Assembly: GCF_003096675.1 (NCBI RefSeq)
Contig: NZ_QEKW01000001.1
Location: forward strand, 434,001 to 498,000
Direction of reading: 5' to 3'
Source: Actinomycetospora cinnamomea
GTDB taxonomy: Bacteria; Actinomycetota; Actinomycetes; Mycobacteriales; Pseudonocardiaceae
DNA length: 64,000 nucleotides
The notes beneath the pieces were generated by a model, which was not told the origin of the DNA, made no database searches, and saw only the letters and a list, made by a program, of their open reading frames with translations. The first letter of the stretch is position 1; each line of letters opens with the position of its first letter. Position numbers and translations under genes: made by a program. Below, piece by piece: positions 1-64,000 of the stretch.

Positions 1-1
1 C

Positions 2-1552
2 AACGTGCCCCGGCTGGTGCGCGTCGGGCGCGACCCGTCCAGCGAGGACGGCGCCGGCACCGACCGCGAGGCGTGGTTCCTGCCCATCGAGGACCTCATC
101 GCCGAGAACCTCGACCAGCTCTTCGAGGGCATGGACGTCGTCGAGCACCACGTGTTCCGCGTGACGCGCAACGCCGACCTCGAGGTCGAGGAGGACCGCG
201 ACGAGGACCTGCTGCAGGCCCTCGAGCGCGAGCTCGCCCGGCGGCGCTTCGGGCCACCGGTGCGCCTGGAGATCACCGACTCGATGAGCGAGCACATGCT
301 CGAGCTGCTGCTGCGCGAGCTCGACGTGGACCCGCACGACGTCGTGCAGGTGCCGGGCCTGCTGGATCTCTCGGCGCTCATGGAGCTGCAGAGCCTGTCG
401 CGCCCCGACCTCAAGGACCCGGTGTTCGTGCCGGCCACCCACCCCGCGTTCAGCGAGGGCGAGACGCCGAAGAGCGTGTTCGCCACCCTGCGCGAGGGCG
501 ACGTGCTCGTGCACCACCCCTACGACTCGTTCTCCACCAGCGTCCACCGCTTCATCGAGCAGGCCGCGGCGGACCCCAAGGTGCTGGCGATCAAGCAGAC
601 GCTCTACCGCACCTCGGGCGACTCCCCGATCGTCGAGTCCCTCATCGACGCGGCCGAGGCCGGCAAGCAGGTCGTGGCCGTCGTGGAGATCAAGGCCCGG
701 TTCGACGAGCGCGCCAACATCGGCTGGGCGCGGGCGCTGGAACGCGCGGGCGTGCACGTCGTCTACGGCCTCGTCGGGCTCAAGACCCACTGCAAGGCCG
801 TGCTCGTCGTGCGCCAGGAGGGGCAGACCATCAAGCGGTACTGCCACCTGGGCACCGGCAACTACAACCCCAAGACCGCGCGGCTCTACGAGGACATCGG
901 CGTCTTCACCGCCGACGAGACCGTCGCCGCCGACCTCACCGACCTGTTCAACGTGCTCACCGGCTACGCGCGGCGCCGCGCGTACCGCAAGCTGCTGGTG
1001 GCGCCGTACGGCCTGCGTCGCGGCATCGTCGAGCGCATCGACGGCGAGCGCGAGCGGGCCGAGCGCGGCGAGACCTCGGGCATCCGCATCAAGGTCAACG
1101 GCCTGGTCGACGAGCAGGTGATCGACGCGCTCTACCGGGCCTCGGCGGCCGGGGTGCCCGTCGACCTCGTGGTGCGCGGGCTGTGCTCGCTGCGGGCGGG
1201 GGTGCCGGGCCTCTCGGAGAACATCCGGGTGCGCTCGATCCTCGGCCGGTTCCTCGAGCACTCGCGGATCTTCCACTTCGTGGGGGCCGACGAGCACTGG
1301 ATCGGCAGCGCCGACATGATGCACCGCAACCTCGACCGTCGGGTCGAGGCGCTCGTCCCCGTCACCGACCCGCGCCTGACCGCGCAACTGGACCGCATCA
1401 TGGACTCCTCGACGGCCCCGTCGACGCGCTGCTGGGTGCTGCAGCCCGACGGCTCCTGGGATCCCTGGCCGGTCGCCTCCGGCGAGGGCCACGACGGCAT
1501 GGCGGTGTGCGACCACCAGGTCCAGCTGCTGCGGCGCCGTGAGGCGGAGTGA
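2..1552 (+). CDS. ppk: polyphosphate kinase 1, 3' part (5' end outside window)
   Basis: Makes inorganic polyphosphate from ATP through a phosphohistidine intermediate. The frame is open from base 2, so the gene is cut by the window edge. About 516 codons remain of a protein that is usually near 700 residues; the N-terminal and part of the head domain are missing. The two phospholipase-D-like catalytic domains are present. The motif [10 protein letters not shown] (around base 840) holds the His expected to be phosphorylated, and FLEHSRIF (around base 1255) holds the second conserved His. [12 protein letters not shown] near the end is typical of the last domain. The stop lies inside the possible starts of the next gene, mutT1, an adjacency also known in mycobacteria. 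Identity is secure. Confidence 0.95.
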
Positions 1553-1562
1553 CGGGCGGCCG

Positions 1563-2501
1563 GTGAGCGCGCGAGACGCAGCGGAGCGGATTCCGAACGA
1601 GATGGCCACCGTCCACGCGGCCGGGGCCGTGCTGTGGCGCCCGGCGGGGGACGCGGCCGAGGTGGCCGTGGTGCACCGCCCGCACCACGGGGACTGGAGC
1701 CTGCCCAAGGGCAAGGTCGACCCCGGCGAGTCGCGGGTCGACGCCGCCGTACGCGAGCTGGCCGAGGAGACGGGGTTCGCCGCCGTGCTGGGCCGGCACC
1801 TGCACACGGTGCGCTACCCGGTGGGCGGCGACGAGAAGGTCGTCGACTTCTGGGCGGCGCGGGCCGGCGAGGGCCGCTTCACGCCGGGCGAGGAGACCGA
1901 CGAGCTGCGGTGGCTGGCGCCCGCGGACGCCGCCGCACTGCTGTCGTACGCGTCGGACCGCGCCGTGCTCGACGCGTTCACCGCCCACCCGCCGGACCTG
2001 CGCACCGTGCTGCTCGTGCGCCACGCGCTCGCCGGCAAGCGGACGGAGTGGGCAGGGCCCGACAGCGAGCGTCCGCTGGTCGACGAGGGGCGGGTGCAGG
2101 CGCAGCAGCTCGCGCACCTGCTCGCCCGCTTCGGGGTGGGCGCGCTGTACGCCGTGCCCAAGACCCGGTGCCGGGAGACGCTCGCGCCCTACGCCGCGGC
2201 GGCGGGCCTGCGGGTCGAGGACGCCCCCGAGCTCGGCGACGGCGCCGTGGAGCGCGACGACGCGCCGGCGCTCGCGACGCTCGCGCGGCTCGCGGGCGGC
2301 GCGGTGACCGCTGCGGCCTGCGCGCAGGGCGACGGCATCCCGCACCTCGTGCGCGCGCTGGCCAAGGCGGCGCCGGAGACGCCGGCGTCGGACCGCGACC
2401 TCGCCGACCCGCCGTGCCGCAAGGGCAGCGTGTGGGTGCTGTCGTTCGATCCGGACGGCACGCTGGTGGCCGCCGACTACCACCGCGACGGCGTCTTCTG
2501 A
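1563..2501 (+). CDS. mutT1: MutT1-type Nudix hydrolase fused to histidine phosphatase domain
   Basis: Nucleotide-pool cleaning or diadenosine-polyphosphate hydrolase of the mycobacterial MutT1 type. The N-terminal Nudix domain carries the complete box, from GKVDPGES to REL and EETGF, which supplies the metal-binding glutamates. The C-terminal half is a histidine-phosphatase fold starting at LLVRHALAGKR, with Ala where RHG proteins have Gly. Length (about 312 residues) and two-domain layout match Rv2985. Three starts are possible: GTG 1539 (inside ppk), GTG 1563 and ATG 1602. I chose 1563 because it leaves a short leader before the Nudix domain, as in the mycobacterial protein; 1602 is nearly as likely. 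The gene sits directly behind ppk and converges on lanM. Confidence 0.9.
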   Translation: MSARDAAERIPNEMATVHAAGAVLWRPAGDAAEVAVVHRPHHGDWSLPKGKVDPGESRVDAAVRELAEETGFAAVLGRHLHTVRYPVGGDEKVVDFWAARAGEGRFTPGEETDELRWLAPADAAALLSYASDRAVLDAFTAHPPDLRTVLLVRHALAGKRTEWAGPDSERPLVDEGRVQAQQLAHLLARFGVGALYAVPKTRCRETLAPYAAAAGLRVEDAPELGDGAVERDDAPALATLARLAGGAVTAAACAQGDGIPHLVRALAKAAPETPASDRDLADPPCRKGSVWVLSFDPDGTLVAADYHRDGVF

Positions 2502-2535
2502 CGACCTGCGTCACGGGACGGGCCGGCCCGGCCGG

Positions 2536-5500
2536 TCACGGGAGCTCGAAGGTGAGCAGGCGGGGCACGAGGTCGGGCCGGGCCGTGCGCAGCAGCTGGT
2601 AACCGAAGCCGGCCGCGCCGGTGAACAGGCCGGGGATCGCGCTGCCGGGCGGGAGCGTGCGGCTGAACCGGTGACCGTGGCGGCGGGAGCGGGCGACGGC
2701 CCCGGCCATCGCGGCCCGGCCCTCCGCGACGAGGTCCGCCCGCCCGCGGTGGCGCCCGACCTCGAGCAGCAGCTCCGCGCGACCCGCGGTCCCGCAGCAC
2801 AGGAGGACCTCGGCGCCGTGCCCCTCGCTCGAGAGCCGGCGTCGGGTGGTTCTCAGGGCCGCGTCGACCTCCCCGGCGAGCAGGGCGGGGTCGGCGGCTC
2901 CCGGCCCCCCGATCTCCAGGAGCGCGAGGCGGCCCAGCCCGATGCCGGGCGCACCGTGGCACCACGCGACCCCGAAGGGCCGCGGCGCCGTCGCCTCCTC
3001 GCCGTGGTCGCGCAGGTCGGGCCAGTTGGCGCGCTCGGGGTCGAAGAGGGCGCGTTCGTGGGCGAGCCCGCGCTCGACCGCCTCCGCGAGCGCTCCCGCG
3101 AGCGCCTCCGTCCCCGAGAGCCGGTGCAGGCGCGCCAGGGCGTGCACCACGCCGGCGGCCCCGTGGCTGTAGCCCGTGAGCAGCCGGCGGTCCGGGGCCG
3201 ACCAGCCCCAACCCGTCCCGGCGCCGGCCCGCCGCTCCTCGAGCAGGCGCCGTCCGCAGGCCTCGGCGAGGCGCCGGACGTGGGGGTCCTCCCGGCGCCG
3301 GTGCAGGACCAGGAGCCCCGTGAGCAACCCGGCGGTTCCCCCGAGCAGGTCGTGCGCGCGGAGGTCGGCGAGCTCGTCCTCGGAGAGGTCGCCCGCCAGG
3401 GCGACGGCGTCGCGCCGCGGGAGGTCCTCGCCGAGGAGATCCGCCACGAGGACCCCCGCGTAGAGCAGCGAGCCCACGCCGTCCCCGAGTCCGGCGCCCA
3501 GGCCCTCGATCCGCCGGCCGGCGGGGACGTGGGCGAGCTGCTCGCGGACGGTGGCCCAGCAGCCGGCCGCCGCGACGGCCGAGCGGTCGTCGCCGGTCAC
3601 CCGGTGGTGGGCGGCCAGGAAGACCGCGAGCCCGGCCGCGCCGTCGTAGAGACCGGGCCCGAGCGGGCCCAGCTGGAGGCGCCCGCTGCGCCCGAGCAGC
3701 TGGGGGGCGACCCAGGTGATCGTGCCGTCGGCGCCGTGCACGGCGTCCCGGAGGAGGGTCTCGACCAGGGCGGTCGCCTCACCGAGGGTGTCCAGTTCTC
3801 CGGGGTCGGCGGTGGGAGCGCAGGACGGGGTCGGGCTCCCGCTCTCCTCCTCGCCGTCGCGGGCGCGCACCCGCGCCGATCCCGCCGACAGGGCGGCCAG
3901 GAGGAAGTCGAGGTGGTCCCCCAGCGCGGCCTCGGACATCGCGGCCACGCGCTCGGTGAGCAGGTCCCAGCTCGACCGCGGGAACCAGCCGGGCACCTCC
4001 AGGCCGTCCTCGCCGCACAGCGTGGTGCCGTCGACGGGCGCGGAGAACACCGGGACGTCCAGCCGCGCGAGCGCCCGCCGCTCGCTCTCGAGCACCGGGC
4101 CCGGCAGGGGGCGCGTGAACATGGCGAGCTGGGGCCGCGCCAGGACCTCGGCCACCAGGCCGGCGTCGACGCCGTCGGCCAGGCGGCGCGAGGAACGGGA
4201 GAGCAGCCCGAGGACCCGGCCGTAGATCTCGGTGGGTCGCACGATGATGCGGGTGTGCGCGCCGCGGAGCGCGGCCAACGGGCCGGTCGGGCCGAGGAGA
4301 TCCTCGCGGTGCGCGAGCAGGAACCGGTAGGTCGCGGCGAACCCGGCGAGGAGCTCGCCGGGGTCCGGCGTCATCGTGGTGCCGTCCGCGCGCCGGGGCA
4401 GGTTGTGCGTCGGGCGGCCCCGTGACGGTCCGGGCACGAGGGCCATGGCGTCGGTGTTGGGCGCCCGCCACCGCAGCCGGGAGCCGTCGGTCCGGGCGGC
4501 GCCGTCGCCGGAGAACCCGCCGATGTCGAACGCGGACTCCCCGTCGAGGTCGAGCTGCCAGGTCGGGAGCAGCGTGGTGCGCGCGGGCGAGCGGCTGTGT
4601 GCGAGCCAGGCGGAGTCGACCGCCGAGGCGGTCGAGGACGGGAGCTCCTCGGGGACCCGGTGGTGCAGGAGGGCCTCCGCGTCGACCAGGACGGGCGACG
4701 CCCCGTCGGCGATGACGTTCTCGTGGTGACCATCGACCAGGTCGAGCAGGTGGGCCACGCACAGCAGCGCGCCCGCCTCCCGCCCGTAGCGACCGGACGC
4801 GTCCGGCCCCTCGCACGGCCGGTGCTCGACGAACTCCACCCACCCGTGCTCACCGCGGTCGAGGATCCGCAGCACGGCCGGCGTCGCCGGGGCCCCGGCC
4901 GCGGCCATCGCGCGCACCACGTCCTGCAGCGCCGCCTCCAGGGCCACGGACCGGGGCTTGTGCACCGCGCGGAGCCCGTCGGAGAAGCGCACCACGACGA
5001 CCCGCCGGCCACCCCGGTGCGGGTCGCCGTCGGTGAGGTCCACGGCCTCGACGCGCCCGGGCGCCCCGGGTCGCCCGAGCAGTGCGGCGAGCTCCGGGCC
5101 GTCGGTCTCGGCGTGGCACGCGAGGTCGAGGGCGTTGTCCCGTGCCCCGAGCGTGACCTGGGCCAGGGCCCGGGCCAGGACCGGCAGCCGCTCGAGCAGC
5201 CGGACGAATCCGCCGTCGAGCATCGAGGCGACGAAGCGGTCGTAGCGCGCCCGGCCTGCTCCCGCCCCGGCGAGGAAGGGCAGGGGTGTCCCTCCGCGGA
5301 CGAGGGCGAACTCCTCGTACAGGGCCCGCCCGGCCCACCCGGAGAGCTGTCCCAGGAGATCGACCACGAGGTCCTCGACCGCCCCGGGCGCCAGGACCGG
5401 CCGGTCGGCCAGCGCGGCCGACAAGGTCGCCGCGAACGGCACGAGCAGCTCGACGAACGGGATCGCCCGCGCCCGGGCGGGCACCGGCGCCGCACGCGCG

Positions 5501-5859
5501 GGTCGGCTCAGCACCTCGTCGAGGAGGACGGCCCAGTCCGGCCAGGTCGCGGGCGCGACGTGCGCGGGATCCACGTCGAGCACGCAGCGGGCCGCGTCGC
5601 CGCGGGACAGACCCTGCTCGGCCAGCCGGCCGACGAGGGTGGGCCGGTCCACCGCCCCCGCCGACCCGACGACGTCGCCGGCCGGGCCCGCGTCCCGTCC
5701 GGCGACGTGCTGCGCCCAGGCGTGGGTCCGGGCGTCGACGACCTCGGCGGGGGTGGGGAGGGCGACGTGGTGGGCGCGCTCGCGCAGCAGCAGGGCGCGG
5801 GCGACGATCGCGGCGGTGCGGCCTGCCGTCGCGGTGGGGAGCGGGTCGGCCAGGGTCAT
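2536..5859 (-). CDS. lanM: class II lanthipeptide synthetase LanM
   Basis: Bifunctional enzyme of 1107 residues that dehydrates Ser/Thr in the precursor core and then closes lanthionine rings with Cys. The N-terminal DUF4135 dehydratase has Lys301 (HKPRS), Asp376, His378 and Asn381 (DGHHEN) and Asp393 (LVDAE), with the spacing known in CylM. The C-terminal LanC-like cyclase has GYSHGAAG, WCHGAPG (Cys about 967) and CCG (Cys about 1021 and 1022). This is the three-Cys zinc site of CCG-type LanMs such as ProcM, a group noted for substrate tolerance. The ATG at 5859 overlaps the stop of the upstream ABC gene (ATGA), so translation is probably coupled. It is the last gene of the lanthipeptide operon and converges on mutT1. 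Confidence 0.95.
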   Translation of the reverse strand: MTLADPLPTATAGRTAAIVARALLLRERAHHVALPTPAEVVDARTHAWAQHVAGRDAGPAGDVVGSAGAVDRPTLVGRLAEQGLSRGDAARCVLDVDPAHVAPATWPDWAVLLDEVLSRPARAAPVPARARAIPFVELLVPFAATLSAALADRPVLAPGAVEDLVVDLLGQLSGWAGRALYEEFALVRGGTPLPFLAGAGAGRARYDRFVASMLDGGFVRLLERLPVLARALAQVTLGARDNALDLACHAETDGPELAALLGRPGAPGRVEAVDLTDGDPHRGGRRVVVVRFSDGLRAVHKPRSVALEAALQDVVRAMAAAGAPATPAVLRILDRGEHGWVEFVEHRPCEGPDASGRYGREAGALLCVAHLLDLVDGHHENVIADGASPVLVDAEALLHHRVPEELPSSTASAVDSAWLAHSRSPARTTLLPTWQLDLDGESAFDIGGFSGDGAARTDGSRLRWRAPNTDAMALVPGPSRGRPTHNLPRRADGTTMTPDPGELLAGFAATYRFLLAHREDLLGPTGPLAALRGAHTRIIVRPTEIYGRVLGLLSRSSRRLADGVDAGLVAEVLARPQLAMFTRPLPGPVLESERRALARLDVPVFSAPVDGTTLCGEDGLEVPGWFPRSSWDLLTERVAAMSEAALGDHLDFLLAALSAGSARVRARDGEEESGSPTPSCAPTADPGELDTLGEATALVETLLRDAVHGADGTITWVAPQLLGRSGRLQLGPLGPGLYDGAAGLAVFLAAHHRVTGDDRSAVAAAGCWATVREQLAHVPAGRRIEGLGAGLGDGVGSLLYAGVLVADLLGEDLPRRDAVALAGDLSEDELADLRAHDLLGGTAGLLTGLLVLHRRREDPHVRRLAEACGRRLLEERRAGAGTGWGWSAPDRRLLTGYSHGAAGVVHALARLHRLSGTEALAGALAEAVERGLAHERALFDPERANWPDLRDHGEEATAPRPFGVAWCHGAPGIGLGRLALLEIGGPGAADPALLAGEVDAALRTTRRRLSSEGHGAEVLLCCGTAGRAELLLEVGRHRGRADLVAEGRAAMAGAVARSRRHGHRFSRTLPPGSAIPGLFTGAAGFGYQLLRTARPDLVPRLLTFELP

Positions 5860-8633
5860 CGCCGGTCCTCCGGAGCGGGTGCGGTGAGGGTGGGGAGGGC
5901 GTCGGTGGACTGGCGCTCGACGAGGTGACGGAACACGCCGTCGACGGCGACGAGCTCGTCGTAGGTGCCGGTCTGGACGATCCGGCCGGCGTCGAGCACG
6001 ACGATGCGGTCGGCGTGGCGGATCGTGCTCAGGCGGTGCGCCACGACCACGCGGGTGACGTCGAGGCCGTCGAGGTGCGCCGAGACGCGCGCCTGGGTGA
6101 GGTCGTCCAGGGCGCTCGTGGCCTCGTCGAGCACGACGATCCGCGGCCGCCGGGCGAGCGCGCGGGCGATCATGAGCCGCTGCACCTGTCCGCCGGAGAA
6201 GGTCGTGCCCCCCTCCCCCACCACGGTGCGCAGACCCATCGGCATGCGGCGCACGTCGTCGGCGAGCGACGCGGCCTCCAGCGCGGCCCAGGCCCGCTGC
6301 TCGCCGTCCTCGCCGCGGGAGGTGCCCAGCACCGTGGTGAGGATCGAGCCGGGCATCGGCCGGGCCCCCTGGACGACCACCCCGATCTGGCGGCGGACCT
6401 CCGCCTGGTCCAGGGCGGTCAGGTCGGTGCCGTCGTAGCGGACGACACCGGTGTCGGGCCGCTCGAGGCCCAGCACCAGGCGCAGCAGCGTGCTCTTGCC
6501 GGAGCCCGACGGACCGGTGACGGCCACGAACTCCCCCGGGGCGATGTCGAGATCCACCCCGTCGAGCACGGGGCCGCGGCCGCGCTCGTCGCCCTCCGGC
6601 GGCGGCTCGGGCGGTGCCGTCGCGTCGTCGGGGGTCGGCGGGTCCCACGACGCGGAGGGGCGCGCCGTACCGCTGGTCGCACCCGAGCCCCGGTAGCGGA
6701 AGGACACCGCGCGCAGCGAGATGCGGCCGCCGAGCACGCCCGGGGGCTCCGATCCGACCGGCTCGACGGGTTCGGCGAGCAGCGGCCGCAACCGCTGCCA
6801 CAGCGGGAGGACCGAGAGCAGCGGGGTCAGGGTCGAGGCCGAGGCCGCGAGCGCCCCCGCGAACTGCCCGACCGCAGCCGAGACCGCCAGGAACTCGCCG
6901 GCCGAGATGCGGCCGACCAGGGTCGCCGCGGTGACGGCGTAGAGCAGCAGGGCGAGCACGGCGGGACCGGCCACCACGAGCGCCGACACGAGCGCCTGCA
7001 GCCGCCCGGCCGCCAGGACGTGCTGCTCCTGGCGGCGGAACCCCCGGGCCCACCGCTCGGTCACCCGGTCGGTCGCTCCCGCGACCTGGACCTTGTCGAT
7101 CGCGGCGAGGGACTGGAACAGGAGGGAGGAGAGCTCCCCGGCGACGGTGTAGCTCGCGGACTGGTGCGCCACCACGCGCCGTGTGAGCCGCAGCAGGACC
7201 ACCGCCGCGACCGCGACGAGGACGGTCGCCCCGAGCCCCAGCTCCGGTGAGTAGACGTAGAGCACGACGAGGTTCACCAGGGAGGACAGCACCACCACCA
7301 GCGCGTCGAGTCCCCCGCCGGCGATCTGCTGGCGGAGCACCTGGAGGCCGGCCGCACGGGCGGCGAGGTCACCGGTGTCGTAGCGGCGGAAGAACTCGCT
7401 GGGCAGCCGCAGCCAACGATCCGTCAGGGCCGGGTCGAGCAGGTCGGACAGCCGGGCCGTCAGCCGCACCCCGGCCACCCCCCGGACCACCGCCACCGCG
7501 GCCCAGACCGCCGCGGCCCCGACCAGCAGCGCCGCCACCGCCGCCAACAGCGACGGTGACCGGGCGGGGAGGACGCTGTCGAACACCAGAGCGACCGCGG
7601 CGGGCGTCACCAGCGTGACCAGACCCGCGAGCACGCCCCACGCGGCCACCCGCACCAGGTCGCCCCGGGTACGCCGCAGCGCCGCCCGCAGCAGCGTCCC
7701 GGCCCAGACGTGGTCGGGGAGGCGGGGGTGGACGACGAGGGCGACCGGCGCGATCCGCGCGGCGGCCTCCCGGTCGACCCGCGCCGTCCGCCCCGTCGAG
7801 GGGTCGAGGACGTCGTAGCCCTCCCGGCGCGGGAGCAGGGCCACCGGCACGCGGCCGCCGTCCGCGGTGCCGAGCATCGGCGCCCCGGATCGTCGCCACC
7901 ACTGCGGGTCCAGGCTGACGACCCGCCAGCGCCGCCCGCGGGCCCGGATGCGGGCGATCACCGCGTCGGCGTCGAGGACCCCGGCACGGCCACCCGTCTC
8001 CCCCGGCGCGCCGCGCGCCGCCCCGGCGCCGTCGGGCGCGTCGTCCAGGTGGCGGTCGAGCGCGTCGAGCGTCAGCTCCAGCTGCTCCGCGCCCCCGTGG
8101 GCCGCATCCGGCCGGGTGCCGTCGACGACGCCGCGCAGGCCGTCGAGCACGTCGCGCAGGCGGTCGCGCTGCTCGCGCGGGGCCCGCCGCAGCCGCCGGC
8201 CCTCGCGGTCCACGTCCCGGGCCAGGGCGGCGATCCGGCGGTCGAGCGCGTCACGCCACGTCGCGCGCCGCGAGACGCCGGCGCCGTCCGGCGCCGCGGA
8301 CCCCGCGGCGAGGACGGCGAGGAGCTCTCCGGGATCGTCCGGCGGCGCGGCGAGCTCGACGATCTCGGTGTCGGGAAGACCGAGGCCGACGAGCCGCCAC
8401 CCGGCCGGCACCGCACCCGCCGGGACGTAGAGCATCGTGCCGGCCGGCGGGGTGACGAGGTGGTGGCGGCGGCCGTCGAGCGCATCGCCGACGTCCTCCA
8501 GGAACAGGTCGAGCGCGCCCTGGACGACCACGCGCAGCAGCCCGTCGTCGACCGCGACGGGCGTGTTCGCCCCCACCCGCCGGGTCTCACCCCGCGGCGC
8601 GGACCGGGAGCCTGACGTCGCCGGTTCAGCCAC
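5856..8633 (-). CDS. NHLM-type bacteriocin ABC transporter, permease/ATPase without peptidase
   Basis: Second exporter subunit of the NHLM (nitrile-hydratase-leader microcin) type, 925 residues from a GTG start that overlaps the preceding transporter gene by 8 bases. A long N-terminal region of about 320 residues has no recognisable C39 peptidase Cys or His. It is followed by a six-helix permease and an ATPase with Walker A GPSGSGKST, signature FSGGQVQR, Walker B VVLDEATSALD and the switch AHRLSTI. It probably forms a heterodimer with the peptidase-bearing partner encoded upstream, exporting the modified peptides. The N-terminal region resembles the cyclic-nucleotide-binding-like extension of this family, but I cannot confirm that by eye. 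Confidence 0.88.
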   Translation of the reverse strand: MAEPATSGSRSAPRGETRRVGANTPVAVDDGLLRVVVQGALDLFLEDVGDALDGRRHHLVTPPAGTMLYVPAGAVPAGWRLVGLGLPDTEIVELAAPPDDPGELLAVLAAGSAAPDGAGVSRRATWRDALDRRIAALARDVDREGRRLRRAPREQRDRLRDVLDGLRGVVDGTRPDAAHGGAEQLELTLDALDRHLDDAPDGAGAARGAPGETGGRAGVLDADAVIARIRARGRRWRVVSLDPQWWRRSGAPMLGTADGGRVPVALLPRREGYDVLDPSTGRTARVDREAAARIAPVALVVHPRLPDHVWAGTLLRAALRRTRGDLVRVAAWGVLAGLVTLVTPAAVALVFDSVLPARSPSLLAAVAALLVGAAAVWAAVAVVRGVAGVRLTARLSDLLDPALTDRWLRLPSEFFRRYDTGDLAARAAGLQVLRQQIAGGGLDALVVVLSSLVNLVVLYVYSPELGLGATVLVAVAAVVLLRLTRRVVAHQSASYTVAGELSSLLFQSLAAIDKVQVAGATDRVTERWARGFRRQEQHVLAAGRLQALVSALVVAGPAVLALLLYAVTAATLVGRISAGEFLAVSAAVGQFAGALAASASTLTPLLSVLPLWQRLRPLLAEPVEPVGSEPPGVLGGRISLRAVSFRYRGSGATSGTARPSASWDPPTPDDATAPPEPPPEGDERGRGPVLDGVDLDIAPGEFVAVTGPSGSGKSTLLRLVLGLERPDTGVVRYDGTDLTALDQAEVRRQIGVVVQGARPMPGSILTTVLGTSRGEDGEQRAWAALEAASLADDVRRMPMGLRTVVGEGGTTFSGGQVQRLMIARALARRPRIVVLDEATSALDDLTQARVSAHLDGLDVTRVVVAHRLSTIRHADRIVVLDAGRIVQTGTYDELVAVDGVFRHLVERQSTDALPTLTAPAPEDRR

Positions 8634-10812
8634 GGCCGACCAGCTCCCGGTAGAGCCCCTCCTCGGCGAGGAGGTCGTCGTGGACCCCGCGCTGGACGAC
8701 CCGCCCCCGGTCGAGCACGACGATCTCGTCGGCGTCGCGGATGGTGGACAGGCGGTGCGCCACGATCACGCAGGTGCAGGCGCGGCGGCGCAGGTGGGCG
8801 TCGATGCGGCTCTCGGTCGTCGCGTCGAGGGCGCTGGTGGCCTCGTCGAGCACGAGGACCGAGGGGTTCCCCGCGAGGGCCCGGGCGATGTCGAGGCGCT
8901 GACGCTGACCTCCCGAGAAGTTGCGTCCGCCTTCGTGCACCGCGGCCCCGAACCCCCCGAGGCGCGCCTCGATCTCCTCCGCCAGGCAGGCGTCCCGCGC
9001 GGCGCGGGTGATGTCGGCGGCCGGGATCGAGGGGTCGAAGAGGGTGATGTTCTCCGCGACGGAGCCGCTGAACAGCGCGACGGACTGGTCGACACGCGCG
9101 AGCGAGGCGTGCAGGAGATCGAGGTCGACCTCCTGGCGGGGGACCCCGTCGAGGAGCACCTGCCCCGACCAGGGCGACACGAGCCCGGTGAGCAGGTCCG
9201 CCACCGTCGACTTCCCGGCGCCCGACGGCCCCACCAGGGCGACCCGCCGCCCCGGCGCGACCTCCAGGCGGAAGTCCTCGAGCAACGGCGGTTCGAGCCG
9301 CGAGTAGCCGAACGTGACGTCCTGCAGGGCGACGTGCCCGCGCAACCGCGCGCGGGTGGTCGTCGGCCCGGTGCGACGCGGGCGTGCACCGTCGCCGGTG
9401 ACCGGCGCGGCGCGCTCCGGAGCCTCGTCGAGCACGTCGAGCAGCTGCTGGGTCCAGGCCCGTGCGTTCTGGATCTGCCCGCCGGCCGCCACCAGCTGGC
9501 CCACGGGCGCGAAGAAGAACCCCGCCAGCACCTGGACGGCCACGAGCTCGCCGATGCTCGCGCGGTCCGCGAGGACGAGGGCGCCCCCGAGGGCGAGCAC
9601 GGCGACCGTGTTCAGCATCGCGAGCACCGCCGGGGCGATCACCAGCGGCTGGGAGGCGGTCCCGAGACGCTGCTGGGTGTTGATCACCCGGGCCAGGCGG
9701 CCCGCCCAGCGGCCGAAGTACTCGTCCTCGCTGCCCGTGGCCCGGAGGTCGTCCCGCAGGTCGAGGCCCGTGTAGGTGAAGCCGTCGAGGGCGGTCGTCG
9801 CCATCTGCAGGTCCTGGTTGAGCGCGCGGCGACGCCGGGCGGTGCGGGCGAGGACGAGGGCGTTGAGCGAGGCGAGCCCCACGGCCGCGGCGCCGAGGAC
9901 CGGGTTCCACCACAGCAGCACCGCCGCGTAGACCACCATCGACACCAGCCCGATGCCCCCGGCGGCGAGCTGCCCGGTCACGAGGGTGGCGAGCGAACCG
10001 TTCAGCGAGACCCGGCTCACCAGTGCCCCACGGGAACGGGCGTCGAAGAAGGCCGACGGCAGGGCCAGCAGGTGACGGAGGAAACCCGCCGTCGACCGGA
10101 TCGTCACGACCGTGGCGAGGCGCACGAGCATCCGTTGCCCCAGCAGGGTCAGCCCGACCTGCAGGACGACGACGGCCACGGCGCCGACCAGGACGATCCC
10201 GCTCCACAGGAGGTCCCGCCCGCCCACCACCTGATCGACGAACAGGGAGGCCAGCAGCGCACCGACGATGATCGGGACGGTCCCGAGGACCCCCGCGGCG
10301 ACCACGGTCGCGACGGCCGGCGCGGTGCCCCGCAGGAGACCGGGCAGCACCGTCGCCTGCCGGGGCGCGTGACGGACGGGTCCCGCCGAGCCGGCGCGGC
10401 GGGAGAACGTCAGGACGATCCCGCTGTAGCTCTCGGCGAACTCCCGGCGGGAGACGTGTCGCGGTCCGACCGCGGGATCGGCGAGCAGCACCGAGCGGCG
10501 GGTGAAGCGTTCCACGACGAGGAAGTGGTTCTGCTCCCAGTACACGATCACCGGTCCGGCCGCGCGGCAGATGCCGGCGAGCTCCTCGACCCGGGCCCGG
10601 CGGCCCTCGGCCTCCATCCCGTGGGCGCGGGCGGCGCGCACGATGTTCAGGGCGTTGACGCCGTCGCGGGAGACGCCGCAGTCGGCGCGCAGCCGTGAGA
10701 GGGCGACCGGCGCACCGAGGTGGTCGAGGACCATCGCGAGCGCGGCCGCGCCGCACTCGGCGGCCTCCATCTGCAGGACGGGCCGCAACCGCCGCCTGAA
10801 CATGCTGATCAT
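8626..10812 (-). CDS. NHLM-type ABC exporter with C39 leader peptidase
   Basis: Peptidase-containing ABC transporter (728 residues) expected to cut the precursors after the Gly-Gly site and export the cores. The C39 peptidase triad is visible: Cys20 in AAECGAAAL, His96 in EQNHFLV and Asp112 in LADPAVG. A permease with six hydrophobic segments follows, then an ATPase with GPSGAGKST, FSGGQRQR and VLVLDEATSALD. The start ATG 10812 overlaps the stop of the upstream adaptor gene (ATGA); a second ATG lies three codons downstream. The next gene starts before this one ends. The double-glycine peptidase matches the Gly-Gly sites in both upstream precursor peptides. Confidence 0.93.
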   Translation of the reverse strand: MISMFRRRLRPVLQMEAAECGAAALAMVLDHLGAPVALSRLRADCGVSRDGVNALNIVRAARAHGMEAEGRRARVEELAGICRAAGPVIVYWEQNHFLVVERFTRRSVLLADPAVGPRHVSRREFAESYSGIVLTFSRRAGSAGPVRHAPRQATVLPGLLRGTAPAVATVVAAGVLGTVPIIVGALLASLFVDQVVGGRDLLWSGIVLVGAVAVVVLQVGLTLLGQRMLVRLATVVTIRSTAGFLRHLLALPSAFFDARSRGALVSRVSLNGSLATLVTGQLAAGGIGLVSMVVYAAVLLWWNPVLGAAAVGLASLNALVLARTARRRRALNQDLQMATTALDGFTYTGLDLRDDLRATGSEDEYFGRWAGRLARVINTQQRLGTASQPLVIAPAVLAMLNTVAVLALGGALVLADRASIGELVAVQVLAGFFFAPVGQLVAAGGQIQNARAWTQQLLDVLDEAPERAAPVTGDGARPRRTGPTTTRARLRGHVALQDVTFGYSRLEPPLLEDFRLEVAPGRRVALVGPSGAGKSTVADLLTGLVSPWSGQVLLDGVPRQEVDLDLLHASLARVDQSVALFSGSVAENITLFDPSIPAADITRAARDACLAEEIEARLGGFGAAVHEGGRNFSGGQRQRLDIARALAGNPSVLVLDEATSALDATTESRIDAHLRRRACTCVIVAHRLSTIRDADEIVVLDRGRVVQRGVHDDLLAEEGLYRELVGRG

Positions 10813-11588
10813 CCCTGGATCACGTACTCGAGGGGGTGACGGCTCTCGACGATCAGGCGCACCTCGGTGAGGCGATCGGCCACGGTGCCCGCCCGTGGGG
10901 TCGGGAAGGCGGCACCGGGCGCCGGGCGCAGGCGCACGGGGGTGAGCCCGTCTCGGGGCGCCACGATGGCGCCGAGGGCGGGACCGCCCAGTGACTGCGC
11001 GGCCTGCTCGGTCTCCACGGGCAACGACCCGACCGCGTCGACGAGCGCGTCGACCGGCCCGCGGTCCGGGAACGACACGACCGCCCGCGTCCCGGGCCCG
11101 ATCCGGGCGGCGTCGTCCGGGGCGACGAAGGCGCGCACCACCGTCGCACCGTTCGTCCGCTCGAGGACCAGCACGCGCTCCCCCGCCTCGACGGGGTCCC
11201 CGACGTCCAGCGGCGCGTCGAGCACGACCGCGTCGACCGGGGCCGTCAGCGGCAGGACGCCGGCGGTGACCGACTCGACGACGGCGACGGTCTGACCGGA
11301 CCGCACGACGGTGCCCGCCGCGGGACGAGCGGTCGCGAGCCGGCCCGGGACCGGGCTCTCGAGGCCGATCACCGAGCCGCCGACCACCGCGAGCCCGGGG
11401 ACGACGACGCTGCGGTCCACCACCGCGGTCGCCGCCCACAGCACGATCCCGCCGGCGAGCAGCGCGAGGGCGAGGAGGGCCAGGACGGTGCGACCGGGGA
11501 CGACCACGACGGGCCGGTCGACCCTCTCGGACTCCGGGACACGCTCGGGTGCCGCCGGGGTGAGGTCCGGAGGACGGGGGGAGGACAT
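10809..11588 (-). CDS. NHLM bacteriocin secretion adaptor, HlyD-like
   Basis: Membrane-fusion-type partner of the two ABC exporters, 259 residues. One N-terminal transmembrane segment (about residues 33-53, LLALALLAGGIVLW) is followed by an extracytoplasmic region with biotinyl-lipoyl-like halves, recognisable from SPVPGRLATARPAAGTVVRS and DAPLDVGDPVEAGERVLVLE. The ATG at 11588 has a near-perfect ribosome site, GGAGGTGA, seven bases upstream, which settles the start. It lies between precursor A1 (38 bases upstream) and the peptidase exporter (overlapping). In a Gram-positive cell the adaptor cannot reach an outer membrane and may instead guide peptide through the cell wall; that role is inferred. 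Confidence 0.88.
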   Translation of the reverse strand: MSSPRPPDLTPAAPERVPESERVDRPVVVVPGRTVLALLALALLAGGIVLWAATAVVDRSVVVPGLAVVGGSVIGLESPVPGRLATARPAAGTVVRSGQTVAVVESVTAGVLPLTAPVDAVVLDAPLDVGDPVEAGERVLVLERTNGATVVRAFVAPDDAARIGPGTRAVVSFPDRGPVDALVDAVGSLPVETEQAAQSLGGPALGAIVAPRDGLTPVRLRPAPGAAFPTPRAGTVADRLTEVRLIVESRHPLEYVIQG

Positions 11589-11626
11589 GCCGGGGTCACC
11601 TCCGTGTCGTCGCGAGGGGGGCCGGC

Positions 11627-11944
11627 TCAGGAGGTGGCCGGCCGGCCCGTGGCGTAGGGCATCCACTGGCAGTCGGCACGCTGGGCCGCTCCGCCGCGCA
11701 GGCCGGCGAGGTCGGTCTCGGACAGCCGACCCTCGTCGGGGGGCATCGCGGGCAGGACCAGGTGGAGCTCGGCGGCGGTGTCCTGCCGGACGTGCACGGT
11801 GAGCCCCTCGGGCAGGTCGGCGCCGGCCTCCCGGGCCACGGCGCTGCGGGGATCGCGACGCAGCTCCTCCCGGAACGCGGGGTCGGCCTGCGCGCGACGG
11901 GCGAGCGCGAGCTCCAGGTGCTGCCTGGACTCGTGGTTCGGCAT
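11627..11944 (-). CDS. lanthipeptide precursor A1 with NHLP leader
   Basis: Small peptide of 105 residues. Residues 1-85 form a leader of the nitrile-hydratase-alpha-like (NHLP) family: a helical LALARRAQADPAFREELRR block, then GLTVHVRQDT and a VLPAMP segment. A double glycine at 84-85 gives a 20-residue core. The core has one Cys (92), Thr at 99 and 104 and Ser at 105, so at most one thioether ring is possible, and Cys lies on the N-terminal side of the hydroxy residues. The ATG has a strong GGAGGAG ribosome site. The leader is about 60% identical to precursor A2. Leader type is secure; that the core becomes a lanthipeptide is inferred from lanM. Confidence 0.88.
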   Translation of the reverse strand: MPNHESRQHLELALARRAQADPAFREELRRDPRSAVAREAGADLPEGLTVHVRQDTAAELHLVLPAMPPDEGRLSETDLAGLRGGAAQRADCQWMPYATGRPATS

Positions 11945-11967
11945 GCGGGTCTCCTCCGGAGAAGGGG

Positions 11968-11995
11968 CCCGGGGCCGCCCGACGGCGGCCCCGGG
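11968..11995 (-). terminator. perfect 12-bp hairpin between the two precursor genes
   Basis: Arms CCCGGGGCCGCC and GGCGGCCCCGGG around a 4-base loop (cgac), lying 13 bases after the stop of precursor A2 and 23 bases before the start of A1. There is no U tract. It could act as a partial terminator or as a 3' stabiliser that keeps precursor transcripts above those of the enzymes, as is common in bacteriocin operons; that role is inferred. Confidence 0.55.
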
Positions 11996-12008
11996 GACGG
12001 GCCGTCGG

Positions 12009-12350
12009 TCAGCAGTCGCCGACGATGCTCCCGGCGGTGCAGGTGGTGGGGACCCAGCTCGCGCAGTCGGTGTGGTGGCTCTTGCCGGAGCCGCCGGCGA
12101 CCCCGGCGAGCTCGGCGTCGGAGAGACGCCCGCTCTCCGCCGGCAGCGCCGGCAGGACCAGGTAGACCTCGCTGGCGGTGTCCTCCAGCACGTGGACCTC
12201 GAGGTCGGCCGGCAGCTCGCGGCCGGCCTCCTTGGCCACGGCCCCCCGCGGGTCGCGCAGCAGCTCCTCCTTGAAGGCCGGGTCGGCCTGGGCCCGACGG
12301 GCCAGGGCGACCTGCAGCTGGTCCTTGGACTCGTACGTCGTCTCGGACAT
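12009..12350 (-). CDS. lanthipeptide precursor A2 with NHLP leader
   Basis: Precursor of 113 residues and first gene of the operon. Residues 1-87 are an NHLP-type leader (QLQVALARRAQADPAFKEEL, EVHVLEDTASEVYLVLP, then LAGVAGG). The Gly-Gly at 86-87 leaves a 26-residue core containing Cys96, Cys104 and Cys113 (the last residue), with Ser at 88, 91, 98 and 108 and Thr at 95, 102, 103 and 105. Up to three thioether rings are possible, and the final one would close at the C-terminus (TCTAGSIVGDC). The ATG is preceded by GAGGAGAGGG at good spacing. I cannot match the core to a named lantibiotic. The claw motif of true nitrile hydratase is absent. Confidence 0.92.
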   Translation of the reverse strand: MSETTYESKDQLQVALARRAQADPAFKEELLRDPRGAVAKEAGRELPADLEVHVLEDTASEVYLVLPALPAESGRLSDAELAGVAGGSGKSHHTDCASWVPTTCTAGSIVGDC

Positions 12351-12505
12351 CCGATCCCTCTCCTCGTGCTCGCTCGCGTCCCTGCTCGGTGGGTCTCGCT
12401 CGTCCGGGCGGGGACGGTGATGTGTCGGCCGCACTCGCTCTCGGTCCGCCGGCCGTGCGGTCACCGGCGACGACCACAGGGGACCCGGTCGCCCCCACGG
12501 GGAGC

Positions 12506-13708
12506 TCACGCCCGACCCTCGCTGCGGGGCCGGGCGTCCGTGTGTGTGCCGTGAGCGGCCCGTGGGTCCGCGAGCCAGGCGTCGCGCCGGGCCCGGGCCT
12601 GCGCGGCCACGGCCGGGTCGAGAGCCCGTGCGGCGTGGGCGCGCACCGCCGTGAGCTGCACGAAGGAGGAGTCCCGGGCGCCGTCGCCGCTGCGCAGCAC
12701 GGACAGCAGCGAGCAGTGGACCAGCTGGCCCAGCAGCTGGGCGACCTCTCCCCGGGGGGCGTCGAGCAGGGCGGCCGCGAGCTCGGCGGGGAACGGGCCG
12801 GACACCACGGCGAGGACCGCGTGCAGGGCCCGGCACCGGGGGTCGAGCAGGCGCACCCCGGCGTCGACCGCCTCGTGCAGCGAGTGCCGCGGACGGTGCG
12901 GACCGCGCCCGACGGGGGCGAGCGAGGCCGCGTCGGCACGGACCTGGACGAGGATCTCCTCCAGGGTGTACGACCGCGCCCGGGCCGCCGCCAGCTCGAG
13001 GGCCAGCGGCAGCCCGTCGAGCGCTGCGGCGACCTGCTCGACCACGCCCCAGCGCTCCTCGTCGAGGTGCTGCTCGGGGACGACGCGGGCGAGGCGGTCG
13101 GCGAGCAGCACCGCGGCGGCCGGCCGCGCGCCCGGGTTCCCGGGGCGGACCGGCAGCGGCGAGAGCCAGGACAGCCGCTCGCCGGTCACCCCGAGCGGCT
13201 CCCTGCTCACCGCCAGCACCGCCGGTCGCGCGGTCGGCGGGCCGTGCCGCTCCCGGGTGAGCGCCTCGTCGAGCACCTCCGCGACGACGTCCAGGACAGG
13301 CTCCGCATGGTCGACGAGGACGAGGCTGCGTCCCGAGGGTCCGGCCGCCATCGCGGCCTCGACCCGGCGGCGGGTGTCCGCGTCGTCCGTGCCGGTCGTG
13401 ACGGGAGCGGTCGTGTCGGGGGCGGTCGTGTGGGGGGCGGTCGTGTCGGGGGCGGTCGTGTCGGGGGCGGTGCCGGCGAGGTCGAGCAGGCGCACCCCAC
13501 CGGGGAAGCGAGCCGCCACGCGCGCGGCAGCCGATCGTGCGAGGTGCGACCGGCCGACCCCGGGGGGCCCGCACACGGTCACGAGCCCTCCGGCGGGACG
13601 CAGGGCGTCGAGGAGAACACCGAGCTGCTCGAGCTCGACGTCGCGTCCGAGGCAGGGCCGCGGTTCCGGGTGCGTGTCCGCGGAGCCGGTGTCCGCACAC
13701 CGCGACAC
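12506..13708 (-). CDS. AfsR/SARP-type regulator, NB-ARC ATPase part (downstream of a frameshift)
   Basis: About 400 residues resembling the signalling ATPase half of AfsR-type regulators: LGRDVELEQL, then a P-loop GPPGVGRS, a Walker B-like SLVLVDHAE, the switch LAVSREPLGV and the helical GLPLALELAAARA motif. The P-loop has Arg where Lys is expected. The part before LGRD has no domain, and the frame is open upstream without a convincing start; the nominal GTG at 13708 is only the first available codon. The matching DNA-binding half ends in another frame at the same place, so I read this as the 3' part of one regulator gene split by a single-base difference. No TPR tail is evident before the stop. 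Confidence 0.75.
   Translation of the reverse strand: MSRCADTGSADTHPEPRPCLGRDVELEQLGVLLDALRPAGGLVTVCGPPGVGRSHLARSAAARVAARFPGGVRLLDLAGTAPDTTAPDTTAPHTTAPDTTAPVTTGTDDADTRRRVEAAMAAGPSGRSLVLVDHAEPVLDVVAEVLDEALTRERHGPPTARPAVLAVSREPLGVTGERLSWLSPLPVRPGNPGARPAAAVLLADRLARVVPEQHLDEERWGVVEQVAAALDGLPLALELAAARARSYTLEEILVQVRADAASLAPVGRGPHRPRHSLHEAVDAGVRLLDPRCRALHAVLAVVSGPFPAELAAALLDAPRGEVAQLLGQLVHCSLLSVLRSGDGARDSSFVQLTAVRAHAARALDPAVAAQARARRDAWLADPRAAHGTHTDARPRSEGRA
13395..13469 (-). repeat. five tandem 15-bp units inside the regulator (PDTTA repeat)
   Basis: Five consecutive 15-base units (plus-strand form GTCGTGTCGGGGGCG and variants) encode repeated A-P-D-T-T, with His or Val in some copies. They sit between the P-loop and Walker B of the NB-ARC part, where a loop extension could be tolerated. 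Near-identical units suggest recent slippage expansion. Confidence 0.85.
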
Positions 13709-13709
13709 C

Positions 13710-14549
13710 CCCCGGGCCCCGCGACACCTCCGGCGGAGGCGCGGACGGTCCGGGGAGGGTGAGGAGGTCGGGATCGCGGACGAGCACCCGTCGGTGCAGC
13801 TCGACGAGCGCGGGTCCGGGGACGAGGCCCATCTCGTCGGCGAACAGGGCCCGCACGGTCGCGTAGATGCCCAGGGCCTCGTCGATGCGCCCGCAGCGGT
13901 ACGCGGCGACGATCGCCTGCTCCCAGGGCCTCTCGGTCAGCGGGGATCCGGCCAGCACCGGCTTGAGCTCCACCAGGGCCCGTTCGGCCTGACCGGTCGC
14001 CAGCAGGCCGTCGACGAGCTGCAGCCGCAGCCGTCCGTACAGCTCGTCCAGGCGGACCCTCGCGGGCCGGGCCCAGTCACGGTCGGAGATCCCGGGGTAG
14101 GGGTCACCGCGCCAGAGGGCCGCGGTCGCCTCCGCGAGCGCGAGGGCCTCCGCGGCCCGGCCCGCGCGAAGCAGGGACCCGACCTGCTCGACCTGCGCCG
14201 CGAACCGGTCCGACTCCAGCTCGCACTCCCCGGTCGCGAGGCGGTAACCGCCGTGGTCGTGCACCAGGATCCGCGGGGGCCGGCCGGCGTCCCGGCCGAC
14301 CTCGAGGACCTGCCGCAGACGCCAGACCTGGGCCTCGAGGGCCCGCCGGTGGTCCTGTCGGGAGTCCTCGCCCCAGACGGCGTCGATGAGCGCGTCCGCG
14401 CCGACCCGCCGCCCGTTCTCCACGACGAGGCGGGACAGGGTCGCCGCGAGCCGAGGGGCCGCGAGCCGGACGACCTCGCGTCCGGTGTCGACCTCGAGCG
14501 CACCGAGGTCGCGGATGAGCGGTCGAGTCGATTCGGCCAGAAGACCCAT
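13710..14549 (-). CDS. AfsR/SARP-type regulator, DNA-binding and BTAD part (frameshifted)
   Basis: The N-terminal 280 codons encode a winged-helix OmpR-like DNA-binding domain (RLAATLSRLVVENGRRV, then DALIDAVWGED, YRLATGECELESDRF) and a bacterial transcriptional activator domain (RAAEALALAEATAALWRG, ERALVELKPVLAGSPLTE, GLVPGPALVELHRRVL). Such SARP proteins activate antibiotic and lanthipeptide clusters. The protein-like signal ends at a run of six C on the plus strand (13708-13713), where the ATPase half continues one base out of register. Removing one base there would fuse the halves into about 680 residues. The gene reads toward the lanthipeptide operon, whose first gene lies 155 bases beyond the regulator stop, so it is the likely local activator. 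Confidence 0.78.
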
Positions 14550-14578
14550 ACGACGACATCACCGGACGGCGCGGCCCC

Positions 14579-14605
14579 GAGCATCGGGGGAACCCCCCGA
14601 TGCTC
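14579..14605 (-). terminator. perfect 12-bp hairpin between the two regulator genes
   Basis: Arms GAGCATCGGGGG and CCCCCGATGCTC around a 3-base loop, just downstream of the stop of the LuxR-family gene and about 30 bases before the SARP start. It lacks a U tract. It fits a GC-type terminator for the upstream gene, but could also be an operator for the SARP gene. Confidence 0.5.
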
Positions 14606-14610
14606 AACGA

Positions 14611-17430
14611 TCAGCCGTGTGGGTCCGACCCGTGCTCGTCCACCGGGACGGCGCGGGCGAGGGCGCGCTTCGACCGGACGCCCAGCACCTGGTAGACGCG
14701 GGTGAGGTGGCTCTCCACGGTCTTCGGCGACAGGTAGAGGGTCGTCGCCATCTCGCGGGTGGTCAGACCGGCCGCGGCCAGCGCCCGGATCCGCTCCTGC
14801 TGGGGCGTGAGGACCGCGGTGGCGCCCCGTCGCCGCCGACGTCCGCCGGCCACCCGCAGCTCGTCGGCCGCCGCACGCGCGAGCGGCCGGGCGCCCGCCG
14901 CCTCCGCGAGCGCCAGCGCCTCGGCGAGCGCCTCCCGGGCCGGGCGCAGCTCCCCGCGGTGGCGCCGCCACCTCCCGTGGTCCAGCAGGACCTGGGCGCG
15001 ATCGACGATCTGGACGACGTCGATCGTGAGCGCCTCGGCGAACGCGCCCGCGGCCGCGTCGTCGTCCCCGGTGGCCGCGGCGACGGCTGCCCGGCTCGCC
15101 GCGGTGACCATCCGCACCCAGGGCGCGGTCGACCGCGCGGCCCGGCGGGTCAGGGCGTCGCGGACCCGGAGCGCGTCGTCGAGCGCCTCCGCCGCGAGGT
15201 GGGCCGCGACGGCGGGCGGTGCCCACGGCACGCAGGCCGGATCGGTCACGCCGTACCGGTCGGCGAGCTGCTCCGTCGCCAGGTAGGCGGCCGCGGCCTG
15301 CTCCACGTCGCCGCGGGCGGAGGCCAGTCGAGCGCGCAGGAAGGCCAGCCACAGCTCGGACTGCCACGTGACCGCGGTCGTCGCCGCGACCACGCCCTCG
15401 GCCCGCTCGACGTCACCCATGACGATCAGCAGGACCGCCTCGGCGACCGCCACCGACTCCGCCAGCAGCGGTACGGCCTCGGCCGGGCGCACGAGTTCGT
15501 CGAGGACCCGGCGGGCGTCGGTGAGCCGCCCCCGTCGCAGCGACGCGTCGACGATCGAGAGCTGCAACGCGAGCCGCGCGTGGAGCCGTCCGCCGCTCTC
15601 GGCGACCCCGACGGCCCGGTCCAGGACGCGGTCGGCGGTCTCGTGGCGGTCGGTCATCCGGGCGATCGCGACCAGGCACAGCTCGGGGTCGAAGGGGGAG
15701 AACCGGTCGACCGCGGCGTCGCTCCCGTCGGGCGGCTCGTCGGGCGGCACCGCGTCGGGGAGCACGCGCACGAGCAGCCGGTCGACGGCGTCGGGGTCGA
15801 GCTCCGCGAGGTGGGCGGCGAGGCAGTCCAGGGCGACCAGGTCCGCCGGCCAGGGCCCGGGCACGTCGATCTCGCGCAGGCGCGCCAACGTCGGGCCGGG
15901 TCCGAGCATCTGCCACGTGGGGTGGAGCATCTCGACGACCGCTCCGGCGAGCGCGGCCGGCGCCTCGACCCGCGCGTCGGTGACCGCCGCGGTGGCCGCC
16001 CGCTCCGCGGCGGCGAGGTCCCCGGCCAGGGCGAGCGCCCGGACCTGCAGGCGTCGGACCCGCAGGCGCGGCTCGCCGGTCAGTCCCGGTCGGGCCAGGG
16101 CGGCGGCCGCGACGTCGGCCGCCTGTGCGGGTCGCCCGAGGGCCAGTGCCGCCTCGGCGCAGCGCAGCAGCGTCGGGGCGTCGACCCGCGCGCCGGCGAG
16201 GTCGACGGCCGCCCGGAAGTGGGCGAACGCGCCGCCGACGTCGCCCGCGGCGAGGTCCGCCTCCCCGGCGGCGGTCGCGGTGGCCACCGCCTCGACGTCG
16301 CCGGCGAGCCCGGCCGCCAGCGCGTGCCGGACCGCGGCAGCGTGCTCGCCGAGCGAGGCCAGCACCCGGAGGGCCCGCTCGTGGTGGAGGGATCGCAGGG
16401 CCGGGCTGAGCCGGTCGTAGAGCGCGTCCCGCACCAGCGGCGCGGTGAAGGCGAGCCTCCCCGGACCGCTCTCGACGGCCAGGCCGTGCGCGACGAGGAC
16501 GTCGACGGCGCTCGCGACGGCGGGTCCCGGCACGCCGGTCAGCGCCGCGAGCAGCACCGGGCGGAACTCCACGCCCAGGACCGCGGCCGCCCGGGCCTGG
16601 TCGAGGACCGGCGGGGGAAGCGTCCCGAGCGACGCGCCCAGGCGGTCCGGACGATCGGGCCGGGGTGAGCCGACCAGGTGCTCGATGTAGAGCGGGTGGC
16701 CCCGGGCCCGGCGCCAGACCCGCTCGTCGGTCTCGTCGTCGGCCTCCTGCCCGAGGAGGTCCGCCACGAGCGCGGAGGACGACGAGCGGCCGAGCGGAGC
16801 CAGCTCGACCAGCGTGGCCGCCCCGTCGGCGACGAGCCGACCGAGCGGACCCGCGGTCGGCTCCGGCCGGGGACGGGTGGTCAGCACGAGTCCCAGCGGG
16901 ACGTCGTGGAGGTGGCGCGCCAGCGAGACGAGCAACCGTGTCGACCCGGGGTCGGCCAGGTGCAGGTCGTCGATCAGGACCAGCACGGGTCCGGTCGCCG
17001 CACGGCGTTCGACGAGGGCGCGCCATCGCTGTCGGAGGGCGACCTCGGCGGCGTCGCTCTCCGGGGCGGCCGGCGCGAGGGGGTCGCAGCACCCCGCCGC
17101 GAACGCGGCGCGGACGAGCCCGTGGGGCACCGCGGACTCCTCCACGTGGCCACGGGCCTCGACGACGTCGAGGCTCGTGGCCGTGCGCCGGGCCTCCCGC
17201 AGGAGCGCCGACCGTCCCACACCCGCGGCGCCCGTGATCACCACTGTGCCGCCCCGGCCGACCCGCAACCCGGCGATCAGCTGCCGCAGGACCGCGACCG
17301 CGTCGTCGCGCTCGCGGAGGAACGCCCCGTCGTCGCGCTCCGTCGTCGGTACCCGCGCGACCACCCCCGGCCGGCGTCCCGCCCCGCGGGGGCCCGCCCC
17401 CTCCGGATCCGCCTCGATCCCCCTGTTCAT
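14611..17430 (-). CDS. large ATP-binding LuxR-family regulator (LAL/MalT-like)
   Basis: About 939 residues with the LAL layout. There is an N-terminal AAA-type ATPase (P-loop TGAAGVGRSALL, Walker B VLVLIDDLHLADP), a long TPR-like helical middle region rich in Ala and Leu, and a C-terminal LuxR helix-turn-helix (LTPQQERIRALAAAGLTTRE, then LSPKTVESHLTRVYQVLGV). Such proteins activate promoters after sensing a ligand or nucleotide. The P-loop Lys is replaced by Arg, the same change as in the adjacent NB-ARC regulator, so ATP hydrolysis may be weak or lost. The start is uncertain: ATG 17430 is used here, and ATG 17472 is in frame upstream; neither has a clear ribosome site. It may control the lanthipeptide cluster, by position only. 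Confidence 0.87.
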   Translation of the reverse strand: MNRGIEADPEGAGPRGAGRRPGVVARVPTTERDDGAFLRERDDAVAVLRQLIAGLRVGRGGTVVITGAAGVGRSALLREARRTATSLDVVEARGHVEESAVPHGLVRAAFAAGCCDPLAPAAPESDAAEVALRQRWRALVERRAATGPVLVLIDDLHLADPGSTRLLVSLARHLHDVPLGLVLTTRPRPEPTAGPLGRLVADGAATLVELAPLGRSSSSALVADLLGQEADDETDERVWRRARGHPLYIEHLVGSPRPDRPDRLGASLGTLPPPVLDQARAAAVLGVEFRPVLLAALTGVPGPAVASAVDVLVAHGLAVESGPGRLAFTAPLVRDALYDRLSPALRSLHHERALRVLASLGEHAAAVRHALAAGLAGDVEAVATATAAGEADLAAGDVGGAFAHFRAAVDLAGARVDAPTLLRCAEAALALGRPAQAADVAAAALARPGLTGEPRLRVRRLQVRALALAGDLAAAERAATAAVTDARVEAPAALAGAVVEMLHPTWQMLGPGPTLARLREIDVPGPWPADLVALDCLAAHLAELDPDAVDRLLVRVLPDAVPPDEPPDGSDAAVDRFSPFDPELCLVAIARMTDRHETADRVLDRAVGVAESGGRLHARLALQLSIVDASLRRGRLTDARRVLDELVRPAEAVPLLAESVAVAEAVLLIVMGDVERAEGVVAATTAVTWQSELWLAFLRARLASARGDVEQAAAAYLATEQLADRYGVTDPACVPWAPPAVAAHLAAEALDDALRVRDALTRRAARSTAPWVRMVTAASRAAVAAATGDDDAAAGAFAEALTIDVVQIVDRAQVLLDHGRWRRHRGELRPAREALAEALALAEAAGARPLARAAADELRVAGGRRRRRGATAVLTPQQERIRALAAAGLTTREMATTLYLSPKTVESHLTRVYQVLGVRSKRALARAVPVDEHGSDPHG

Positions 17431-17733
17431 GGCCGCTTCACTGTCGGCCGAGCGGTCGCTCGGCACAATCATTCGGACAGGTGCCTGATCATCACGGCGC
17501 GTGGCGACCCTTTCCTCGGAGGGGGTGATCGCGGCGCGGGCCCTCGCGGGAGGCGGTAGCACCCCGCAGCCCGCCCCCTCCAGACCCTCGTCACGGGACG
17601 AAGCGGGCGGTGCGGGACGGGGCGGGACGGGGCGGGACGGGACGGGACGGATCGGGGCGGGCACGGTGGGGCCGCTGAGCTGGGCTAACGTCGCCGCCGA
17701 CCCGCTGTCGCCGATCGCTGGGAGCCCTGCCCG
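17431..17733. other. 303-bp intergenic region between divergent regulator and oxidase genes
   Basis: Contains the upstream regions of the LuxR-family gene (minus) and the oxidase gene (plus). A less GC-rich patch around 17460-17500 may hold a promoter, but I cannot assign boxes. A tandem G-rich repeat occupies roughly 17611-17664. No convincing gene is seen. Confidence 0.6.
17611..17664 (+). repeat. degenerate G-rich tandem repeat (GGGACGGGGC units)
   Basis: About five copies of a 5- or 10-base unit (GGGAC or GGGACGGGGC) lie upstream of the copper-radical oxidase gene, ending some 70 bases before its start. The regularly spaced G-triplets could form a G-quadruplex on the plus strand. This looks like a slippage product of very GC-rich DNA; any function is unknown. 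Confidence 0.75.
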
Positions 17734-19689
17734 GTGCGCTCGTCGCCCACCCGACGCGTCCGCCAGATCGTCCTCGTCGTCGCCGCGGCGATCGTCCTGC
17801 TGGGCGTCAACGTCCCGCCGGCGTGGTCGTACATCAGCGCGTGGCGGCACGAGCAGCTGATCGACAGTCCGGAGTACGTGCGGCGGTACGGGCACTGGGA
17901 CGTGGTCGACGTGCCCGAGCCCGATCGGGTCAACGCGATCCACGCCGCGCTCCTGTCCTCGGGCAGGATCCTGCTGATCGCCGGGTCGGGCAACAAGGAG
18001 GACATGTTCGCGACGCGGGCGCTCAAGAGCCTGCTCTACGACCCGGCCACGGGGTCGACCCGGATGATCCCGGTGCCCGACGACATGTTCTGCGGGGGGC
18101 AGACGACGCTGCCCGACGGGCGGCTGCTCGTCGCCGGGGGCACGCAGCGCTACGAGAAGCTCGACGGCGCGGTGACCAACGCCGGCGGGGCGATGGTGGT
18201 CAAGAACGAGGACCCGGACGCGCCGCGCGTCCTGCCGGCCGGCACGGTGTTCGTCTCCCCCGCCGGCGTGCGCTACCGCTCCACCCGCGACGTGTCCCTG
18301 GCGCCCGCGGCGAAGAGCGGACAGGGCCGGCGCACGGTCGTGACGGCGGCCGAGGAGCAGGTGTTCGTCGAGGCCGTGGACCCGGGGCCGGCCGCGGTGA
18401 CCGAGACCCCAGCGCAGTACCAGGTCGAGGGGCTGCCGCCCGAGCAGGCGCGCAACGTGTACGGCCAGGGCCAGGCCATGACGCTGCGCAAGCAGGACTA
18501 CCAGGGCACGGACCAGGCCTACACGTTCGACCCGGTGACCGAGACGTGGTCGCGGGTGCCCGACATGGCCTTCGCCCGCTGGTACCCGACGCTGACCCCG
18601 ATGGCCGACGGCCGCGTGCTGACGATGGCCGGGCTGGACGGCGTGGGCGAGGTGCTCGACGGCCAGACCGAGATCTTCGATCCGGCGACGACCACGTGGA
18701 CCGAGCGCAAGGACCTCCAGCACTACTTCCCGACCTACCCCGCGGTGTTCGAGACCGCGCAGGCCGGGCGCATGGTCTACACCGGGGCGAACGCGGGCTA
18801 CGGGCCCGCCGACCGCGGCCGTGAGCCGGGCCTGTGGGACCTCGACCGCGGCGGGTTCACCCCGATCCCCGGCCTGCGCGACCCCGACCTGCTCGAGACG
18901 GCCGGCTCGGCCTGGGTCGGCCCGGTGCAGGACCAGCGCCTCGCCGTCGTCGGGGGCGGCGGTGTCGGCGAGAGCCCACGGTCCACCGGGCGCATCGACT
19001 ACCTCGACCTCGACGACCCCGCGCCCCGCTTCACGCCCGGCCCGACGATGCCCGAGGGCGTGCGCTATCCGAACCTCGTCGACCTGCCCGACGACACGTT
19101 GCTGATCTCGGGCGGCTCGCGGGACTACCGGGGCAAGGGCGGGAGCAACAACCACCTCGCCCGCCTGCTGCACCCGGACACCGGCGAGCTCGCCCCCGCC
19201 GCCGACCCCGTCGTCGGCCGCGACTACCACACCGAGGCGCTCCTGCTGCCCGACGGCCGGGTGCTCACGGCGGGGTCGGACCCGCTGTTCGACGACCAGC
19301 AGAACCTGGTCCCGGGCACCTTCGAGCAGCGCATCGAGATCTACAGCCCGCCCTACCTCTACCGGGGCGCCCGGCCGACCATCGCCGACGCACCCCCGAC
19401 GTTGGCGCGGGGCCGGACCGCGACCGTCGCGACGCCCGACGCGGCGCACCTCCGCGGCGCCCGGCTGATCAAGGCGTCCACGGCCACCCACGTCACCACG
19501 ACCGACATGCGCTCGGTGGCCCTCGACGTCGCCCCCGCCCCCGGCGGCGTGGCCGTGACCGTGCCGGAGAACCCCGCCCTCACCCCGCCCGGCCCGTACA
19601 TGCTCTTCCTCGTCGACGACCGCGGCGTGCCGTCCGTGGCGCGCATGGTGTCGGTGCGCGCGGGCGCCGGCGGACGAGGTGCGGACTAG
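17734..19689 (+). CDS. GlxA-like copper-radical oxidase (galactose oxidase family)
   Basis: Extracytoplasmic oxidase of 651 residues with one N-terminal hydrophobic anchor (about residues 11-28) and a kelch-type beta propeller, ending in the DUF1929 domain. All cofactor residues of the galactose oxidase/GlxA group are visible: Cys120 (MFCGGQ) to cross-link with Tyr284 (ARWYPT), axial Tyr498 and ligand His499 (GRDYHTEA), and His586 (STATHVT). It should oxidise a primary alcohol, probably on a sugar or glycan, to the aldehyde. GlxA of Streptomyces works with a cellulose-synthase-like enzyme in hyphal-tip glycan deposition. Here a glycosyltransferase operon converges on it, with only 4 bases between the stops. 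GTG start with GGAG nine bases upstream. Confidence 0.88.
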   Translation: MRSSPTRRVRQIVLVVAAAIVLLGVNVPPAWSYISAWRHEQLIDSPEYVRRYGHWDVVDVPEPDRVNAIHAALLSSGRILLIAGSGNKEDMFATRALKSLLYDPATGSTRMIPVPDDMFCGGQTTLPDGRLLVAGGTQRYEKLDGAVTNAGGAMVVKNEDPDAPRVLPAGTVFVSPAGVRYRSTRDVSLAPAAKSGQGRRTVVTAAEEQVFVEAVDPGPAAVTETPAQYQVEGLPPEQARNVYGQGQAMTLRKQDYQGTDQAYTFDPVTETWSRVPDMAFARWYPTLTPMADGRVLTMAGLDGVGEVLDGQTEIFDPATTTWTERKDLQHYFPTYPAVFETAQAGRMVYTGANAGYGPADRGREPGLWDLDRGGFTPIPGLRDPDLLETAGSAWVGPVQDQRLAVVGGGGVGESPRSTGRIDYLDLDDPAPRFTPGPTMPEGVRYPNLVDLPDDTLLISGGSRDYRGKGGSNNHLARLLHPDTGELAPAADPVVGRDYHTEALLLPDGRVLTAGSDPLFDDQQNLVPGTFEQRIEIYSPPYLYRGARPTIADAPPTLARGRTATVATPDAAHLRGARLIKASTATHVTTTDMRSVALDVAPAPGGVAVTVPENPALTPPGPYMLFLVDDRGVPSVARMVSVRAGAGGRGAD

Positions 19690-19693
19690 GTTG

Positions 19694-20371
19694 CTAGGAC
19701 GGCGCGAACGACACCCGCTCGACGCTCGTCGCGCGCTCGGCACCGGGGGCGGAGCCGCCGAGCCACGCGGGGAACCAGGTGTTCACGTAGAGGGGCAGCT
19801 CCTCCCCGGGGACGCCGTCGGCCCACGAGACCAGGACGCGCTCGTCGACCGAGAAGGCGACCCGACCAGGGCCGCGGGTGATGGCGTAGTCGTGGAAGTC
19901 GGCGGTCGGGTCGAAGCCGAGATCGTGCTCGGTGGTGTGGGTCGTCCGGCCCTCGTGGTGGAGCGTGAACAGGACCCTCCCCCGCGGGTCGCCGGGGATC
20001 TCGATGTCGATCTCGTGGGCGAGGTCGGGCGGCGCGTAGAGGAAGAAGCCGGTCAACGAGCCGGGGGCGTCGGCCACGCGGAGGCGCGCGGTCGCGACGC
20101 CCGCCGCCGGGAGCACCCCGGTCGTCGCCACCTCGGCACCGTCGAGGCTCCCCTCCCGCACGAGGAGGTCGAGCCGGCCGGAGGCGACGCGCACGTTGGC
20201 CGGGTCGACGCGGCCGAGCCCGAGGCGGTGGTCACCACGGGTCCACCGCTGCGGGTCGAGGCCGTCGAACTCCTCGACGAACCCCACTCGCTCCGGTCCG
20301 TCCACGGGCGCAGCCTCGCACGCGGGAGAGAGCGCGAGCAGGAGCACGACGACGAGCGCGGGCGCTCTCAC
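19694..20371 (-). CDS. secreted GH16-family glycoside hydrolase
   Basis: A 225-residue exported protein with a short signal sequence (APALVVVLLLALSPA) followed by Cys-Glu-Ala. The Cys could be a lipid anchor, but the lipobox is poor. The catalytic GH16 signature EIDIE is present (HEIDIEIPGD), with the usual pattern LTGFFLYAPPD before it and HDYAI and PLYVNTWFP after it. GH16 enzymes cut beta-glucans, galactans and related polymers or act as transglycosylases; the exact substrate is not readable. The GTG start overlaps the kinase stop (GTGA), making it the last of five coupled genes. A hydrolase beside a synthase suggests trimming or release of the polymer. Confidence 0.85.
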   Translation of the reverse strand: MRAPALVVVLLLALSPACEAAPVDGPERVGFVEEFDGLDPQRWTRGDHRLGLGRVDPANVRVASGRLDLLVREGSLDGAEVATTGVLPAAGVATARLRVADAPGSLTGFFLYAPPDLAHEIDIEIPGDPRGRVLFTLHHEGRTTHTTEHDLGFDPTADFHDYAITRGPGRVAFSVDERVLVSWADGVPGEELPLYVNTWFPAWLGGSAPGAERATSVERVSFAPS

Positions 20372-21576
20372 GCGGACGGCAGGGTGATCGTGACGGCGGT
20401 GCCGCCGTCGAGCCCGTCGTCGAGCGAGATCGAGCCGCCGTGCGCGGAGACGATGCGCCGGCAGGTCGCGAGGCCGATGCCCGAGCCCCCGGCCACCGTG
20501 CCCGGTTCGTGCACCTGGCGCAGGAGCTCGAACGCCTCCTCGCGCCGCTCGGGAGGGACGCCGATGCCGTTGTCGGCGATCTCCACGATCCACCGGTCGC
20601 CGGCGGGACGGGCGCGCGTCCGCAGCACGAGAGGACGGTCCGGGCGGGCGCACCGGACGGCGTTGGCCACGACGTTGGCGAGCACCGCCCGCAGCTGCGT
20701 CGTGTCCCCCCGCACGGTGGGCAGGACCCCGAGGTCGAGCCGCGCGGCGTCGAACGTGCCGGGCGGGACGTCGTCGAGGACCTCGCGCAGCAGGACACCG
20801 AGGTCGACGCGCCCGGTCGACAGGGTGCCGCCGACCCGCGCGTAGGCGAGCAGGTCGTCGACCATCGCGCGCATGCGGCCGGCCGCCGCGAGCGCCCGCT
20901 CGACGTGGCGGCGCGCGGTGGTCTCGCCGGCGACCGCGGGGTGGTCGGCGAGCAGCTCGAGGAAGCCGGTGACCCCGGCGAGCGGGTTGCGCAGGTCATG
21001 GCTGACCTGGCCGGCGAAGGCGGCGAGCTGGCCGTTGGACCGCTCCAGCTCGACACGGGCATCCGCCAGGTCCCGCACCGTGGCGGTGAGCGCCCGGTAC
21101 GCGCGGCGCAGCTCCAGGGCCGCGACGGCCTGCCCGGCGAGCAGGTCCAGGGCGTGGCGCTGCGGGGCGGTCAGCGCCCCGGTGGTCTCGTCGAACACGC
21201 ACAGCGTCCCCAGCACCGCTCCGGACGGCGAACGGAGCTGGCTGGCGGCGTAGAAACGGACCAGGCCGAGGCGTCCGGTGACGAACGGGTTCGCCGCGAA
21301 CCGCGGGTCGTCACGGGCGTCGGGAACCTCGACCGGTTCCGGCTCCCCGATGGTCACCGCGCACATCGCGTCCCCCCGGGCGCAGACCGACGGGGTGATG
21401 CCGACCGCGGCCACCTGGTGCTGGAAGTGCTCGCTGATGAGGTTGACCACCGCGTAGGGGACGGCGCAGACGTGGGTCGCGAGCTCGGCGACCGACCGCA
21501 GGTCGGGCTCGTCGAGGGGGCCGTCGACCTGGTACGCGGCGAGCAGCGCGTCGCGGTCGAGCACCTCAGCGGGCAT
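20368..21576 (-). CDS. GAF-domain sensor histidine kinase
   Basis: Cytosolic-looking sensor kinase of 402 residues with no transmembrane segment. Residues about 20-160 form a GAF domain (AVPYAVVNLISEHFQHQVAAVG, FYAASQLRSPSGAVLGTLCV). A short coiled linker leads to the HisKA box VSHDLRNPLAG with His193 as the phosphorylation site. The ATPase has the N box (NVVANAVRC), DNGIGVPPE, GGSGIGLATCRRIVSAHGG and a final GGTAVTITLP. The single-domain response regulator at the head of the same operon is the obvious partner. The start ATG 21576 lies inside the 3' end of the glycosyltransferase gene, giving coupled translation. The signal sensed by the GAF domain is unknown. Confidence 0.9.
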   Translation of the reverse strand: MPAEVLDRDALLAAYQVDGPLDEPDLRSVAELATHVCAVPYAVVNLISEHFQHQVAAVGITPSVCARGDAMCAVTIGEPEPVEVPDARDDPRFAANPFVTGRLGLVRFYAASQLRSPSGAVLGTLCVFDETTGALTAPQRHALDLLAGQAVAALELRRAYRALTATVRDLADARVELERSNGQLAAFAGQVSHDLRNPLAGVTGFLELLADHPAVAGETTARRHVERALAAAGRMRAMVDDLLAYARVGGTLSTGRVDLGVLLREVLDDVPPGTFDAARLDLGVLPTVRGDTTQLRAVLANVVANAVRCARPDRPLVLRTRARPAGDRWIVEIADNGIGVPPERREEAFELLRQVHEPGTVAGGSGIGLATCRRIVSAHGGSISLDDGLDGGTAVTITLPSA

Positions 21577-23065
21577 CCGCGACCTCCGTGGGTCCGAGGA
21601 CGGGGCCCGTGTCCGGGACGGGACCGGCGCCGGTGGCGTGCGGGGTCGCGGTGAACCCCTTGCGGGTCATCTGTCCCCACCGCGCCCGCCGCCGCAGCAG
21701 CGAGTCGGCGAGCCCGCGCAGGCGCCACCAGGCCGTCACCTGCCGGTAGCCGAGGTTCTCCACGACGGTGGCCCCGAGCGCCGCCGCGAGGTCGCGCCAG
21801 CCGCGGTAGCGGTGGAACGAGTACTCCTCGACGACGAGCGCGACCAGGCTCAGCACGACGCCGTAGCCGACGGCGACGAGGAAGAAGAGGACGGCGAACG
21901 TCCAGTCGATCGCACCCAGCAGGAGGCCGAGGAGCAGCGCGACCAGGCCGCCGATCTCGACGACCGGGGCGAGCAGCTCGAACAGGACGTAGAACGGCAG
22001 GGCGAGCACGCCGACCGCGCCGTAGCGGGGGTTGCCGATCATCGTCCGGTGACGCCACAGCGTCTGGACCAGGCCCCGGGACCAGCGTCGTCGTTGCCGG
22101 CCGAGCACGCGGACGGTCTCGGGCACCTCCGTCCACGCCACCGGCTCGGGGAGGAAGACCAGCCGGTACCGGCGACGCTCCCGTCGCAGGTGGCGGTGCA
22201 GGCGGACCACCAGCTCCGCGTCCTCGCCGAGGGTGTCCAGGTCGAACCCGCCGACCTCGACCACCGTGTCCCGCCGGAACAGCCCGAACGCGCCGGAGAT
22301 CACGACCAGGGCGCCCACGGCCGACCACCCGGACCGGCCGAGCAGGAACGCCCGCAGGTACTCGACGACCTGGACGCGCGCGAGCCACCGGCGCGGCATG
22401 CGCAGCTCGGCGACCCGCCCGGCGGTGACGGGGCTGTCGTTGACCGCGCGGACGACCCCGCCCGCCGCCACGACGTGCTCGGGGTCGTCGGCGAAGGGCC
22501 TCGCCAACGCGAGCAGCGCGTCGGGGTCCAGGACGCAGTCCGCGTCCACCATGCAGACCAGCGGGTGGCGCGCGGCGTTGATGCCGACGTTGTTCGCCGA
22601 CGCCTTGCCGCCGTTCTCGGTGTGCACCACCACGAGCGGCACGGCCGCCCGCGGGGCGTGCACCGAGCGCACGACCCCGCGCGTCGGGACGTCGTCCGGG
22701 ACCACGCGGGGCACCTCGACGAGGTCGAAGTGCCGCTGCATCACCTCGAAGGTGCGGTCGGTCGAACCGTCCACGACGACGACCACCTCGAAGCGGGGGT
22801 GCTGCAGCGAGAGCATCGCCCGGACGCTCTCGACGATCGTCGCCTCCTCGTTGTACGCGGGCATGACGACCGACACCCCCAGGGTGAGGGGGTCGGCGTA
22901 GGCGTCGTCGAGCTCGGCCCAGGACCGCCGCCGCAGGTGGTGCCTGAACTCCCGCACGGCGAGCGCGATCAGCCCGAGATAGCTCGTGTTGAGGGCGACG
23001 AAGTAGGCCAGGACGAACCAGTTCGCCGCCACGACGAGGACCGACACGAGGTCGAGGACGGTCAC
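21566..23065 (-). CDS. membrane family 2 glycosyltransferase (processive, PgaC/cellulose-synthase-like)
   Basis: A 499-residue polymerising glycosyltransferase. An N-terminal hydrophobic region (about residues 5-45) precedes the GT-A domain with MPAYNEEATIVES, VVVDGSTDRT, the metal-binding VDADCVLDPD, the catalytic EDAELVVRLHR and the acceptor motif QRRRWSRG. Four or more C-terminal membrane segments (ALPFYVLFELLAPVVEIGGL onward) form the channel, as in PgaC and bacterial cellulose synthase. It probably makes and extrudes a beta-linked polysaccharide. The sugar cannot be told from the sequence, and no PilZ domain is seen. The GTG start overlaps the HEAT gene stop. Confidence 0.88.
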   Translation of the reverse strand: MTVLDLVSVLVVAANWFVLAYFVALNTSYLGLIALAVREFRHHLRRRSWAELDDAYADPLTLGVSVVMPAYNEEATIVESVRAMLSLQHPRFEVVVVVDGSTDRTFEVMQRHFDLVEVPRVVPDDVPTRGVVRSVHAPRAAVPLVVVHTENGGKASANNVGINAARHPLVCMVDADCVLDPDALLALARPFADDPEHVVAAGGVVRAVNDSPVTAGRVAELRMPRRWLARVQVVEYLRAFLLGRSGWSAVGALVVISGAFGLFRRDTVVEVGGFDLDTLGEDAELVVRLHRHLRRERRRYRLVFLPEPVAWTEVPETVRVLGRQRRRWSRGLVQTLWRHRTMIGNPRYGAVGVLALPFYVLFELLAPVVEIGGLVALLLGLLLGAIDWTFAVLFFLVAVGYGVVLSLVALVVEEYSFHRYRGWRDLAAALGATVVENLGYRQVTAWWRLRGLADSLLRRRARWGQMTRKGFTATPHATGAGPVPDTGPVLGPTEVADAR

Positions 23066-24150
23066 GCCGCCACCCCCGGGGCCTTCCCGAGGGCCTCGCG
23101 CGCGTGGGCCGCGGCGCCGGGCCGGTCCGCGGCGTGGGCGAGGTCGCGCAGGGCCGCCACCCCTTCCGGCCCGATCGCGGCGAGCGCGGCCGCCGCGGTG
23201 TGGGCGACCCAGTGCTGCGGGTCGTCGACGAGCGCGGCGAGGACGGGAACGGCGCGGCGGGCGCCGATCGCGCCCGATGCGTGAGCCGCCGTGGCGCGCA
23301 GCGCGGGCGGCTCGTGCGCGGCGGTGGCGGCGAGGAGGGGGTCGACCGCCGAGGGGGTGCCGAGGCGCCCGAGGGCGCGCGCGGCCCGCAGTCGGACCTC
23401 CGCGGAGGGGTCCTCCTGCAGGGTGCGGACCAGACGCGGCGCCGCGTCGACCGCGCCGATCAGACCCAGCGCCTCGGCGACGCGGGCCCGCACGGCGGGG
23501 TCGGGGTGGTCCGCCGACGCCACCAGGGCCGACCGTGCCGGCGGCCCGACGCGGGCGAGCGCCGGCATGACCACGTGGTGCGGCAGCGCACGACCAGGGC
23601 CCGTGAGGCACCGCACGAGGGGCTGCGCGGCGAGCGGGTCGCGGAGGCGTCCCAGAGCGCGGGCGGCCACCGCGCGCACGTCGGGATCGCGGTCGGCGAG
23701 CAGGACGACCAGCCGCGCGGTGGCCCCGGGGCCGCCCACGACGCCCAGCAGGTGCGCCGCCCGGGCGCGGACCGTGGGCCGCCGGCGTCGGGAGTCGTGC
23801 AGCGCGCGCACCGCGGTGCCCCGCCGCTCGAGCAGGGCCACGATGGCCGCCCGGGCACCGCCCCGGAGCTTGCCGAGCATCGAGACCGCCACCGGCTCCA
23901 GCGCCCGCCACTGCGCCCGCGGCAGGGTGGCCAACCGGTCGAGCACCGCGTCGTCACCGTCACCCGCCGCGAGAGCGACCAGCAGGGGACGGCCGGGCGC
24001 GAGCCGGCGGGCGCGCCGCGCCTCGGTGCGCCGCCGCCACCAGCGCCCGGTCAGCAGAGCCACGGCGAGGGCCAGCAGCACCACGACCAGGCCGGCGACC
24101 GCCCCCACGAGCACGCCACGGTCCACGACCGGGCCCACCGGTGGTGGCAT
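23062..24150 (-). CDS. membrane-anchored HEAT-repeat protein
   Basis: Protein of 362 residues with one N-terminal transmembrane helix (about residues 14-34, GAVAGLVVVLLALAVALL), a basic stop-transfer stretch (WWRRRTEARRARR) and then about eight HEAT/PBS-lyase-like repeats of around 31 residues. The repeats are recognisable by recurring VRARAAHLLG, VRAVAARALGRL and VRLRAARALGRL segments with D-P-D or H-P-D-P turns. Such cytosolic scaffolds bind protein partners. Its place between the response regulator and the polysaccharide synthase, with overlaps on both sides, suggests it links regulation to the synthase. That link is inferred. Confidence 0.85.
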   Translation of the reverse strand: MPPPVGPVVDRGVLVGAVAGLVVVLLALAVALLTGRWWRRRTEARRARRLAPGRPLLVALAAGDGDDAVLDRLATLPRAQWRALEPVAVSMLGKLRGGARAAIVALLERRGTAVRALHDSRRRRPTVRARAAHLLGVVGGPGATARLVVLLADRDPDVRAVAARALGRLRDPLAAQPLVRCLTGPGRALPHHVVMPALARVGPPARSALVASADHPDPAVRARVAEALGLIGAVDAAPRLVRTLQEDPSAEVRLRAARALGRLGTPSAVDPLLAATAAHEPPALRATAAHASGAIGARRAVPVLAALVDDPQHWVAHTAAAALAAIGPEGVAALRDLAHAADRPGAAAHAREALGKAPGVAA

Positions 24151-24524
24151 CAGCGCCTGCTCCGCGCGAGGACGGCGCGGACGCGACTGTCCAGCTCGCG
24201 CGGGCTGAACGGTTTGGTCAGGTAGTCGTCCGCGCCCCAGGCGAACCCGCTCTCGATGTCGCCCTCCTGGGCGCGGGCGGTCAGCAGGATCACGGGGATA
24301 CCGGCGGTCGCCCGGTCGGCGCGCAGCTCGCGGCACACGTCCAGACCGGTCATGCGCGGCATCATCACGTCGAGCACCGCGAGGTCCGGCCGGGAGCTCC
24401 GCGCGAGGTCCAGGGCCGCGCCGCCGTCCTCGGCGACGAGCACCTCGTGTCCGGACTGCTGCAGCTTGAACACCACGACGTCCCGGACGTCCGGATCGTC
24501 GTCGGCCACCAACACCGTCGCCAC
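24150..24524 (-). CDS. single-domain response regulator (receiver only)
   Basis: A 124-residue CheY-like receiver without output domain. The acidic pocket (ADDDPD), phosphorylation site Asp52 (LDVMMPRM), conserved Thr (ILLTA) and Lys (LTKPFSP) are all present. I chose the GTG at 24524 because GGAGGGGG lies just upstream; an ATG at 24554 in frame would add ten residues not found in receivers. First gene of the glycan operon; its stop overlaps the HEAT gene ATG. With no DNA-binding domain it must act by protein contact, and the HEAT scaffold or the glycosyltransferase are the nearest candidates. Partner kinase: the GAF histidine kinase three genes downstream. Confidence 0.9.
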   Translation of the reverse strand: MATVLVADDDPDVRDVVVFKLQQSGHEVLVAEDGGAALDLARSSRPDLAVLDVMMPRMTGLDVCRELRADRATAGIPVILLTARAQEGDIESGFAWGADDYLTKPFSPRELDSRVRAVLARSRR

Positions 24525-24573
24525 TGCGCCACCCCCTCCGACAGATTGCACCATTCGGCACAACAGTCTGCTT

Positions 24574-24589
24574 CTTCTGTCGCCAGAAG
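24574..24589 (-). terminator. small hairpin in leuD / response regulator gap
   Basis: Six-base arms CTTCTG and CAGAAG around TCGC, 38 bases beyond the leuD stop. It is short and lacks a U tract, so it is a weak candidate for the leuCD transcript end. Confidence 0.3.
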
Positions 24590-24627
24590 GGGGACCGTGG
24601 CCCCTGGAGGGCGCGCGGCAGGCCGGC

Positions 24628-25221
24628 CTACGTCGTGAAGGTCACCGGCTTGTGCGCCGGCCGCGTCGCCTCGTAGGCGTCGATGTCCTCGGCGTGGCGC
24701 AGCGTCAGGTCGATGTCGTCGAGGCCCTCGATCAGGCGCCAGCGGGTGTAGTCGTCGACCGTGAACGACACGACGACGTCGTCGGCGGTGACGGTGCACG
24801 CATCGAGGTCGACGGTGAGCTCGAGGCCCGGGCGCTCCTCGATCTTCTTCCACAGCAGCTCGACGTCGGACTGCGCGACCGTGGCCGCGAGCAGGCCGGC
24901 CTTCGACGAGTTGCCCTTGAAGATCTCGCCGAACCGCGACGAGATCACGACGCGGAAGCCGTAGTCCATGAGGGCCCAGACGGCGTGCTCCCGGGACGAG
25001 CCGGTGCCGAAGTCGGGGCCGGCCACGAGCACGCTGCCGCGGGAGTACGGCTCGGTGTTGAGCACGAACTCCGGGTTCGAGCGCCAGGACGCGAACAGGC
25101 CGTCCGCGAAGCCCGTGCGCGTCACGCGCTTGAGGAAGACGGCCGGGATGATCTGGTCGGTGTCGACGTTCGACGCGCGCAGCGGCGTCGCGATGCCGGT
25201 GTGGGTGGTGAAGGCTTGCAT
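24628..25221 (-). CDS. leuD: 3-isopropylmalate dehydratase small subunit
   Basis: Small subunit (197 residues) of the isopropylmalate isomerase in leucine synthesis. It carries the conserved [26 protein letters not shown] and [14 protein letters not shown] motifs of LeuD. The ATG at 25221 has GGAG six bases upstream; a TTG two codons earlier is less likely. It follows leuC on the same strand after 88 bases that hold a palindromic repeat element. In mycobacteria hupB lies between mutT1 and leuD; here that position is taken by about 22 kb of accessory genes. Confidence 0.97.
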
Positions 25222-25242
25222 GGTCAACTCCGCGGTGGTGGC

Positions 25243-25295
25243 GGCACGAACGCGCCGTTCGTGCGCGTAGACGCAGCGAACAGCGCGTTCGCTGC
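25243..25295 (+). repeat. 53-bp palindromic intergenic repeat, copy 1 (leuC-leuD gap)
   Basis: Two 19-base arms flank the 15-base loop TGCGCGTAGACGCAG (25262-25276). The arms are imperfect inverted repeats of each other. Each arm also folds on itself, for example GCACGAACG with CGTTCGTGC at 25244-25264. Copy 2 between serA and ilvC has the same total length and almost the same loop but different arm sequence. Such structure-conserving copies suggest a small dispersed element rather than a gene-specific signal. Confidence 0.8.
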
Positions 25296-25309
25296 GGGAT
25301 CGGGCCGGC

Positions 25310-26746
25310 TCAGGCGAACTGCAGCGTTGTCGGCGAGAGGTCCTCGGGCGAGGACAGGGTGCCGCGCACGGCGGTGGCCGCGGCCACCAGCGGCGACACG
25401 AGGTGCGTGCGCCCGCCCTTGCCCTGGCGGCCCTCGAAGTTGCGGTTCGACGTCGACGCGCACCGCTGCCCGGGGGCGAGCTGGTCGGGGTTCATGCCCA
25501 GACACATCGAGCAGCCCGCCGAGCGCCACTCCGCGCCGGCCTCGGTGAACACCTTGTCCAGGCCCTCCTGCTCGGCCTGCATCTTGACGCGCATGGAGCC
25601 GGGGACGACGAGCATCTGCACCGAATCGGCCACGTGTCGGCCCTCCATCACCGACGCCGCGGCGCGCAGGTCCTCGATGCGGGCGTTGGTGCACGAGCCG
25701 AGGAAGACCACGTCGACCCCGACGTCGCGCAGCGGCGTGCCGGGCTCGAGGGCCATGTACTCCAGCGCCTTGCGCGTGGCGACCGCGTCGGCGTCGTCCA
25801 TCTCCGCCGGGTCGGGCACGGTCTCGCCCAGCGGGACGCCCTGGCCCGGGTTGGTGCCCCACGTGACGTAGGGAGTCAGCGACCCCGCATCGATGTGCAC
25901 GACTTCGTCGAACACGGCGTCGTCGTCGGTGCGCAGCTCCCGCCACGCCGCGACGGCGGAGTCCCACTGCTCGCCCTGCGGGGCGTGCGGGCGGCCCTCG
26001 AGATAGGCGAACGTGGTCTCGTCCGGGGCGACCATGCCCGCGCGGGCACCCGCCTCGATCGACATGTTGCACATGGTCATGCGGGCTTCCATCGACATCT
26101 GCCGCACGGCCTCGCCGCGGTACTCGAGCACGTAGCCCGCCCCGCCACCGGTGCCGATCTGCGCGATCACCGCGAGGATCACGTCCTTGGACGTGACCCC
26201 GGGCCGCAGCTCGCCGGAGATCTCGATCGCCATCGTCTTGAACGGCCGCAGCGGCAGCGTCTGGGTCGCGAGCACGTGCTCGACCTCGGAGGTGCCGATG
26301 CCGAACGCGAGCGCGCCGAACGCCCCGTGGGTGGAGGTGTGCGAGTCGCCGCAGACCACCGTCGTGCCCGGCTGGGTCAGCCCCAGCTCGGGGCCGATCA
26401 TGTGGACGATGCCCTGGTTGTCGTCGCCCATCGGGAAGAGCCGGATCCCGAACTCCTCGACGTTGCGCCGCAGCGTGTCGACCTGCGTGCGGGACACCTC
26501 GTCGGCGATCGGCGCGAGAATGTCGAGCGTCGGGACGTTGTGGTCCTCGGTGGCGATCGTGAGGTCGGGGCGGCGCACCCGGCGGCCGGCCAGGCGCAGA
26601 CCGTCGAACGCCTGCGGACTCGTCACCTCGTGCACGAGGTGGAGGTCGATGTAGAGGAGGTCGGGCTCGGTGCCGCCTCCCGGGGCCGCTCCCCCTGCTC
26701 GGACCACGTGCTGGTCCCAGACCTTCTCCGCGAGCGTGCGTCCCAC
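25310..26746 (-). CDS. leuC: 3-isopropylmalate dehydratase large subunit
   Basis: Aconitase-family large subunit (478 residues) that with LeuD converts 2- to 3-isopropylmalate. The 4Fe-4S ligands are seen in [10 protein letters not shown] and [36 protein letters not shown] and [12 protein letters not shown] are family signatures. Start GTG 26746, giving [19 protein letters not shown] lies very close to it. The gene is divergent from the IclR regulator with 58 bases between, which hold inverted repeats. The downstream gap to leuD holds a palindromic element, so leuC and leuD are probably one transcript. Confidence 0.97.
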
Positions 26747-26769
26747 TTCTCCGCCTTCTTCCCCCGGCC

Positions 26770-26810
26770 TTGAATCCCACAGTCTGGGACTACGATGTCG
26801 TCCTGTGGGA
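26770..26810 (+). promoter_or_regulatory. IclR/leuC divergent control region with inverted repeat
   Basis: Arms TCCCACAG (26776-26783) and CTGTGGGA (26803-26810) form an inverted repeat, and TCCCA with TGGGA (26776-26790) forms a nested one. A possible plus-strand promoter has TTGAAT at 26770-26775 and TACGAT at 26791-26796 (15-base spacer). Transcription would then begin about at the regulator GTG, giving a leaderless mRNA. The repeats cover both the promoter and the start codon, so autorepression and leuCD control are likely. Confidence 0.6.
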
Positions 26811-27500
26811 CAGGGTAGCGGCATCGGGGTGCTCGACAAGGCGGTGGTCGTCCTGTGGGCTGCGGCCGCGACGCCCTGTGCGCTGGGTGAGCTGTGCGAG
26901 CGCACCGGCCTCCCTCGGGCCACCGCCCACCGCCTGGCCGTCGGGCTGGAGGCGCACCGGCTGCTGGCGCGCGACGCCGACGGCCGCTGGCGTCCCGGTC
27001 CCGCGCTCGGCGAGCTGGCCCACGGCCACGGCGACCCGCTGCTGACCGCCGCCGAGGAGGTCCTGCCGGACCTGCGCGACCTCACCGGCGAGAGCGTCCA
27101 GCTCTACCGCCGCGACGGGGACGCGCGGGTCTGCGTGGCCGCGGCCGAGCCCGCGAGCGGGCTGCGCGACACGGTGCCGGTGGGGGTGCGGGTGTCGATG
27201 GCCGCGGGGTCGGGGGCGAAGGTGCTGGCGGCCTGGTCCCAGGAACCCTCCGCCTTCACCGAGCGCGTGCTCGACGAGGTGCGTCGTCGCGGCTGGGCGC
27301 AGAGCGTCGCCGAGCGCGAGGCCGGGGTGGCCAGCGTGTCGGCGCCGGTCCGCTCCCCCGACGGCTCGGTGATCGCCGCCGTGTCGGTGTCCGGTCCCGT
27401 CGACCGTCTCGGGCGGCGGCCCGGGGCGCGCTGGGCGGAGCCCCTGCTCGCCGCGGCCCGGAGCCTCGAGGTCCGGCTCGCGGAGGTCGACCGCGGATAG
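26805..27500 (+). CDS. IclR-family regulator of leuCD
   Basis: A 231-residue regulator with an N-terminal winged helix ([22 protein letters not shown], then [21 protein letters not shown]) and a C-terminal IclR effector domain ([53 protein letters not shown]). It is orthologous by position to the IclR gene beside leuCD in mycobacteria and to NdgR/LtbR-type regulators that control leucine genes in other actinobacteria. The GTG start has no ribosome site but a good minus-10 box 8 bases upstream, which suggests leaderless translation. It probably represses leuCD and itself through the intervening inverted repeats. Confidence 0.92.
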
Positions 27501-27580
27501 GTACGCAGCGTGGCGAGGTGTCGACGAAACGTGACGACCGCGTGGCCCGTTCCGTGATCCGACGGCGACAGGATCGACGG

Positions 27581-27760
27581 GTGTCGACCGTCCCCACCAC
27601 GTCCGACGTGCTCGACGACGTCCCGTCCCCGCGGCGCACCATCGAGGACCTCCGCGCACTGTCCCGGGACCTCGAGCTCCTCATCCCCGTCGTCCGCGAA
27701 CTCGTCGCGCTCCAGGCGGAGCTCGAGGCCGGGCTGCCACGCTTGCGCCGACCGGGGTAG
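27581..27760 (+). CDS. small hypothetical protein (59 residues)
   Basis: Open frame of 60 codons from GTG with no family I recognise. The translated sequence is acidic and helical, with ELVALQAELEAGLPRL toward the end. It lies 80 bases after the IclR gene in the same direction. Codon use looks coding-like (G/C third positions), but the ribosome site is weak. Real but unidentified, or spurious. Confidence 0.4.
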   Translation: MSTVPTTSDVLDDVPSPRRTIEDLRALSRDLELLIPVVRELVALQAELEAGLPRLRRPG

Positions 27761-27769
27761 ACCGTCGGG

Positions 27770-27889
27770 GTGGAGCGCGACTTCGTCGGGCACGGCCCGC
27801 ACACCGCGTTGCACCGCGATCAGGTGGTGGACTGGTGGATCGCGCTCGGCGGGGAGGGCGTACCGTCCGGCACTCCACCGTTCGAGTGA
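27770..27889 (+). CDS. possible micro-ORF (39 residues)
   Basis: GTG-initiated frame of 39 residues containing DFVGHGPHTALHRD and VVDWWIALGG, beginning 10 bases after the preceding small ORF and before the convergent hydrolase gene. The two-Trp motif gives some protein-like character, but there is no database-free way to confirm it. Could be a decayed gene end. Confidence 0.25.
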   Translation: MERDFVGHGPHTALHRDQVVDWWIALGGEGVPSGTPPFE

Positions 27890-27922
27890 GACCGCACGTC
27901 CAGGGTTCACGGCCGCCGGGGA

Positions 27923-29209
27923 CTACCCCGGCGGTGGCGGCGCGAGCGCGTACCGGTCGGCGAGCCAGCGCCCGATCTCGTCGGCGGCGAGCTGGTTGCC
28001 CGTCGGCTCGCCGGGCGCGATCGCGCCGCCGAAGTGGGTGCCGCGCACCGCGACGCGGGTGAGGTCGGCGGCGCCGAGCACGTCGGTCATGCGCCGCGAG
28101 TCCGCGGGGAACGCAGCCTGGTCGCCGGTCAGCTCGACGAACAGCGTCGGGACCGTGACGCCCGGCGCGCAGCGCACGAAGTCGGCCTGCGAGGAGAGCC
28201 CCGACCACGTCGACAGCCAGGCCTCCGGTGTGACGAGGCGCCCGAACCCGACGTGCCCGTAGTTGATGAGGTCGGGGCGCGCCCCGAACAGCGAGCCGTA
28301 GGGCCGCTCGCTGGGGTCGAGGGAGAGGTCGACCGTGCGCGGGTCGGCGTCGGTGCGGAACACGGTGAGGATGTGCGGGGTCAGCGCGCGGCGGCGGTCC
28401 GCGGCTGCACCGGTCTTCTCGTGCACGGCACGCGCGTCCGCGGTGCGGGCGAGGAGCTCACGGGCGCGGGCGTCGATCCGCGCGACCCGATCGCGCTGCG
28501 CGGCGCGGTAGCGGGCGAGGAACTCCTCGTCGTAGGACGAGCTCGCCGGCGGCTCCGCGAACCCGTTGCGCGGATCGAAGGCGTCGAGCTCGGGGACGGC
28601 GGCGAGGGGGTCGCGCTCGTCGGCCACCGACGGGTCGATGCAGCCCAGCAGCAGTCGGCCCTGACCGGGGTGCGGCGCGAGGAACACGACGCCGTCGGTG
28701 ACGGGCATCGCGGCGTCGCCGAGCTTCGTGGGCCGCCCGCCGGGCGTGCGGGCGATCCGCCCCGGGCCGGGGAGCGCGGCCTGCTCGAGGTAGTACGCGA
28801 ACAGCGTGCCGCCGCCGGAGTGCCCCAGCGCGACGACGGCCTCGAATCCACGCTCCCGCAGGAAGGCGATGCCCGCGGCGACGTCGAGCAGCGCCTGCTC
28901 GTGGACCAGCGTGAGGTCGTTGTTCACCGAGCGGGTGTGCTGGGTCCACACCGCGGCCCCGGCGGCGAGCAGCGCGGGCACGAGCGGGTGGTGCGTGAGG
29001 TCCTGGCGCGGGTGCATCAGCACGACCACGGTGCGGGCGTCGGGGACGGTCGCGAGCACCCCGCGCACCGCGGCGCCGTCGGCGGTCGTGAGCTCGTGGA
29101 CGCTGGTGACGGTGGACGCGGGGCGCTCGCCCGCGGCGACGTGGCGGCCGGCTCCGAGCCCGGTGGCCTTTCCCGTCACCGCGCCCGCCCCGGCGGTCGG
29201 CGCGCTCAT
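27923..29209 (-). CDS. alpha/beta hydrolase of the catabolic operon
   Basis: Hydrolase of 428 residues. The nucleophile elbow ALGHSGGGTLF, strand VVVLMHPRQDLTHHPLV and a late GTHFGG with a probable catalytic His are seen; an acid residue is likely in VELTGDQAAFP. A large insertion between the elbow and the acid forms a lid. No signal peptide. The ATG at 29209 overlaps the stop of the small upstream gene (ATGA). It is the last gene of the long minus-strand catabolic operon, so it probably cleaves a ring-fission product or an ester or CoA intermediate. Substrate unknown. Confidence 0.8.
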   Translation of the reverse strand: MSAPTAGAGAVTGKATGLGAGRHVAAGERPASTVTSVHELTTADGAAVRGVLATVPDARTVVVLMHPRQDLTHHPLVPALLAAGAAVWTQHTRSVNNDLTLVHEQALLDVAAGIAFLRERGFEAVVALGHSGGGTLFAYYLEQAALPGPGRIARTPGGRPTKLGDAAMPVTDGVVFLAPHPGQGRLLLGCIDPSVADERDPLAAVPELDAFDPRNGFAEPPASSSYDEEFLARYRAAQRDRVARIDARARELLARTADARAVHEKTGAAADRRRALTPHILTVFRTDADPRTVDLSLDPSERPYGSLFGARPDLINYGHVGFGRLVTPEAWLSTWSGLSSQADFVRCAPGVTVPTLFVELTGDQAAFPADSRRMTDVLGAADLTRVAVRGTHFGGAIAPGEPTGNQLAADEIGRWLADRYALAPPPPG

Positions 29210-29451
29210 GCCGGGTCGACCCGCAGGGCGTCCTTGTCGTGCTGGACGATCCGGCCGCCCGCGACGCCGGCCACGCAGCTGTACCAGACCGCGTGCCGGC
29301 AGCCCGTCGCGCGGCGGTCCACGACGATCGCGCCGTCCGCGGTGATCTCGAAGTACGGCCCGACCCGTCCGACCCTCACCTCGGGGTCCTCGGCCGCGAC
29401 CTTGGCCACCGCGGTGTTCTCCGGGACGTCGAGGACGTAGAGCGCCGTCAC
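29206..29451 (-). CDS. small conserved-looking protein of the catabolic operon (81 residues)
   Basis: GTG-started 81-residue protein starting inside the stop of the VOC gene and ending inside the start of the hydrolase gene, so it is tightly coupled on both sides. It is mostly beta by pattern (VRVGRVGPYFEITADGAIVV) with a CRHAVWYSCVAG segment containing two Cys. I do not recognise a family. Its fixed place between a VOC protein and a hydrolase suggests an accessory or ligand-binding role in the same reaction. Confidence 0.75.
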   Translation of the reverse strand: MTALYVLDVPENTAVAKVAAEDPEVRVGRVGPYFEITADGAIVVDRRATGCRHAVWYSCVAGVAGGRIVQHDKDALRVDPA

Positions 29452-30116
29452 CGCGCGGCCTCCTCGACCCGCGCGAGGTCCCGCTGCGCCGATTCCCAGG
29501 GGCCGGCCCGCTCGACGATCAGCTCGGCCTTGCGGGCGAGCAGCTTGCCGAAGGTGGGCTCGGGCTCGGCGACCACGTCGAGCAGGGCGTCGATGGTGAG
29601 GTTCGCGTCGAGGTCCTCCTGCGGCGTCACGGGACGCATCGCACGGGTGAACTCGACCATGTAGCCGTTGGGGTCGTGGGTGTAGATCGACTCGATGGTC
29701 TCGTGCTGGATCTGCATCTCGACCGGCCAGGCGCTCTCGTCCAGGCGCCGGCGGTACTCGAGCAGGTCGTCCTGGTCGTCGACGTGGATCGCCAGGTGCC
29801 GCGACCGGACGAAGAACTCCGGGACCTCCGGGCCGAAGCCCGCGTAGGCGTCGCCACGCTCGTGGGCGTGCACCGGAGCGAGGCCGAAGTAGTAGAAGAA
29901 CGCGATCCGGTCGTCGTTGCCGATGTCGAAGAAGAAGTGGATGAAGTCCGGGTGGTCCTCCGGCCCCCACCCCGCCGCGCAGATCGAGTGCACCACCGGG
30001 AAGCCGAGCACGTCGCGGTAGAAGCGCACCGTGCCCGCGGGGTCGAAGGTCGGGAACGCCGTGTGGTCCACGCCCCGCACCTTGTGCTCGAGGCGTGCGC
30101 TGCCCTCGTCCGTCAT
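29448..30116 (-). CDS. VOC-superfamily protein, possible extradiol-type dioxygenase
   Basis: A 222-residue vicinal-oxygen-chelate protein. It begins with VRGVDHTAFPTFDPAGTVRFYRDVLGF, giving the first metal-ligand His. HLAIHVDDQDDLLEYRRRL gives the second, and DPNGYMVEFTR gives the Glu. These are the 2-His-1-Glu ligands of extradiol dioxygenases and related enzymes. A C-terminal helical extension of about 50 residues (ANLTIDALLDVVAEPEPTFG) is not part of the core fold. In this operon it may open a hydroxylated ring, but VOC proteins also include isomerases and epimerases. Confidence 0.8.
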   Translation of the reverse strand: MTDEGSARLEHKVRGVDHTAFPTFDPAGTVRFYRDVLGFPVVHSICAAGWGPEDHPDFIHFFFDIGNDDRIAFFYYFGLAPVHAHERGDAYAGFGPEVPEFFVRSRHLAIHVDDQDDLLEYRRRLDESAWPVEMQIQHETIESIYTHDPNGYMVEFTRAMRPVTPQEDLDANLTIDALLDVVAEPEPTFGKLLARKAELIVERAGPWESAQRDLARVEEAAR

Positions 30117-30148
30117 GGACCCAGGCTACGCGGACTTCGACGAGCCCG

Positions 30149-30871
30149 TCAATCTTTCGACGGCAGCGACGAGGAGATGATGCGCTCGAGGTAGTCGAGG
30201 TCCTGGCGCAGGAGGTCCAGCGCCGCGGCGGGATCGTCGGCGCGGGGGCTCTGCGGTGCGCGGTCCGGGGGCTGGGCGACCAGCGTCACCGCCATGTCGG
30301 CCATCTGTTCGGCGACCTCCTCGGCACTCTGCGACCCGCCGGGGTGGAACCACCACGCGATCCAGTTGCACATCCCGATCAGGGCGAGCGCGGTCGTCCG
30401 CACGGGCCGAGGACGGAACTCGCCGCTGCGGATCCCCTGGTCGACGACCCGCGCGAACCCGTCGAGCACCCGGCGCTTCGCGGTCTCGTGCGCCGACGCC
30501 AGGTCCGGGGGGAGCTCGGACTCCGACCGGATGACCAGGCGGAACCGCGCCGCGTGGTGGGCCTGGCGCGACGCGATGAGGTGCACGAGCCGGCGGAGCT
30601 TCTCCGTCGCGCCCGCGTCCGAGTCCGCGATCTCGGCCGCCGCGTCCGCCGGCCCCTCGGTGATCTCGGTGACCAGCTGGGCGAGCAGCTGGTCCTTGTT
30701 CCTGACGTAGTAGTAGAGCGCCGGCCGCGTCATGCCCATCGCGTCGGCGATGTCCTGCAGGCTCGTGCCCGCGAACCCGCGCTCGGCGAACAGCCGGGTG
30801 GCCTGCTCGTAGATCTGGGCCTCGACGAGCTCGCGCCGCGCCGACACCCGGCCGTTCTCCGACGGGCTCAT
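30149..30871 (-). CDS. TetR-family repressor of the catabolic operon
   Basis: Regulator of 240 residues with a typical N-terminal TetR helix-turn-helix (IYEQATRLFAERGFAGTSLQ, then MGMTRPALYYYVRNKDQLL) and a C-terminal ligand domain of the KstR2/PaaR-like kind (HAARFRLVIRSESELPPD, LALIGMCNWIAWWFHPGG), as often found with CoA-dependent catabolism. It lies within the minus-strand operon, 25 bases after maleate isomerase and 32 before the VOC gene. Its operator is probably the palindrome overlapping the hyuA promoter about 8.5 kb upstream. The effector may be a CoA thioester; that is inferred. Confidence 0.9.
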   Translation of the reverse strand: MSPSENGRVSARRELVEAQIYEQATRLFAERGFAGTSLQDIADAMGMTRPALYYYVRNKDQLLAQLVTEITEGPADAAAEIADSDAGATEKLRRLVHLIASRQAHHAARFRLVIRSESELPPDLASAHETAKRRVLDGFARVVDQGIRSGEFRPRPVRTTALALIGMCNWIAWWFHPGGSQSAEEVAEQMADMAVTLVAQPPDRAPQSPRADDPAAALDLLRQDLDYLERIISSSLPSKD

Positions 30872-30896
30872 GGCGAGCGACGATACCGACGGCGCG

Positions 30897-31646
30897 TCAT
30901 CGCGCCGGGACGGTCGAGCGCGTCCGCAGCAGCGCGCCGGCGTCGGGGAGCTCGATGGGCAGGCCCAGTCCGCGGAGGAGGCAGAACGCCCCGGCGGTGG
31001 CGGCCGAGAGCACGGGCAGGCCGAACTCCTCCTCGGCGCGCGGGATGAGCGGCAGCGAGGGCATCTGCACGCACGCCGAGATGACGAGCGCGTCGGCGCC
31101 GCCGAGGTCCAGGCCCCGGGCGGCGGCGAGCACCCGGTCGCCGGGGATGCACCCGACCTCAGCGTTGTCGGCGACCTCGAGGGCGGCCCAGTCGACGACC
31201 TCCAGACCCTCGGCCTCGAGGTAGGCCACGACCTGCTCCGCCAGCGGCCGCACGTACGGGGTGACCAGGGCGATCCGTCGCGCCGACAGGGCGGCCAGCG
31301 CGTCGACCAGCGCGCCGGCGCTGGAGACGAGCGCCGGGTCCTGGCCGCGGGCGGCCGTCTGGGCGCGCACCAGCTCCTCGACCCGCCGGTGCTCCCCCGG
31401 CCCCTGCGCCATGATCGCGACGAGGCAGGCGTAGAGGACCGCGTCGACCCCCGCGTCGGCCAGCTCGTCGACGCAGCGCTCGCGCTGGGCGTTCATCGCG
31501 GCCAGCTCCTCGGCCGACACCCGGTGCATCCGCATCCGGCTGGCGTGGAAGGAGAACGACGCGCTCGGGTGCCGCGTCAGGAGCGCGGGCATCTCGGTCT
31601 CGACGGTGACGTTGGAGCTGGGCACGACCAGCCCGATGCGGTTCAC
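30897..31646 (-). CDS. maleate cis-trans isomerase (Asp/Glu racemase family)
   Basis: A 249-residue enzyme predicted to convert maleate to fumarate with two catalytic Cys. It begins with GLVVPSSNVTVETEMP, the maleate isomerase signature, and has the two Cys in VLYACLVAIM and VISACVQMP. LPVLSAATAGAFCLLRGLGL near the end is also typical. The GTG start overlaps the stop of the ligase gene. Maleate arises from gentisate or nicotinate type breakdown, so this enzyme indicates the end point of the operon's pathway. Related arylmalonate decarboxylases share the fold, but the N-terminal motif favours maleate isomerase. Confidence 0.85.
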   Translation of the reverse strand: MNRIGLVVPSSNVTVETEMPALLTRHPSASFSFHASRMRMHRVSAEELAAMNAQRERCVDELADAGVDAVLYACLVAIMAQGPGEHRRVEELVRAQTAARGQDPALVSSAGALVDALAALSARRIALVTPYVRPLAEQVVAYLEAEGLEVVDWAALEVADNAEVGCIPGDRVLAAARGLDLGGADALVISACVQMPSLPLIPRAEEEFGLPVLSAATAGAFCLLRGLGLPIELPDAGALLRTRSTVPAR

Positions 31647-33247
31647 GGGGCCTCTCCCTCGTCCTGCAACCTGGCCGTCACGTCCGCGACCATCGCCTTC
31701 TTGTCCACCTTGCCGACCCTGGTACGGGGCAGGGCCGCGACGACCTCGATCCGCTCGGGCCACTTGTACTTCGCGACGTCGAGCGCGCGAAGGTGCGCCC
31801 GGACGTCCTCGAGGGTCACCGGGACACCGTCGGTGACGAGGTAGGCGCAGCCGCGCTCGCCGAGTCGCGGGTCGGGCATCGCGACCAGCGCCGCCTCCAC
31901 GACGTGCGGGTGGGTGAGCACCAGGAGCTCGACCTCCTCGGCGTTGATCTTCTCGCCGCCGCGGTTGATGAGGTCCTTGATGCGGCCCTCGATCGAGACC
32001 GCACGGTGCCCGTCGACGGCGTGGATCGCCGCGAGGTCGCCGGTGCGGTAGAAGCCGTCGGAGGTGAAGGCCTCCGGCCGGTCCTCGCCGTGGTAGGCGC
32101 GCAGCGTGTACGGGCCCCGGCAGCACAGCTCGCCCACCTCGCCGTCGGGGACCTCCTCCTCGCTTCCCGGCTCGAGCACCCGCACCTCGTCGAGCGGCGA
32201 GATCGGCACCCCGACCGTGGTGCGGCGCAGCTCGGCCGACGTGCCCTGCGGCGTCACCAGGAACATCCCCTCGGCCATGCCGAAGAGCTGGCCGACCCAC
32301 GCCCCGCCCCGCCCCGTCGCGGCGAACAGCTCCTCCGACACCTTCGCCCCGGAGAGCAGGACGACGCGCAACGTCTCGGCGAGCGAGTCGTAGAGCGGGT
32401 GGGCCGGAGCGCGGTAGTGCACGTGCCCGAAGAGCACCGAGGTGGTGCGCTCCGCGGCGAGCAGGGGCAGGGCGGTGTCGAGGTCGTGGTCGGTGAGCAC
32501 GAGGCACGCGCCGACGGCGTGCGGGGCGTGCACGCCGCACACGACCCCGGCGTTGTGGATCACAGGGATGAGGTGGCCGACGCGGTCGTCGGCGGTCCAG
32601 GCGAGCGCCGCGGCGTAGGCGCGGGCGTTGTACCAGTACTCGGCGTGCCGCCGCGGGATCAGCTTCGGGACGCCGGTGGTGCCGCCGGAGAGCTGGAAGA
32701 CCGCGACGTCGTCGGGGTCGACGCCGCGCTGGATCTCCTCGACACGCTTGCGGGCCTCGTCCGGGTCGATCTCCGCGGTCGGGAGGTCGTCGAGGACGAG
32801 GACGTGGCGCAACGTCGGGTGGTCGTGCGCCTGCTCGCGGGCGAAGGCGAGGAGGTCGGTGCCGCGGGTGTCGGCCTCCACGAGGTGCGCCCGCGCCCCG
32901 ACGGCCCGGCTGATGTGCGCGATCTCGTGCCCGCGGTGCGCGGCGAGGGTCGCGACGGGGACGAGCCCGGCCTTGAGCAGGGCGTACCAGGCGACGACGG
33001 TCTCGAGGCGGTTCGTCACCTGGATGATCACCGGCTCGCCCGGCCGCAGCCCGAGGTCGGCGAGGCCGAGGGCGATGCGGTCGGTCCGGGCGTCGAGCTC
33101 GGCGTAGGTCAGGCGGCCCTGGGCGGCGGCGACGGCTTCGTGGTCGGGGTGCGCGAGGGCGACCTCGTGGAACTCCTCGGCGATCGTCCTCGTGCCCCAG
33201 AGTCCCGCGTCGCGGTACCTCCGGACGCACTCGGCGGGGAAGGTCAT
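31643..33247 (-). CDS. AMP-dependent aryl-acid ligase (acyl-CoA synthetase)
   Basis: Adenylate-forming enzyme of 534 residues resembling 2,3-dihydroxybenzoate-AMP ligase and benzoate or salicylate CoA ligases. The P-loop-like SGGTTGVPKLIPR, LFGMAEG, the hinge YRTGDLA and the late IKDLINRGGEKINAEEVE and GKVDKKAM motifs are in place, with the catalytic Lys in the last. No carrier-protein gene is near, so it probably makes a CoA thioester for the flavin enzyme next to it. Its ATG overlaps the upstream monooxygenase stop, and its stop overlaps the maleate isomerase start. Confidence 0.85.
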   Translation of the reverse strand: MTFPAECVRRYRDAGLWGTRTIAEEFHEVALAHPDHEAVAAAQGRLTYAELDARTDRIALGLADLGLRPGEPVIIQVTNRLETVVAWYALLKAGLVPVATLAAHRGHEIAHISRAVGARAHLVEADTRGTDLLAFAREQAHDHPTLRHVLVLDDLPTAEIDPDEARKRVEEIQRGVDPDDVAVFQLSGGTTGVPKLIPRRHAEYWYNARAYAAALAWTADDRVGHLIPVIHNAGVVCGVHAPHAVGACLVLTDHDLDTALPLLAAERTTSVLFGHVHYRAPAHPLYDSLAETLRVVLLSGAKVSEELFAATGRGGAWVGQLFGMAEGMFLVTPQGTSAELRRTTVGVPISPLDEVRVLEPGSEEEVPDGEVGELCCRGPYTLRAYHGEDRPEAFTSDGFYRTGDLAAIHAVDGHRAVSIEGRIKDLINRGGEKINAEEVELLVLTHPHVVEAALVAMPDPRLGERGCAYLVTDGVPVTLEDVRAHLRALDVAKYKWPERIEVVAALPRTRVGKVDKKAMVADVTARLQDEGEAP

Positions 33248-34860
33248 CGGCCGTCTCCCCCGCCGCTCCGCTCTCCCCGGAACGCCACCAGGTGGGTGCG
33301 GTCGGCGGCGAGGCCGTCGGCGAGGTCCGCACGGAGCCCGTGCGGCCCGACGACCACGACGAGCGCGGGCGTGCGCCGCCGGAGGCGTTCGGCGACCTCG
33401 AGGCGGGTGAGGACGCTCGCGCGGTCGTCCCCGCCGGTCAGCCACACGCAGTCGATGATCCCGGCACCGCGTCGCACCCCGTCCTCGACCGTCTGCTCGC
33501 GGCCGGCCGGCCGATCGTCGGCGCCGAGGTCGAGCACGGTGGCGCCGAGGGCGGCCGGGTCGTCGGGCACGACGCGCCCGTCGAACCCGCGGGTGCCCAC
33601 GGGCTCGTCCACCGCGTCCAGGTCGGGCTCCTGGCCCGGGGACGACGGGCGCAACGCCCGCTCCAGCGCCCACTCCACCAGCGACCCCTCCGCGGGAGGA
33701 TCCTCCCCCGCCCACTGCCGCAGCGCGGTCGCGACGACGTCGGGGGTGCCGGCGGCGAAGCGGTCCAGCGGCACGTTGCCGGCACGGCTCATGTAAGCGA
33801 CGAGGAGCTGCTCGACGGGCAGGTCCAGCCTCTCCGGGAACGTCTCCCACCAGCGGCGGGAGCGTTCGGCGATGTCCTGGATGCGGGTGACCGCGGGGCG
33901 GCGCGCGTCCTCGTACGCGGCGAGGGCCGTCGCGAGATCGTCGGAGGAGTCCAGGGCGTCGACCAGCGCGATCGCGTCCTCCATCGCCAGCTTCGTCCCC
34001 GATCCCACCGAGTAGTGCGCGGTGTGCGCCGCGTCCCCGAGCAGCACGACGCGGCCGTCGTGCCACCGCGCGCACCGCACCGTGCGGAACTGCAGCCACC
34101 GCGTGCGGTTGCCGATCAGCCGGTGACCGTCGAGGTGCCGGGCGAAGACGTCGGAGAGGTACTCGAGCGCGACGGCGTCGGAGGCGTCAGCGGGCGTCGT
34201 CGCCGTGCTCTCCCCGAACCCCGCCTTCCTCCACGTCGCCTCGTCGGTCTCGACGAGGAACGTGCTGCGGTCGGGCGCGTAGGGGTAGGCGTGGGTCACG
34301 AACACGCCGTGCTCCGTGCGCTCCGGCGCGAACAGGGCGTGCGGCAGGGCCACGTCGACCCCCGCCCAGAGGTACCAGCCGCTCCCGACCTCGACCTCCG
34401 CGCCGAACGCGCCGGCCGCCCGGGTCGCGCTCCCCACCCCGTCGGCCGCGATCACGAGGTCGGCGTCGAGGTCGTCGGCCGCGCGCCGGGTCCCGAACTC
34501 GAGCTTCACGCCGGCGTCGTCGGCGTGATGCTGCAGCACCCGCAGCAGCTCGGCCCGCCCGATCGCGACCAGGGCGTTCACGTCCATCCCGGCCTCGCGG
34601 TCGCCGACGCGCATGCGCATGTCGTGCGACCACGCGGCGGCGAGGATGTCGTCGAGCGAGGCGGGGTCGGCCTCGGCGAGCCGGCGCTGCGTCCGCGCGG
34701 CGAGCCCGACCCCGAACCCGAAGGTCTGGTCCGGCACGCCCTGCTCGTGGACGACGACGTCGCAGTCCGGCCGGGCGAGCTTGAGCAGCCGCGCGGCGTA
34801 CAGGCCCCCGGGCCCGCCGCCGAGCACGGCGACACGACGGAGCGGACATCTGGGCCGCAT
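33244..34860 (-). CDS. FAD monooxygenase of the salicylyl-CoA / 2-aminobenzoyl-CoA hydroxylase type
   Basis: A 538-residue flavoprotein. The N-terminal part has the dinucleotide motif VAVLGGGPGGLYAARLLKL, then the group-specific DQTFGFGVGL, DLVIAADGVGS and the FAD-ribityl motif VVLLGDAAHTAHYSVGSGTK. The DDTFGWG-like box is shared with salicylyl-CoA 5-hydroxylase and the N-terminal half of 2-aminobenzoyl-CoA monooxygenase/reductase. From about residue 400 the sequence only vaguely recalls the end of an Old Yellow Enzyme barrel (ALVVVVGPHGLRADLADGL) and is too short for a whole one. It probably hydroxylates an aryl-CoA made by the adjacent ligase. The start abuts the HyuB stop directly. Confidence 0.82.
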   Translation of the reverse strand: MRPRCPLRRVAVLGGGPGGLYAARLLKLARPDCDVVVHEQGVPDQTFGFGVGLAARTQRRLAEADPASLDDILAAAWSHDMRMRVGDREAGMDVNALVAIGRAELLRVLQHHADDAGVKLEFGTRRAADDLDADLVIAADGVGSATRAAGAFGAEVEVGSGWYLWAGVDVALPHALFAPERTEHGVFVTHAYPYAPDRSTFLVETDEATWRKAGFGESTATTPADASDAVALEYLSDVFARHLDGHRLIGNRTRWLQFRTVRCARWHDGRVVLLGDAAHTAHYSVGSGTKLAMEDAIALVDALDSSDDLATALAAYEDARRPAVTRIQDIAERSRRWWETFPERLDLPVEQLLVAYMSRAGNVPLDRFAAGTPDVVATALRQWAGEDPPAEGSLVEWALERALRPSSPGQEPDLDAVDEPVGTRGFDGRVVPDDPAALGATVLDLGADDRPAGREQTVEDGVRRGAGIIDCVWLTGGDDRASVLTRLEVAERLRRRTPALVVVVGPHGLRADLADGLAADRTHLVAFRGERSGGGDGR

Positions 34861-37191
34861 CTACGACCTCGCGTCCGCGAGCACGCGGCTGGTCCGGGTC
34901 ACGTCGTCGACGTGGTCGACGGGCACGACCGCCGTGGAGACAGCGGTGAAGCACCCGGGACAGCAGTACTGCCGGAAAGCCACCTCCACGTCGACGTACT
35001 CCCCCGCCCCGTCCACGACCTGCGGGCCCGCGTCGCTGACCGGCCCGTCGTAGCGCACGAGGTCGAGCTCGCCGACGGCCCCGGAGCCCAGCACGGTCGC
35101 GCAGTGCCGGCACGCCACCTGGTCGGCGCCTTCTCGACGGACGGCGACGAGGTTGTCGTCGAGACGCCGGCCCCCGGTCAGGTCGATCGTTTCCCGCGGG
35201 GTCCCGTTCGCGCCGCCCCTGGCCCGCCGCGCGTCGCGGAGGTCCCGACGGCGGGTCTCGGTCGCCTCGGCGTCGACCGTGCCCGACGTGTCGAGGACGA
35301 CGCCGTAGGCCTGCTCCGCGGTGGCCGCGGTGACCTTCTCCTCCCGCACGTCGCGGGCGACGTCGTCGGGGTCGCGGGTCAGCGGGTCGCCGTAGCCCCC
35401 GCCGCCCTGCCAGAACATCGTGAACACCTCGCCGGGCGCCACGTACGTCTCGCCGTAGCAGGGCTGCAGCTCCGCCGAGCCCCCGACGTCGGCCAGGTCG
35501 GACGGCATCCGACCACTCCCGAGCATCGTCGTGACGTCGCCACCGCGGGCGATGTACTCGACGCCGGTGTTGCCCGGGTAGCCGCCGGCGAGCCCGTTGT
35601 TCTGGCTGACCGCCTTGCCGTTGGAGGCCAGGACGAGGCCGATGGGGAAGCTCGTGCCGTGCGGGGTGATGGCCATGCTCGCGGACACCCCGCCGCGACG
35701 GCGCCCGGGGCCGCCCGAGTCCGGCTCCTCGCGACGCCACAGCGCGAGCACCGGGTAGAGGAACTCGGTCATCTCGACGTCGGGCACGCGGCCGAGCGGG
35801 ATGCAGAAGAGCCCGCCGGTGTCCATGCCGTCGGCGTGCGGCTGGGCGCCGTAGCCACCGGCCATCGGGTCCATGATGATCGAGAGGAACGGCGTCGGAA
35901 CGGCGCCGCGCTGGTCGAGCCCGGCGATCACCGCCGTGTCCCAGGTGCCGCAGCACGTGGCCTGGACGTGCGCTCCCTCGTCGCCGGGGTCAGGCGCCTG
36001 GTCGAGCATCTGGCTCAGGCACTCGGCGACGAGGTTGCCGGTCAGCCAGGCCGGACCGATCGGGCCACGGCCGACCGCCGCCGGGAAGCTCGCGTTGTTG
36101 ATCGTTCCTTCCTCGGCGACCAGGTCGAAGCAGCGCATCAGCCCGCCGGCCGACCACGGGATGTCGCCGGCGAGCAGCGGCAGCAGCGCGAGCATCACCC
36201 CGCCGCGCATCCCGGCGTAGGTGCAGTTCACGACGCCGGACTGGGGGTCGGTGCCGGTGAAGTCGAAGGTGAGGTGGTCCGCCGCCTTCGTCATCGCGAC
36301 GGTGATCTTGTGCAGGCCGCGGTCGCCGGTGTGGGACTGGTCCTGGTAGCCGGTGGCGCGCCAGGTGCCGTCGGGCACGGCCGTGAGCTTGCCGCGCAGG
36401 CGCGACTCGGCGTCGGTCATCATCCGCTTCATCACGGCCTTGACCGTGTCCGCGCCGTACTGCGCGATCACCGCGAGCAAACGGTCGCGACCGACGGTGT
36501 TGGCGCCGACCTTGGCCCGCAGGTCCAGCCCGATCATCAGCGGCACCCGTGAGCGGCGCACCCACACGTCGGCGACGTCGTCCTGCAGCACGCCGTCGCG
36601 CACGACCTTCACCGGCGGGGTGGGCAGCGACTCGGAGAAGACGTCCTGCGCCGCCGGCGAGAACGAGCCGAGGCCGACGCCGCCGAGGTCGGGCTGGTGG
36701 GCGATCGCCGAGGTCCAGCCGAAGAGCTTCCCGTCCCAGAACACCGGCTGGTAGACCATCGCGTCGTTCTGGTGCAGACCACCGCCGACCCACGGGTCGT
36801 TGGTGAGGAACATGTCGCCCTCGGCGATGCCGGGGTTGGTGGCGCGGTGCTGCAGCGTCCAGTAGATGGCGAGGTCGACGGCGCCGACGAGCATCGTGTT
36901 GTACAGCCCGACCTGCACCTCCTGGCCGAGCTCGTCCGAGACCGCGAAGTCGAAGTCGTTGGCGTCGGTGACGATCGGCGAGCCGGACATGCGCTTGAGC
37001 GCCTCGCCCATCTCGTCGGTCACCGACCACAGGCGGTGGCGCACGACCTCGTAGGTCAGCGGGTCGACGGCGTCGATCTGCTCCTGGGTGACGGTGTGCA
37101 CCGGGAGGCTCTCCGGCAGCTGCGCGGCGAGCTCGGCGGGGTCGACGGGCCGGCTCGAGAACCGCTCGGAGCCGGGGACGGCCATGGTCAT
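34861..37191 (-). CDS. hydantoinase B/acetone carboxylase alpha-like subunit fused to zinc-ribbon domain
   Basis: A 776-residue HyuB-family protein, a partner of HyuA in ATP-dependent hydrolysis or carboxylation (oxoprolinase, hydantoinase, acetone or acetophenone carboxylases). Family landmarks include DFDFAVSDELGQEV, FLTNDPWVGGGLHQND, GVVNCTYAGMRGGVMLALLPLL and WQGGGGYGDPLTRD. The last 90 residues are extra: CRHC and CPGC pairs (VACRHCATVL, YCCPGCFTAV) form a zinc-ribbon, resembling the separate small subunit of acetone-type carboxylases. ATG 37191 overlaps the HyuA stop region; ATG 37185 is also possible. The fusion favours a carboxylase over a hydantoinase. Confidence 0.88.
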   Translation of the reverse strand: MTMAVPGSERFSSRPVDPAELAAQLPESLPVHTVTQEQIDAVDPLTYEVVRHRLWSVTDEMGEALKRMSGSPIVTDANDFDFAVSDELGQEVQVGLYNTMLVGAVDLAIYWTLQHRATNPGIAEGDMFLTNDPWVGGGLHQNDAMVYQPVFWDGKLFGWTSAIAHQPDLGGVGLGSFSPAAQDVFSESLPTPPVKVVRDGVLQDDVADVWVRRSRVPLMIGLDLRAKVGANTVGRDRLLAVIAQYGADTVKAVMKRMMTDAESRLRGKLTAVPDGTWRATGYQDQSHTGDRGLHKITVAMTKAADHLTFDFTGTDPQSGVVNCTYAGMRGGVMLALLPLLAGDIPWSAGGLMRCFDLVAEEGTINNASFPAAVGRGPIGPAWLTGNLVAECLSQMLDQAPDPGDEGAHVQATCCGTWDTAVIAGLDQRGAVPTPFLSIIMDPMAGGYGAQPHADGMDTGGLFCIPLGRVPDVEMTEFLYPVLALWRREEPDSGGPGRRRGGVSASMAITPHGTSFPIGLVLASNGKAVSQNNGLAGGYPGNTGVEYIARGGDVTTMLGSGRMPSDLADVGGSAELQPCYGETYVAPGEVFTMFWQGGGGYGDPLTRDPDDVARDVREEKVTAATAEQAYGVVLDTSGTVDAEATETRRRDLRDARRARGGANGTPRETIDLTGGRRLDDNLVAVRREGADQVACRHCATVLGSGAVGELDLVRYDGPVSDAGPQVVDGAGEYVDVEVAFRQYCCPGCFTAVSTAVVPVDHVDDVTRTSRVLADARS

Positions 37192-37193
37192 CG

Positions 37194-39299
37194 TCAGGCT
37201 CCCTGCTGCGTCTGCGTGATGTGGAGGTTGCCGAGCTCGTCGACGGTGCCGGTACGGCCGGCCGGGACGACGACGGTCGTCGTCGGGACCTCGACGATCG
37301 CCGGGCCGGTGATGACGTGGCCCGCGCGCAGCGCGACGTAGTCGTGGATCGGGGTGTCGACGAACCCCTGGCCGATCTCGAGGTAGACCGGGCGCGTCCC
37401 CGACGTCGGGACCGGTCCGTCCGCCCGCTCCAGCGGCGGCAGCTCCGGGCTGAACGGGAGGACGCCGCGGCCGCGCACGCGGTAGGTGATGGCCTGGATG
37501 CCGGCCGCGCCGAAGCCGGAGCCCGGGCCGTAGAGCTCGGCGTACCTGGCCTCGAAACGCTGGGCGGCGGCGTCGAGGGCCGCCCGGTCGAGCGGGCCGT
37601 CGGCGACGGGCACGGTGACCTCGGCGAGCTGCATCGCGTAGCGCATGTCGATCTCGCGGACGATCTCGACGCGGTCGAACGCCAGGCCCTGCCGGTCGAG
37701 GCCGTGGCGGACCTGGTCCTCGAGCTGGGCGAAGTTCTTCTCCGCGCGGACGGGGTCGACCGGGAGCTGGGCGGGGTCGGAGAGCTCCTGGACGAGCGCG
37801 ATGTCCGAGGCGGCGAGGCCGTAGGCGGAGAACGCCGAGGCGACCGGGCCGAGCGGGACCACGACCTCGTCGACGCCGAGGTGCGTCGCGTACTTCGCGC
37901 AGAACGCGGGACCGGAGCCACCGAAGGCGTAGAGGACGAAGTCGCGCGGGTCGTGGCCGGCCTCGACGACGCTCTTGCGCAGCAGGTCGCCGGTCTGGGC
38001 GTTCTGCGCGGCGTGGATGGCCGCGGCGGCATCGTCCGTGCTCAGGCCGAGGGGCTCCGCGATCCGCGTGCGGATGGCCTCTCTGGCCTTCTCCGCGTTC
38101 AGCGCCTTCCGGCCGCCGAGCAGACCGGTCGCCGGGAGGATGCCGAGGACGAGGTTGGCGTCGGTGTTGGTCGGTTCGGTGCCGCCCTGGTCGTAGCAGG
38201 CGGGCCCGGGGTCCGCCTGGGCCGAGTGCGGGCCGATCCTCAGGTTGCCGCCGGCGTCGACCCACGCGATCGCACCGCCGCCCGAGCCGATGGCGTGCAC
38301 CCGCAGCGTCGGCACGTTGATCGGGTGGTGGTTGATGACGGTCGTCGTGTCGCGCTCGGGCTCGCCGTCGACGATGAGCCCGACGAGGAAGGTGGTGCCG
38401 CCGACATCGGTGGAGATGATGTTGCGGTGGCCGAGCCGCCGGCCCAGCGCCTGGGAGCCGACGACCCCGCCCGTCAGGACCGACCCGACGGTGGAGATGG
38501 CCTGCTGGGGTGCCTCGGACGCGGCGACCGCGCCCCCGTTGGACTGCATGACCAGCAGCGGACCGACGAGTCCCGCGTCCTTCAGGCTCGCCTCGAGATC
38601 GGTGAGGTAGCCACGCAGGCCGGGCCCGACCTGGGTGCTCATGATCGTGGTCGAGTTGCGGGCGAACTCGCGGATGCGGGGGCTGACCTCGCTGGAGAGC
38701 GCGACGAAGACGTCCGGGTCGATCCCGTGGACGATCTCGCGGATGCGACGCTCGTGCACCGGGTTGCGGAACGCCCAGAGCAGCGACACCGCGATGGCCC
38801 GGATGCCGTCGGCGAGCAGCGTCTCGACCTGCCGGCGCACCTCGTCCTCGTCGAGGGCGACGACGACCTCCCCGTCGCGGTCGATCCGCTCGGTCACCTC
38901 GAGCGCGTGGCGCTTGGGCAGGAGCCCGTGCTGCTTGTCCTGGGCCAGCACGTGCTGGAGCTCGTGCGGCGAGCGCCCGAGGTAGCGGCCCTCGACGTTC
39001 ATGATGAAGATCGAGTCGCGGTGGCCCTTGGTCGTCAGGAAGCCGACGTCGGGCACCCGCCGCATCACCAGCGCGTTGAGCGAGGACGTCGTGCCGTGGG
39101 CGATGTGGTGGGTCTCGGCCAGCACGTCGGCGAACGGGCGGCCGAGCTGCTCGGCCAGCAGCCCGAGGACGTCGAGCACCCCGCGGGAGTAGTCCGGGGG
39201 CGTCGACGGCACCTTGGCGGCGACCACCGATCCCGCGTCGTCGTCGAGTACCGCGTCGGTGAACGTCCCGCCCACGTCGACGCCGATCACGAACGCCAT
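37194..39299 (-). CDS. hydantoinase A/acetone carboxylase beta-like ATPase subunit
   Basis: A 701-residue ATP-binding HyuA-family subunit, first gene of the catabolic operon. The N-terminal VIGVDVGGTFTDAVL, central ISTDVGGTTFLVGLI and YAFGGSGPAFCAKYATHLGV motifs belong to the hydantoinase/oxoprolinase ATPase fold. HGTTSSLNALVMRR is also conserved. ATG 39299 has GGAG at good spacing. Together with the HyuB-type gene that overlaps its end it should activate a carbonyl or amide substrate by phosphorylation. A promoter and palindromic operator lie 40-70 bases upstream. It is divergent from an F420-dependent oxidoreductase gene. Confidence 0.9.
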   Translation of the reverse strand: MAFVIGVDVGGTFTDAVLDDDAGSVVAAKVPSTPPDYSRGVLDVLGLLAEQLGRPFADVLAETHHIAHGTTSSLNALVMRRVPDVGFLTTKGHRDSIFIMNVEGRYLGRSPHELQHVLAQDKQHGLLPKRHALEVTERIDRDGEVVVALDEDEVRRQVETLLADGIRAIAVSLLWAFRNPVHERRIREIVHGIDPDVFVALSSEVSPRIREFARNSTTIMSTQVGPGLRGYLTDLEASLKDAGLVGPLLVMQSNGGAVAASEAPQQAISTVGSVLTGGVVGSQALGRRLGHRNIISTDVGGTTFLVGLIVDGEPERDTTTVINHHPINVPTLRVHAIGSGGGAIAWVDAGGNLRIGPHSAQADPGPACYDQGGTEPTNTDANLVLGILPATGLLGGRKALNAEKAREAIRTRIAEPLGLSTDDAAAAIHAAQNAQTGDLLRKSVVEAGHDPRDFVLYAFGGSGPAFCAKYATHLGVDEVVVPLGPVASAFSAYGLAASDIALVQELSDPAQLPVDPVRAEKNFAQLEDQVRHGLDRQGLAFDRVEIVREIDMRYAMQLAEVTVPVADGPLDRAALDAAAQRFEARYAELYGPGSGFGAAGIQAITYRVRGRGVLPFSPELPPLERADGPVPTSGTRPVYLEIGQGFVDTPIHDYVALRAGHVITGPAIVEVPTTTVVVPAGRTGTVDELGNLHITQTQQGA

Positions 39300-39341
39300 G
39301 GCCACTCCTCGCTGGGTCCGGCGTGACCCGCGCCACGCTCT

Positions 39342-39371
39342 TGACGATAGTGTCAGATGTTCGACGCTCAA
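39342..39371 (-). promoter_or_regulatory. hyuA promoter with overlapping palindromic operator
   Basis: On the minus strand TTGAGC (39366-39371) and TATCGT (39344-39349) are separated by 16 bases and would start transcription near 39337. The palindrome TGAC-gatagt-GTCA (39342-39355) covers the minus-10 box, as expected for a TetR-type repressor site. A second TTGACG/CGTCAA pairing spans the wider region. No other promoter-like site was found in the roughly 11 kb of mostly overlapping genes downstream. Confidence 0.6.
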
Positions 39372-39476
39372 GACGATCCCGTCAAGGGTGCACCCTGCGC
39401 GTCCGCGGGTAGGCCCCGACCGACACCGGCCCTCGACCCCACCGGGTGGCCGCCCGACCACCGCGCTGGGGGCACC

Positions 39477-40442
39477 GTGACGTCCTACGGCTACTTCCTC
39501 TCCTCGGAGCAGTACGGCCCGCACGAGCTCGTCGACCAGGCCCGGCGCGCCGAGGCCGCGGGGTTCGACCGGCTGTGGATCTCCGACCACTTCCATCCCT
39601 GGCTCGACGCGCAGGGCCAGAGCCCGTTCGTCTGGTCGGTGATCGGCGCGTTGTCGCAGGTGACGGCGCTGCCGATCTCGACCGCCGTGACCTGCCCGAT
39701 GATCCGCATCCACCCGGCGATCGTGGCCCAGGCCGCGGCGACCGCCGCCGTGCAGACCGAGGGACGCTTCGTCCTCGGGGTGGGCAGCGGCGAGGCGCTC
39801 AACGAGCACGTGCTCGGGGACCGCTGGCCCCCGGTCGGCGAGCGCCTGGCCATGCTCACCGAGGCCGTCGAGGTGATCCGCGCCCTGCATGCCGGCGGGG
39901 TCGTGAACCACCGCGGGACGCACTACCGCGTGGAGGACGCGCGGCTCTACACGCTGCCCGACCAGCCGGTGCCGATCTACGTCTCGGGCTTCGGGCCGCA
40001 GGCGGCGACGCTGGCGGGGCAGATCGGCGACGGCTACTGCGGGGTCGACCCCGACGCGTCACTGCTCGCGGCGTATCGCGAAGCCGGCGGCGAGGGACCG
40101 ACGCAGGGCGGCACCAAGGTGTGCTGGGCCGGCAGCGTCGACGAGGGCGTGGACATCGCCCACCGGCTCTGGCCCAACGACGCCCTGACCGGCCAGATCC
40201 CCCAGATCCTGCCTCGCCCGCAGGACTTCGCCGCGGCGACGAGCCTCGTCGGGCGGGACGCGATCGCGAGCACGTTCGCCTGCGGCCCGGACGTCGACGC
40301 GCACGTCGGGCAGCTCGGCGCGTACGCCGACGCGGGATACGACGAGGTGTACGTGCAGCAGATCGGGCCGGACCACGACGGCTTCTTCGCTGCCTACCGA
40401 GACGAGGTGCTGCCCGCCCTGCGCCAGCATGGTTCCGGCTGA
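39477..40442 (+). CDS. F420-dependent LLM-class oxidoreductase
   Basis: A 321-residue luciferase-like barrel enzyme of the F420-using G6PDH/mer-type group: YGYFLSSEQYGPHELVDQAR, FDRLWISDHFHPWLDAQGQS, TAVTCPMIRIHPAIVAQAAA and LGVGSGEALNEHVLGDRWP. These are the signatures of the TIGR03557-like subfamily. GTG start 39477 is preceded by a run of five G. The gene is divergent from the hyuA operon and could take part in the same catabolism, or be unrelated housekeeping. The reduced substrate is unknown; F420 dependence is inferred from the subfamily. Confidence 0.87.
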   Translation: MTSYGYFLSSEQYGPHELVDQARRAEAAGFDRLWISDHFHPWLDAQGQSPFVWSVIGALSQVTALPISTAVTCPMIRIHPAIVAQAAATAAVQTEGRFVLGVGSGEALNEHVLGDRWPPVGERLAMLTEAVEVIRALHAGGVVNHRGTHYRVEDARLYTLPDQPVPIYVSGFGPQAATLAGQIGDGYCGVDPDASLLAAYREAGGEGPTQGGTKVCWAGSVDEGVDIAHRLWPNDALTGQIPQILPRPQDFAAATSLVGRDAIASTFACGPDVDAHVGQLGAYADAGYDEVYVQQIGPDHDGFFAAYRDEVLPALRQHGSG

Positions 40443-40529
40443 CGGCCCGGGGCGTCCTCCCGAGGCGGCGGGGCCGGCCAGCGGGCGATCCGTCGACCGG
40501 CACCGTCTCCCGGGACGCGAAGCGCCCCG

Positions 40530-40826
40530 CTAGGTACGCCGCGCGCGGATGGGGCCGGACGGCAGCGGGCTCGTCGTACCCGGGCGGCGCCAGTGCCACA
40601 CGGCCATGGGCACGGCCCCGAGCGCGATGAGCAGGAGGCCCGAGCCGACCGGACCGAGGGAGGCCAGGGCCAGGCCGAGCACGACGCCCGCCACGAGCGA
40701 GAAGACCGACCACCAGTACGACCGATGGCCGTGCTCGCGGCTCCCCCGCCGCACGAGCCCGGGATCGGTGCGCTCGAGGTGGGCTTCGATGTCCCGAAGG
40801 ATGCGCTGCTCTCGGTCGTCGAGCAC
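40530..40826 (-). CDS. DUF3040 small membrane protein
   Basis: A 98-residue actinobacterial protein of the DUF3040 family: N-terminal LDDREQRILRDIEAHLERTDPGL helix, then two membrane segments (FSLVAGVVLGLALASLG and GLLLIALGAVPMAVW) and a basic tail. GTG 40826 has GAGGAGG upstream at good spacing. Function of the family is unknown. It is convergent with the F420 oxidoreductase gene. Confidence 0.82.
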   Translation of the reverse strand: MLDDREQRILRDIEAHLERTDPGLVRRGSREHGHRSYWWSVFSLVAGVVLGLALASLGPVGSGLLLIALGAVPMAVWHWRRPGTTSPLPSGPIRARRT

Positions 40827-41065
40827 GGAGGCCTCCTCGACGTGGCGGCCCGCCGAGGGTGTGCGGGATCGGGCCGGGCAATGGGGGTCTTGCGAAAGGG
40901 ATCCCCGACGTGGAGAAGGCAAAACGTTGTCATCGGGCCGGAGGTCGACGTCGTGCGGTCGTCGGTCCGCGCTCGGCGACGGGCGGCGCCCGGGGCCGGC
41001 GGCGCGCGGGTGACCCGTCCTCGACGGGGTGCCCCGACCGCTCGTCGCGAGGAGAATGGGTCGGG

Positions 41066-41779
41066 ATGTCCTCCACGACCGCCGACCCGTCCAGGAGGAG
41101 CGGCGCCCGCGCCCGTCGGCGGTCTCGGCCCTCGGCTGTTCCTTCCGCCGTCATCGGCGCGGCGATCGCCGCCGGCCTGGCCCTCGTGATCGGCGCGCGA
41201 GCGGTCGACGACGCGTGGCTCCAGGCCTGCATGATCGCGATCGGGGCGTCGTTCCTCCTGCTCGCCCCCGTCGTGTACCTCGTGGAGCTCCTGCGCCGGT
41301 CGGTGGACGAGCTGACCTCGGCGCTGCGGACGTCGGGCACCGGGCACGACGGCCTGCGCCGCGTCGCACCGCACGGAGAGAGCCGGACGGCGTCGTCCGA
41401 CGCCCTGCTTCACACCGGGCGCGATCGCGCGACGAACCATGAGTTCTCGGCAACCGAGGTCAGGACCTTGCTGGAGGGCTCCGGTGCCGAGCGGACCGTG
41501 GCGCTGGCGGCGATGCTCGGGCAGGCCGAGCTCGTCGACCCGGACGCGGTGCTCCGGTCCGTCCGTGACGCCGAGAGCGGGGACGAGCAGTACTACGCCC
41601 TCCGCGTGGCGTCCCGGTCGGGCGACGCCTTGCCGGCGGCCGTGCGGTCGGAGATCCTGGGGGTGATCGAGGAGGACCGACGGGGGCGAGGGCTCATCGA
41701 CGGCGATCCCCACCGGCGGGCGATCGCCGAGGACCTGGCGAGGCGCTGGGGCAGCGCGCCGCCCGAGGGGTCGGGCTGA
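41066..41779 (+). CDS. hypothetical membrane protein
   Basis: A 237-residue protein with an arginine-rich N-terminus and two close membrane helices (about residues 25-45, AVIGAAIAAGLALVIGA, and 54-74, MIAIGASFLLLAPVVYLVEL). They are followed by a cytosolic region ending in a helical ERTVALAAMLGQAELVDPDAVLRS stretch. No family recognised. ATG 41066 has GGAG eleven bases upstream. A terminator-like hairpin follows the stop. It stands alone, divergent from the DUF3040 gene. Confidence 0.65.
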   Translation: MSSTTADPSRRSGARARRRSRPSAVPSAVIGAAIAAGLALVIGARAVDDAWLQACMIAIGASFLLLAPVVYLVELLRRSVDELTSALRTSGTGHDGLRRVAPHGESRTASSDALLHTGRDRATNHEFSATEVRTLLEGSGAERTVALAAMLGQAELVDPDAVLRSVRDAESGDEQYYALRVASRSGDALPAAVRSEILGVIEEDRRGRGLIDGDPHRRAIAEDLARRWGSAPPEGSG

Positions 41780-41783
41780 TCGA

Positions 41784-41816
41784 CCCCTGCTCGCGGCTCC
41801 GTGGCTGGAGCAGGGG
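41784..41816 (+). terminator. hairpin after the membrane protein gene
   Basis: Arms CCCCTGCTC and GAGCAGGGG around a 15-base loop, 4 bases after the stop at 41779. No U tract follows, but position and stability fit an actinobacterial terminator. Confidence 0.55.
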
Positions 41817-41859
41817 ATCGTCACCTCTCCCTGATCTCCCCGAGCAGGCGCTCCCGCCG

Positions 41860-42881
41860 ATGATCGACGGTCCGGAACCTCGGCCGGGCCGGGTCCGCGA
41901 CGGGACGTCGGAGCTGCGTCTGCGGCTGTCCACCGCGCTCGGGCTCGACCAGTACCCGGGCAGCGCGCCCGGCTTCGGGGGCGTCCTGGCCCACCACGCC
42001 CGCACCATGCTCGGTCAGCGCCTTCACGGCGAGTGGCGCATCGTGCTCACCGGCGACGACGGACGCCTCCAGCACGTCCTGCTCGCCCGCCGCCGACCCG
42101 CGCCCCGACGAACCCGACAGGACCGCCGCCCGCCCGGCCGGGCGGGTCCACCGGGTCGTGCCATCGTCGAGCTCCAGGTCCCCACGACGCTGCTGGCCGC
42201 CCTCGACCCCGACGAGCACGGCCCGTGGGCGCCCCTGCTCGCCGAGCTCCAGCAGCGGCTCGGCGAGCTCGGGGCGCGCCTCGGGCTGCCCCACCCGAGG
42301 ACGCCGACGACCTCGCTCGCCGCCGACCGCGCGCCGCGATCGAGCGGTGGGTGCGGCTCCGCGACCGGCACTGCGTGGCGCCCTGCTGCCGGCGCCACGC
42401 CCACCGCGTCGAGCTCGGCCACACCCACGACCACGCCCGCGGCGGCCCCACCGCGCACTGGAACCTCGGCGTGTTCGACCGGCACCACCACGAGGCCAGA
42501 CACCGCGGCGCCTGGCGGGTGCGCCAACCCCGACCGGGCCACTTCCAGATCCGCACCCGCGACGGGGTCAAGCACACCACCACCCCCAAGCCGATCATCG
42601 AACCGCTCCCCGCGCCCCGCCCCGCCGCCCACCCCCGCCCCTGCCCGACGACGGCTGGGGCCCCGACACGCCCCAACGACCGAACCGACGGCACCACCGC
42701 AACCCGCTGGACCGACCCCGAGCGAGCCGAAACCGAGCGGGCCGCAGCCGAAGCCCCCGAGCGGTGGCCACCGCCACCGGCCGCCCCAGACCACGCCCGA
42801 GCAACACCACCAGACGCCGACCGTCACCCCCCACCACCGACGACACCACCGACGACCCGCCACCGTTCTCGCGAGAGGACG
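41860..42881 (+). pseudogene. decayed DUF222/HNH endonuclease gene
   Basis: Remnant of a DUF222-HNH (13E12-repeat-type) gene, common as multicopy elements in actinobacteria. Bases 41860 to about 42290 encode the end of DUF222 (TALGLDQYPGSAPGFGGVL, VELQVPTTLLAALDPDEHGPW). The HNH part (RDRHCVAPCCRRHAHRVELG, then GGPTAHWNLGVFDRHHHEARH) is in another frame from about 42285, so at least one base was lost or gained. The first half of DUF222 is missing. A proline-rich tail continues without a stop into the downstream DUF488 gene. HNH residues look largely intact, so decay may be recent. Confidence 0.75.
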
Positions 42882-43289
42882 ATGCCCGTCGTGGCAGCGC
42901 AACAGCTCCCCGTGCACGTCCTCCACGTCAAGGACGGTCGGGCGCCGAGCTCTACGACGGTGCTGGTCGACCGGCTCTGGCCTCGCGGACGGCGCAAGGA
43001 CGACGCTCCGTGGGACGAGTGGCTCCGGGCCGTCGCGCCGACGGACGAGCTGCGCCGGTGGTACGGCCACGACCCGGACCGGTTCGAGGAGTTCGCGCGC
43101 CGCTACCGCCGCGAGCTGGAGGACGGGCAGCAGGCCGATGCCCTCGCCGACCTGGTCCGGAAGTGCCACCACGGCCCGATCGCCCTCATGACCGCCACCC
43201 GCGACCTCGAGCACAGCCACGCCCGGGTCCTCGCCGACCTGCTCGCCGACCGGCTCCGGGCCGTCACCGGGCTGCAGCGCGACCGTTGA
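42882..43289 (+). CDS. DUF488 family protein
   Basis: A 135-residue DUF488 protein with the family motifs VLVDRLWPRGRRKDDAPWDEW, LRRWYGHDPDRFEEFARRYR and IALMTATRDLEHSHARVL. ATG 42882 has GAGAGGA upstream. The reading frame is open upstream through the HNH remnant, but the ribosome site and family boundary mark this start. Biochemical role unknown. Located downstream of the decayed HNH gene and upstream of an S9 peptidase. Confidence 0.87.
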   Translation: MPVVAAQQLPVHVLHVKDGRAPSSTTVLVDRLWPRGRRKDDAPWDEWLRAVAPTDELRRWYGHDPDRFEEFARRYRRELEDGQQADALADLVRKCHHGPIALMTATRDLEHSHARVLADLLADRLRAVTGLQRDR

Positions 43290-43373
43290 CCGCCCGGCCG
43301 CGCACCAGGCCTTCGAGTGACGTCGGCCACGCGGCCTGGAGTGTGCCGTGGCGGCACGGACTCCGATGGCCCC

Positions 43374-45290
43374 ATGACCGCGACGACCGGCACCACGGCC
43401 CGCCCCCGCCTCATCGACGTCGAGGAGTTCTTCGCCGATCCCGCGTTCGCCCACCCGAGGATATCCCCGGACGGGACGCGGATGGCGTATCTGGCGCCGC
43501 GGTACGGCCGCACCCAGGTGTGGGTACGCGGGATCGGCGAGCAGCACGAGGACGCGGTGTGCGTCACCCACGACGCCCGGCGGGGCGTCACGACGTACTA
43601 CTGGACCGACGATCCCCGCTGGCTGCTCTACCTGCAGGACACCGACGGCAACGAGGACTGGCACCTCTACCGGGTCGATCTCGAGGCGCCCGGCGAGGTG
43701 GCCGTCGACCTCACGCCGCTGCCCCCCGGCTCGCGCGTGGTGGACACCGAACGGCTCCCGTCCTGCCCGGGGCAGGTGCTCGTCTGGATGAACCAGCGGC
43801 CGCTGTTCTTCGACGTGTTCCGGATCGACGTCGCCACCGGCGAGACGACCCTGCACGTCGAGCAGCCCACCCCGACGAGCACCTACCTGCTCGACCGCGA
43901 GGGTCACCCGGCGTTCCTCTCGACGTTGACCGACGACGGCAGCTACGAGTTCTCCGCGGTCGACCCGACCAACGGCGCGAGACGCCTCCTCCGCAGCGTG
44001 GGCGGCCCGGAGCACCCCCTGGGGGTCCCGGTGCAGCTCGTGACCCCGGACGGCACGGGCCTGCTGCTCGGCCTCTACCAGGACGGCGACGACCTGCGAC
44101 TCGTCCGCGTCGACCGGGAGACCGGCGAGGAGACCGTCGTCGCGGCCGTCGAGGGGCAGAGCCTGGACACGATGGGGCAGATGGCGCCCGGCCTGCCGCC
44201 CACGGTGTTCGAGAGCGCCCGCACGGGCGAGGTGGTCGCCGCGCGCTTCGTGGGCGATCACCCGCGGATCGTAGTGCTCGACCCGCACACCGCCGAGGTC
44301 TTCGCCGCGCTGGAGGAACTCTCCGACGGCGTGCTGGGTTGGGTCTCGTCGGACGAGAGCGAGGAGCGGTGGATCGCGTCCTTCGTCCACGACCGCGAGC
44401 CCGGACTGACCTACTACCACGACCACGCCACGGGCGAGAGCCGGCTGCTCTCCCGCCCCCGTCCACACCTGGACCCGGCCGACCTGGCCTCCGTGACCCC
44501 GGTGGCCTTCGCGGCTCGCGACGGCCTGCCGCTGCACGGTTTCCTGACGGTCCCGCTCGGCGTCCCGACGCAGGGGCTGCCCCTGGTGCTGGTCGTGCAC
44601 GGCGGCCCGTGGGCCCACGACACGTGGGGCTACGACCCGGAGACACAGTTCCTGGCCAACCGCGGGTACGCCGTGCTGCGCGTCAACTTCCGGGGGTCCA
44701 CCGGCTACGGCCGGCGCCACGTCACGGCCGCGATCGGGGAGTTCGCCGGCGCGATGCACGACGACCTGATCGACGCCGCCGAGTGGGCCGTGGCGCAGGG
44801 CATCGCCGATCCCGAGCGCATCGGCATCTACGGCGGCTCCTACGGCGGCTACGCGGCGCTCGTCGGGGCCACCGTCACGCCCGACTTCTTCGCCGCCGCG
44901 GTCGACTACGTCGGCATCTCGGACCTCGCGAACTTCATGCGCACGCTGCCGCCGTTCGCCCGCCCGAACCTGGCCAACAACTGGTTCCACTACGTCGGCG
45001 ACCCGGACGTCGGGGAGCAGGAGGCCGACATGCTCGCCCGCTCACCGATCACCATGGTCGACCGGATCCGCACCCCGTTGCTCGTCGCGCAGGGGGCCAA
45101 CGACGTGCGCGTGGTGCAGGCGGAATCCGACAACATCGTGGCCTCGCTGCGGGCCCGCGGCATCCCGGTCGAGTACCTCGTGGCCGAGGACGAGGGCCAC
45201 GGCTTCGCCAACCCCGAGAACAGGATCCGGCTGTACCGCACGATGGAACACCACTTCGCCGACCACCTGGGAGGACGTCGGAGCGGCTGA
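43374..45290 (+). CDS. S9-family (prolyl oligopeptidase-like) serine peptidase
   Basis: A 638-residue cytosolic peptidase. The N-terminal beta-propeller part (HPRISPDGTRMAYLAPRYGRTQ, YYWTDDPRWLLYLQDTDGNEDW) is followed by an alpha/beta hydrolase with HGGPWAHDTWGYD, the nucleophile YGGSYGGYAALVGA, an acid in VAQGANDVRV and the His in EDEGHGFANPENR. These are features of acylaminoacyl-peptidase-like S9C enzymes. No signal peptide. The start is uncertain: ATG 43374 is used; a GTG at 43317 would extend it by 19 residues, and neither has a strong ribosome site. Confidence 0.9.
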   Translation: MTATTGTTARPRLIDVEEFFADPAFAHPRISPDGTRMAYLAPRYGRTQVWVRGIGEQHEDAVCVTHDARRGVTTYYWTDDPRWLLYLQDTDGNEDWHLYRVDLEAPGEVAVDLTPLPPGSRVVDTERLPSCPGQVLVWMNQRPLFFDVFRIDVATGETTLHVEQPTPTSTYLLDREGHPAFLSTLTDDGSYEFSAVDPTNGARRLLRSVGGPEHPLGVPVQLVTPDGTGLLLGLYQDGDDLRLVRVDRETGEETVVAAVEGQSLDTMGQMAPGLPPTVFESARTGEVVAARFVGDHPRIVVLDPHTAEVFAALEELSDGVLGWVSSDESEERWIASFVHDREPGLTYYHDHATGESRLLSRPRPHLDPADLASVTPVAFAARDGLPLHGFLTVPLGVPTQGLPLVLVVHGGPWAHDTWGYDPETQFLANRGYAVLRVNFRGSTGYGRRHVTAAIGEFAGAMHDDLIDAAEWAVAQGIADPERIGIYGGSYGGYAALVGATVTPDFFAAAVDYVGISDLANFMRTLPPFARPNLANNWFHYVGDPDVGEQEADMLARSPITMVDRIRTPLLVAQGANDVRVVQAESDNIVASLRARGIPVEYLVAEDEGHGFANPENRIRLYRTMEHHFADHLGGRRSG

Positions 45291-45319
45291 GGAGCATCCG
45301 TGGCGGCCCGGGCCGCGGC

Positions 45320-46354
45320 GTGGCCCGGATCACCGATCTTGCCGTGGTGGCCCGCCGGCTGCTCGAATCGTTCCCCGTGGCCCGTGTCGGCTCCGGCCAG
45401 CGAGCGGCCCGCACGGCGCCCGGCCTGGCGGTCGCGTTGGTCTCGGGGGCCTCCTTCGGGATGGCCGGGCCGTTCGCCGCCTCCCTGCTGGCCACCGGCT
45501 GGTCGCCCCTGGCGGTGGTCCTGGGCCGGCTCGGCGGCGCCGCGCTGCTGCTCGCGGTGCCGCTGGCCCTCCTGCTCGCCCGCGGGTGGCGGCCGCGCGC
45601 GGGCCACCTGCGCGCCGTGGCCGTCTACGGGCTGGTCCCCCTGGCCGGCGCCCAGGTCTGCTATTTCAGCGCCGTCGGCCGCCTGTCGGTCGGTGTCGCG
45701 CTGCTCATCGAGTACACGGCGCCGGTCCTGTTGCTCGGGTGGACGTGGGCGCGGACCGGTCTGCGGCCGCGCCTCGCGACCCTCCTCGGCGCGGTCCTCG
45801 CGATCGCGGGCCTCGGGCTCGTCCTCGACGTCGGGCGCGGCGCGGACGTCGACGTCGTCGGCGTGCTGTGGGGGCTCGGCGCCGCCGTGTGCCTCGCGGC
45901 CTACTTCCGCCTGTCGGCCGCCGCGGGCGGCGGCCGCGAGGGCGACCCGGCCGGTCCGCCGGCCCTGGTGCTCGTCGCCGGGGGTGCCGCCGTGGGCAGC
46001 GCCGTCGTGGTGCTCGTCGGGGCGGTGGGTCTGCTCCCGCTGGAGGCGACGGCGGCGCCGATCGAGCTGGGCGGCGCGACGGCCCCGTGGTGGGTCGGTG
46101 TCCTGCTCGTGGCCACGCTGTCGACGGCGCTGGCGTACCTCACCGGGATCGCGGCGGTGGGCCGCCTCGGGTCACGGCTGGCGTCGTTCGTGGGACTCAG
46201 CGAGGTGCTCTTCGCCGTCCTCGGCGCGTGGTGGCTGGTCGCGCAGCGCCCGACGGCGACCCAGGTCGCGGGCGGCGTGCTCGTCGTCGGGGCGATCGCG
46301 CTGATCCGCTGGGCCGAGCCGCCCGACGCGCCGATGGCGCGGACCGAGCCTTGA
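45320..46354 (+). CDS. EamA-family (DMT) membrane transporter
   Basis: About 344 residues with ten hydrophobic segments in two EamA halves (SGASFGMAGPFAASLLATGWSP, YFSAVGRLSVGVALLIEYTAPVL; second half ATLSTALAYLTGIAAVGRLG, VGLSEVLFAVLGAWWL). Members of this group export amino acids or other metabolites; substrate unknown. The start is doubtful: GTG 45320 has no clear ribosome site, while a good GAGGAG site precedes GTG 45300, which is in a different frame. A later start or a small indel near the 5' end is possible. Follows the S9 peptidase after 29 bases. Confidence 0.82.
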   Translation: MARITDLAVVARRLLESFPVARVGSGQRAARTAPGLAVALVSGASFGMAGPFAASLLATGWSPLAVVLGRLGGAALLLAVPLALLLARGWRPRAGHLRAVAVYGLVPLAGAQVCYFSAVGRLSVGVALLIEYTAPVLLLGWTWARTGLRPRLATLLGAVLAIAGLGLVLDVGRGADVDVVGVLWGLGAAVCLAAYFRLSAAAGGGREGDPAGPPALVLVAGGAAVGSAVVVLVGAVGLLPLEATAAPIELGGATAPWWVGVLLVATLSTALAYLTGIAAVGRLGSRLASFVGLSEVLFAVLGAWWLVAQRPTATQVAGGVLVVGAIALIRWAEPPDAPMARTEP

Positions 46355-46402
46355 GACGACGAACGCGGCGCACCGAGGGTCGATGCACCGCGTCCGTGGA
46401 TG

Positions 46403-46475
46403 TAGCCCCGAGGGGATTCGAACCCCCGCTACCGCCTTGAGAGGGCGGCGTCCTAGGCCGCTAGACGACGGGGCC
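46403..46475 (-). tRNA. tRNA-Glu (CTC)
   Basis: Full cloverleaf on the minus strand. The acceptor stem begins GGCCCCG and ends CGGGGCT with a G1-U72 pair and discriminator A. U8 and A14 fall in place, the anticodon stem is CCGCC/GGCGG with loop CTCTCAA, and the T loop is GTTCGAAT. No CCA is encoded. Confidence 0.95.
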
Positions 46476-46523
46476 CTAGGAGAACGGTGACGACCCTAGA
46501 CGACGGTCGATCACCGCTCGCAG

Positions 46524-46595
46524 CTGGGGTACCAGGACTCGAACCTAGAACAACTGAACCAGAATCAGCCGTGTTGCCAATTACACCATACCCCA
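46524..46595 (-). tRNA. tRNA-Gln (CTG)
   Basis: Cloverleaf on the minus strand: acceptor TGGGGTA paired with TACCCCA, discriminator G, anticodon loop TTCTGGT (anticodon CTG), T arm with GTTCGAGT. Lies 48 bases upstream of tRNA-Glu in the same direction, so the two are probably one transcript. No CCA encoded. Confidence 0.95.
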
Positions 46596-46779
46596 TGGCG
46601 ATCACCGTGCGTGACTGCTCGTCCCGCCCGGCGACGACCACCATCCTAGGACATCCCTGCGCGGCGGTTCGACACCCCCCGGGTGGGCCCGGTGCCGCAG
46701 GTCAGGGCACGGATATCCGCGTCGGCCCGCCCGGTAGCCTGGATGAGTTGGGCTACCGCACGACCAGGAAGATCGAGAC

Positions 46780-49700
46780 GTGAGTTCATCGCCGGCCCCC
46801 CGCTCCGGGAGCGCGCCCGCGTTCGCCCCCCTCCCCGCGAGCGTGGACCTGCCCGCCGTCGAGCGCGAGGTCCTCGCCCGCTGGTCCGAGCGCGACGTGT
46901 TCCGTCGCAGCCTCGAGCGCACGGCCGGCGGCGAGCCGTGGATCTTCTACGAGGGCCCGCCGACCGCCAACGGCCAGCCCGGCACCCACCACGTCGAGGC
47001 CCGCGCGTTCAAGGACCTGTTCCCGCGGTTCAAGACGATGCGTGGCTACCACGTGCCGCGGCGTGCCGGCTGGGACTGCCACGGCCTGCCCGTCGAGCTC
47101 GCCGTGGAGAAGGAGCTCGGCTTCAGCGGCAAGGCCGACATCGAGACCTACGGCATCGCCGAGTTCAACGCGAGGTGCCGCGAGTCGGCGCTGCGCAACG
47201 TCTCCGCCTTCGCGGCCATGACCGAGCGCATGGGGTACTGGGTCGACCTCGACGAGGCCTACATGACGATGGCCCCGCGCTACGTCGAGAGCGTCTGGTG
47301 GTCGCTCAAGAAGATCTTCGACGACGGCCTCCTGGTCGAGGACCACCGCGTCACCCCGTACTGCCCGCGCGACGAGACGCCGCTCTCGGACCACGAGGTC
47401 GCGCTGGGATACGAGGACGTCGTCGACCCCTCGGTGTACGTCCGGTTCCCGCTGCTCGACGGTCCGTGGGGGGCGAGCGCAGCGACGGGGGACGGGGCCA
47501 CGGGCGCCGACCTCCTGGTCTGGACGACGACCCCCTGGACCCTGCCGTCCAACACCGCCGTCGCCGTCGCCCGGGACATCGTCTACGTCCGGGCGCGCCC
47601 GGCGGACGCCTCCCCCACCCACCCCGACCTCGTGGTCGCCGAGGACCTGCTGTCCGTCCTCGGCGAGGGCGCGGAGGTCATCGACCGCCTCACCGGAGCC
47701 GACCTGCTCGGCAGCCACTACCAGCGGCCGTTCGAGCTCATCGACATCGCACGCTTCGGGAGCGGCGACCCGCACCGCGTCGTGCACGGCGACCATGTCA
47801 CCACCGACGCCGGCACGGGCCTCGTGCACATGTCCCCGGCCTTCGGCGCCGAGGACTACGCGGTCTGCCGCGCCGAGGGTCTCGACATCATCAACCCGAT
47901 CGGGCGCGACGGGCGCTTCGAGGCCGACCTGCCGCTCATCGGCGGCGCGTTCTTCAAGGACGCCGACCGTGCGCTGGTCGACGACCTGCGCAGCCGGACC
48001 GTGCTCTTCCGCGGCGAGGACTACGAGCACTCCTATCCGCACTGCTGGCGCTGCCACACGCCGCTGATCTACTACGCGCTGCCGTCGTGGTTCATCCGCA
48101 CCACCGCGGTGCGCGACCGGCTGCTCGAGGAGAACGAGCGGACGAACTGGTACCCGCCGCACATCAAGCACGGCCGCTACGGCGGGTGGCTCGAGAACAA
48201 CGTCGACTGGGCGCTCTCGCGCAACCGCTACTGGGGCACACCGCTGCCGATCTGGCGCAACGACGCCGACCCGTCGGAGATGGTGTGCGTCGGCTCGCTC
48301 GCCGAGCTCGGCGGGTACGTGGGCCGCGACCTCGCCGACCTCGACCCGCACCGCCCGTTCGTCGACGAGGTCACCTTCCCGGCCCCGAGCGGCACGGGCA
48401 CGATGCGCCGCGTCTCCGACGTCATCGACGTCTGGTACGACTCGGGTGCCATGCCGTTCGCCCAGTGGGGCGCGCCGCACCACCACGAGGCCGACTTCGA
48501 GCAGGCCTACCCCGCGCAGTACATCTGCGAGGCCATCGACCAGACCCGCGGCTGGTTCTACTCGCTGATGGCCGTGGGCACGCTGGTGTTCGACCGGTCG
48601 TCCTACGAGAACGTCGTGTGCCTGGGCCTGCTGCTCGACGAGCAGGGCCGCAAGATGTCCAAGCACCTGGGCAACGTGCTCGACCCGTTCGAGCTCTTCG
48701 AGTCCCACGGCGCGGACGCGGTCCGCTGGCTGATGCTCGCCCAGGGCTCGCCGTGGGTCGACCGCCGCGTCGGCCACGAGACCCTGCGCGAGATCGTCCG
48801 CAAGGTCCTGCTGACGTACTGGAACACCGCCTCGTTCCTGGTCACGTACGCGAACGCCTCGGGCTGGCGTCCCACCGGCGAGCCGGCGGAGAGCGACCAC
48901 CCGATGGACCGCTGGGTGCTCGGCGAGCTGGCGGCGTGCGTCCGCGAGGTCACCCGCGCGCTCGACGACTTCGACTCCTCGAGCGCCGGCCGGGCGATCA
49001 CCGCGTTCGTCGACGGGCTGTCCAACTGGTACGTGCGCCGGTCACGACGCCGCTTCTGGCACGGCGAGCCCGAGGCCCTGGCCACGCTGCACACGTGCGT
49101 CGAGACGCTGTCCCGGCTGATGGCGCCGTTCACCCCGTTCACCAGCGACTATCTCTGGACGCTGCTCGAGGGTGACGTCGTCGACGGCGCGCCCGACTCG
49201 GTGCACCTCGCCGACTGGCCGGAGGTCGACGAGGCGGCGCTCGACGCCGGGCTCGCCGGGCGCATGGCCCTCGTGCAGCGGATCGTCGAGCTCGGCCGCG
49301 CCACCCGGGCCGCCAGCGGCGTGCGCACCCGCCAGCCGCTGGCCCGCGCCGTCGTGTCGGCGCCCGGGTTCGGTGATCTCGAAGAAGCCCTGCTCACCGA
49401 GATCGCCGAGGAGCTCAACGTCGGGCGGGTCGAGTCGGCCGGCTCGGACCTGGTCGAGGTCACCGTGAAGCCGAACTTCCGGGCGCTGGGCAAGCGCTTC
49501 GGCAAGCGGACCCCGGTCGTGGCCGAGGCCGTCAGGAGCACGACGGCGACCCCGGTCGACGGCGAGCTCACCGTGGTCGTCGACGGCGAGGAGATCGTGC
49601 TCTCCGGCGACGAGATCCTGGTCGAGGAGACGCCGCGCGAGGGCTGGGCGGTGCGCTCCGAGGGCGGCCTGTCCGTGGGCCTGGACACCGAGCTGACCGA

Positions 49701-49989
49701 TGAGCTGCGTGCCGCGGGGCTCGCCCGCGACGTCGTGCGCGTCGTCCAGGAGGCCCGCAAGACCCGCGGCCTCGAGGTGTCCGACCGCATCGCGCTCACC
49801 TGGGCCGCCGAGCGCGCCGACGTGGCCGAGGCCGTGCGCGCCCACGCCGGCACCATCGCCGACGAGGTGCTCGCGGTGTCGATGACCGAGGGCAGCGAGG
49901 GCTCGGTCAACGGTGACGCCGCGGCACGCTCGGACGACCTCGCCCTGGCTGTGGCGATCACACCGGCGGTCACGTCGGCTGGCGGCTGA
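46780..49989 (+). CDS. ileS: isoleucyl-tRNA synthetase with swapped HIGH motif
   Basis: Class I synthetase of 1069 residues. The ATP-site HIGH signature reads GTHH (residues 68-71, in TANGQPGTHHVEA) instead of HxGH, so the first and third residues are exchanged. This form is known from type 2 IleRS enzymes that are highly resistant to mupirocin. The KMSKS loop is GRKMSKHLG (Lys625). The editing domain (GADLLVWTTTPWTLPSNTAV, HMSPAFGAEDY) and the anticodon-binding C-terminal region are complete. GTG 46780 with AGGA upstream. The stop overlaps the convergent SRPBCC gene by 20 bases. Identity secure; resistance is inferred from the motif only. Confidence 0.96.
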   Translation: MSSSPAPRSGSAPAFAPLPASVDLPAVEREVLARWSERDVFRRSLERTAGGEPWIFYEGPPTANGQPGTHHVEARAFKDLFPRFKTMRGYHVPRRAGWDCHGLPVELAVEKELGFSGKADIETYGIAEFNARCRESALRNVSAFAAMTERMGYWVDLDEAYMTMAPRYVESVWWSLKKIFDDGLLVEDHRVTPYCPRDETPLSDHEVALGYEDVVDPSVYVRFPLLDGPWGASAATGDGATGADLLVWTTTPWTLPSNTAVAVARDIVYVRARPADASPTHPDLVVAEDLLSVLGEGAEVIDRLTGADLLGSHYQRPFELIDIARFGSGDPHRVVHGDHVTTDAGTGLVHMSPAFGAEDYAVCRAEGLDIINPIGRDGRFEADLPLIGGAFFKDADRALVDDLRSRTVLFRGEDYEHSYPHCWRCHTPLIYYALPSWFIRTTAVRDRLLEENERTNWYPPHIKHGRYGGWLENNVDWALSRNRYWGTPLPIWRNDADPSEMVCVGSLAELGGYVGRDLADLDPHRPFVDEVTFPAPSGTGTMRRVSDVIDVWYDSGAMPFAQWGAPHHHEADFEQAYPAQYICEAIDQTRGWFYSLMAVGTLVFDRSSYENVVCLGLLLDEQGRKMSKHLGNVLDPFELFESHGADAVRWLMLAQGSPWVDRRVGHETLREIVRKVLLTYWNTASFLVTYANASGWRPTGEPAESDHPMDRWVLGELAACVREVTRALDDFDSSSAGRAITAFVDGLSNWYVRRSRRRFWHGEPEALATLHTCVETLSRLMAPFTPFTSDYLWTLLEGDVVDGAPDSVHLADWPEVDEAALDAGLAGRMALVQRIVELGRATRAASGVRTRQPLARAVVSAPGFGDLEEALLTEIAEELNVGRVESAGSDLVEVTVKPNFRALGKRFGKRTPVVAEAVRSTTATPVDGELTVVVDGEEIVLSGDEILVEETPREGWAVRSEGGLSVGLDTELTDELRAAGLARDVVRVVQEARKTRGLEVSDRIALTWAAERADVAEAVRAHAGTIADEVLAVSMTEGSEGSVNGDAAARSDDLALAVAITPAVTSAGG

Positions 49990-50476
49990 CCTCCACGCTG
50001 CGGCGGGCCCAGGTCTCGAAGCGGCGCCAGAACAGACGCTGCGCGAGTTCCCACGGGCGCAGGAACACCGGGCGCACGTGGGCGTCGATCTGCAGCTCGA
50101 CCGCGGTGCCGGCGGGAGCGTCGGCGGCGTCGTTGAGCCGGAACTGCAGGCGGGTGGGCCGCAGCAGCCGGAAGGACACCGCGAACGCACCGTAGAGGTA
50201 CTGCAGGTCGCGGTACTCGCCGTCACGGATCTCGCCCAGGACGCCGGGCAGGTGCAGCAACGGCCCGTGGTGGGTGGTGAGGACGCCGGTCTCGAAGCCG
50301 CCGCCGAGGAACTCGACGCGGAACGGGCCGACCTGCGTGTCGGTGAACGTGGCCGGGTCGCACAGCCACGCCCAGACCCGCTCGCGGGGCGCCGCGACGG
50401 TGAAGCGGTGGACGTGGGTGTGGGCCCGCCACCCGGCCGGGTGGGGCTGGCCGGGTCCGGCGAGGTCAGCGGTCAC
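49970..50476 (-). CDS. SRPBCC-family protein
   Basis: A 168-residue START/SRPBCC lipid- or polyketide-binding fold: HTHVHRFTVAAPRERVWAWLCDP at the N-terminus, a beta core with VGPFRVEFLGGGFETGVLTTHH and a long C-terminal helix (ELAQRLFWRRFETWARRSV). Members bind hydrophobic ligands or act as cyclases. No catalytic assignment is possible. GTG 50476 lies inside the end of the CoA-transferase gene, so the two are coupled. Convergent with ileS. Confidence 0.8.
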   Translation of the reverse strand: MTADLAGPGQPHPAGWRAHTHVHRFTVAAPRERVWAWLCDPATFTDTQVGPFRVEFLGGGFETGVLTTHHGPLLHLPGVLGEIRDGEYRDLQYLYGAFAVSFRLLRPTRLQFRLNDAADAPAGTAVELQIDAHVRPVFLRPWELAQRLFWRRFETWARRSVEVSRQPT

Positions 50477-51647
50477 CCAGCCCCTGTACCCCGAACTCGG
50501 CGAGCACCGCCGCGGTGTGCTCACCGACGTCGGGGATCGGGTCCATCCGGGCTGTGCCGCCCGCGAACCCGAGCGGCGGGAGCATCGCGGGCACGGGCCC
50601 GACCGGCGAGCCCACCGTGGTGACCCGGCCCCGCGCCGCGTGCTGCGGGTGGGCGAGGACGCCGTCGTCACCGACGAGGTCGCGCCGCCGCGCGCGGGCG
50701 ATGCCCGCAGCGGCCAGGCGGGCGAGCACCGCGTCGCCGGTCAGGCCGCCGAGCACCGCGTCGACGGCCGCGTGCAGCTCGTCCCGGTGCTCGACGCGGG
50801 CGGAGCCGGTGGCGAAGCGGGAGTCGGCGGCCAGGGCCGGGTCGCCCAGGACCTCGGCGCAGAAGCGCTGCCACTCCCGCTCGTTCTGGACGGCCAGCAC
50901 CACCTCGCTACCGTCGCCCGTGGTGAACGCGCCGTACGGCGCGATCGCCGGGTGCGCCGTGCCCGCGCGCACCGGCGCCCGCCCCGACCCGGCCGCGTAG
51001 GTGAGCGGGAAGCCCATCCACTCGGTGAGCGCGTCGAACAGGCTGACCTCGATCGCCGTCCCCTCCCCCGTGCGCTCGCGGCGGTAGAGGGCGGCGAGGA
51101 CGCCGGAGAAGGCGTACATGCCCGCGCCGATGTCGGCGGCCGGGATACCGGCCTTGGCCGGGTGCTCCTCGGTGCCGGTGACCGAGACCAGGCCCGCCTC
51201 GGCCTGCACGAGCAGGTCGTAGGCCTTGGCGTCGCGGTAGGGCCCGGTCGCCCCGTAGCCCGAGATCGCGCAGGTGACGAGCCGGGGGTGCGCGGCGCGC
51301 AGCTCGGCCGCACCCAGCCCGAGGCGCTCGGCGGCGCCGGGCGCGAGGTTCTGCACGAAGACGTCGGCGCGGGCGACGATCCAGCGCAGGGCGGCGAGCG
51401 CGTCGGGGACCTTGAGGTCGAGGACCACGCTCTCCTTGCCGCGGTTGAGCCAGACGAAGTGGCTGGAGAGCCCGCCGACCACGGTGTCGTAGTCGCGGGC
51501 GAAGTCCCCGCCGCCCGGGCGCTCGACCTTGATGACCCGCGCGCCCAGGTCGGCGAGGTGCCGGGTCGCCAGCGGGGCGGCGACGGCCTGCTCGCAGGCC
51601 ACCACGAGCACGCCGGCGAGCGGGAGGGCGGGATCGGTGTCGGCCAC
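50466..51647 (-). CDS. CaiB/BaiF family III CoA-transferase
   Basis: A 393-residue formyl-CoA-transferase-like enzyme. Motifs include LADLGARVIKVERPGGGDFARD, FVWLNRGKESVVLDLK, ISGYGATGPYRDAKAYDLLVQAEAG (the Asp of AYDLL is the expected catalytic residue) and EVSLFDALTEWMG. It moves CoA between carboxylic acids by a half-sandwich mechanism. Substrates cannot be told. Start GTG 51647 has no strong ribosome site. It overlaps the SRPBCC gene downstream. Confidence 0.9.
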   Translation of the reverse strand: MADTDPALPLAGVLVVACEQAVAAPLATRHLADLGARVIKVERPGGGDFARDYDTVVGGLSSHFVWLNRGKESVVLDLKVPDALAALRWIVARADVFVQNLAPGAAERLGLGAAELRAAHPRLVTCAISGYGATGPYRDAKAYDLLVQAEAGLVSVTGTEEHPAKAGIPAADIGAGMYAFSGVLAALYRRERTGEGTAIEVSLFDALTEWMGFPLTYAAGSGRAPVRAGTAHPAIAPYGAFTTGDGSEVVLAVQNEREWQRFCAEVLGDPALAADSRFATGSARVEHRDELHAAVDAVLGGLTGDAVLARLAAAGIARARRRDLVGDDGVLAHPQHAARGRVTTVGSPVGPVPAMLPPLGFAGGTARMDPIPDVGEHTAAVLAEFGVQGLGDR

Positions 51648-51705
51648 GCCCGGATCGTGCCCTGCCGCGTGCGCCGCGCGGGGAACCGGGCACGCCCGCG
51701 GTTCG

Positions 51706-51735
51706 TTGACTCTTCGTGTTCGCCGAGAGGATGAT
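51706..51735 (+). promoter_or_regulatory. likely promoter of the AIM24-family gene
   Basis: TTGACT at 51706-51711 and GATGAT at 51730-51735, 18 bases apart, about 50 bases upstream of the AIM24 start. Good minus-35, moderate minus-10. Confidence 0.5.
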
Positions 51736-51785
51736 CTCTCCGCGTTCGCCCCCTGATGAGCACCGAGAGTCACGAGGAGACCCCG

Positions 51786-52523
51786 ATGCGCAGCAACCTG
51801 TTCGCTCCCGAGAACCAGGAACAGGAGTCCGCCCAGCCGGGCCTGCGGCTGCAGAACTCGAAGATGCTCAAGATCGAGCTCAACGGCGAGTGCATGGCCC
51901 GGCAGGGCGCGATGGTGGCCTACCAGGGCCAGGTGCAGTTCGAGGCCAAGGGCTCGGGCGGCCTCGGCAAGTTCCTCAAGCAGAAGTTCACCGGCGAGGG
52001 CGTGCCGCTGATGAAGGTCTCGGGCCGCGGCGACGTGTTCCTCGCCGACGCCGCCGCGGATGTCCACCTCATCGACCTCGAGGGCCCGCAGGACGCCCTG
52101 TCGATCAACGGCGCGAACGTGCTGGCCTTCGAGCCGAGCCTGTCCTACGACATCCACATGGTGCAGGGGGCCGGCGTGGCCTCGGGCGCAGGCATGTTCA
52201 ACTGCGTGTTCACCGGGCGCGGCCGGCTGGCGATCACGTGCAAGGGCACGCCGGTGGTGCTCGACGTCGACCAGCCGACCTACGCCGACCCCCAGGCGAC
52301 CGTCGCGTGGTCGGCCGGCCTGCAGGTCGGCGTGCACCGCGCCGATTCCTTCGGCCTCGGCACGTTGATGGGCCGCACCACCGGGGAGGCCTTCACCCTC
52401 GGCTTCTCCGGGCGCGGGTTCGTCATCGTGCAGCCCTCCGAGGAGGCCCCGCCCGGCGCCGTCGGCGGCCACGGTGGTGGTCAGCAGCAGGAGGGCGGCG
52501 TGCTCGGCGGCCTGTTCAGCTGA
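51786..52523 (+). CDS. AIM24-family protein
   Basis: A 245-residue member of the AIM24/TIGR00266 beta-helix-like family, with SKMLKIELNGECMARQGAMVAYQG, a GRGDVFLADAAADVHLIDL stretch and LGTLMGRTTGEAFTLGFSGRGFVIVQPSE. A Gly-rich tail ends in GGLFS. The bacterial function is unknown; in yeast the homologue is mitochondrial. ATG 51786 is chosen for its GAGGAGA ribosome site; ATG 51756 would add ten residues. The stop overlaps the convergent lysS end by 8 bases. Confidence 0.9.
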   Translation: MRSNLFAPENQEQESAQPGLRLQNSKMLKIELNGECMARQGAMVAYQGQVQFEAKGSGGLGKFLKQKFTGEGVPLMKVSGRGDVFLADAAADVHLIDLEGPQDALSINGANVLAFEPSLSYDIHMVQGAGVASGAGMFNCVFTGRGRLAITCKGTPVVLDVDQPTYADPQATVAWSAGLQVGVHRADSFGLGTLMGRTTGEAFTLGFSGRGFVIVQPSEEAPPGAVGGHGGGQQQEGGVLGGLFS

Positions 52524-54198
52524 CCGGCGCCGGCCCGCCCAGCAGGTACCGCACGCGCTCGGGGCCCGCGGCCAGGAGCAGCGTGGGCAGGCGCGGGCCG
52601 GTGTCGGCGCCCACCAGCAGCCGGTAGACGACGACGAAGAAACGTCGCTGGGCGGCCTTGAGCTCGTCGGTGGGCTTGACGTCCAGCGGGAGGCCCGCCT
52701 GCTTCTTGGGCACGCCGTAGACGAGCGTGGTGAGGCCGTCCAGCGACCAGTCGTCGGTGAGGTGGTCACGCAGCATCGCGACGGCCTCGCGCTCCTGGTC
52801 GTCGAGACCGGCGAGGAACTCGGTGTCGGGCTCGGAGCGCAGCCGGGTGTGCGCCTCGTCGGGCATGTACGACGCGACCCAGTGCGCCGCCTTGTCCAGC
52901 CGCGGTCGGGCACCGTCGGGCGTGGCGTCCAGGCCGGCGAGGATCCGCTCGAGCTGGGCCGGGTCGCCCGCGGTGATGTCGACGACCGACGCCAGGGTCC
53001 GGTAGGCGACCGGCTGCGCGGTGCGCGGCAGGTCGCCCTCCGCCGTGGTGACCGCACGGACGTGTCCCGTGACCTCGATCCCGCCGGCCGTCCCGGCGGC
53101 GACCTTGCGCTCGAGGGCGTCCCACTCGTCGTAGAGCCGGTGGAGCTCCTGGTCGAACGCCACCTTGATGGCCTGGTTGGGCCGCCGGCGGGCGAACAGC
53201 CAGCGCAGCACCGGCACCTCGAGGATCTCCAACGCGTCGCCCGGCGTCGGCACCGACCCGCGGGAGCTGGACATCTTCGCCTGGCCGGTGATGCCCACGA
53301 ACGCATACATCGGCCCGATCGGGGCCTCGCCGCCGAACACCTCGTCGACGATCAGGCCGCCCACCTGGTACGACGAGCCGGGCGAGGAGTGGTCGACGCC
53401 CGAGGGCTCGAAGTGCACGCCCTCGTAGGCCCACCGCATGGGCCAGTCGACCTTCCACACGAGCTTGCCGCGCGTGAAGTCGCGCAGCAGCACCGTCTCG
53501 GAGGACCCGCACGCGCAGGTGTAGGTCATCTCCGTCGTGTCGTCGTCGTAAGCGGTGATCGTCGTGTCGTCGCGCCCGCAGGCCCCGCAGTAGGGCTTGA
53601 ACGGGTAGTACTCGCGGCCCGCCACCCGGTCCTCGTCCGCCCCGTCCTCGTCGTCGTTCTCCGGGACGTGCTTCTTCTTCGTCCGGAAGCGGCCGAGGAT
53701 CGTGTCGATGCGGGCCCGCTCGCGCATGGCCAGCAGCACCTGGTCGCGGTAGGCGCCGGAGGTGTACATCTCGCTCTGGCTGATGCCGCGGTAGGGCACG
53801 CCGAGGTCGGTGAGCGCGGCGATCATCGGCGCCTTGAAGTGCTCGGCCCAGTTCGCGAAGGGGCTACCCGTGGGCGCCGGGACCTCCGAGAGAGGCTTGC
53901 CGACGTGCTCGGCCCACGCCGGGTCGATGCCGGCGGGCACCCGGCGGAAGCGGTCGTAGTCGTCCCAGGAGACCAGGTGCTCGACGGCGTGGCCGCGGCG
54001 TCGGATCTCGTCGGCGACGAGGTGCGGGGTCATGACCTCGCGCAGGTTGCCCAGGTGGATCGGACCGGAGGGGCTCAGGCCGGACGCGCAGACGATCGGT
54101 CTGCCGGGACTGCGGCGCTCGGCGGCCTCGATCACCTCGTCGGCCATCCGTGACACCCAGTCCGGCTCCGGACCTCCTCCCGGTCCTGTGTCCACCAC
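52516..54198 (-). CDS. lysS: class I lysyl-tRNA synthetase
   Basis: LysRS of the class I (archaeal-type) fold, 560 residues: LSPSGPIHLGNLRE holds the HIGH motif (HLGN, residues 48-51) and GQAKMSSSRG the KMSKS motif. A zinc-ribbon insertion (YCGACGRDDT, TCACGSSE) is present. Most bacteria use an unrelated class II LysRS; class I forms occur in archaea and in some actinobacteria, spirochaetes and alphaproteobacteria. GTG 54198 is followed by a second GTG. Convergent with AIM24. Whether a class II lysS also exists elsewhere cannot be seen. Confidence 0.95.
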   Translation of the reverse strand: MVDTGPGGGPEPDWVSRMADEVIEAAERRSPGRPIVCASGLSPSGPIHLGNLREVMTPHLVADEIRRRGHAVEHLVSWDDYDRFRRVPAGIDPAWAEHVGKPLSEVPAPTGSPFANWAEHFKAPMIAALTDLGVPYRGISQSEMYTSGAYRDQVLLAMRERARIDTILGRFRTKKKHVPENDDEDGADEDRVAGREYYPFKPYCGACGRDDTTITAYDDDTTEMTYTCACGSSETVLLRDFTRGKLVWKVDWPMRWAYEGVHFEPSGVDHSSPGSSYQVGGLIVDEVFGGEAPIGPMYAFVGITGQAKMSSSRGSVPTPGDALEILEVPVLRWLFARRRPNQAIKVAFDQELHRLYDEWDALERKVAAGTAGGIEVTGHVRAVTTAEGDLPRTAQPVAYRTLASVVDITAGDPAQLERILAGLDATPDGARPRLDKAAHWVASYMPDEAHTRLRSEPDTEFLAGLDDQEREAVAMLRDHLTDDWSLDGLTTLVYGVPKKQAGLPLDVKPTDELKAAQRRFFVVVYRLLVGADTGPRLPTLLLAAGPERVRYLLGGPAPVS

Positions 54199-54252
54199 CT
54201 GCGCGTACCCCTCTCCGGATCGATCCCGTCCAGGGTACGGGGCGCCGACCGG

Positions 54253-55044
54253 CTAGCGGGCGCGCACCGGGTTGGTCAGGGTGCCGATGCCCTCGACGGT
54301 GACGCTCACCTGCTGGCCGTCGGCCATCGGTCCGACGCCCGCGGGGGTGCCGGTGAGGATGACGTCGCCGGGCAGGAGCGTCATCACCCGGGAGATGTAG
54401 GCGATGAGCTCCTCGACGGGGTGCAGCAGCAGGTGGGTGCGCGACTCCTGGCGGACCTCGCCGTCGAGCTCGGTACGGATCGCGAGGTCTCCCGGGTCGA
54501 TCGTCGTCTCGATCCACGGCCCGAGCGGGCAGAACGAGTCGTAGCCCTTGGCGCGGGTCCACTGCCCGTCGGCCTGCTGCAGGTCGCGGGCGGTGACGTC
54601 GTTCGCGACGGTGTAGCCGAGCACCACGTCACGGGCGCGCGCCTCGGGCACGTCACGGCACGGCATGCCGATGACGACGGCGAGCTCGCCCTCGTAGTCG
54701 ACGCGCTGCGAGTCCGGAGGCATCTGGATCGGCAGGCCCGGCCCGATGACGGTGGTCGAGGGCTTCATGAAGATCAGCGGCGCGGGCGGGGTCTCGCCAC
54801 CCATCTCGCTGACGTGGTCGGCGTAGTTCTTGCCGATGCAGACGATCTTGGTCGGCAGGATCGGCGCGAGCAGCCGCACGTCGGCCAGCGGCCATGTCCG
54901 GCCGGTGAAGGTGGGGTCGCCGAACGGGTGCTCGGCGATCTCCGCGCAGACGTCCCCGGCCTCCGGCTCACCGCCCGCGGTGGTGGGCGACTGCAGGGCG
55001 GCGAACGAGACGCCCTCGGCATGGGCGATCCGGGCGAGGCGCAC
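54253..55044 (-). CDS. fumarylacetoacetate hydrolase (FAH) family protein
   Basis: A 263-residue FAH-fold enzyme with PTKIVCIGKNYADHVSEMGGE, VDYEGELAVVIG, GYTVANDVTARDLQ and GDVILTGTPAGVG, including the metal-binding Glu-Glu-Asp pattern. It matches the mycobacterial gene Rv2993c, found at the same place near leuB and annotated as a 2-hydroxyhepta-2,4-diene-1,7-dioate isomerase-like protein. True substrate unknown. GTG 55044 is the start; it lies 58 bases downstream of leuB. Confidence 0.9.
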   Translation of the reverse strand: MRLARIAHAEGVSFAALQSPTTAGGEPEAGDVCAEIAEHPFGDPTFTGRTWPLADVRLLAPILPTKIVCIGKNYADHVSEMGGETPPAPLIFMKPSTTVIGPGLPIQMPPDSQRVDYEGELAVVIGMPCRDVPEARARDVVLGYTVANDVTARDLQQADGQWTRAKGYDSFCPLGPWIETTIDPGDLAIRTELDGEVRQESRTHLLLHPVEELIAYISRVMTLLPGDVILTGTPAGVGPMADGQQVSVTVEGIGTLTNPVRAR

Positions 55045-55102
55045 GGCGCCGGACCCTATCCCCCGGCGACGGTCGCGGCGCGCCCGCGGCACCGCTCCCG
55101 CG

Positions 55103-56149
55103 TCAGACGGGGGTGCGGGTGCCCGCGGCCGAGGACACAAGAGCGGCGAGGCGGTCGCCGACCGCGTGGGTGCCGCCCGGGTTGGCGTGGTCGCGCGTCG
55201 CGAGGTCGAAGGCCACCGCGGCCTCGACGCGCCGGGCCAGCTCGGGCTCGCCCAGGTGGTCGAGCAGCAGCGCCACCGACAGGATCGCGGCCGTCGGGTC
55301 CGCGATGCCCTTGCCGGCGATGTCCGGCGCCGAGCCGTGGACCGGCTCGAACATGCTCGGGTTGGCGCGCGAGACGTCGAGGTTGCCCGACGCCGCCAGG
55401 CCGATGCCGCCGGTCACGGCCGCGGCGAGGTCGGTGAGGATGTCGCCGAAGAGGTTGTCGGTGACGATCACGTCGTAGCGCGACGGGTCGGTGACGAGGT
55501 GGATCGTCGTCGAGTCGACGTGCTGGTAGTCCACCGAGACGTCGGGGTGCTCGAGGGAGACCTCCTCGACCACGCGCGACCACAGCGACCCGGCGTGGGT
55601 CAGCACGTTGGTCTTGTGCACCAGCGTCAGCTTGCGCCGCGGGCGCGCGGCGGCGCGCGCGAACGCGTCGCGCACCACGCGCTCGACCCCGAACGCGGTG
55701 TTGACGCTGACCTCGGTGGCGATCTCCTGCGGCGTGTCCTTGCGCAGCAGCCCGCCGGTGCCCGCGTACGGGCCCTCGGTGCCCTCGCGCACCACGACGA
55801 GGTCGATCTCCGAAGCGCCGGACAGCGGCCCGCGCACACCGGGGTAGAGCCGGGCCGGACGGAGGTTGACGTGGTGGTCGAGCTCGAAGCGCAGGCGCAG
55901 CAGCAGGCCGCGCTCGAGGATGCCGCTGGGCACCGAGGGGTCGCCGACCGCGCCGAGCAGGATCGCGTCGTGCTCGCGCAGCTCGGAGAGCACGGACTCG
56001 GGCAGGAGCTCACCCGTCGAGTGCCACCGGGCCGCGCCCAGGTCGTACTGCGTCGTCTCGACCGACGGGGCGACCTCGTCGAGCACCTTCAGCGCTTCGC
56101 CGACGACCTCGGGACCGATGCCGTCGCCGGGCACCACCGCGAGCCGCAT
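55103..56149 (-). CDS. leuB: 3-isopropylmalate dehydrogenase
   Basis: NAD-dependent oxidative decarboxylation step of leucine synthesis, 348 residues. Motifs: [30 protein letters not shown] (shortened actinobacterial form), [44 protein letters not shown] and [21 protein letters not shown] 56149 has GGAGG nine bases upstream. It lies 186 bases downstream of serA, a gap that holds a strong hairpin. Confidence 0.97.
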
Positions 56150-56276
56150 CCGCAACAACCTCCACGAGCGGGTCGCCCCGCGACGGGGTGACCGGGGCCG
56201 ACCCGCGGAGACTACTAGGCGTGTCGGTCGATCACGGAACCGGATCGCCGGATCGTAGGAACGCGCCCTCGGTCGG

Positions 56277-56331
56277 GGTTGCTGCGCCCGGCGGGGTGTG
56301 GGGCGCGCCCGCCCTCCCCGCCGGGGCAACC
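56277..56331 (-). terminator. large GC hairpin after serA
   Basis: Arms GGTTGC + CCCGGCGGGG and CCCCGCCGGG + GCAACC (a 4-base bulge on one side) around a 19-base loop, ending 5 bases after the serA stop. No U tract. Position supports a terminator for the serA transcript. Confidence 0.6.
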
Positions 56332-56335
56332 ACGA

Positions 56336-57931
56336 TTAGCCGAAGCTGATCAACCGGGTCGTCCGGGCGCCGAGCGCCTCGCCGATCGGCTCGAGGACCT
56401 CGGGGGCGACGGCCTGGTCGACGCGCAGCAGCATGATCGAGGAGGCGCGGTCGCGCAGCTGGGAGAGCTGGGCGGCCTCGATGTTGACGTTCGACTCGCC
56501 GAGCATGGTGCCGACGGTGCCCATCGCGCCGGGGCGGTCGGAGTACTCGAAGAGCAGGACGTGGCCCTCGGCGCGCAGGTCGAAGCTGCGGCCGTTGATC
56601 TCGACGAGCTTCTCGACCTCGTCCGCGCCGGTCAGCGTGCCCGACACGGTCACGGCCTCGCCGTCGCGCACCGCGCGCAGGGTCACCAGGCTGCGGTGGT
56701 TCGGGCTCTCGCTGGCCGTCTCGACGGTCGCGGTGACGCCGCGCTCCTCGGCCAGTGCCGGGGCGTTGACGAACGTGACCGGCTCGTCGACGACCTCGCC
56801 GAACACACCGCGCAGCGCGGCCAGCGAGAGCACCGAGACGTCCTCGTTCGCCAGCTCGCCGCGCACCTGGACCTGCAGCTCGCTGGGGGCGCCGACCAGG
56901 TCCGACAGGAGGGTGCCGAGCTTCTGGGTGATCCCGAGCCACGGCCGGACCTCCTCGCCGACCGCGCCGCCCGAGACGTTGACGGCGTCGGGGACGAAGT
57001 CGCCGCGCAGGCCCGCGAGCACCGAGTGCGCGACGTCGGTGCCGGCGCGGTCCTGGGCCTCGGCGGTGGAGGCGCCCAGGTGCGGCGTGACGGTGACCTG
57101 CGGGAGCTCGAACAGCGGGCTCGAGGTGGTGGGCTCGGTGACGAAGACGTCGACGCCGGCGCCGGCGACGTGGCCCGAGCGCACGGCCTCGGCCAGCGCG
57201 TCCTCGTCCACCAGCCCGCCGCGAGCGGCGTTGACGATGATGACGCCCGGCTTGGTCCTGGCCAGCGCCTCCTTGCCGATGAGGCCCTGGGTCTCCGGGG
57301 TCTTCGGCAGGTGGATGGTCATCATGTCGCTGCGGCGCAACAGCTCGTCGAGCTCGACGAGCTCGATGCCGAGCTGCGTGGCGCGCGCCTGCGGCAGGTA
57401 CGGGTCGTAGGCGATGACATGGGTGCCGAACGCGGCGATCCGGCTGGCGAACAGCTGCCCGATCTTGCCGAGGCCGATGACGCCCACGGTCTTGCCCTGG
57501 ATCTCGACGCCGGAGAGCTTGCTGCGCTCCCACTTGCCGGCGCGCAGGCTCGCGTCGGCCTGCGGGATGTGCCGCGCGGTGGCCAGCAGCAGGGCCAGCG
57601 CGTGCTCGGCGGCGGAGACGATGTTCGAGACCGGGGCGTTGACCACCATGACCCCCGCCGCGGTGGCCGCGGGGACGTCGACGTTGTCGAGGCCGACGCC
57701 GGCGCGACCGACGACGGTCAGCTGCTTGGCGGCGCCGAAGACCTCGGCGTCGACCTGCGTCGCCGAGCGGACGAGCAGCGCGTCCGCTCCTCCGACGGCG
57801 TCGAGCAGAGCGGCGCGGTCGGTGCCGTCGACGGTGCGGATCTCGACCTCGTCGCCGAACACCTCCAGCGTCGACGGCGCGAGCTTCTCGGCCATCAGCA
57901 CGACGGGCTTGGTGGCGGCGGGACTGGTCAC
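56336..57931 (-). CDS. serA: D-3-phosphoglycerate dehydrogenase, long form
   Basis: First step of serine synthesis, 531 residues, with catalytic, NAD-binding (VGVIGLGKIGQLFASRIAAFG), intervening allosteric and C-terminal ACT (VLLFEYSDRPGAMGTVGTML) domains, as in the mycobacterial SerA. Catalytic Arg, Glu and His are in NAARGGLVDE and VTPHLGAST. GTG 57931 with GGGGAG ten bases upstream gives the usual family length. The ACT domain suggests serine feedback control. Confidence 0.96.
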   Translation of the reverse strand: MTSPAATKPVVLMAEKLAPSTLEVFGDEVEIRTVDGTDRAALLDAVGGADALLVRSATQVDAEVFGAAKQLTVVGRAGVGLDNVDVPAATAAGVMVVNAPVSNIVSAAEHALALLLATARHIPQADASLRAGKWERSKLSGVEIQGKTVGVIGLGKIGQLFASRIAAFGTHVIAYDPYLPQARATQLGIELVELDELLRRSDMMTIHLPKTPETQGLIGKEALARTKPGVIIVNAARGGLVDEDALAEAVRSGHVAGAGVDVFVTEPTTSSPLFELPQVTVTPHLGASTAEAQDRAGTDVAHSVLAGLRGDFVPDAVNVSGGAVGEEVRPWLGITQKLGTLLSDLVGAPSELQVQVRGELANEDVSVLSLAALRGVFGEVVDEPVTFVNAPALAEERGVTATVETASESPNHRSLVTLRAVRDGEAVTVSGTLTGADEVEKLVEINGRSFDLRAEGHVLLFEYSDRPGAMGTVGTMLGESNVNIEAAQLSQLRDRASSIMLLRVDQAVAPEVLEPIGEALGARTTRLISFG

Positions 57932-58095
57932 GGGCGTTCGCTCCCCGAAGGTCGGCGGTCGGTCGGTCACGCCGACGAGCCCTGCACCTACCGAGATCAC
58001 ACGCCGACGTGCTCGCGGGTCATCGTGCCCGCACCGTGGCGATCCTACCGACAGCTCGTGAACCGATTCACATGCCTGGGGCTGCCGGATCCGTG

Positions 58096-58148
58096 GCAGC
58101 GAACGGGTATCTCGCTGCGTCTATGCGCACGAGATACCCGTTCGCTGC
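58096..58148 (-). repeat. 53-bp palindromic intergenic repeat, copy 2 (serA-ilvC gap)
   Basis: Perfect 19-base arms GCAGCGAACGGGTATCTCG (58096-58114) and CGAGATACCCGTTCGCTGC (58130-58148) flank a 15-base loop which on the minus strand reads TGCGCATAGACGCAG. That loop differs from copy 1 by one base and can form a 4-bp inner stem (TGCG/CGCA). It starts 20 bases after the ilvC stop and lacks a U tract. Confidence 0.9.
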
Positions 58149-58168
58149 GGGGACGAGACGACCCTCGA

Positions 58169-59218
<1,050 letters not shown>

Positions 59219-59255
59219 CTACTTCCTTCCGGGAACGACTGACGGGAACGGCAAT

Positions 59256-59759
59256 CTAGCGGTGGTGCGCAGCGATGGAGCGCGGCCCGCGGGCCAGCGC
59301 CACCATCCCCGACTGCACGATCTCGCGGATGCCGTAGGGCTCGAGCATGCGCCGCAGCGCGGCGAGCTTGTCCTCGGTGCCCGTCGCCTCGACCGTGACC
59401 GCCTCCGGCGAGACGTCGACGACCTTGGCGCGGAACATCTGCGTGACCTCGAGGACCTGCGAGCGCACGCTCGCGTCCGCGCGCACCTTCATCATCACGA
59501 GCTCGCGCTGCACCGACGTCGTCGGCTCCAGCTCGACGATCTTGATGACGTGCACGAGCTTGTTGAGCTGCTTCGTGACCTGCTCGAGGGGGAACTCGTC
59601 GACGGTCACGCAGATCGTCATGCGCGAGATCCCCTCCTCCTCGGTGGGGCCCACGGCCAGCGACTGGATGTTGTAGCCGCGGCGGGAGAACAGGCCCGAG
59701 ATACGGGCCAGCACGCCGGGCTTGTCCTCGACGAGGACCGACAGGGTGTGGTGGGTCAC
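59256..59759 (-). CDS. ilvN: acetolactate synthase small (regulatory) subunit
   Basis: ACT-domain regulatory subunit of 167 residues: [28 protein letters not shown], the N-terminal ACT domain binding valine, and a C-terminal half ending [13 protein letters not shown]. The GTG at 59759 overlaps the ilvB stop (GTGA), coupling large and small subunit synthesis. Confidence 0.97.
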
Positions 59760-61729
59760 CGGGCCGGCTCCTCACCGTCGACGGGGTGGTCGGCGCGGGA
59801 GACCTCGTCGGCCTGGACGGCCTCGGGGTCGTCGAACAACGGCCGGATGTTGCGGGCGGCCATGATCTGGTCGTTGCCGGTGCCGGCCGCGACCATCGGC
59901 CAGACCTGCGCGTCGGCGCCGACGGTGAAGTCGATGACCACCGGGCGGTCGTTGATCGACATCGCCTGCTGGACGACGCGGTCGACGTCGTCCTTCGACT
60001 CGCAGCGCAGGCCCTCGCAGCCGAGCGCCTCCGCGAGCATCACGAAGTCGGGCACGCGGTGCTTGTGCGTGCCGAGCTCGGTGTTCGAGTAGCGCTCCTC
60101 GTAGAACAGGGTCTGCCACTGGCGGACCATGCCGAGGTTGCCGTTGTTGATGACCGCGACCTTGATCGGGATGCCCTCGATCGCGCAGGTCGCGAGCTCC
60201 TGGTTGGTCATCTGGAAGCAGCCGTCGCCGTCGATGCACCACACGGTGGTGTCGGGGCAGCCGACCTTGGCGCCCATCGCCGCGGGCACGCCGTAGCCCA
60301 TCGTCCCGGCACCGCCGGAGTTGAGCCACGTGCGCGGCTTCTCGTAGGAGATGAACTGCGCGGCCCACATCTGGTGCTGGCCGACGCCCGCCGCGTAGAT
60401 CGCGTCCGGGCCGGCGATCGCCCCGATCCGCTCGATCACGTACTCCGGCGACAACGTCCCGTCGGCCGGGTCGTCGTAGCCGAGCGGGAACGTCTGCCGC
60501 CAGGTCTCGAGCTGCTCCCACCAGGGCCGCAATCGCTCGTGGCGGGCGTCGCGGCCGTCCCGGGCGCCGCGCAGCGCCGACGTGAGCTCGGTGATGACCT
60601 CCCGCGCGTCGCCGACGATCGGGACGTCGGCCGGCCGGTTCTTGCCGATCTCCGCCGGGTCGATGTCGGCGTGGACGATCTTCGCCTCGGGGGCGAACGT
60701 CGACAGGTCGCCGGTGACGCGGTCGTCGAACCGTGCGCCCAGCGCGACCAGCAGGTCGGCCTTCTGCATCGCCGCCACGGCGGCGACGGTGCCGTGCATG
60801 CCCGGCATCCCCAGGTTCTGGCGGTGGCCGTCGGGGAAGGCGCCGCGGGCCATGAGGGTGGTGACCACGGGCGCGCCGGTCTCGTCGGCGAGGTCCGCGA
60901 GCTCGGTGGAGGCCTCGGCCTTGATCACACCGCCGCCGACGTAGAGGACGGGACGACGCGCCTCGCCGATCAGGCGGGCGGCCTCCCGGATCTGCTTGGA
61001 GTGCGGCCGGGTGGTCGGCCGGTAGCCGGGCAGCCGGGTCTCGACCGGCCAGCTGAAGGTGGTCTGGGCCTGCAGGACGTCCTTGGGCAGGTCGACCAGG
61101 ACCGGGCCGGGACGCCCGGTGGAGGCGATGTGGAACGCCTCGGTGATCGCCCGGGGGATGTCCGCCGGGTCGGTCACCAGCATGTTGTGCTTGGTGATCG
61201 GCAGCGTGATGCCGCAGATGTCGGCTTCCTGGAACGCGTCGGTGCCGATGAGCTTGCGCCCCACCTGCCCGGTGATCGCGACGACCGGCACCGAGTCGAG
61301 CATCGCGTCGGCCAGCGGGGTCACCAGGTTGGTGGCGCCCGGGCCGGAGGTGGCGATGCAGACACCGACCCGGCCCGTGGCCTGCGCGTACCCGGTCGCC
61401 GCGTGGCCCGCGCCCTGCTCGTGGCGCACGAGGACGTGGCGCAGGAGCGTCGAGTCGAACAGCGGGTCGTAGGCCGGGAGGATCGCGCCGCCGGGGATGC
61501 CGAAGACGACCTCGCAGCCGACGGCCTCGAGCGCGCGGACCAGCGACTGGGCGCCGGTGGCGGGCTCGGGGTCGACGTGGGTCGGACGGGGGGCGTCGGG
61601 GCGCAGCGGCGCCTGCAGGGCGGTGTCCTGCTGCTCGCTGGGGACGCCGGCGCGCGGCGCGGGACGCCGGGTGCCGTTCGCCGCGGGCCCCGGGGTACCG
61701 GGGGGCGCGGTGGGTCTGGCGCTGGTCAT
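59756..61729 (-). CDS. ilvB: acetolactate synthase large subunit
   Basis: Thiamine-diphosphate enzyme of 657 residues that forms acetolactate or acetohydroxybutyrate. The activating Glu is in [15 protein letters not shown]; the FAD/substrate region has [13 protein letters not shown]; the ThDP/Mg site is [13 protein letters not shown] to [12 protein letters not shown]. The N-terminal extension (about 55 residues, Pro/Arg rich) is common in actinobacteria. ATG 61729 is downstream of an attenuator, a leader peptide and a promoter that together span about 230 bases. Confidence 0.97.
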
Positions 61730-61793
61730 CGGGTGTGTGCCTCGAGTGGTCGATTCCGGGTGCGGAACGTGGGCCGGACATGAAGCCGAACAA

Positions 61794-61827
61794 GAAAAAG
61801 CCCCCACCGCCTCGAGGCGGGGAGGGC
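61794..61827 (-). terminator. ilvB attenuator terminator
   Basis: Minus-strand RNA arms GCCCUCCCCGCC and GGCGGUGGGGGC around UCGA (one U-G wobble, one mismatch), followed at once by UUUUU. This is the only clear U-tract terminator in the window. It lies between the leader peptide and ilvB. Confidence 0.88.
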
Positions 61828-61828
61828 A

Positions 61829-61894
61829 GGCGCGTCAGCAGGTACTCGCGGCGGGCGCGGAGTGATCCGCGAGCCCGTCAGGCGCTGACGCGCC
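61829..61894 (-). promoter_or_regulatory. ilvB leader: competing attenuation stems
   Basis: GGCGCGTCAGC at the end of the leader ORF (61884-61894) is fully complementary to GCTGACGCGCC (61829-61839), which ends 2 bases before the terminator hairpin. An inner stem CTCGCGG/CCGCGAG (61867-61873 with 61845-61851) lies between. A ribosome stalled on the leader codons would mask the first arm and free the second, so stalling could change terminator folding. This is the expected logic of amino-acid attenuation. Confidence 0.7.
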
Positions 61895-61925
61895 CCGGGA
61901 GTACGAGAATTCGCCGCTGGATCAC
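61878..61925 (-). CDS. ilvB leader peptide (branched-chain amino acid attenuator)
   Basis: Fifteen-residue ORF from GTG reading MIQRRILVLPGRVSA. Six of its residues are Ile, Leu or Val (Ile2, Ile6, Leu7, Val8, Leu9, Val13). It closely resembles the actinobacterial ilvB leader pattern with an R-I-L-V-L block. There is no ribosome site; the minus-10 box ends 8 bases before the GTG, so the mRNA is probably leaderless. Shortage of Ile, Leu or Val should stall the ribosome here and prevent termination before ilvB. Confidence 0.88.
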   Translation of the reverse strand: MIQRRILVLPGRVSA

Positions 61926-61933
61926 GCCGCGAG

Positions 61934-61961
61934 AGTATGCGGCGTCGCGTCGCGCCGTCAA
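61934..61961 (-). promoter_or_regulatory. ilvBNC promoter
   Basis: On the minus strand TTGACG (61956-61961) and CATACT (61934-61939), spacer 16 bases, a strong primary-sigma match. Predicted start of transcription is at or next to the leader peptide GTG at 61925. The PH-domain gene is divergent from here. Confidence 0.8.
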
Positions 61962-61998
61962 ACCGCCCCCGACGTTGCGCTGGTGGCACCATCGTGGG

Positions 61999-62571
61999 GT
62001 GACGAGCGAGGAGACGGCGACGTCGGCGGCATCCCCGCCGGAGCCCCCACCGGCGGCGCACCCCGCCACCTTCCGGGCGGTGCCCCTGCCCGCCCTGGTG
62101 GCGGTCGGGGTCGTGGCCATCGGGGTCTCGCCGATCGCCTTCCTGGGCGGACCGTGGTTCCTGATGTTCCTCCTGCCCCTCGCGCTGGCGTGGTGGGTCA
62201 TCCGCACGCGCACGGTCGTCGACGTCGACGAGCTGCGTGTCGTCTCGGCCCTGGGGTCGCGGCGGCTGCCGTGGAGCGAGCTGGCGACGCTGCGGGTGGT
62301 CCCGCGCGGGTGGGTGCGCGCGGTGCGCGGGGACGACGACGAGCTGGCCCTCACCGGGGTGCGCGCCCGCGACCTCGGCCGCATCGCCCAGGCCAGCGGC
62401 GGGCGCATCACCATGCCCACCCCCGAGGAGGTCGAGGCGGCCCGCGAGCACCAGCGCGAGCTCGAGGCCACCCGGCTGCGGATCGCCCGCCTGCGGGAGG
62501 CACAGGAGCAGCAGGAGGCACAGGAGCGCTCCGGCGAGACTCCGGACGAGGGTGCCGAGAAGCGGGCGTAA
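61999..62571 (+). CDS. PH-domain membrane protein (CFP-6-like)
   Basis: A 190-residue protein with two close membrane segments (about residues 30-70, LVAVGVVAIGVSPIAF and PWFLMFLLPLALAWWVI), then a bacterial PH-like domain (RTVVDVDELRVVSALGSRRLPW, LATLRVVPRGWVRAVRGDDDELA) and a charged coiled-coil tail rich in Glu and Gln. It corresponds by position and pattern to the mycobacterial protein beside ilvB known as CFP-6. GTG 61999 lacks a clear ribosome site. It is divergent from ilvB and 45 bases before ilvD. Confidence 0.82.
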   Translation: MTSEETATSAASPPEPPPAAHPATFRAVPLPALVAVGVVAIGVSPIAFLGGPWFLMFLLPLALAWWVIRTRTVVDVDELRVVSALGSRRLPWSELATLRVVPRGWVRAVRGDDDELALTGVRARDLGRIAQASGGRITMPTPEEVEAAREHQRELEATRLRIARLREAQEQQEAQERSGETPDEGAEKRA

Positions 62572-62616
62572 CCTCGCGGCCAGCCCACCACTGATCACCT
62601 TCCTGCGAGGTCACCC

Positions 62617-64000
62617 GTGCCGCCGCTGCGCTCACGCGTCACCACCCAGGGCCGCAACGCCGCCGGGGCTCGCGCCCTCTGGCGCGCCACCGGTCTCACC
62701 GACTCCGACTTCGGCAAGCCGCTCGTCGCGATCGCCAACTCCTACACCCAGTTCGTGCCGGGGCACGTGCACCTCAAGGAGCTGGGCGAGCTGGTGGCGG
62801 GCGCGGTGCGCGAGGCCGGCGGGATCGCGCGCGAGTTCCACACCATCGCGGTGGACGACGGCATCGCCATGGGCCACGGGGGGATGCTGCACTCGCTGCC
62901 CAGCCGCGAGGTGATCGCGGACGCCGTCGAGCACATGGTCCAGGGCCACGCGGTCGACGCGCTGGTGTGCATCTCGAACTGCGACAAGATCACGCCGGGC
63001 ATGCTCAATGCCGCCCTGCGGCTGAACATCCCGACGGTGTTCGTCTCCGGCGGGCCGATGGAGGCGGGCAAGGCGGTCGTCGTCGACGGTGTCGCCCAGG
63101 CGCCCACCGACCTCATCACCGCGATCTCCGCCTCGGCGTCCTCGCAGGTCAGCGACGACGGCCTGACCGAGGTCGAGCGGTCGGCCTGCCCCACCTGCGG
63201 GTCGTGCTCGGGCATGTTCACCGCCAACTCGATGAACTGCCTCACCGAGGCGCTGGGGCTCTCGCTGCCCGGCAACGGCTCGACGCTGGCCACGCACGCC
63301 GCGCGGCGCGAGCTGTTCCTGCAGGCCGGGCGCACCGTCGTCGACCTGGCCCGGCGGTACTACTCCGAGGACGACGCCTCGGTGCTGCCGCGGAACGTCG
63401 CGAGCAAGCACGCGTTCGAGAACGCGATGGCCCTCGACGTCGCCATGGGCGGCTCGACGAACACCGTGCTGCACATCCTCGCCGCCGCCCACGAGGCCGA
63501 GCTGGACTTCTCGCTCGCCGACGTCGACGCGGTGAGCCGGCGGGTGCCGTGCGTGTCGAAGGTCGCGCCGAACTCCAGCCACCACATGGAGGACGTGCAC
63601 CGCGCCGGCGGCATCCCCGCGATCCTCGGCGAGCTCGACCGCGGGGGGCTGCTGCACCGCGACGTGCACGCCGTCCACGCCCCGTCGCTGGAGCAGTGGC
63701 TGGGCGCGTGGGACATCCGCGGCGTCGCGCCCTCGGCCGTGGCCGTCGAGCTCTTCCACGCCGCGCCCGGTGGAGTGCGCACCGTCGAGCCGTTCTCGAC
63801 CACCAACCGCTGGTCGTCGCTCGACACCGACGCCGCCACCGGCGTGATCCGCGACGTCGAGCACGCGTTCTCCGCCGACGGCGGGCTCGCCGTGCTGCGG
63901 GGCAACCTCTCCCCCGACGGCGCGGTCATCAAGAGCGCCGGCCTGCCCGAGGACGGTCGGCTCTTCCGCGGCCCGGCCCGGGTGGTGGAGAGCCAGGAGG
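62617..64000 (+). CDS. ilvD: dihydroxyacid dehydratase, 5' part (runs off window)
   Basis: Third common step of branched-chain synthesis. 461 codons are visible of an expected 610 or so; the frame is open to the window end. Fe-S ligand Cys are seen at residue 122 ([10 protein letters not shown]) and in [18 protein letters not shown] (191-197). [15 protein letters not shown] and [17 protein letters not shown] are family motifs. Sequence style matches the long E. coli-type IlvD. GTG 62617 follows GAGG. It starts 45 bases after the PH-domain gene and may share its transcript. Confidence 0.95.

Follow-up and report, generated by a model that had tools for sequence, protein, structure and literature searches.

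The window analyzed here, a stretch of 64,000 nucleotides from Actinomycetospora cinnamomea, probably holds a class II lanthipeptide cluster that was acquired and belongs to the CCG (ProcM-clade) type, with duplicated precursors (A2 and A1), one LanM and export through a C39 transporter. The genes, their domains, the catalytic residues, the clade and the insertion are established; the modification of both precursors, the ring positions, the cutting and the export are what we infer. The following features make up the region:

2510-17600 (approximate), no strand: insert relative to the congeners, from comparison of the flanking genes, with an exact 11-bp GTCACGGGACG at both edges
2536-5859, minus strand: LanM class II lanthipeptide synthetase, 1107 aa; TIGR03897 617.3 bits (cut-off 304); DUF4135 and LANC_like domains
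5856-8633, minus strand: second ABC exporter subunit, NHLM ABC2-like; TIGR03797 651.6 bits (cut-off 709.4)
8626-10812, minus strand: C39 peptidase-ABC exporter, NHLM ABC1-like; Pfam C39 4.2e-32; TIGR03796 815.4 bits (cut-off 853.3)
10809-11588, minus strand: HlyD-family adaptor; Pfam HlyD_3 2.1e-12; TIGR03794 36.7 bits (cut-off 156.2)
11627-11944, minus strand: precursor A1, 105 aa; TIGR03793 53.4 bits
11968-11995, minus strand: hairpin in the A2-A1 gap, perfect 12-bp arms, loop of 4; candidate attenuator or processing site
12009-12350, minus strand: precursor A2, 113 aa; TIGR03793 71.7 bits
12506-13708, minus strand: ATPase part of a regulator, in a different frame; Pfam AAA_16 below cut-off
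13709-14549 (lower end approximate because of a frame change), minus strand: SARP-type regulator, DNA-binding and BTAD part; Pfam BTAD 3.8e-29
14579-14605, no strand: hairpin between the LAL and SARP genes, perfect 12-bp arms, from the stem scan
14611-17430, minus strand: LAL-type LuxR regulator with AAA_16 and GerE domain matches, uninterrupted

Both precursors score above 50.9 bits, the NCBIfam cut-off of TIGR03793, the NHLP leader model, and both leaders end in Gly-Gly. At an E-value of 0.01, eight matches to this model occur in the 5.97-Mb genome, A2 and A1 being the only ones above the cut-off, and none of 14 control genomes gave a signal. The A2 leader is coded by 12090-12350 and its core by 12012-12089, with Gly-Gly at residues 86-87; for A1, the leader is coded by 11690-11944 and the core by 11630-11689, with Gly-Gly at residues 84-85. 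The A2 core, SGKSHHTDCASWVPTTCTAGSIVGDC, is 26 aa long with Cys at 96, at 104 and, as its final residue, at 113; the A1 core, AAQRADCQWMPYATGRPATS, has 20 aa and a single Cys. The preliminary description, made from the letters alone, had read two adjacent genes with similar Gly-Gly NHLP leaders and cores of 20 and 26 residues, and a Cys-terminated A2 core with Cys at these three positions; the translations and the leader scores agree with it. A purine-rich stretch is found 5' of both start codons, and the codon positions resemble those of the neighboring genes (third-position GC of 0.97 and 0.93, in a host DNA of 74.5% GC). No sigma-70-like promoter or U-tailed terminator was found within 11500-12600, and the Rfam scan of the window at the gathering score returned two tRNAs and nothing else.

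A2 and A1 are tandem duplicates of one NHLP precursor in which the leaders were kept and the cores changed: an ungapped alignment of the leaders spans 81 codons (65% identity in protein, 74% in DNA), and a 244-nt direct repeat of 75% identity covers both of them. For this one short pair, which gives a weak estimate, dS is 0.52, dN 0.25 and dN/dS about 0.49. The cores were at first said to have little in common. This holds for most of each core, although D-C-x(1,2)-W-x-P is common to the two. Shuffled sequences equal the similarity of the two cores in 563 of 20000 cases by global alignment and in 1630 of 20000 by local alignment; the likeness is thus suggestive, at the edge of chance.

The HlyD, ABC1, ABC2 and LanM genes run in the same direction as A2 and A1, with overlaps of 4-8 nt. 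A2 and A1 stand first in an operon with the HlyD, C39-ABC, second ABC and LanM genes. Each of the genes for biosynthesis and export has an open frame and its expected domains.

The synthetase combines a dehydratase domain (DUF4135) with a LANC cyclase domain, as in a class II cluster, and by sequence it matches LicM2 and CylM, both of solved structure. In a 74-LanM alignment, it retains each of the nine dehydratase residues compared (D279, H281, K301, D376, H378, N381, D393, R541 and T543), and the zinc ligands are three Cys, C967, C1021 and C1022 (CCG, ProcM-type); the roles of these residues and ligands come from work on CylM. Three Cys zinc ligands are the mark of the ProcM clade, according to the available text of PMC13060382.

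A tree of 74 LanM rows was built from 84 after removal of six duplicates, three short rows and one second copy. In it, the window LanM falls within a clade of all 34 CCG rows and 4 rows without the motif (SH-aLRT 100), on an end branch of 1.34, and no row is more than 35% identical to it. A second tree of 32 chosen rows under a mixture model, with two further CCG LanMs of the same order (L144 and L145) added, separates all 23 CCG rows from the rest by a branch with a support of 100 and pairs the window LanM with L144 (support 88, 39% identity). The matches L014-L018 and L099 are in no tree, L144 and L145 are in the 32-row tree only, and ProcM itself is in neither. The exact position of the LanM is unsure because its branch is long and the program issued a long-branch warning; the enzyme is best placed as a ProcM-clade (CCG) member on an isolated long branch. 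The score against TIGR03897, the two domains, the three zinc ligands and the clade together uphold the early assignment to a class II cluster with a CCG-type LanM.

Searches with the cyclase part sampled 394 genomes of the class, 397 of the order and 396 of the phylum. CCG LanMs were also found in L025, L145 and L144 of the same order and in L039 (Rubrobacter), which shows that other genomes share the type. No NHLP-like ORF was found in the examined loci of two of these LanMs (L025, 7451-10747; L145, 7624-11031), and that of L025 adjoins apparent ribonucleotide reductase genes.

The C39-ABC exporter aligns over nearly its full length with a solved bacteriocin transporter, 4ry2 (E 5.6e-76), which we take to be PCAT1; the Cys, His and Asp motifs of the peptidase are recognizable in its sequence. 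The best family matches of all three transport genes are NHLM models, each under its NCBIfam cut-off and the HlyD gene far under; an ABC1 with C39, an ABC2 and an HlyD at or above the cut-offs, as an NHLM export set is recognized, were not found. The transport set is divergent but is predicted to work like an NHLM system. The C39, NHLM-type exporter named in the preliminary description stands in so far as an NHLM model is its best match, though below cut-off.

To what extent such leaders accompany CCG enzymes was read from the other LanM loci, with a leader model iterated from the two window leaders, which gathered 21 ORFs in the first round and 55 in the final one and absorbed Nif11-type leaders. 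An NHLP- or Nif11-like ORF is present in the loci of 28 of the 33 other CCG rows, near 2 of 33 CHG rows, each of which adjoins a CCG LanM, and near 1 of 7 other rows; the CHG count is a floor, because the model may overlook leaders unlike NHLP and Nif11, those of CHG clusters among them. Among 52 of these ORFs (51 from CCG loci plus that of L144, the window's own excluded), the NHLP model recognizes 22 and the Nif11 model 25 at E 0.001, so CCG LanMs accompany both leader kinds here. In the own data set of PMC10027976, as far as its accessible part goes, NHLP leaders occur with CHG LanMs, and Nif11 leaders exclusively beside CCG enzymes. This pairing counts against the combination of NHLP and CCG seen here and differs from our loci, where Nif11 is as common as NHLP beside CCG enzymes. 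ABC1 and ABC2 matches both above 150 bits occur in 7 of the 33 other CCG loci (L034, L040, L049, L051, L052, L057 and L061). One of these, L051, has three tandem NHLP-like ORFs at 13905-15029 with cores lacking Cys. In the L041 and L058 loci, a CCG and a CHG LanM lie together, an arrangement described for some cyanobacteria (PMC10027976, available part).

Among known systems, the prochlorosins and the nostolysamides (NpuM) likewise have a three-Cys zinc LanM, a Gly-Gly leader and a C39 exporter, to judge from the available text of PMC13060382. The nostolysamide precursor NpuA, from a cyanobacterium, is a single precursor with a Nif11 leader (same source); unlike that system, the present cluster has NHLP leaders, two precursors, and an HlyD and two ABC genes. 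NHLP leaders are also reported, in the consulted part of PMC7268733, for the class II families II 2, II 13, II 17, II 25 and II 29 in the set of 8405 precursors by Walker et al. 2020, which can be compared with A2 and A1 by description only; in II 2, II 13 and II 17, the leaders are conserved and the cores are not. The roseocin family shares with the cluster its NHLP leaders, one LanM for two precursors and an actinobacterial origin, but differs in a CHG LanM and GCC core motifs, and the part of PMC10027976 that was available mentions no second ABC or HlyD gene. Membership in the roseocin family was ruled out, the window LanM being CCG and the cores without GCC. The nearest LanM found is that of L144 (4487-7932; genome G819, same order), with 39% identity. 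Its locus contains an NHLP precursor ORF above the cut-off (53.0 bits) that overlaps the LanM start; it differs from the window in that the matched leader seems to lack the terminal Gly-Gly and no ABC1 or ABC2 match was found in the 20 kb examined.

The cores themselves have no counterpart in the material searched. The 47 readable cores from CCG loci (51 precursor ORFs less 4 with absent or overlong cores) differ widely among themselves. Against 52 related cores, the best score was equalled by 158 of 500 shuffles for A2 and by 465 of 500 for A1; with no match beyond chance among these, the cores remain unfamiliar, as they had been called. Precursor relatives at E 1e-8 were found in none of 17 congeners, and a search of 390 genomes of the family, the own one included, gave at E 1e-9 a single other protein, nitrile-hydratase-like by eye. 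Short exact peptide patterns confirmed no precursor relative in wider genome contigs, and no orthologous precursor of A2 or A1 was found in any of these three sets. Among plasmids, 47 records match the precursors, none across 80% of A2; the best match is an NHLP precursor of Tistrella, with 38.5% identity. PHROGs gave no match. No published description of the cluster was found in a literature search that covered few subscription papers.

With respect to ring formation, the two cores are unequal. A2 has 3 Cys and 8 Ser/Thr, with Ser/Thr N-terminal to every Cys, so up to three rings are possible. It is a convincing lanthipeptide precursor, well suited to rings; its modification is very likely, and a C-terminal ring closed at the last Cys is plausible. 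In the A1 core, the acceptors Thr14, Thr19 and Ser20 are all C-terminal to the single Cys7. The usual order (acceptor, then Cys) therefore fits A2, while A1, as all three Ser/Thr follow its Cys, allows no usual ring with Dha or Dhb before Cys and permits Cys-first closure only. On this reading, A1 would form at most one ring, Cys-first or none. ProcM-clade enzymes close rings in both directions, Cys-first included, and in nostolysamide, Cys comes first in three of the four rings (PMC13060382, as far as its text was available). Since the usual closure is impossible and the reverse one is reported for the clade, two readings of A1 are left, a substrate closed Cys-first into one ring or a decayed copy; some modification of it is slightly favored. 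The earlier proposal of two different class II lanthipeptides thus stands for A2, with its 3 Cys and 8 Ser/Thr, but less well for A1, with one Cys and no preceding Ser/Thr.

In the proposed mechanism, one NHLP precursor would have been duplicated in tandem to give A2 and A1, the leaders staying similar and the cores diverging. The single LanM would dehydrate Ser/Thr and then add Cys to the resulting residues. Cleavage behind the Gly-Gly would fall to the C39 exporter, which together with HlyD and the second ABC subunit would also export the product. LahT150 is reported to cut leaders of the nitrile-hydratase type (PMC6363468). The product of A2 would have up to three rings and that of A1 at most one, its Cys N-terminal to the partner Dhb or Dha. 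The computed monoisotopic [M+H]+ is 2620.122 for linear A2, 2566.091 after three water losses and 2476.038 after all eight; for A1 it is 2180.996 in the linear form and 2162.986, 2144.975 and 2126.965 after one, two and three losses.

The cluster lies in an insert relative to the congeners. In 14 of 17 congeners, compared as one genome per species, the NUDIX/phosphatase and glxA-like genes are adjacent, their matches 122-208 bp apart; in the window, these matches are 15,235 bp apart and the cluster fills the gap. In congener G010, 59% complete, neither flanking gene was matched. In G011 and G014, separate contigs carry the left gene and the best match to the right one, and the 240 bases past the left gene are unlike the cluster by eye. 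The LanM cyclase part was absent from all 17 congeners at E 1e-20. Gain is the simplest reading, and the cluster would thus be acquired. That the site is vacant in 14 congeners points to a gain later than the diversification of the genus, and it marks out approximate limits of the insert for cloning. No recombinase was found among the scanned insert proteins. The exact 11-bp GTCACGGGACG occurs at 2510-2520 and 17590-17600, so that two of its three exact copies lie at the insert edges; given the third copy in the window, at 29626, chance is possible. With one mismatch allowed, the sequence occurs 7 times in the window for 8.5 expected, which makes the repeat weak as a target-site duplication.

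Upstream of A2 are the SARP-type and LAL-type regulator genes, which together with the 74.5% GC point to an actinobacterial host. The coding signal of the SARP-type gene switches frame near 13.7 kb (13600-13860) without a stop, and the first stop of its frame is A2's own, at 12009. In one of five SARP matches (L098), both regulator parts are in a single frame. The change may be a real frameshift, a sequencing error or a split gene; with the regulator divided between frames, expression is possibly poor. The two hairpins are the only stems of the window with perfect arms of at least 11 bp and loops of 3-8, and both lie in gaps of the cluster. The folding energy of the A2-A1 hairpin is ordinary (z of -1.48, equalled by 15 of 200 shuffles).

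Several other explanations have to be weighed. A1 could be a decaying duplicate that has lost Cys and the needed Ser/Thr, the lanthipeptide coming from A2 alone. Its leader scores below that of A2 (53.4 vs. 71.7 bits), its one Cys has no Ser/Thr before it, an order rare among the readable CCG-locus cores (3 of 47), and its likeness to the A2 core is weak. On the contrary, the frame of A1 is still open, its start is preceded by a purine-rich stretch, and it retains neighbor-like codon positions and Gly-Gly; a dN/dS of the leader of about 0.49 also speaks against decay. We regard this explanation as possible, yet somewhat improbable. Tentative to a slightly greater degree is the most specific form of the preferred reading: that the cluster represents an isolated ProcM-clade lineage outside cyanobacteria in which A2 leads to up to three rings and A1 to one ring closed only Cys-first.

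That the cluster is silent or broken, with no product in the host, is unlikely: the frame change in the SARP-type regulator near 13.7 kb would fit it, but may be a sequencing error, and the genes for biosynthesis and export have open frames and their domains, with the LAL regulator uninterrupted. More improbable still is a two-component lantibiotic of the roseocin sort formed by A2 and A1. Two precursors, one LanM and NHLP leaders are indeed found in roseocin (PMC10027976, available part), but RosM is a CHG enzyme and the roseocin cores carry S/TxxxxTxGCC or GS/TxxxxS/TxGCC (same source); GCC occurs in neither the A2 nor the A1 core, and A1 would form at most one ring.

For lanthipeptide chemistry, the contribution of the acquired CCG cluster is two unmatched cores, as is ordinary in systems of this kind. 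If both precursors are modified, A1, with one Cys and three downstream acceptors, would offer a simple test of reverse closure outside cyanobacteria. If the Cys-first reading is true, A1 would be a minimal natural substrate for asking how such enzymes choose the direction of ring closure.
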